From an uncultured Oscillospiraceae bacterium (GTDB taxonomy: Bacteria > Bacillota > Clostridia > Oscillospirales > Ruminococcaceae), in NCBI GenBank assembly GCA_934408835.1, contig CAKRVU010000002.1:1-23607 (forward strand): DNA of 23,607 nucleotides, given 5' to 3'. The notes beneath the pieces are model-generated. The model was not told the DNA's origin. It worked only from the letters and a program-made list of their open reading frames with translations, and searched no databases. Shown here one piece after another: positions 1 through 23,607 of this stretch. Made by a program: the position numbers and the translations under genes. Positions within the stretch are counted from its first letter, which is position 1. Each line of letters begins with the position of its first letter.

Positions 1-473
1 ACAGCGATGAAATTTACCAAGCCGCCAAGGACTATTTTGAACTAATTCCCTGCCACAATCTGACCCACGGGAGGAACCGCCTGTTTGAATTCCGCCGGCA
101 AAATAAAAACGCCTTTTTGTTTTACGCGGACGAAGAATACCGCCTGTTTGTCTTAAAAGACTCCGTCTCCCCCCGCTCCCTCATCCCGTCTCTTTCCGAA
201 CACAGCGACGCTTTCTGCCGGTTGGACGTTGTTGTCCTGCACGAAATTCTCTTTTCCAAATTGATGAACCTGTCGGACGAGCAGATTAGCTATACCCGTT
301 CTGGGAAAGAGGCCTGTTCTCTGGTAGATGCAGGGGACGCTTGTGCCGCTGTCCTGCTGAGCGCGACGCGAATTGATGAGCTTTGCGCAGTGGCCGAAGC
401 AGGCGAGAACATGCCGCGAAAGAGTACTTACTTTTATCCGAAGCCGATTTCAGGACTGGTATTTCGGAAGTAA
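1..473 (+). CDS. DUF1015 family protein, C-terminal part (5' end outside window)
   Basis: The reading frame is open from base 3 to the TAA at 471-473, giving about 156 residues with no start inside the window. The internal TTG at 117 is not a credible start because the frame continues cleanly upstream of it. The C-terminal pattern (M-P-x-K-S-T-Y-F-Y-P-K-P, then S-G-L-V-F) is what I know as the end of DUF1015 proteins, a widespread bacterial family of roughly 400 residues without an established biochemical role. The visible part is soluble, with no membrane segment. The stop is followed by 176 bases before the next gene, which contain a long-range hairpin at 552-609. Family assignment is by recall of the C-terminal motif; function is unknown. 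Confidence 0.75.
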   Translation, partial: SDEIYQAAKDYFELIPCHNLTHGRNRLFEFRRQNKNAFLFYADEEYRLFVLKDSVSPRSLIPSLSEHSDAFCRLDVVVLHEILFSKLMNLSDEQISYTRSGKEACSLVDAGDACAAVLLSATRIDELCAVAEAGENMPRKSTYFYPKPISGLVFRK

Positions 474-551
474 GCAGACTATATTTGATAAAAGTTCATA
501 AAGAAAACAATGAATTATCATGACAGGGTGATACACTGTATACCATGCGTT

Positions 552-609
552 AAGACAAGCGGATTTTCCCAAATCAAGCGCTAAAAAGTCGGATCTTTCC
601 CCTTGTCTT
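552..609 (+). terminator. Possible hairpin between the DUF1015 gene and the ABC operon
   Basis: AAGACAAG at 552-559 pairs perfectly with CTTGTCTT at 602-609, followed by a short TTTTC. The 42-base loop carries CGGAT twice. It could be a weak terminator of the upstream gene or part of the leader of the ABC operon. A second small hairpin (CCGCC at 622-626 with GGCGG at 630-634) lies just before the ribosome site of the ABC gene. No good sigma-A promoter is visible in 474-649. Confidence 0.3.
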
Positions 610-649
610 TTCAAATACCTTCCGCCTTAGGCGGGGAAAAGAGGCTGAA

Positions 650-1690
650 ATGATTGAAGTAAAACATCTCACAAAACACTACGGCAACTTTACCGCTGTA
701 AAAGACGTCAGCTTTTCGGTAAAAAAAGGTGAAATCCTCGGATTTTTGGGTCCGAACGGCGCCGGAAAATCCACGACAATGAATATCATTACCGGTTACA
801 TTTCCTCCAGCGAGGGAACAGTGACCATCAACGGTTACGATATTCTGGAGGAGCCGAACAAGGCCAAAGCTCAAATCGGTTATTTGCCGGAGCAGCCGCC
901 GCTTTATACCAATATGACGGTCACGGAATACCTCACTTTTGTTTGCAGACTTAAAAAAATCAAAGACAAAAAAGAACAGGAAACGCAGATTGCACGCGCT
1001 TGCACCATGTCGGGAATCGGGCATGTGCGCGATCGAATTATCGATCATCTTTCCAAAGGTTATCGGCAGCGAATCGGTATTGCGCAAGCTCTGCTTGGCG
1101 AACCACCGGTTTTGATTCTGGATGAGCCGACCTCAGGTCTCGACCCGGCCCAAATTGTGGAAATCCGGGAACTGATTCGATCTCTGAGCAAACATCATAC
1201 CGTCATTCTTTCCTCTCACATTCTGTCGGAAATCCAAGCAACCTGCGACCGGATTATCATCATCAGTCAAGGTCAGATTGCCGCGGACGACACCGCCGAA
1301 CACCTCTCCAAATCAATGAACGAAAAATCCGGTTATCTTCTTGATGTAGAAGGGGAGCAACAGGCGATTTTAAGTGCACTTGACCCCATTGCGGCGAATA
1401 CAGATATCCGAATGCTTCCTTCCGAGGAACCGGGACTGCAACGTTTTTCCATCATCTCAAAGGACGGATCCGACCCGCGCAGAACGGTTTTCGAGCTTTT
1501 GGCCGAAGCGCACCTTCCCATTTTTATGCTAAAGAGCAACGCGCTCACCCTCGAGGAAATTTTCTTAAAACTGATCTCAGAAAATATAGAAGAAAAGCAA
1601 AAAGCTTTGGACGAAAACGATTTGGAACAACCGAAACAGGATTCAACAGAGCAGCTTGAACAAAATACAGAAGGAGGAGCTTCTAAATGA
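650..1690 (+). CDS. ABC transporter ATP-binding subunit, GldA-like
   Basis: ATPase of an ABC-2 type exporter, 346 residues. Walker A GPNGAGKST is at residues 34-42, the ABC signature LSKGYRQ at 134-140, Walker B VLILDEP at 154-160 followed by the D-loop SGLD, and the switch His at 190. A regulatory-type domain of about 100 residues follows the nucleotide-binding domain, ending in an acidic, Gln/Glu-rich tail (from about 310). The ATG at 650 follows a GAGG ribosome site. Its TGA overlaps the permease ATG (ATGA), so the two are translationally coupled. ATPase, permease, GldG-like and DUF4340 genes in this order form a recurrent cassette; in Bacteroidetes the GldA/F/G homologues are tied to gliding and type IX secretion. 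The substrate in clostridia is unknown to me. Confidence 0.93.
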   Translation: MIEVKHLTKHYGNFTAVKDVSFSVKKGEILGFLGPNGAGKSTTMNIITGYISSSEGTVTINGYDILEEPNKAKAQIGYLPEQPPLYTNMTVTEYLTFVCRLKKIKDKKEQETQIARACTMSGIGHVRDRIIDHLSKGYRQRIGIAQALLGEPPVLILDEPTSGLDPAQIVEIRELIRSLSKHHTVILSSHILSEIQATCDRIIIISQGQIAADDTAEHLSKSMNEKSGYLLDVEGEQQAILSALDPIAANTDIRMLPSEEPGLQRFSIISKDGSDPRRTVFELLAEAHLPIFMLKSNALTLEEIFLKLISENIEEKQKALDENDLEQPKQDSTEQLEQNTEGGASK

Positions 1691-2391
1691 AAGCGATCTT
1701 TAAAAAAGAGCTGCGGGGTTATTTCATGACTCCGATTGGTTATGTATTTCTTGCAATTTTTTACTTTTTTTCCGGTTTCTATTTCTTTGCCGGCGTTGCC
1801 GCTGCGAACACGTCTGATATCAGCATTGTGTTTCAATCAATGTTTCTGATCGTCATGTTTTTGGTTCCGGTTCTCACCATGAGGATGTTCAGCGAAGAGT
1901 ATAAATCCAAAACAGATCAGTTGTTGCTGACCTCGCCGACCGGATTGTCAAACATTGTTCTGGGCAAATACTTCTCCGCTATGCTGGTCTTTTTCTTTGC
2001 CAGCCTCATCACCGTCCTGTTCGCTATTATTATCGCCGTCTTCGCACCTGTCGGTATTGCCGATTTCGTCAGCAATTTCGTTGGACTGCTGCTACTGGGA
2101 AGCTGTTTGATCTCAATCGGTCTGTTTGTTTCGGCTCTGACTAAGAGTCAAGTCGTCTCTGCGTTCGGCTCTTTCGGTATATTTTTGGCGCTTATGTATT
2201 TGGACACTTTTGCACAGTTTATGCCGACCGACTGGCTCCAAAATCTCCTTTCCGACATTTCCTTTATGGGTCGCTACCGCAGCTTTACCTCCGGTCTTCT
2301 AAATATTGCAGATATTCTTTTCTTTCTCAGTATTACCGCTTTCTTTCTCTTTCTCACCGTGCGCGTCCTTGTGAAAAAACGCTGGAATTGA
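1687..2391 (+). CDS. ABC-2 type permease, GldF-like
   Basis: Integral membrane subunit of 234 residues with about six hydrophobic segments (roughly residues 15-37, 47-67, 98-122, 130-150, 158-176 and 206-228). A conserved amphipathic stretch, RMFSEEYKSKTDQLLLTSP, follows the second helix and is typical of ABC-2 permeases that pair with GldG-type proteins. It overlaps the ATPase gene by 4 bases and uses a strong GGAGGAG ribosome site at 1673-1679, inside the ATPase gene. It would form the membrane channel driven by the upstream ATPase. Only one permease gene is present, so it probably works as a homodimer or together with the next gene product. Confidence 0.9.
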   Translation: MKAIFKKELRGYFMTPIGYVFLAIFYFFSGFYFFAGVAAANTSDISIVFQSMFLIVMFLVPVLTMRMFSEEYKSKTDQLLLTSPTGLSNIVLGKYFSAMLVFFFASLITVLFAIIIAVFAPVGIADFVSNFVGLLLLGSCLISIGLFVSALTKSQVVSAFGSFGIFLALMYLDTFAQFMPTDWLQNLLSDISFMGRYRSFTSGLLNIADILFFLSITAFFLFLTVRVLVKKRWN

Positions 2392-2402
2392 GGTGTGCTA
2401 AT

Positions 2403-3830
2403 ATGAAAAAATTTAAATTTCTTCAAAATCGACATGTTCAAAAAACGACTATAGCAACCATCATCACCGTCTCGTTTTTGGTTGTTTTGATTTTAATCAA
2501 TTCGATTGCTTCCATTCTCATCTCCCATTATGATTGGAAAATCGACTTGACCAGTTCGCAGCTGTATGAAATTTCAGATCAGACGACAGAGTTTTTAAAG
2601 AACTACGACCAAAACGCTCAAATCACCGTCCTCTCCAACGAGCAGACATATAAAACGCAAAGCGCTTACACACAACAAGCCTATAATGTGCTTGAAAACA
2701 TGGTCGCGCAAAACCCGTCTCACCTCCAGCTCTCATTCGTTGACCTAGACGAAAACCCCGAACTGGTGGCGCAGTATACCAATGAACATCTGTCAACAGG
2801 CGGAATCCTGATTGCAAATGAAGCAGGCGACTATCGTTACATCTCCCCCACCGATCTGTTCAGTCAATCCTATGACACCAGCACCATGCAGACTACCGGA
2901 ATCGACTCCAACGTTGAACAGACCGTTGCCCACGCCCTTGAGTACGTGTCAGGAGAAGATCCCGTTCAAACGGTAATCATCAGCGGTCATCAAGAAACAG
3001 ACTTAAGCTCGATTGAACCTTATTTTGAATCGAACAATTACAGCTTGACTGATATCAATTTGACAACTGATAATATTCCGGATGGCACCGACCTTGTCAT
3101 CATTGCGGCGCCATATGTAGATTATACCGATTCGGATATTGCTAAATTAAACGACTTTCTGAACAACGGCGGATCGGTTGCCTATTTTGCCGCAGCGTCT
3201 CAGCCGCAGCTTCCTACCTTAGAAAGCTTTTTGGCGCAATGGGGTATCTCCTTCCTCCCAGGCTCGGTCGTTGAAACGGATTCCTCCAACATGGTGGATA
3301 ACATGTTCTCCTTCTATATTTATGCAGAGGATAACGACTATACCGACAGTATGCTGGACGAAGATCTTCCCATTCTGGTCACTTATGCCAGACCCATGCA
3401 GGCGCAACCGGTAGACGGCGTCACAACTACCACCCTCGCCTCTACAAGCAGTAGCTGTGTTTATCGTCCCACCGGAGACGAGTCGTTCAATTTGCAAACG
3501 GCAGACAAGCAAAGCTATGCCGCCGGACTTGCCAGCAGTAAGGACTTAGAAAATGGAGACACAGCGCATGTCACCGCATTCTCTTCTGTGCAGCTGCTCG
3601 GCGCAATGGACGTACAGACCTTTGGCAACAGCAGCTTCCTGTTCAGCACGATTGGCGAAACTGCAAATCACAAAAGCGCTATCAACGTCCTGCCGAAATC
3701 AGTTACGGCGCCCCCCCTTGGAATCACGTGGTCGCAATGTCTGCTGATCGCACTGGTATTCCTGCTCATTATTCCAATTACCATCGTAATCATCGGGATT
3801 TATATGTTTGTCCGGAGGAGGCATCTGTAA
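2403..3830 (+). CDS. GldG-like ABC transporter auxiliary protein
   Basis: 475 residues with an N-terminal membrane anchor (about residues 18-42), a long extracytoplasmic domain and a C-terminal membrane helix (about 441-470) ending in basic residues. The segment just after the first helix (D-W-K-I-D-L-T, then Y-E-I-S-D-Q-T) is the characteristic GldG/ABC auxiliary motif. The middle part (IISGHQE, then DLVIIAAP and FLNNGGSVAYF) resembles the DUF4350/ThuA-like fold seen in this family. I place the start at ATG 2403 rather than TTG 2388: AGGTG at 2391-2395 is spaced 7 bases from 2403, while 2388 would overlap the permease stop with no ribosome site. It presumably partners the permease at the outer membrane face. 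Role in Gram-positives is unproven. Confidence 0.88.
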   Translation: MKKFKFLQNRHVQKTTIATIITVSFLVVLILINSIASILISHYDWKIDLTSSQLYEISDQTTEFLKNYDQNAQITVLSNEQTYKTQSAYTQQAYNVLENMVAQNPSHLQLSFVDLDENPELVAQYTNEHLSTGGILIANEAGDYRYISPTDLFSQSYDTSTMQTTGIDSNVEQTVAHALEYVSGEDPVQTVIISGHQETDLSSIEPYFESNNYSLTDINLTTDNIPDGTDLVIIAAPYVDYTDSDIAKLNDFLNNGGSVAYFAAASQPQLPTLESFLAQWGISFLPGSVVETDSSNMVDNMFSFYIYAEDNDYTDSMLDEDLPILVTYARPMQAQPVDGVTTTTLASTSSSCVYRPTGDESFNLQTADKQSYAAGLASSKDLENGDTAHVTAFSSVQLLGAMDVQTFGNSSFLFSTIGETANHKSAINVLPKSVTAPPLGITWSQCLLIALVFLLIIPITIVIIGIYMFVRRRHL

Positions 3831-3831
3831 T

Positions 3832-4830
3832 ATGAATCAAAAGAAAGTATTGCTTCTTTCGATCGGCGCAGTGGCTCTGCTAGCCGGCATCCTGATTACC
3901 CTCCTGTTTCTCGGCTTTAATCAGGATAACTCGGAAGACCAAATCTATACCATTCTTTCAGAATCATCCCAACCAAAATCGGTGCAGGTCACCAATCAAG
4001 ACGGCGTCTTTACCATGACAGAGAACGGAGAGAACGCGTCCGGAGAAACCAATTGGATCATCAACGAATTTCCCGATGTTCCTCTTTCCAATACCTACTG
4101 TCAGCAGCTTGCCAACACGACGCAGAACCTATCCGCCACAAAATTGTTCGATGCCCAAGAGGATCTCTCCTCCTATGGTCTCGATCAACCGCAGGCTACC
4201 GTCGTAGCTGAATTTGACAAAAACTCAGTTACCATCTCGATTGGAGACCAAAATCCTTCTATGACCGGGTATTATTGTCAGGTTTCGGATAACCCGCAAA
4301 TCGCACTCGTGTCCAACGCGAACGTCGCCCCCTTCCTGCGGGGAAGCTATGGCTACGTTGATCGCACTTTAATCCCATATACCAGCACAGACAACGAAGA
4401 AAGCGCCTCCAGTCAGGTGCAAAGCTGCACCATCACACGATCTGACCTTCCGGAACCAGTAACCGCCCAAAGAGGAGAAGACGGCAACTTGCAGATCACC
4501 AGCCCAGAAGGCTACAGCATGGATGCCGAAACACAAACCTTGATGGAAAACGCTCCCTTTTCACTAGCAGCAAAAAACACGGTATCCGTATACCCAACGC
4601 AAGAGCAGCTTACCTCCTTCGGACTGACAGAGCCGCAAGCCACCGTATCTTATGAAATTGCCGGAATCTCTTATACGCTGCAAATCGGAAACTCTGCCAG
4701 CACATCTCAAAACGCTGGAGACGATTCAACCAGTACCACTTATTATGTCATGCTCGAAGGTCGTCCCGTTGTGTACACGTTAGCAAATACTTCCCTCCCA
4801 TGGCTCACTATGAGCTTTACTCAAAATTGA
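3832..4830 (+). CDS. DUF4340 domain protein, membrane-anchored
   Basis: 332 residues: an N-terminal transmembrane anchor (about residues 8-30) and a Ser/Thr/Gln-rich extracytoplasmic part. The latter contains two related units, one around DLSSYGLDQPQATV and one around QLTSFGLTEPQATV, each followed by a strand-rich segment with I-G-(D/N) and a Tyr-Tyr pair. This duplicated pattern fits DUF4340, which commonly follows GldG-type genes. The ATG at 3832 has an excellent GGAGGAGG site at 3814-3821; the longer frame from GTG-like 3808 lies inside the GldG gene and lacks one. It lies 1 base after the GldG stop, so it is the last gene of the four-gene operon, with a terminator 150 bases downstream. 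Probably an accessory surface component; biochemical role unknown. Confidence 0.87.
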   Translation: MNQKKVLLLSIGAVALLAGILITLLFLGFNQDNSEDQIYTILSESSQPKSVQVTNQDGVFTMTENGENASGETNWIINEFPDVPLSNTYCQQLANTTQNLSATKLFDAQEDLSSYGLDQPQATVVAEFDKNSVTISIGDQNPSMTGYYCQVSDNPQIALVSNANVAPFLRGSYGYVDRTLIPYTSTDNEESASSQVQSCTITRSDLPEPVTAQRGEDGNLQITSPEGYSMDAETQTLMENAPFSLAAKNTVSVYPTQEQLTSFGLTEPQATVSYEIAGISYTLQIGNSASTSQNAGDDSTSTTYYVMLEGRPVVYTLANTSLPWLTMSFTQN

Positions 4831-4980
4831 TTATGACCCAAAATCAACTGCGCGTTTTATCTGAAAAGGTTGAAATAGGCAAAATCATGGTAACAGCGAA
4901 CGTGATAAACCGCTGAACCACACCAATCGCTCACCATTCACATAGAATGCTCTGTAAACGGTGAAATGGTCTATATGATA

Positions 4981-5020
4981 AAAAGCCCGTACCGAAATTT
5001 TCGTCGGTACGGGCTTTTTT
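4981..5020. terminator. Strong bidirectional intrinsic terminator
   Basis: A 15-bp perfect stem (4981-4995 with 5004-5018) has an 8-base loop, GC-rich core GCCCGTACCGA and a run of six T on the + strand (5015-5020). The A-run on the left gives TTTT on the - strand. It closes the ABC operon (+) and can also serve the membrane protein gene ending at 5047 (-). Confidence 0.93.
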
Positions 5021-5046
5021 AACATTGCCCTGTTCTTAGTTGCGCA

Positions 5047-5655
5047 TTATCCCTTGTCGTTAAAATGTAAATAAGATAAGATGGTAGTCGGCAGAAAGTA
5101 AACGCACCACATTTCTAAAGCCAAAATACCCATCCAGTCCGCCCCATTCGCTTCGGCAGAAAAGATACCCAACATAGGCATACTAAAACAGGATACAAAG
5201 AATATCCCATGAACCATGAGCAATATTTTGAGCCATTGATCCCTCTTTTTGACCGCACATATCGTTAAACCAATCAAAAAGGTTGATAATGCCATCATCC
5301 CATAACCCAAAAGGTCTAAGTTGAAAAACAACCCAAATTTTTTATAATCCAGTATTTGCAATGCTGTTTCATTGAGCGAATCGAGTCGCACCGTCGTGGT
5401 TTGTGTAAAATATACCAACAAAATCAACGTTGCGTATATTCCGGCAAAGGTCACCGATAGGATTCCGAGCGCGCGTCTGTCCTGACCGCACTCTGCATAA
5501 AAACCAGCTACCATCATCAAATATCCGATTGCGAGGAACATACAAACCAAATAACTGCCAAAATCAAACTGGAGAAGCATGCACACCGCAAAACAGAGAC
5601 CAGATAAGCCGGCAACGGCGGAGCCTATCTTTCCCATTCTTTTGTTCATATTCAT
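5047..5655 (-). CDS. Six-helix integral membrane protein, function unknown
   Basis: 202 residues, very hydrophobic, with six predicted membrane segments at about 9-30, 33-54, 61-83, 115-134, 141-163 and 173-196, short loops and a basic N-terminus. I do not recognise a named family, though similar uncharacterised small membrane proteins are common in clostridia. The ribosome site is weak (ACGGGT) and fits the second Met (ATG at 5649) at least as well as the first. It lies 111 bases downstream of the metallo-hydrolase gene on the same strand, so the two may share a transcript. No catalytic motif is visible. Confidence 0.72.
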   Translation of the reverse strand: MNMNKRMGKIGSAVAGLSGLCFAVCMLLQFDFGSYLVCMFLAIGYLMMVAGFYAECGQDRRALGILSVTFAGIYATLILLVYFTQTTTVRLDSLNETALQILDYKKFGLFFNLDLLGYGMMALSTFLIGLTICAVKKRDQWLKILLMVHGIFFVSCFSMPMLGIFSAEANGADWMGILALEMWCVYFLPTTILSYLHFNDKG

Positions 5656-5766
5656 TACCCGTAACTTTCTGTACTATTTTATCTTTCGGCTGCTCAAAAA
5701 TCTTATACGTGCCGTCAGTCTTGAGATTTCCAAGCTTTCCCCTAATCGCATAACGCGCCTATCCAT

Positions 5767-6621
5767 CTACAAACAGATGTTGTGCGGTATCACATCGGGT
5801 TGATGATTTGCAAGGGATTCCACACAGTTAGCGCTGACGTTCTGTTCCCGTATCCATTCGAGCGATTTTCTCTGCGCCGCTTTGTCCATAAAAACTCCGG
5901 AAGTACGCATCTCTTGCCATGATTTTTCAGAATAGCCGCCGTCTGAAAACAGAAGCACGTACTTCCCGTCTGCATTCTGAATTTTTACAGCGCATAACCC
6001 ATCAGAGTGCCCGGGAATATGAATCATTTTTACACTGCCATCGCCAAACAGATCAAAAGCTCTTTGAAACGGTCCCTCCGAATCGTTCCACTCAAAGCAC
6101 TCCAAATCGCAACCGCACCACCATTTTTTATGATACCGTATTTTTATAGCAATGGACTTTTTCCTAGTGCAAAGAATTTCTTCCTTTGACACGAGAATGT
6201 GTTTTGCGTCTTTTACCAACCTCACGCCGCTTACATGGTCGCAATCTAAGTGCGTCAGCAATACATAGTCCAAATCAGAAGGTCGAATTCCAATAGCGGC
6301 TAACTGCTCGTCAACTGCTTCCCCCTTCCCAACAACACCCTGATTCACCAGATAAAGTGGTAATCCGCCTAATGACCTGATTTGCGCCTTTCTGTCCAAA
6401 ACACCTTGGGGACTCATTTCCCGATGCCATCCTGCGTCCACCAAAATCAATCCCTTTGGATGTTCGATCAAATAGACAGAAACTGGCAGCCATAAACGAT
6501 CCCTCTTTCTGGTTGTGAGTCCTGCCGCCTTGATGATGTTGCATCGATCCCCTCCAAAAGGGAGATAGGGAGATACGCACACCTTCCCCGTATGAAACAC
6601 CCGGATATTTATCTTTTTCAT
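5767..6621 (-). CDS. Metallo-beta-lactamase-fold hydrolase (AHL lactonase-like)
   Basis: 284 residues. The metal motif is T-H-L-D-C-D-H at residues 123-129, where the classical HxHxDH has Asp in place of the second His. Further ligands are visible: GHSDG (His 205), FSDGG (Asp 227) and the late N-H-Q-P-D. The N-terminal half (VSVYLIEHPKGLILVDAGW) is typical of N-acyl homoserine lactonase-family annotations in Firmicutes, but the substrate cannot be told from sequence and quorum quenching should not be assumed. I choose ATG 6621 over 6627, since AGGTG is 7 bases from the former and almost touches the latter. A promoter (TTGACA-N18-TAAAAT) lies at 6705-6734. It is transcribed divergently from the NUDIX gene. 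Confidence 0.85.
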   Translation of the reverse strand: MKKINIRVFHTGKVCVSPYLPFGGDRCNIIKAAGLTTRKRDRLWLPVSVYLIEHPKGLILVDAGWHREMSPQGVLDRKAQIRSLGGLPLYLVNQGVVGKGEAVDEQLAAIGIRPSDLDYVLLTHLDCDHVSGVRLVKDAKHILVSKEEILCTRKKSIAIKIRYHKKWWCGCDLECFEWNDSEGPFQRAFDLFGDGSVKMIHIPGHSDGLCAVKIQNADGKYVLLFSDGGYSEKSWQEMRTSGVFMDKAAQRKSLEWIREQNVSANCVESLANHQPDVIPHNICL

Positions 6622-6704
6622 AATCATTCACCTCTTTTTCTCTGTCAAAATTGTCGGCAATCAGAAAAACAACAGATGTAGGATCAACTGTCTTTTCTGC
6701 GTCC

Positions 6705-6734
6705 ATTTTATCAAACTGTTCTGCTTCATGTCAA
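6705..6734 (-). promoter_or_regulatory. Sigma-A promoter of the metallo-hydrolase gene
   Basis: Reading the - strand, TTGACA (6729-6734), 18 bases, then TAAAAT (6705-6710). It lies about 85 bases upstream of the start at 6621 and faces away from the NUDIX promoter at 6774-6802. Confidence 0.65.
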
Positions 6735-6773
6735 GCAGCGTTCAATAGAATGAATCCTTTTGCCCATATTCTC

Positions 6774-6802
6774 TTGATAACCCCTCCGCATTGTGATATA
6801 CT
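6774..6802 (+). promoter_or_regulatory. Sigma-A promoter of the NUDIX gene
   Basis: TTGATA (6774-6779), 17 bases, TATACT (6797-6802). It is followed by a 130-base leader that carries the inverted repeat at 6823-6844. Confidence 0.75.
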
Positions 6803-6822
6803 ACATTCCAAGTATAACAATA

Positions 6823-6844
6823 TACGGTGATTACAAACACCGTA
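6823..6844. promoter_or_regulatory. Inverted repeat downstream of the NUDIX promoter, possible operator
   Basis: TACGGTG (6823-6829) and CACCGTA (6838-6844) form a perfect 7-bp dyad around an 8-base A/T-rich centre. It starts about 20 bases after the -10 box, a position suited to a repressor roadblock. As RNA it would be a small hairpin without a T-run, so it is not a terminator. Confidence 0.45.
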
Positions 6845-6936
6845 ACTCTTGACAACGCAAGAAATATGACGTAAAACGATAAGAACAACAATCAGGAAAT
6901 TGAAAAACAAATAGCACAATAAAGAAAGGTGATTTT

Positions 6937-7554
6937 ATGGAGCGAGATAAACTCATCGAATACGCTATCGAATTACAAAGCCTTGCGCAGGCTGGTTTGT
7001 ATTACGGAAAAGACGTTTACGATAAAGAACGCTATGCACGAATTCGCGACATCTCTGCTGAGATACTCTCTATGAAAACGGAATTACCCCTAGAGCGAGT
7101 GAAACATCTATTTTGTTCCGATTTCGGCTATCAAACTCCAAAAGTGGATACCCGCGCAGCTATCTTTCAAGACGACAAAATTTTGCTCGTCCGCGAATCC
7201 AGCGGAGAATGGTCCTTACCCGGCGGATGGTGCGAAGCTACCATGTCTCCAGTTGAAAATACGATCAAAGAAGCCAAAGAAGAAGCGGGCAGGGATATCG
7301 CCGTCCGGTCACTCATTGCCGTGCAAAACCGCGATTATCACAATCCGCCGCCCTACGCTTACGGCGTGATAAAGATTTTTTACCTTTGCGAAGAGCTAGG
7401 CGGTAATTTCTGTGCAAATATGGAAACAACAGACGCAGCGTACTTTTCGGAAGAAAATTTGCCACCGCTCGCTCAAGAAAAGTGTAATACAGATCAAGTG
7501 ATTCTGTGCTTCCAGGCGTACCGAGCAACCAGTTGGACTGCACTCTTCGATTAA
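6937..7554 (+). CDS. NUDIX hydrolase with N-terminal Nudix_N domain (YjhB-like)
   Basis: 205 residues. The N-terminal ~65 residues (helical, with LQSLAQAGLYY and KDVYDKERYARI) match the small domain that precedes the catalytic part in YjhB-like ADP-ribose/nucleoside diphosphate-X hydrolases. The Nudix box begins at Gly 97 and ends around KEAKEEAG (111-118); the catalytic E-x-x-E-E core is present. Compared with the consensus, the first Glu is Met 103 and the Arg is Lys 111, substitutions of a sort also seen in this subgroup. The start is supported by AAAGGTG, 6 bases upstream of ATG. It has its own promoter and appears monocistronic. Likely a house-cleaning pyrophosphatase for ADP-ribose-like metabolites; exact substrate unknown. 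Confidence 0.9.
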   Translation: MERDKLIEYAIELQSLAQAGLYYGKDVYDKERYARIRDISAEILSMKTELPLERVKHLFCSDFGYQTPKVDTRAAIFQDDKILLVRESSGEWSLPGGWCEATMSPVENTIKEAKEEAGRDIAVRSLIAVQNRDYHNPPPYAYGVIKIFYLCEELGGNFCANMETTDAAYFSEENLPPLAQEKCNTDQVILCFQAYRATSWTALFD

Positions 7555-7935
7555 AACAAGTCCGCGCAACCACCCAGCTTCAAACAGCATTTTACTCTAA
7601 ACTCTAAAGAATCCCCTTCCCCTAACCAATCGTTTGATGGTCGTATCCGCAACGAATGAAATCGCCACTAAACCAGTCATTTTTCTCCCATACTGAAACC
7701 TCCGCGCACCCTGTCAGACCTCTTATTCTCTTTCAGATAGCCTTAACTTTATACGAAAGATCGTTTTAAGTGCGACAAATTCGCATAAGCACTGAGTTCA
7801 ATAACACTCCGTTGATTCTAGCTCTTTACCCAGTATGATAGTGTATACAATTTTGTTAAAAAATATGGCGCACAGTAGTCAGAAAATACCACCCAATCAA
7901 TCATTTTTGCTTATCTCACCCGTCGTGTCGTGAGC
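7555..7935. other. Gap between convergent NUDIX and antiporter genes; possible small ORFs on - strand
   Basis: No standard gene is supported. On the - strand, GGAGG (7699-7703) stands 7 bases before an ATG at 7691 that opens a four-codon ORF. Its TGA overlaps the ATG at 7680 of a 27-codon ORF ending at 7597 (begins MTGLVAISFVADTTIKRL). A second frame over the same bases stays open for about 36 codons without ATG. Whether this is a small gene, a leader or gene debris cannot be decided here. A weak hairpin (AGTGC at 7769-7773 with GCACT at 7789-7793) lies to the right, and CTCAC/GTGAG (7915-7919 with 7930-7934) sits right after the antiporter stop. Confidence 0.35.
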
Positions 7936-9135
7936 CTAATCTTCTTTGTTCAGCAGCTTATCGTAAGTCGCGTCAATCCCAAATGCACCGAGCGGAGCAG
8001 TGATCATTATGCTAAGCACCGCAACTGAAAGGACGATGTTCCCACAGGGCAGACCCATCGCGAGAGGGACAGAGCCGATTGCCGCCTGAACCGTAGCTTT
8101 TGGCAGATAGGCAATCATGCAGAAGAGTCGTTCTTTGAAAGAAAGCGGTATTTTCACAAGACAGAGCATCACGCCAACTGCACGAAACAGCAGAGCAATA
8201 AAGATCATAGCGACTGCGGCGATTCCAGCGTCAAGCGTATAGCGAATATCCACCGCCGCACCAACAAGTACAAACAAAATCACTTCAGAAGCAATCCACA
8301 GCTTTCCAAATTTCTCCGCCAAGCGCTTGGATACAAACTCGGTGCTTCTGATTTTGAGCATGCACGCCATGCTAACCACTGCAAGTAGCCCCGAAACTGC
8401 CACATAGTTTTTTACCCAAGTTTCAATTGACATTAAGAGAAATGCCGCGCCGAGCACAACGATCACCTTCACGCTGTTACGAACAAGATGCTTATGGGCA
8501 TAGGCAGTTTCAAAAAAGAAGGACAGCGCAAAGCCGAACGTCACCCCAAGCGCTACACCAAGCAAAATAGAAACCGGGATATTTACAAAATCCATAATAT
8601 TCACCTTGCCACCCTGCGCCATGCCGACGAAAGTTGAGAACAGAACGAGCACAAAAATACCATCGCAGGACGCACCCGCCATAATCAACTGCGGTATCCC
8701 CTTTTGGGTTCCGTACTTTTCTTCCATCAGTTTTACCATTCTCAGCACGACCACTGCAGGTGAAACAGAAGCAAGTACCGCACCCATAACGGCGGCCTCA
8801 ATGCGTGTAACACCGAGTAGAAGCGGCGCAAACAGTACATAACCGATTATTTCAAAGCTTGATGGAACACAGGACATCATCACCGCCGGGCGCCCGACCC
8901 GTTTGAGATCGGACAGATTGAGTGACAATCCTGCTTTTATCATAATAATAATGAGCGCCATTTGACGCAATTCGGATGAGATGTCAAGAATAGATGGATC
9001 GAGCAAATCAAGCACATACGGTCCGAGCACAACGCCCGTGATAAGCATTCCAACAATTCTCGGCAACCGCAATTTTTCACAGATCGCCGCCATAGAAAGC
9101 CCAACCAAAAAGATAAGCGATAGAGATGTTAACAT
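7936..9135 (-). CDS. Cation:proton antiporter (CPA superfamily), riboswitch-controlled
   Basis: 399 residues, with about 11-13 hydrophobic segments over the whole length: a Na+/H+ exchanger-type transporter. Typical landmarks are the N-terminal helix plus LRLPRIVGMLITGVVLGP, the first unwound-helix region VLASVSPAVVVLRMV (121-134) and the ion-site region MAGASCDGIFVLVLFST (152-168). In relatives this site usually reads ND (CPA1) or DD (CPA2); here it is Cys 157-Asp 158-Gly 159, so only one acidic residue remains. There is no C-terminal TrkA domain. AGGAGG (on + 9142-9147) is 6 bases before the ATG. A TTGCAT-N17-TATAAT promoter and a fluoride-type riboswitch precede it, which ties the transporter to fluoride stress. 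Its actual substrate (Na+, K+ or fluoride-linked ion) is not determined. Confidence 0.9.
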   Translation of the reverse strand: MLTSLSLIFLVGLSMAAICEKLRLPRIVGMLITGVVLGPYVLDLLDPSILDISSELRQMALIIIMIKAGLSLNLSDLKRVGRPAVMMSCVPSSFEIIGYVLFAPLLLGVTRIEAAVMGAVLASVSPAVVVLRMVKLMEEKYGTQKGIPQLIMAGASCDGIFVLVLFSTFVGMAQGGKVNIMDFVNIPVSILLGVALGVTFGFALSFFFETAYAHKHLVRNSVKVIVVLGAAFLLMSIETWVKNYVAVSGLLAVVSMACMLKIRSTEFVSKRLAEKFGKLWIASEVILFVLVGAAVDIRYTLDAGIAAVAMIFIALLFRAVGVMLCLVKIPLSFKERLFCMIAYLPKATVQAAIGSVPLAMGLPCGNIVLSVAVLSIMITAPLGAFGIDATYDKLLNKED

Positions 9136-9160
9136 AAAAATCCTCCTATCAATACAGAAA

Positions 9161-9254
9161 AGCCAATGCCCCCTGCATAGTAAATGCAGAAGTCATCAGC
9201 TCAAATCGGCGGTTTTAGCTTGCGCTATGGGAGAACTTCATTCCCGAAATCATG
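9161..9254 (-). promoter_or_regulatory. Fluoride riboswitch (crcB motif) with terminator expression platform
   Basis: Reading the - strand RNA: a first hairpin GGGA...TCCC (9229-9245) with loop AUGAAGUUC, then CAUA, then AAAACCGCC, then GCUGAUGACUUCUGC. This is the order of the fluoride aptamer consensus (hairpin with GAUGGnGUU loop, CAUA, CCGC, GCUGAUGACUCCUAC). The loop GAAGU (9235-9239) pairs with ACUUC (9189-9193) as the pseudoknot; in the textbook aptamer these are GGAGU and ACUCC, so the change is compensatory. An 18-bp terminator stem (9184-9201 with 9161-9178, one A-G mismatch, several G-U pairs) with loop UUACU and a UUUU tail uses the same GCUGAUGACUUC strand. Aptamer and terminator are therefore exclusive: fluoride should turn the antiporter on. 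Recognised by pattern, not by a covariance search. Confidence 0.82.
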
Positions 9255-9260
9255 TATTCT

Positions 9261-9289
9261 ATTATACTCCTTATCGTCTTAAAATGCAA
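9261..9289 (-). promoter_or_regulatory. Sigma-A promoter of the riboswitch-antiporter unit
   Basis: On the - strand, TTGCAT (9284-9289), 17 bases, TATAAT (9261-9266). The expected start near 9254 lies immediately before the riboswitch aptamer. Confidence 0.8.
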
Positions 9290-9331
9290 GAAATATCATC
9301 ATTGGCATTATCATTATCACAAATAACGTAG

Positions 9332-9375
9332 AAAAAGGCATTGCCCACTTTAATAAAGTCCGCAAAGCCTTTTTT
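9332..9375. terminator. Long symmetrical terminator downstream of guaA
   Basis: Nested pairing AAAAAGGC/GCCTTTTT (9332-9339 with 9367-9374), TTGC/GCAA and ACTTT/AAAGT encloses a three-base loop. T-runs on both strands make it usable in either direction. It ends the guaA transcript (-) before the promoter of the antiporter. Confidence 0.85.
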
Positions 9376-9483
9376 AGTATTAAGATAGCTGCATCCGCAA
9401 ACCACAGAAAACACACAAAAATCAAGTTTTGGAATCGGTTATTATTTGCTATTCAAACTACAATTTTGAAGCCATAAATCCTC

Positions 9484-11016
9484 TTATTCCCACTCGATTG
9501 TCGATGGCGGCTTTGTGGTAATATCATATACAATTCTATTGATATTCTGCACCTGATTCACAATGCGGTTTGAAATTTTTTCCAAAACTTCATATGGAAT
9601 CCGCGCAAAGTCAGCTGTCATAAAATCGGTCGTAGTCACTCCGCGCAACGCCAATGTGTAATCATACGTACGACCATCGCCCATGACGCCAACCGATCGC
9701 ATGGAAGTCAAAACCGCAAAATATTGATGAATCGTTCGATCCATTCCCGCAATAGCGATTTCTTCACGAAAAATAGCGTCCGCCTCTCGCAAAATGGACA
9801 ATTTTTCTTCTGTGACCTCTCCAATCACACGAATGGCAAGCCCTGGTCCGGGGAACGGCTGTCGCCATACTAACGTGTCAGAAAGTCCCAATGTCTGCCC
9901 CAACGCACGTACTTCATCCTTAAATAATAACCGCAACGGCTCAATCAACTCCCGAAAATCAAGGCAATCAGGCAGCCCGCCCACATTGTGGTGACTTTTG
10001 ATAACAGCGGCATCACCGGCGCCTGATTCGATGACATCAGGATAAATCGTTCCCTGTGCCAAAAAGTCCACCGCACCAATCTTCTTTGCTTCTTCCTCAA
10101 ATACACGGATAAACTCTTCACCAATGATCTTGCGCTTTCTCTCGGGATCCTCCACACCGGAAAGCCGTTGCAAAAATCTGCTCCCGGCATTCACATGAAT
10201 AAAATTCATATCCCACTGAGAAAAGACATTTTCTACTTCATCGCCCTCATTTTTCCGCATCAATCCATGGTCTACAAAAACCGCAATCAACTGTCTGCCG
10301 ATCGCTTTAGAGAGGAGCGCCGCCAAAACCGAAGAATCCACTCCGCCGGAAAGGGCAAGTAAAACCTTACCGTCTCCAACCCGTTCTCTAATTTCACGAA
10401 CTGCCGTCTGCACATAATCTTCCATTGACCAGTCACCCGTGGCGCCGCAAATCTGATATAAAAAATTCCTCAGTATCGCGCTTCCCTGTTCTGTATGCAT
10501 GACCTCAGGATGGAACTGCACCGCAAACAGCTTCCGCGCAGCATCTTCCATGGCAGCTACCGGGCAATGATCGGCATAGGCAGTTACCCGAAACCCTTCC
10601 GGCGGCTTTGCAATATAATCCGTATGACTCATCCAAGTAACGCTTTTGTCTGCAAGCCCATGAAACAGCGAACTTTGAGAATCAAAGCTTGTGGACGTCT
10701 TTCCATATTCGCTCACAGTGGCCGATGCGACCTCTCCTGCCAGCATGTGCGCCATCATCTGCGCCCCATAACAAATCCCCAAAATCGGAATCCCCATATC
10801 AAAAACAATAGGATCGATTTTTGGAGCGCAACATTCATATACGCTGTTCGGACCGCCAGTAAAAATAATCCCAATCGGCTTCTGCTTTTTGATCATCTCC
10901 ACCGCTTTTCCAAACGGATGCACCTCGCAATAAACGCCGCATTCCCGCACTCGTCTTGCAATCAATTGATTATACTGTCCTCCAAAATCAAGTACTAGTA
11001 CAAATTGTCTTGCCAT
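9484..11016 (-). CDS. guaA: GMP synthase (glutamine-hydrolysing)
   Basis: Converts XMP to GMP with ATP and glutamine, the last step of the guanine branch. 510 residues, normal full length. The N-terminal class I amidotransferase has the nucleophile Cys 82 in GICYGAQ, and His 169 and Glu 171 in QFHPEV. The ATP-pyrophosphatase domain starts with the P-loop SGGVDSS at 223-229. The C-terminal dimerisation and XMP-binding part ends in [14 protein letters not shown], the usual GuaA terminus. The ATG at 11016 follows AAAGGA. A promoter lies at 11064-11092, leaving a leader of only about 40 bases, too short for a purine riboswitch. It is monocistronic, with the terminator at 9332-9375. Confidence 0.98.
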
Positions 11017-11063
11017 CAGTCGTCCTTTCCGGTCTCATTTTGGACCAACCTATATTTTCTGTT

Positions 11064-11092
11064 ATTGTACCTCATTTTTGATCAAAGAGCAA
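11064..11092 (-). promoter_or_regulatory. Sigma-A promoter of guaA
   Basis: On the - strand, TTGCTC (11087-11092), 17 bases, TACAAT (11064-11069), about 48 bases upstream of the guaA start. Confidence 0.65.
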
Positions 11093-11102
11093 GTACCGCA
11101 CT

Positions 11103-11550
11103 TCATTTTTTTCAAAAAAACAACAAAAAACGTAATAAATTGATCCCATGGCTGTAAAAAACAGTCCGATTGCAGAGCCTTGTAATATGAAATTGACTGT
11201 AACAATACAAAAACTGTCAGCATGTAGACCTCAACAGGCGCTTTCCATTCGCCTTGGCAACGTCACAACCATTTTCCCAGTCCATCACAACCATCTATCT
11301 CCTTCCATGAGAGACAATTCCAAAACCTTGTTTTCATCCAAAACACTCACATCAGATGGATTCTTTTTGCAGTATCATCTTTAATCGGTACGCCAGTTGG
11401 ATTTTTCACTTGCGCTGACTCTCCGTTTTACTCCAATCTGTCACCGCGGTGGTTATACAATTTTTTTCATCTATTTCTTCTAAAATACGCCCCCGTAAAT
11501 CCGAACCGTTCTCTTGCAATCAAACAATTGCTTATTGAACCAAAAAGCTG
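11103..11550. other. Gap between secF terminator and guaA promoter; possible decayed gene on - strand
   Basis: No intact gene is supported. Read on the - strand, several short stretches look protein-like but are interrupted and shift frame: one around 11410-11520 with RILEEIDEKNCITTAVTDW, another around 11290-11350 with SVLDENKVLELSLMEGDRWL, then QGEWKAPVEVYMLT near 11210-11250. Each ends at a stop within a few dozen codons. This could be debris of one former gene; I do not recognise the family. The + strand ORF at 11148-11384 has no ribosome site and poor composition. Confidence 0.25.
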
Positions 11551-11589
11551 AAAAACACCGGCATAGCTTCCGCCATACCGGTGTTTTTT
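11551..11589. terminator. Intrinsic terminator of the purB-secD-secF operon
   Basis: AAAAACACCGGCAT (11551-11564) pairs with 11575-11588 (one mismatch), loop of 10 bases, T-runs on both strands. It lies about 60 bases past the secF stop. Confidence 0.88.
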
Positions 11590-11651
11590 AAATCAATTCA
11601 AATCCGTAATCCCGAACCGGAGCACGGTTAACCACCCATATCACAATCTGC

Positions 11652-12803
11652 TCAGGGGGCTGCCGGCGCCTCGGATTCCTTATCGTTTTCAGCTTTTGTG
11701 TTCTCTTCAGACTGCACGCCGTCAACTTCATTTTCCGTATCTTTTGAATTATCGCCGAATTCCTCCAAAGCTTCTGGAGTGATGTCAAATTGAGTGCGAA
11801 CCTCAATTTCCTGCGGAACTTCTGCAGCCACTGTGTTATTCTTCTCTCTTTGTTTCTTCTTTTCATCCTTCCCCGGATGGTGCTCCTTCCAAAGCACCCA
11901 AAGCGGACCGGAAAGGCAGATAGAAGAATACGCTCCGGCAATAATACCCACCAGCATCGGCAGGACAAACGCAACAATGGTTCCCAGATGACAAACCAAT
12001 CCAACAATTAGCATGACAAGGAGGGCAATCGCTACGGTAAAGGTGGAGTTAATACTACGGGACAACGTCTGATTGATACTCATATTCACCAATTCACGAA
12101 TTGACTTATCCTTACCATAAACCGAACGATTTTCACGAATCCGGTCGTAAATTACAATGGTGTTGTTGACCGAATAACCCAGAATGGTTAAAACGACCGC
12201 CATAAACCCATCGTTGATGGGAAACCCGAAAACAACCAGGCAGGCAAACGCCATAATCGCGTCATGAATCAGTCCCAGCACAGCCATTACACCGGCGGAC
12301 AAACCGCCAATATGACGAAAGCGAATTCCAATATAAATCAGAAGCGCAATAACCGCCAAACAGACCGCAACCAAAGTTTTCTTAAAGAAATCGTTTCCCA
12401 CTTGAGGGTCAACCGTATCAATCTGTACCTCGCTGTCGTCAACTTGAATGTTCTCCGGGAAAGCGCCTTTGAGCGCATCAAGCATCCCGGACGTCTGATC
12501 CATAGAAAGGTCTTTCTTTTCTGAAAGGGTAATGACAAATTCCGAAGTATCCCCGTTTTCACTTGTCTGTACCGTTACACTTTCGCCCAAATACTGTTCC
12601 ACTACGTTTTGGGCTTCATTCAAATCTACCGTTCCGGTATAGGGAACATCCACAATGGTACCGCCGGTAAATTTGATATCCATATCAACGCCCAGAAAAA
12701 TGGTCGCTACAATGGTAAGGATAATCAAAACAATCGGGATAGAGAAAAATAATTTCCGATGTTTGACAAAATCAAAATTCGCAGTATCTTCCCAATGCTT
12801 CAT
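11652..12803 (-). CDS. secF: Protein translocase subunit SecF
   Basis: Membrane partner of SecD; SecDF pulls secreted proteins through SecYEG using the ion gradient. 383 residues: helix 1 at about 20-38, the periplasmic P4-type domain (about 45-135), then five helices between about 142 and 313. Family hallmarks include FTGGT at 45-49, GYSVNNTIVIYDRIREN at 209-225 and SINQTLSRSINS at 242-253. The usual S-x-N-D-T has Asn 214 in place of the Asp that takes part in proton transfer in SecDF; the conserved Arg 249 is kept. A C-terminal acidic tail of about 60 residues (from about 325) is a lineage-specific extension. It overlaps secD by 4 bases (ATGA) and is preceded by GGTGAAAAGGA. Confidence 0.95.
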   Translation of the reverse strand: MKHWEDTANFDFVKHRKLFFSIPIVLIILTIVATIFLGVDMDIKFTGGTIVDVPYTGTVDLNEAQNVVEQYLGESVTVQTSENGDTSEFVITLSEKKDLSMDQTSGMLDALKGAFPENIQVDDSEVQIDTVDPQVGNDFFKKTLVAVCLAVIALLIYIGIRFRHIGGLSAGVMAVLGLIHDAIMAFACLVVFGFPINDGFMAVVLTILGYSVNNTIVIYDRIRENRSVYGKDKSIRELVNMSINQTLSRSINSTFTVAIALLVMLIVGLVCHLGTIVAFVLPMLVGIIAGAYSSICLSGPLWVLWKEHHPGKDEKKKQREKNNTVAAEVPQEIEVRTQFDITPEALEEFGDNSKDTENEVDGVQSEENTKAENDKESEAPAAP

Positions 12804-14200
12804 TCCTTTTCACCTCCATAATATTGCGGTTTGCGAAAGCGTTTGAATTTGGAAATGCTTCGCAGCATAATTCGAGAACAGAACACGCCAAAGATCAAAT
12901 TACAAATTACGCCAATAAACATCGTATATCCAAAGGAGAATATGGTGCCCTCAGTGGTTCCGCCAAAGAGGAAGAAAAAGGGTTTGAGCATCATTGCAAA
13001 TAAGCTGTCCGGATTTCCAAACGCACCCATTAATATGATAGAAATGATCAAAATCGCAATATTCCCATCTAGAACCGCCGTAAAGCCACGCTTTGAGCCA
13101 ACAGCAATAGCGCCGTCAATACTTCGTCCGCGATTGACCTCTTCTCGGATACGGGACGCCGTCAAAACGTTGGCGTCAACTCCCATACCGATTCCCAATA
13201 TGATACCGGCAATACCCGGCAACGTGAGAGTAAAGCTATTAAAGATTCCGAAAAACCCGGAAATTGCTGCCAAAGTAGCTCCAACATGCCCAATCAACGC
13301 AATTGACGCACAAACGCCCGGAATTCGGTAACGCCAAATCATAAAAATGGAAATCAACACAAACGCAATCACAGCGGCAAGCGCCATCATGTCGCGCGCC
13401 TGAAGTCCCAGTGTCGGCGAAATAGTAGAATACGTATTGACCGTCAGCTCCACCGGCAAAGAACCACTGTTAATCGTTGAAGCTAAGTCGCTCGCTTCCT
13501 GCGCGGTAAAATCTCCGGTAATCACAGCGTTTCCGTCAGTAATCGCCGTCTCAACCGTCGGCGCCGAAATCATGTCGTTATCAAGCCAAATGGAAATCTG
13601 ACCGCCGCTCTCTGCAAGCTCCTCGGTAGCCTCTGCAAATTTTTGCGTCCCTTCATCGGTAAAATTAAGCTGAACCACATATTGAAGGTCACTCGAATAC
13701 TGGTCAGTTTGCTGCGTTCCGGCTGTAGCAGAGGTGATATCCTCCCCGGTCAGCACAATTTCACCGGTAGGATTTCCGTTTTCATCCTCATCGGTTCCCT
13801 TGCGGAAGGTCATTTCCGCCTGCTCTCCCAACTGCGCAACAAACTCATCTACATTAAAGCTCTGCATATCGGCCGGCCACGGGAACCGAACAATGATACG
13901 CTGTTTATCATAGTCGGTGTAGACCTCGCTGTCGGTGATGTTCTGTCCAACCAACCGCTGTTTGATGACTGTCTCAGCGCTTTTTAGCTGATCTGATGTG
14001 GTATTCGCCGGATCAACCGGCACGAAGGTGGCTTCAACGCCCCCCTGGATGTCAATACCCCATCGGATATCGTTCACACCTTTTACATATGTATACGTCG
14101 TATCGCCCCATTCCGTATGGATTCCTACGATGCTCAGTGCAGTAAGCGCAAGAATCAAAATAGCGACGATAAAAAATACTGGTTTTCCCACTCGCTTCAT
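12800..14200 (-). CDS. secD: Protein translocase subunit SecD
   Basis: 466 residues. Helix 1 at about 8-27, the signature GVNDIRWGIDIQGGVEATF at 41-59, a large extracytoplasmic P1 region (about 60-260), then five helices from about 270 to 450. The functional membrane acid is present: Asp 342 in GMGVDANVLTASRIREE, although the following residues (TAS rather than IFE) differ from the E. coli pattern. SecD and SecF are separate proteins here, as in many clostridia, not one fused SecDF as in Bacillus. AGGAGG-like CGGAGGA lies 8 bases before the ATG. The gene starts 28 bases after the purB stop on the same strand with no terminator between, so it is co-transcribed with purB. Confidence 0.96.
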   Translation of the reverse strand: MKRVGKPVFFIVAILILALTALSIVGIHTEWGDTTYTYVKGVNDIRWGIDIQGGVEATFVPVDPANTTSDQLKSAETVIKQRLVGQNITDSEVYTDYDKQRIIVRFPWPADMQSFNVDEFVAQLGEQAEMTFRKGTDEDENGNPTGEIVLTGEDITSATAGTQQTDQYSSDLQYVVQLNFTDEGTQKFAEATEELAESGGQISIWLDNDMISAPTVETAITDGNAVITGDFTAQEASDLASTINSGSLPVELTVNTYSTISPTLGLQARDMMALAAVIAFVLISIFMIWRYRIPGVCASIALIGHVGATLAAISGFFGIFNSFTLTLPGIAGIILGIGMGVDANVLTASRIREEVNRGRSIDGAIAVGSKRGFTAVLDGNIAILIISIILMGAFGNPDSLFAMMLKPFFFLFGGTTEGTIFSFGYTMFIGVICNLIFGVFCSRIMLRSISKFKRFRKPQYYGGEKE

Positions 14201-14228
14201 TTGTCTGCTTCCTCCGATTCATTTCAGT

Positions 14229-15662
14229 TTATACAATAAGCTCCGCCCTCGTCAGGCTTTCAACACGATGTTTTGCAAGAAACGGACGAATCTCTTCTTT
14301 CAGAAATTCCTCTACCTGCTCCTTGCTGCGTCCGATAAAACGCTGGGGTTGCAGCAACCGAGAAAGCTCCTCAAGGGAAAGCCCGAACGCAGGATCCGCT
14401 GCAATGCGGGAAAGCAAGTCGTTTTCCTTCCCCTCTTGTTTGACCATAGCAGCCGCCGCCATAGAATGCTCCCGCAGCTTTTCGTGCAGTTCTTGGCGGT
14501 CTCCGCCACGTTTTACAGCTTCCATCAAAATATTTTCAGTTGCCATAAACGGAAGCTCCCGCGCAACCCGGCGCGCAATCACCTTAGGATATACCACCAA
14601 GCCATCGCAAACATTCAGCAGAATATCCAAGATTCCATCCACGCATAAAAAAGCGTCTGGAACTGAAAGGCGTTTATTCGCCGAATCGTCCAGCGTCCGT
14701 TCCATCCACTGGGTACCGGCAGTGATAGCCGGGTTCAAACAATCTGCCATAACATACCGCGCCAAAGCGGTAATCCGTTCGCAGCGCATGGGATTTCGTT
14801 TATACGGCATAGCGGACGAACCAATCTGCTGTTTTGCAAAAGGCTCTTCCATTTCCTGAAAGCTCTGCAAAATACGAAGATCCCCTGAAAACTTCATAGC
14901 GGACTGCGCAATAGAAGATAAGACGGAAAGTACCTGATAATCCATCTTCCTCGAATAGGTTTGCCCGGACACCGGCACCACTTCTGAAAAACCCATCTCA
15001 GCCGCAATCTTCTGCTCCAGCAAGCGAACTTTCTGAGAATCGCCGTTAAACAGAGAAAGGAAGCTCGCCTGAGTCCCAGTGGTTCCTTTAGACCCCAATA
15101 GCTTTAACGAACTGATTCTATGTTCCAGTTCCTGCAAATCCATCCAGAATTCATAGAGCCATAGCGAAGCCCGTTTCCCAACAGTAGTCAACTGCGCAGG
15201 CTGCAAATGGGTGTATGCCAGCGTCGGCATTTCCTTATAAGTGTCGGCAAAATCGGCGAGGAGGGACAACACTCCAATCAATTTTTTGTGAATCAGCCAA
15301 AGCCCTTCCCGCATTAAAATGATATCGGTGTTATCGCCGACATAGCAGGAAGTGGCTCCCAAATGGATGATTCCTTTGGCCTTCGGACACTGAAGCCCAT
15401 ACGCATAAACGTGCGCCATGACATCGTGCCGCACCTGGCGTTCACGCTTCTGCGCGTCCTCATAATTGATATTTTCCGCCTGTGCCTCCATCTCCGCCAC
15501 CTGTTCGGGGGTAACGGGCAGCCCCAGCTCCGATTCCGCGCGCGCCAGCGCAATCCACAAACGCCGCCAGGTCTTAAATTTCCGATCTGGCGAAAAAATT
15601 TCCTGCATCTGCCGACTGGCATAGCGGTTAGACAGCGGACTTTCATAAGAAGAATGCTCCAT
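14229..15662 (-). CDS. purB: Adenylosuccinate lyase
   Basis: Catalyses two steps of purine synthesis: SAICAR to AICAR, and adenylosuccinate to AMP. 477 residues, typical for the Firmicutes/eukaryote-like branch. Visible motifs: R-H-D at 78-80, HLGATS at 100-105, THLQPAQ with His 152 (catalytic region), and the fumarase/lyase signature [11 protein letters not shown] at 281-291 with the catalytic loop serine. The ATG follows AAGGAG at a normal distance. A TATAAT box lies 32 bases upstream, with a poor -35. It heads a purB-secD-secF unit, an uncommon pairing of a nucleotide enzyme with protein export. A 200-base structured element of unknown nature lies upstream at 15797-15995. Confidence 0.97.
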
Positions 15663-15693
15663 TCCAGCACTCCTTTCTTTCCATGAAATAGCT

Positions 15694-15722
15694 ATTATAA
15701 TATCAGAAACTTCCCCATGAAA
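15694..15722 (-). promoter_or_regulatory. Possible sigma-A promoter of purB-secD-secF
   Basis: On the - strand, TATAAT (15694-15699) is perfect but the -35 at 17-base spacing (15717-15722, TTTCAT) is poor. A second, weaker candidate upstream reads TTGTGT-N17-TATGCT. If only the first is used, the structured element at 15797-15995 is outside the purB transcript. Confidence 0.45.
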
Positions 15723-15796
15723 CCCTTATAGCATAACACGTTTTTTTTAAAAACACAAGTCCTCTGTGAAAAAAAGTAATTTTTTCTGTTTTTTGC

Positions 15797-15995
15797 AGAC
15801 AAGGGCAGGAAACAACCCGGACAACCGTTGAGCGCAGTCAATCGCCTCAAAAAAGGGACACCGCATTTCGCTACTATTAATATGCCGCAGGCAGACTGTA
15901 TTTCCCTGATTTTCATCTGTCTCAACCGAGAGCTATCTCCTTCCGACAGCAACTGCCCCCAATCGGCAGAGGCGGACGGCATTTTGCCCGTCGTC
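15797..15995 (-). ncRNA. Unidentified structured RNA-like element upstream of purB
   Basis: No gene is supported here, but - strand RNA shows nested pairing over about 200 bases. The ends pair as GAC/GUC (15993-15995 with 15798-15800) and GGGCA/UGCCC (15985-15989 with 15803-15807). Inside is CGCCUC/GAGGCG (15969-15974 with 15843-15848), then GGGA/UCCC (15903-15906 with 15855-15858) and GCAU/AUGC (15882-15885 with 15863-15866). Local hairpins CUGCC/GGCAG and CUGUC/GACAG (15945-15949 with 15917-15921) lie in the 5' half. A T7 run follows at about 15768-15774. I could not match it to tmRNA, RNase P, SRP, T-box or purine-type riboswitches; 6S RNA or raiA RNA were considered but not established. 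It overlaps the last codon of the peptidase gene. Confidence 0.4.
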
Positions 15996-17059
15996 TATAA
16001 ACAAATCAATTCCTTTTCCGCATTGGTCAGGTTTTTGCAACCGTACGCTGTCATTTCCACCATGTCTTCAATCCGAACGCCAAATTTTCCAGGAAGATAA
16101 AGTCCCGGTTCCACCGTCACAACCATTCCTTCTTTTAAAATAATTTCTGATTTCGGACTGAGCGTGGGCAACTCATGAATTTCCAGACCCACTCCATGCC
16201 CCAGGCTGTGTCCAAACGCTCCCTGATACCCCTGGCTGTCAAAATATTCACGCAGTAACTTGTCCGCCTCAGAGCCTTTTTGACCCGCCTTCAAAAAGTC
16301 CAGCGCCATTCTCTGTCCAAACAACACCGTTTTATAAAGACAAAGCTGTTCCTCGCTCGGCTGTCCGATACAAACAGTACGAGTCATGTCGCTGTGATAA
16401 CCATCGAACAGCGCTCCAAAATCCATTGTCACAAAATCCCCATCCTCAATCAGTTTATCGGATGGTTTTGCGTGGGGCGAAGAGGAGTTCCCGCCCGAAA
16501 CAACAATCGTAGAAAAGGCTGTCCCGTCAGCATGATCGAACAAATAGCGATCCAGCTCCCGCGCCACTTGACGTTCAGTCAAGCCTTCCGCAATATAACT
16601 TAAAATATGAGTAAACGCCGCCTCGGTCACTTGTTGGGCCATCGAAATTTTTTTCAATTCGTCCGGCGTTTTCACCATACGCACCGAGTCAATCCAATCG
16701 CTCAGCGCATCGTCTTTGGAAAAACAGACCGACGGAAATTGACTGCAATAGGTTTTGAACTCATATAGCGTCATCCGCTTCGTCTCAATCCCTACCGTTT
16801 TGCAGCCATGCCTTTGGAACAGTTCCCCCAACTGTTTTGTCGTATCCTCCAAAAGCAAAACCTCTGCGCCCGTCACCAAAGAAGCCGCCTTCTCGTAATA
16901 CCGGAAATCAACCAAGAAATAAGCCATGTCTCTCGTCACCAGCAAAATGCCGGCAGAAGAGGGAAACCCGGTAAAATAACGGCGATTGATTTCTGAAAGA
17001 ATGATCGCCGCGTCGATTCCCTCCGGCATTTCTTCCATCAACTGTTTCAATTTCAGCAT
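15995..17059 (-). CDS. M24 family Xaa-Pro peptidase (aminopeptidase P-like)
   Basis: Cytoplasmic dinuclear metallopeptidase cutting before or after proline. 354 residues: a creatinase-like N-terminal domain (1-125) and the pita-bread catalytic domain. The five metal ligands are all visible: Asp 213 (TMDFGA), Asp 224 (HSDMTRT), His 288 (GHSLGHGVG), Glu 317 (VEPGLY) and Glu 331 (RIED). AGGTGGGG lies 6 bases before the ATG. It starts 15 bases after the aroQ stop. In Bacillus and many clostridia aroQ and this peptidase are followed by efp; here the next gene is instead purB, after the structured element. No terminator is obvious at its end. Confidence 0.95.
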   Translation of the reverse strand: MLKLKQLMEEMPEGIDAAIILSEINRRYFTGFPSSAGILLVTRDMAYFLVDFRYYEKAASLVTGAEVLLLEDTTKQLGELFQRHGCKTVGIETKRMTLYEFKTYCSQFPSVCFSKDDALSDWIDSVRMVKTPDELKKISMAQQVTEAAFTHILSYIAEGLTERQVARELDRYLFDHADGTAFSTIVVSGGNSSSPHAKPSDKLIEDGDFVTMDFGALFDGYHSDMTRTVCIGQPSEEQLCLYKTVLFGQRMALDFLKAGQKGSEADKLLREYFDSQGYQGAFGHSLGHGVGLEIHELPTLSPKSEIILKEGMVVTVEPGLYLPGKFGVRIEDMVEMTAYGCKNLTNAEKELICL

Positions 17060-17074
17060 GTTGACCCCACCTTT

Positions 17075-17506
17075 TTATATCAATTCTTTCATTGCAGACA
17101 GTGCCAGTAAATAACTGTATTTTCCAAAACCGGCAATCTGTCCGGCACACACCGGAGCAATCACCAAATTTTTCCGAAACTCCTCCCGATTATAAACATT
17201 GGAGCAATGGACTTCGATACAAGGCGTCTTAACGCTGGCAATTGCGTCCCGGATAGCGTAGCTGTAATGGGAATACGCTCCCGCATTGATAATGATACCG
17301 TCAAACTCACCGGCCGCCTGTTGAATGGTATCGACAATTTCCCCTTCATGATTGGACTGAAAAATTGCGCATTTCAAATTCAATTCCTGCGCCACCCTCG
17401 CAATCTGCTCATTCACGCTCGAAAAGCTTTCCTTTCCATAAATAGCAGTTTCCCGAACGCCCAGCAAATTGATATTCGGTCCGTGAATAATAATAACCCG
17501 CTTCAT
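17075..17506 (-). CDS. aroQ: 3-dehydroquinate dehydratase, type II
   Basis: Third step of the shikimate pathway: 3-dehydroquinate to 3-dehydroshikimate. 143 residues, normal for the small dodecameric type II enzyme. HGPNINLLG at 8-16 and the catalytic Tyr 23 in IYG are present; NAGAYSHYS at 74-82 (usually NPGAYTH) carries the substrate-binding Asn 74 and His 80; EVHCSNVYNREEFR at 98-111 has His 100 and the arginines. The ATG follows GGAGTAAAAGA and overlaps the end of the TIM-barrel gene by 4 bases. Several consensus positions are changed (Ala for Pro 75, Tyr for Thr), but all catalytic residues appear intact. Confidence 0.95.
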   Translation of the reverse strand: MKRVIIIHGPNINLLGVRETAIYGKESFSSVNEQIARVAQELNLKCAIFQSNHEGEIVDTIQQAAGEFDGIIINAGAYSHYSYAIRDAIASVKTPCIEVHCSNVYNREEFRKNLVIAPVCAGQIAGFGKYSYLLALSAMKELI

Positions 17507-18378
17507 TCTTTTACTCCATTCTTCTGTAACTCTTCCCGCTTTTGCAGATAAATCTCACGCATCGTCCCGGCGTCCTCCGCCTGGGTCCCTGCGGACTCGC
17601 AGATCACCGTAGGCGCCAAATCCCGCTCGGCAATCAGCTCTGCTAAAGGAGAAAACTCCGGTCCCCATTCGGTATCCGCAAAGGTCATATGCCGTTTTTC
17701 TCCTCCCGGTTCAGTAAATGCAATTCGGCTAAAATGCGAATGAAACCGCCGCACCCTCTCCCGCCCGAGGGCTTGTTCCATTTGATCCAAGATCTGGGCA
17801 TAGTCCTCCTTGGTTCGGATAGCGCCAAAGGTACGCGCATTGAGGTGCCCGAAATCAATACAAGGAATAAATGAATCATCTACCCGGCAAAGGGCGATTA
17901 CTTCCTCGAGGTTGCCAAGCTGGTTGATCTTGCCCATGGTTTCCGGGCAAAGGGAAATATCGTCTAAATGAGCAGCGCGCAACTCCGCCGCCGCAATCAA
18001 TAACGTTTCTTTTGCAAAGGTCAGCGCCTGCTCCCTGGTTATTTTCGCGCAAGAGCCTGAGTGAACAACAATCCGGGTAGCGCCCATCGCTTTTGCCACC
18101 TTCGCCGTTGAAAGAAGATATTGCACGCTCTTTTCTCGTTTCTCCTTTTCAACACTCGACAGCGAAATATAATAAGGAGAATGAACGGACAAAAAGACGC
18201 CTGCCTCTTTCATACGATCTCCCAACGCTGCGGCCGTCTGCTCGGAAATTCGCACCCCATGACCGCATTGATACTCGTAAGCGTCCAGTCCGAACTGACG
18301 TAAATACTCCGGCAGTTCGGTGTTTTTTCTCTTTCCAAAACTGTTCCCGTTCCCCGCAGGACCGAAATGCACCTTCAT
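17503..18378 (-). CDS. Endonuclease IV-like TIM-barrel protein (AP endonuclease 2 family)
   Basis: 291 residues with the metal-ligand pattern of endonuclease IV: HSPYY (His 66), VVHSGS (His 106), PETMGK (Glu 146), CIDFGHLNA (Asp 175, His 178), FHSHFS (His 213/215), a further His near 230 and CESAG (Glu 261). Canonical Nfo reads ENTAGQG and LDTCH at equivalent places; this protein has ETMGKINQLG and IDFGHL, so it belongs to a clostridial sister group often annotated as TIM barrel, deoxyribonuclease IV-like. It could be an AP endonuclease or a sugar-phosphate isomerase relative; the full ligand set favours a trinuclear zinc phosphoesterase. AGGAG lies 9 bases upstream of ATG; the start overlaps the yqeG stop by 4 bases and its stop overlaps aroQ. 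Confidence 0.85.
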   Translation of the reverse strand: MKVHFGPAGNGNSFGKRKNTELPEYLRQFGLDAYEYQCGHGVRISEQTAAALGDRMKEAGVFLSVHSPYYISLSSVEKEKREKSVQYLLSTAKVAKAMGATRIVVHSGSCAKITREQALTFAKETLLIAAAELRAAHLDDISLCPETMGKINQLGNLEEVIALCRVDDSFIPCIDFGHLNARTFGAIRTKEDYAQILDQMEQALGRERVRRFHSHFSRIAFTEPGGEKRHMTFADTEWGPEFSPLAELIAERDLAPTVICESAGTQAEDAGTMREIYLQKREELQKNGVKE

Positions 18379-18875
18379 TTTCCAGACTCCTTTCTTTTAT
18401 AATATCGTGATAAAAACGGGCGCTCCAACGTGCGTTTGAGCCGAAACAATACGCCGTCCTCGAGCTTCTTAGGCAAAATCAGGATTTTTTGAAAGCGTTT
18501 TAAACTTCCGCCCAAAATATCGGTAAAAATCTGGTCTCCCACAATGGCGATTTCATGAGACGGAAGTGCGAATTTTCGTTTAACGCGCGTCAGTCCCAGC
18601 GGAAACGGTTTACAGCTCATAGAAAAAAACGGCAGCTGAAGCGACTGCGCAAACGGAGCGACCCGCGCTTTAAAATTATTGGAAGAAATCATCAATTGAA
18701 TTCCATTCGTTTGCAATTCCTGAATCCATTCCCGCACCCCAGGAAAGGGAACCGGACTGCCGTGCTCGCTCAATGTGTTGTCAACATCCAAAATCAACGC
18801 CCGAATGTTTTGCTTCTTTAAAAAATCAACGGTAATATCGGTAATACTGTCAAAAACAAAATCAGGGACAAACAA
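18375..18875 (-). CDS. yqeG: YqeG-family HAD phosphatase (subfamily IIIA)
   Basis: 166 residues from the chosen start. HAD motif I is LDVDNTL (nucleophile Asp and Asp two further on), motif II SSNN, motif III lysine in CKPFPLG, and motif IV GDQIFTDILG, in the order and spacing of YqeG proteins. Phosphatidylglycerophosphate phosphatase activity is known for relatives, but the bacterial role is not settled. The longest frame begins with GTG at 18884, but AGGAG touches that codon; the TTG at 18875 is 8 bases after AGGAG, so I prefer it (GTG is the alternative, 169 residues). The gene starts about 30 bases after the rpsU terminator and has no clear promoter, so it may rely on read-through. Confidence 0.88.
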   Translation of the reverse strand: MFVPDFVFDSITDITVDFLKKQNIRALILDVDNTLSEHGSPVPFPGVREWIQELQTNGIQLMISSNNFKARVAPFAQSLQLPFFSMSCKPFPLGLTRVKRKFALPSHEIAIVGDQIFTDILGGSLKRFQKILILPKKLEDGVLFRLKRTLERPFLSRYYKRKESGK

Positions 18876-18904
18876 TTTTCTCACTCCTGTAACTATTCAC
18901 AAAG

Positions 18905-18953
18905 AAAAACAGCCGGAAAAGAGCACATATTGATGCGCTGCAAATCCGGCTGC
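18905..18953 (-). terminator. Intrinsic terminator of rpsU
   Basis: On the - strand, CAGCCGG/CCGGCTG closes a hairpin (18910-18952) whose interior pairs AGCGCAT with ATGTGCT. It is followed by GTTTTT. It lies between rpsU and yqeG and would attenuate expression of the downstream operon. Confidence 0.82.
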
Positions 18954-19007
18954 TTCATTTCATATATCGTTATTCTGCGCCTTTGTTGGCCGAAACAGCA
19001 ACGGCTG

Positions 19008-19184
19008 TTATTTGCGCTTCCGTTTCCGCGCAGCTTCCGATTTTTTCTTCCGCTTTACTGAAGGCTTTTCATAATGTTCTCTTTTGCGAACCTCAGAAAT
19101 AATTCCTGATTTTGCACAAGATCTTTTAAATCGTTTCAGGGCGCTGTCCAACGATTCATTTTCCTTCACACGAATTTCTGCCAT
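19008..19184 (-). CDS. rpsU: 30S ribosomal protein S21
   Basis: 58 residues, highly basic. Translating the - strand from ATG 19184 gives [20 protein letters not shown] at the start, the S21 signature (normally V-x-x-N-E-S-x-x-x-A-L-x-R-F-K-R). This is followed by a middle with REHYEKPS and a Lys/Arg-rich tail. The stop is TAA at 19008-19010. The GGGAGG site is 6 bases upstream of the ATG. The protein sits in the small-subunit platform near the mRNA exit region. A very good promoter lies at 19255-19283 and the terminator at 18905-18953. In many Firmicutes yqeY follows rpsU; here yqeG does. Confidence 0.96.
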
Positions 19185-19205
19185 TTTGCTTCCCTCCCTT
19201 TGTCA

Positions 19206-19238
19206 CACAGACAGAGGCGCTGTGTTTTTCAAAAACAC
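19206..19238 (-). promoter_or_regulatory. Overlapping hairpins in the rpsU leader
   Basis: In the - strand leader, GUGUUUUU (19231-19238) pairs with AAAAACAC (19222-19229). CACAG (19220-19224) pairs with CUGUG (19206-19210). The two share the CAC at 19222-19224 and so exclude each other. The second sits about 20 bases before the rpsU start, so a translational autoregulation leader is possible. Confidence 0.35.
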
Positions 19239-19254
19239 CTAAAAGGTTGATATC

Positions 19255-19283
19255 ATTATAATACGTTTTTAAAACAAAGTCAA
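19255..19283 (-). promoter_or_regulatory. Sigma-A promoter of rpsU
   Basis: On the - strand, TTGACT (19278-19283), 17 bases, TATAAT (19255-19260): nearly perfect, as expected for a ribosomal protein gene. Confidence 0.85.
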
Positions 19284-19336
19284 GGATATTTTCCGAAAAA
19301 TCCAAGGAAAGCGAGCTTAGCTCCAAAACAGCCGTT

Positions 19337-19387
19337 AAAATAAAAAGAATGCAAACGCCGATTTCTGCCTGAAAACAGCCCGTTTGC
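19337..19387 (-). terminator. Terminator-like hairpin without an assigned gene
   Basis: GCAAACG/CGTTTGC (19351-19357 with 19381-19387) closes a hairpin that on the - strand is followed by ATTCTTTTTATTTT. No - strand gene lies between it and the phosphate permease start at 19555, so it either insulates rpsU or ends an unrecognised short transcript. Confidence 0.4.
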
Positions 19388-19454
19388 AACGCCTCGAACC
19401 AAAACCGATTTTCGACTTTTTTCCTTTCATTTCGATTTTTATCTCAAAAAACGG

Positions 19455-19483
19455 TAGACATTTGGAATACAGCATGATATAAT
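19455..19483 (+). promoter_or_regulatory. Sigma-A promoter of the phosphate permease operon
   Basis: TAGACA (19455-19460), 17 bases, TATAAT (19478-19483), 72 bases upstream of the permease ATG. Confidence 0.8.
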
Positions 19484-19494
19484 ATGGAACAGTT

Positions 19495-19534
19495 GGGTTT
19501 TGACCCTCCAAATTCTAGGGTATATTCAAACCCT
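19495..19534 (+). promoter_or_regulatory. Four-segment hairpin leader before the phosphate permease
   Basis: The leader has GGGT (19495-19498), ACCCT (19503-19507), AGGGT (19517-19521) and ACCCT (19530-19534). Each neighbouring pair can form a hairpin, so 1-2 plus 3-4 competes with 2-3, as in attenuators. There is no T-run, so any control would act on ribosome access or RNA stability. Confidence 0.35.
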
Positions 19535-19554
19535 TTGATGGTGAAGAGGTTGTT

Positions 19555-20604
19555 ATGACAATCACATTTCCTCAATTTATTTCCAATTTAGACAGTCCCG
19601 CTTTTTTGGTCACCGTTATCTTAACCCTGGGCGTCATTTTTGTCAACGGCTGGATTGACGCTCCCAATGCAATTGCCACTTGTATCTCCACCCGTTGCCT
19701 GAGTGCGAAAACAGCTGTTGCAGTAGCGGCCATCTCCAATTTTGCCGGGGTCTTTGTCATGAGTTCTGTCAACGCAACTGTGGCGGAAACCATCTATAAT
19801 ATGGTGGATTTCGGCGGCGACCGAGATCAGGCGCTGATTTCACTTTGCGCCGCAATGGTGGCTATTGTAACCTGGGCGTTTGCGGCATGGCTTTTCTCTA
19901 TTCCAACCAGCGAAAGCGATTCGTTGATTGCCGGGCTGACCGGCGCCGCTATTGCAGTGCAAGGCGGAATATCCGGTATCAATTTTTCAGAATGGCAAAA
20001 GGTGCTTTACGGACTGGTTTTGTCTATCACGCTTGGTTTTCTGGTAGGTTGGATTACTGTAAATGGGATTAACCTCATTTGCCGCAGCATGGATCGGCGA
20101 AAAACGCAGAAATTCTTCAAAGGCGGTCAAATCGGCAGCGCCGCTGCCATGGCCTTTATGCATGGTGCGCAGGACGGTCAAAAATTTATGGGCGTTTTTC
20201 TGCTGGGTGCCTTTTTGGCGCAAGGGGAAGCGAATGTGACAACCTTTCAGATTCCAATTTGGTTGATGCTCGTCTGTTCCGCCCTAATGGCTCTAGGCAC
20301 TTCTATCGGAGGCTACCGAACCATAAAATCAATCGGTATGAAAATTGTAAAACTGGAAAAATACCAGGGATTTTCAGCAGATCTTGCCGCTTCCGCCTGT
20401 TTGTTCGGATTTTCCATTTTCGGAATTCCTGTCAGTACTACACAAACCAAAAGTGTTGCCATTATGGGCGTTGGCGCTGCAAAACGGATTTCCAACGTCA
20501 ATTGGGCGCATGTAAAACGGATGATTTTGACTTGGGCGCTGACATTCCCCGGATGCGGCATCATCGGCTTTTGTATGGCAAAAATTTTCTTGCAGATCGT
20601 TTAG
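19555..20604 (+). CDS. PiT-family inorganic phosphate permease
   Basis: 349 residues with about ten membrane segments. The duplicated PiT signatures are present in the clostridial variant: NGWIDAPNAIATC at 31-43 (GANDxxN elsewhere) and HGAQDGQKFMG at 203-213. Companion motifs are IPTSESDSLIAG (116-127) and, in the second half, GIPVSTTQTKS. The family imports phosphate with H+ or Na+. ATG at 19555 has GAAGAGGT upstream. The next gene, 21 bases on, is a DUF47 protein, the standard partner of PiT permeases. Promoter at 19455-19483, terminator at 21267-21303. Confidence 0.94.
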   Translation: MTITFPQFISNLDSPAFLVTVILTLGVIFVNGWIDAPNAIATCISTRCLSAKTAVAVAAISNFAGVFVMSSVNATVAETIYNMVDFGGDRDQALISLCAAMVAIVTWAFAAWLFSIPTSESDSLIAGLTGAAIAVQGGISGINFSEWQKVLYGLVLSITLGFLVGWITVNGINLICRSMDRRKTQKFFKGGQIGSAAAMAFMHGAQDGQKFMGVFLLGAFLAQGEANVTTFQIPIWLMLVCSALMALGTSIGGYRTIKSIGMKIVKLEKYQGFSADLAASACLFGFSIFGIPVSTTQTKSVAIMGVGAAKRISNVNWAHVKRMILTWALTFPGCGIIGFCMAKIFLQIV

Positions 20605-20625
20605 AGAAAAGCGGAGGACAATGTT

Positions 20626-21252
20626 ATGAGAAAGAAAAAAAAGAACAATTACTTTGTAATGCTATTGAATATGGCCGGATATTGTTCCAAAGCGGCAGTC
20701 TGTTTAGAAGAAACGCTTCAGAATTATAACCAAGAAACACTGCAACACAAAATAGAAGAAATCCACCAAATAGAGCACTCTGCCGACGAGGCAAAACACG
20801 ATTTAACCAACCGGCTGCTGACCGAATTCATCACCCCCATCGACCGTGAGGATATCCTTCACCTTTCCGACTGTATCGACGATGTCACCGACCATATCGA
20901 GGACGTATTGCTCAACCTTTATATGTACCATATCGACGAGCTTGTTCCCCAATTGACAGAATTTTCCCATCTGCTCCAGCGAAGCTGCAAACAACTAGAA
21001 AAGGTAATGGAAGAGTTTTCCAAGCTGCAAAAATCCTCCTCCATTAAAAGCCTTCTCATTCAATTGGACAGCCTGGAAAGCGAGGGCGACGTTTTGTACG
21101 CCGACACAATTCGGGCGCTGTATCAGCATACCGACTGGCATCCGCTAAAGGTAATGGCGTGGGAAAAAATTCTTTCTTGCTTTGAGAAATGCTACGACTC
21201 CTGCGAGGGCATTGCAAATTGCGTCCAGAACATTTTAATCACAAATTCATAA
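20626..21252 (+). CDS. DUF47 family PhoU-like phosphate transport regulator
   Basis: 208 residues, all-helical. Two acidic metal-site motifs typical of the PhoU/DUF47 fold are visible: EIHQIEHSADEAKHDL (about 45-60) and LDSLESEGDVLY (about 147-158). DREDILHLSDCIDDVTDHIED lies between them. DUF47 proteins accompany PiT permeases and are thought to modulate them. AGCGGAGGA lies ahead of ATG 20626. It is the second and last gene of the phosphate operon, which then meets glmS tail to tail at a shared terminator. Confidence 0.92.
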   Translation: MRKKKKNNYFVMLLNMAGYCSKAAVCLEETLQNYNQETLQHKIEEIHQIEHSADEAKHDLTNRLLTEFITPIDREDILHLSDCIDDVTDHIEDVLLNLYMYHIDELVPQLTEFSHLLQRSCKQLEKVMEEFSKLQKSSSIKSLLIQLDSLESEGDVLYADTIRALYQHTDWHPLKVMAWEKILSCFEKCYDSCEGIANCVQNILITNS

Positions 21253-21266
21253 TAAAACCAAACTGC

Positions 21267-21303
21267 AAAATGGCGGCGGAAAAAACTTTCCGCCGCCATT
21301 TTT
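21267..21303. terminator. Bidirectional terminator between the phosphate operon and glmS
   Basis: A perfect 16-bp stem (21267-21282 with 21287-21302) with core TGGCGGCGGA and loop AAAC has a T-run on either strand. It serves the DUF47 gene (+) and glmS (-), which converge here. Confidence 0.95.
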
Positions 21304-21326
21304 GTGTAAAAAACAACTGCCCGGGT

Positions 21327-23153
21327 TTACTCAACCGTAACCGACTTGGCAAGGTTTCTGGGCTTATCAACATCCTGTCCTTTCGCCAGAGTAATATAGT
21401 AAGAAAGCAACTGCAACGGCAAAATAGCCAGCGATGTGGTAAAATACCGGTTGGTGTTCGGCACATACACGGTAAAATCAGCAACATCTTCCATATCATA
21501 GTTCCCGTAGTTGGTAATTCCCATCAAGTAACCGCCCCGCGCCTGCACTTCTTTTAAATTGCTGATTAATTTTTCATATAATTCCGACTGGGTAGCGATC
21601 CCTACGACTAAAACGCCATCCTCAATCAGCGAAATCGGTCCGTGCTTCAGCTCGCCCGCCGCATACGCTTCCGAATGGATATAAGATACCTCTTTCAATT
21701 TTAAAGAACCTTCTAAAGCAGTCGCGTAATCCAGCCCTCGACCAACAAAAAAGCTGTCCCGACTCGCTGCAAATTTGTTGGCAAACCATTGAATCCGCTC
21801 TTTATCATCCAACACCTGCCGAATCTTTTCAGGCAGCAGCCGCAGCTCCTTCTGATACTCCAAATACTCCTCCTGCCCAATACAACCTCTAATCTTTCCA
21901 AACAGTAAGCTAATCAAGTACAGAGCCGCCAGCTGCGTGCTGTACGCCTTCGTTGTCGCAACAGCAATTTCCGGTCCGGCCCAGGTGTACATCACATGAT
22001 CTGCCTCCCGCGCAATCGAGCTTCCAACAACATTAACAATGGCCAAAACCGGAAGCCCCATTTCTTTTGCCTTCCGCAGCGCCGCCAGAGAGTCGGCAGT
22101 CTCCCCCGATTGACTGATAACGATAACCAGTGAATTGGGAATCAGCACCAATTCTCGATACCGAAATTCCGAGGCAAGATCTACTTCTACCGGTATCCGC
22201 GCAACCCCTTCCAGTACATATTTACCCGTAACGCCAACGTGATACGCAGACCCGCAAGCTACAATCTGAATTTTTGAGATGGAGCGGATTTCTTCATCCG
22301 ACAAACCCAATTCCTCCACCACAATTTCATCCCCCTTCATTCTGGGGCTAATCGTGTCCTGCACCGCCTTTGGCTGCTCATAAATTTCTTTTAACATAAA
22401 GTGGGCGTACCCGTTTTTTTCAGCCGTCTCCTCCTCCATTTGAAGCTCCTCCGGCTGTTTTGAAATCTTTTCGCCATCAATATTGTAAAACCCGATCTCC
22501 TGCCGCCCAATCCGCACAATCTCCATATTTTCTGGATAAAAAACTGTTTTGGTATATTTTAAAATCGCCGGTATATCCGAGGCAATGAAATTCCCTGTTT
22601 CCCCTTTTCCGACAATCAACGGACTGTCCTTTCGAACTGCAAACAGCTCTTGCGGAGCGTCCTGAAACAAAATTCCCAGCGCATACGACCCATTCATATG
22701 CAGCATAGCATTTGCAATCGCCTCCAAAGGATCGCCATGATAATAATAATCAATTAAATGTACGATGGCCTCCGTATCCGTCTCAGAAAGGAAGCGGTAT
22801 CCTTTGTCTGTTAAAGAGCGCCTCAGCGCCTGTGCGTTCTCAATAATTCCGTTGTGTACAACTGCTATCGTCTTTTGGGCATTATAATGCGGGTGCGCGT
22901 TCCGGGCGGACGGCTCCCCGTGCGTTGCCCACCGTGTGTGTCCGATTCCGCAGTCCCCCTTGACCGTAATTCCCCCGTCTGTCATTTCATATAAAACATT
23001 CAGCCGCCCCTTCGCTTTTACAATTTCCAAACGTTCCGCTCCGCTAACAGCCAGACCCGCCGAATCGTACCCACGGTATTCCAGCTTCGACAACCCTTCC
23101 AGCAATCGCGGCGCCGCCTGCTCCGTGCCCGTATAACCTACAATTCCACACAT
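21327..23153 (-). CDS. glmS: Glutamine-fructose-6-phosphate aminotransferase (isomerizing)
   Basis: Makes glucosamine-6-phosphate from fructose-6-phosphate and glutamine, the entry to peptidoglycan amino sugars. 608 residues. The start is fixed by chemistry: Cys must follow the initiator Met (MCGIVGY) to be the N-terminal nucleophile, so I use ATG 23153. The GTG at 23162 would add three residues, and GAGGTG is 6 bases from 23153. GHTRWATHG and the N-G-I-I-E-N loop belong to the glutaminase domain. Two SIS sugar-isomerase domains follow, with ACGSAYHVG, SQSGETADS and GRGLDYATALEGSLKLKE. The end LAKSVTVE is the family terminus. No glmS ribozyme core is visible in the roughly 70-base leader. Confidence 0.97.
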   Translation of the reverse strand: MCGIVGYTGTEQAAPRLLEGLSKLEYRGYDSAGLAVSGAERLEIVKAKGRLNVLYEMTDGGITVKGDCGIGHTRWATHGEPSARNAHPHYNAQKTIAVVHNGIIENAQALRRSLTDKGYRFLSETDTEAIVHLIDYYYHGDPLEAIANAMLHMNGSYALGILFQDAPQELFAVRKDSPLIVGKGETGNFIASDIPAILKYTKTVFYPENMEIVRIGRQEIGFYNIDGEKISKQPEELQMEEETAEKNGYAHFMLKEIYEQPKAVQDTISPRMKGDEIVVEELGLSDEEIRSISKIQIVACGSAYHVGVTGKYVLEGVARIPVEVDLASEFRYRELVLIPNSLVIVISQSGETADSLAALRKAKEMGLPVLAIVNVVGSSIAREADHVMYTWAGPEIAVATTKAYSTQLAALYLISLLFGKIRGCIGQEEYLEYQKELRLLPEKIRQVLDDKERIQWFANKFAASRDSFFVGRGLDYATALEGSLKLKEVSYIHSEAYAAGELKHGPISLIEDGVLVVGIATQSELYEKLISNLKEVQARGGYLMGITNYGNYDMEDVADFTVYVPNTNRYFTTSLAILPLQLLSYYITLAKGQDVDKPRNLAKSVTVE

Positions 23154-23224
23154 CATTATCACCTCAATCAGTTTTCACATTCATGGTATGTTTTGATTTC
23201 AATAACCATTCGTCCGTTTCACCC

Positions 23225-23254
23225 AATATACCATATCCCTATAACCTTTGTCAA
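23225..23254 (-). promoter_or_regulatory. Sigma-A promoter of glmS
   Basis: On the - strand, TTGACA (23249-23254), 18 bases, TATATT (23225-23230), about 72 bases before the glmS start. Confidence 0.7.
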
Positions 23255-23297
23255 TTCCCTCTATTTTCTCAAAATATTGTCTTTTTCCACTTCTCTC

Positions 23298-23326
23298 TTG
23301 ACATATATCCGCTTTTGTGCTATAAT
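23298..23326 (+). promoter_or_regulatory. Perfect consensus sigma-A promoter at the right edge
   Basis: TTGACA (23298-23303), exactly 17 bases, TATAAT (23321-23326). It drives rightward, away from glmS, into a leader of about 65 bases and the ORF at 23399. Confidence 0.88.
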
Positions 23327-23398
23327 AATTTTATTTAGACGACGGGTTAGAATTTTTCCTCACACAGCCAAAATTTGTATGAATCAGGAGGGATCGCT

Positions 23399-23607
23399 AT
23401 GTTGTTAATGAACTGCGTTGGTATCAGCAACAAACTTGCTGCTATAGCAGGAATGCCAACCACTGCAACTGTGTCCGTCACCCCCCCATACAAATTTAGA
23501 AATATTCAGTATACATCTTCGCAACACTTTGCTTCTCGTCGAAGCGAAGCTTGTTGTGCATGCCAAAATGTTCCAAAAGCCAGGCGACTCGCAGCCAATT
23601 TGCGTGT
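23399..23607 (+). CDS. Unidentified ORF, truncated by the window end
   Basis: ATG at 23399-23401 is preceded by AGGAGGG at 7-base spacing and by a perfect promoter. The frame stays open for 69 codons to the end of the window. The visible protein starts MLLMNCVGISNKLAAIAG, then has a Thr/Val/Pro-rich stretch (MPTTATVSVTPPY). It continues into a basic, Cys-containing part with ACCACQNVPKARRL. I recognise no family, no clear signal peptide and no membrane helix. The expression signals are far stronger than expected by chance, so some transcript is likely, but the reading frame itself might be incidental. The 3' end is outside the window. Confidence 0.45.
   Translation, partial: MLLMNCVGISNKLAAIAGMPTTATVSVTPPYKFRNIQYTSSQHFASRRSEACCACQNVPKARRLAANLR

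Follow-up and report, generated by a model that had tools for sequence, protein, structure and literature searches.

Genes placed under fluoride riboswitches usually encode Fluc/CrcB or CLC-F exporters, and the locus described here raises the question of what such a switch is doing ahead of a gene from a different protein family. The locus lies in a stretch of 23,607 nucleotides, referred to below as the window. The original prediction was that a fluoride riboswitch there controls a CPA-type cation/proton antiporter, through which the organism would handle fluoride or the pH and ion load that comes with it.

The fluoride riboswitch and its terminator

A covariance search with cmscan returned a full-model match to the crcB motif, RF01734, at 9254-9180 on the minus strand, as are all elements of the switch and its gene described below (42.1 bits, E 9.9e-9, against a curated gathering threshold of 34 bits). 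RF01734 was the only family matched at the gathering threshold across the 23.6-kb window. The riboswitch that had been predicted is very probably genuine, and its sequence suggests a response to fluoride. P1 (9229-9245) is a hairpin of four base pairs, in which GGGA (9245-9242) and UCCC (9232-9229) enclose the loop AUGAAGUUC; the loop holds the 5' pseudoknot strand, GAAGU (9239-9235), which forms five Watson-Crick pairs with ACUUC (9193-9189). The hairpin and its loop, CCGCC and GCUGAUGACUUC, all named in the original prediction, can be read directly from the sequence. In common with the Rfam motif the window has a full-length match, P1, the pseudoknot, the GCUGAUGA core and a terminator that takes the pseudoknot strand, but it departs from the motif in two places. 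Firstly, an extra hairpin with a GNRA loop, UAGC-GCAA-GCUA (9216-9227, from the computed fold), is inserted between P1 and P3; it is shared with the clade, and the equivalents in relatives often have GAAA as their loop. Secondly, P3 (9199-9210) is weakened to two stacked pairs followed by a C-A mismatch, with two non-standard pairs flagged by cmscan. Among 74 readable aptamers (3/77 were dropped because the pattern was absent), P3 has at least three pairs in 72, and two stacked pairs in the window and L065.

Upstream of the aptamer, a promoter-like element can be read at 9261-9289, with a -35 box TTGCAT (9289-9284), a 17-nt spacer and a -10 box TATAAT (9266-9261). The proposed promoter holds in its -10 box, which is perfect and has TATAAT-like counterparts at the equivalent place in a number of related loci, but less so in its -35 box, which is weak; the element is unlisted by a consensus scan because the -35 box fits the consensus at just 3/6 positions. 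Downstream, a Shine-Dalgarno sequence, AGGAGG (9142-9147), is found 6 nt ahead of the ATG.

The pseudoknot had been singled out as a compensatory change from the usual pairing. Its five pairs were confirmed, but the string TGATGACTTCT is present upstream of the gene in 73/80 homologous loci (400 nt were examined, or less at contig ends, as in six loci), and GAAGU/ACUUC is therefore one shared inherited state that provides no independent covariation. It is the clade norm and an inherited difference from the Rfam consensus, not a fresh or local change. The P1 hairpin with loop AUGAAGUUC is identical in 43/77 aptamers, differs by one loop base in 26 and has no pattern match in 7; this set was mostly chosen by the 3' string and is thus uninformative on 3' variation.

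The computed fold places a terminator hairpin of 18 bp at 9160-9202, followed by UUCUGUAUU (tail from 9159). Its arms (9202-9184 and 9178-9160) form nine plus nine pairs flanking one mismatch, and its free energy of -22.7 kcal/mol compares with -10.9 +/- 2.1 kcal/mol in 200 shuffles (z -5.56), none of which was as good. The T tract of the window, TTTTCTG, is short and interrupted with four T, and 5-7 T are found in 65 of 75 sequences (3 were unreadable). A simple terminator scan called no site at the window riboswitch, because it disallowed the interior mismatch and demanded a richer T run. Both the claimed hairpin and its reuse of the pseudoknot strand are nevertheless upheld, as the stem overlaps ACUUC (9189-9193, common to both structures in sequence and fold) and the 3' strand of P3. 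Fluoride binding would therefore exclude termination, and the predicted architecture is that of an ON switch, as was first proposed. Transcriptional fluoride riboswitches are reported to work by such an overlap of terminator and pseudoknot as a conserved feature of their mechanism, and in some functional variants the overlap is described as reaching through P3 (PMC13273304).

The regulated gene and its altered ion site

The gene behind the switch (7936-9135, flanked by a GMP synthase gene and a Nudix gene) encodes a protein of 399 amino acids, for which PF00999 is the sole Pfam family reported at E up to 0.001; at the same threshold there is no match to PF02537 or PF00654, the families that would mark a Fluc/CrcB or CLC-F exporter. 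Its membership of the NHA2/SLC9B2-like branch of PF00999 is as good as certain. The protein has the PF00999 domain and the NHA2 fold, its AF2 model is well folded, and residues E95, D158, R318, Y343 and T348 are retained. E95 and R318 align with the NHA2-type Glu-Arg pair and are invariant in alignment A1; the pair is named as E214 and R431 in bison NHA2 (PMC8850199). The wider family keeps the NHA2 determinants E95, V124-S125-P126-A127, D158, D159, R318 and T348 with single exceptions.

The window protein breaks with this pattern at two codons. Codon 159 (8659-8661) is GGT, encoding Gly at the position of human NHA2 D279, which is the second aspartate in the DD motif, and codon 131 (8743-8745) is CTG, encoding Leu in place of human P251. 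Compared with mammalian NHA2/SLC9B2 (7p1j, 7b4l), the window protein thus has DG for DD and Leu at the P251 equivalent; it also has no N-terminal extension, and W457 is replaced by Tyr, a difference seen in almost every member of the bacterial family. The ion site of NHA2, D278-D279 in human and D277-D278 in bison, is termed strictly conserved, and a double Asp-to-Cys mutant of bison NHA2 is termed non-functional (PMC8850199). The position of NhaA D164, equivalent to the second Asp of the NHA2 pair, is given as Asp in 94% of CPAs and has repeatedly been reported as essential (PMC6181914). With Gly159 at the ion-binding aspartate (NhaA D164, human NHA2 D279), the window protein is homologous to the CPA superfamily, but from its sequence it is not classed as a working cation/proton antiporter. 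The original prediction was accordingly right in placing a CPA-superfamily gene under the switch and went too far in making it a working antiporter; the proposal that fluoride or pH is handled through such a transporter is not supported for this copy, in which the ion-binding aspartate is gone.

Both changes are confined to a small clade. D159G and P131L are found together in clusters P0001-P0004, which are 98-100% identical and come from several contigs and sources, and are absent from the other 196 aligned close homologues (116 proteins and 80 loci, 190 distinct sequences), in all of which Asp159 and Pro131 are intact. A search with residues 128-175 gave 2,557 matches, and no further Gly159 was seen among the 120 best listed. 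More distant members also keep the DD pair (33/34, 119/120 and 30/30 in three sets), the exception in the first two sets being one and the same protein, L086/P0230, which has N-T. One alignment had raised the idea that the whole fluoride-linked family is without the DD motif, and this was rejected on the counts for Asp159 in the other homologues (196/196, 119/120 and 30/30). Single-codon changes in an otherwise conserved gene, in a window taken from one contig, could in principle be a sequence or assembly artefact, but both are also present in P0002, P0003 and P0004, which were recovered from one, two and three further contigs and from different sources. As four near-identical clusters share D159G and P131L, an error in one assembly is unlikely, and the artefact reading is largely refuted and scarcely credible. 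A relative of the antiporters that is placed under a fluoride switch and has lost this Asp is thus a genuine variant of the lineage; the literature searched gave no description of an Asp-less fluoride-linked antiporter, which says little, given a coverage mostly without subscription journals.

Elsewhere in the window, 19555-21252 on the plus strand encodes a PiT phosphate transporter (PHO4) and, after it, a PhoU_div/DUF47 protein, with no switch at that place; phosphate import is tied to fluoride tolerance in a review (PMC11139923). An ABC transporter operon at 650-4830 (plus strand) has the GldA/GldF/GldG gliding-motility proteins as its best models, all below curated cut-offs, and also encodes a DUF4340 protein. 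A 202-amino-acid open frame at 5047-5655 (minus strand) matches neither Pfam nor NCBIfam models at E up to 0.001.

Linkage to fluoride switches and to other exporters

Antiporters are described as the second commonest class of fluoride-switch gene after exporters (PMC11139923), and the CD0656-7 operon of C. difficile is reported to place a CLC and NhaP pair under one fluoride switch (PMC11477304). Like the switch-linked Na+/H+ antiporters of these two accounts, the window gene belongs to PF00999 and comes immediately after a fluoride switch, but it has no adjacent CLC and has lost the ion-binding Asp.

The extent of this pairing was surveyed in a protein collection, in which 7,992 candidate homologues were scored (all E up to 0.001), and in Clostridia genomes, where 173 stretches encode a relative and the best 80 were kept; the genomes of 50 of these 80 were searched and a fluoride switch over the cut-off was found in 46. 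In addition, 147 genomes were drawn evenly from the order of G008, the genome that holds L008 (Faecalibacterium prausnitzii), an order which we take to be Oscillospirales. The gene is held by 27 of them at 48-77% identity (E up to 1e-60), and a switch lies directly upstream, at 45-162 nt, in 26/27 homologues, one slightly below the cut-off at 33.6 bits; conversely, the sample contains 31 switches over the cut-off, and 25 of them precede the NHA2-like gene. A second sample comprised 196 genomes from the order of G006 (Candidatus Blautia), presumably Lachnospirales, and here 37/63 homologues are switch-linked, including 24 of the 31 most similar, while 26/63 are unlinked; 36 of 50 over-cut-off switches precede an NHA2-like gene. 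A further 101 genomes from the order of G001 yielded eight more homologues, which share 48-60% identity and include one truncated at the end of its contig. An over-cut-off switch accompanies L082, L084 and L086 and none was found with L083, L085, L087, L088 and L089; a ninth fragment, L090, was left out. The NHA2-like gene is thus the main fluoride-switch gene in two sampled orders, and a good part of the wider family is unlinked. At family level, switch and gene are very strongly linked, and the pairing is not unusual but common in gut Clostridia, the window being a new example of a known arrangement.

Several other switch arrangements were seen in these genomes. Two same-strand fluoride switches lie about 1.75 kb apart at G194:C25:18237-21364, one before the antiporter and the upstream one before an unassigned stretch. 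Three are found inside 1.7 kb, on both strands, at G390:C1:3523-5178. In one genome, a switch precedes a CLC gene at G158:C1:470084-471386, and a second, sub-cut-off switch precedes a CrcB gene at 924073-924553.

The known exporters are distributed unevenly around the gene. In the 50 genomes with a close homologue, CrcB is over the cut-off in 1 and any CLC in 28, and neither reaches it in 21. In the 147-genome sample, CrcB occurs in 0/27 genomes with the gene vs 12/120 without it (p 0.12) and CLC in 17/27 vs 45/120 (Fisher p 0.018), and 10 of the 27 carriers have neither; many of the genomes are draft metagenome assemblies, so that absences of CrcB or CLC are soft. As neither exporter is found in some genomes and CLC is found in others, the gene is sometimes the sole fluoride-linked transporter detected. 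The idea that the antiporter replaces the exporters finds no support in these co-occurrences, since CLC is commoner with the gene and the absence of CrcB does not go beyond p 0.12. For typing, 20 CLC genes were taken from the 29 in 28 genomes, and 3 were unread; GSGIP is present in 5 and GREGA without GSGIP in 12, the latter presumably being CLC-F-like.

These distributions bear on the idea that the window protein has changed its function, in which loss of Asp159 would end cation binding and the protein would instead carry something else, such as HF or F- together with H+, as a fluoride leak or export route. The gene sits under a fluoride switch, a full-length and, on the model, foldable protein is retained, and the genomes with neither exporter would leave room for such a role. 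The large family, however, keeps its cation-antiport residues, CLC co-occurs with the gene rather than being replaced by it, no charged residue has been gained at sites conserved at 95% or more, and many genomes are drafts; the idea is quite unlikely. More speculative still, and very doubtful, is the proposal that the fluoride-switched NHA2-like proteins of gut Clostridia form a third family of fluoride-resistance transporters, sufficient without Fluc or CLC-F; in the window variant, loss of the aspartate would have made the exchanger core conduct fluoride or protons, with induction by fluoride retained.

Possible relaxation of the window lineage and a proposed model for the locus

Clusters P0001-P0004 depart 8-9 times from sites conserved at 98% or more, against a median of 1 and a maximum of 8 in 48 isolated relatives, none of which has a neighbour that reaches 90% identity; the homologous sequences are related, and such counts are therefore not independent. 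L061 has 8 departures at near-invariant sites, equal to P0003, yet its Asp159 is intact. Variation within the clade was also compared with 2,273 differences in 483 close pairs. At positions conserved at 99% or more it involves 0/11 sites, vs 96/2273 (4.2%) in the other pairs; at 98.5% or more, 2/11 (T329I and G354V) vs 122/2273 (5.4%); and at the 98% threshold, 2/11 vs 7.6%. The remaining 9/11 clade-varying sites lie outside the near-invariant set. Relaxation as read from variation inside the clade thus shifts with the threshold chosen (99, 98.5 or 98%) and was set aside as support. Each of the four clusters nevertheless has a full-length frame, so some constraint remains, and the well-folded AF2 model and the retention of E95, D158, R318, Y343 and T348 likewise speak against simple decay.

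Two other members of the family also look damaged. L086:1501-2670 (minus strand), at 48% identity, has Asn-Thr where its relatives have the Asp pair, and its counterpart of Tyr343 is Asn; its switch (2723-2806, minus strand, 46.5 bits) lies 53 nt upstream of the gene. It is a single sequence of 120, and the N-T state was rejected as the mark of a conserved clade. The homologue L046:4001-5194, from Enterocloster alcoholdehydrogenati C5-48, has an in-frame stop at codon 135, which could be an assembly error; its genome has one over-cut-off fluoride switch, about 100 nt upstream by coordinates, and no CrcB or CLC match. Among the further homologues listed with an internal stop, L199 and L214 were checked, and their stops fall at the last codon or no more than 3 codons from the match end. 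The window clade, L086 and L046 would all fit a history in which an accessory function is lost repeatedly and the switch outlives the gene.

It has to be considered whether the window gene is, after all, an ordinary working fluoride-induced antiporter, in which D159G is tolerated, Asp158 performs the exchange and pH and ion homeostasis proceeds as in relatives. D158, E95, R318 and T348 are retained, the frame is full length in four clusters, change inside the clade shows no clear excess at invariant sites and the switch scores over the cut-off. Against this, the Asp164 equivalent is the residue reported as Asp in 94% of CPAs and repeatedly found essential (PMC6181914), it is Asp in 196/196 close homologues and 30/30 further loci, and 8-9 departures at near-invariant sites fall on the branch leading to the clade, which makes a fully working antiporter unlikely. 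One residue change is no proof that all transport has been lost, but impairment or a functional shift of the window protein is probable on its sequence, with the weakened P3 pointing the same way. The overall reading, that a fluoride ON switch controls a relative of the antiporters whose function has been impaired or has shifted in the window lineage, is judged fairly probable.

The aptamer and its terminator, the family of the gene, its altered residues and the family-wide linkage are established from sequence and computation, and on this basis we infer the fluoride response, transport and loss of activity in the following way. Without fluoride, the nascent RNA would form the 18-bp terminator, which captures the 3' strands of both pseudoknot and P3, and RNA synthesis would halt ahead of the gene. 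Fluoride with Mg2+ would stabilise the pseudoknot and allow RNA polymerase to continue into the NHA2-like CPA gene. Across the wider family the product is most likely an electroneutral cation/proton antiporter, offsetting the shifts in pH and ions that HF entry brings about, whether or not a dedicated exporter is present. In intact relatives it would exchange Na+ or another cation for protons; from general bioenergetics, an inward Na+ gradient may drive removal of the acid load arising from HF entry and F-/H+ exporters, or exchange in the reverse direction may lower the pH difference by which fluoride is trapped in the cell. With Gly159 and Leu131, normal cation/proton exchange has probably been lost or altered in the window lineage, and either the locus is relaxing or the task of the protein may have changed.

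Antiporters are the second commonest gene class behind fluoride switches, according to the review cited above, yet their role there, in pH homeostasis, has so far been inferred. The NHA2-like family offers a clean test set, as a single gene that frequently follows the switch immediately and whose host genomes frequently have no known exporter. Within it, the window lineage has naturally lost the ion site but kept the switch, and comparison of this variant with its intact relatives would reveal whether fluoride control selects for cation exchange.
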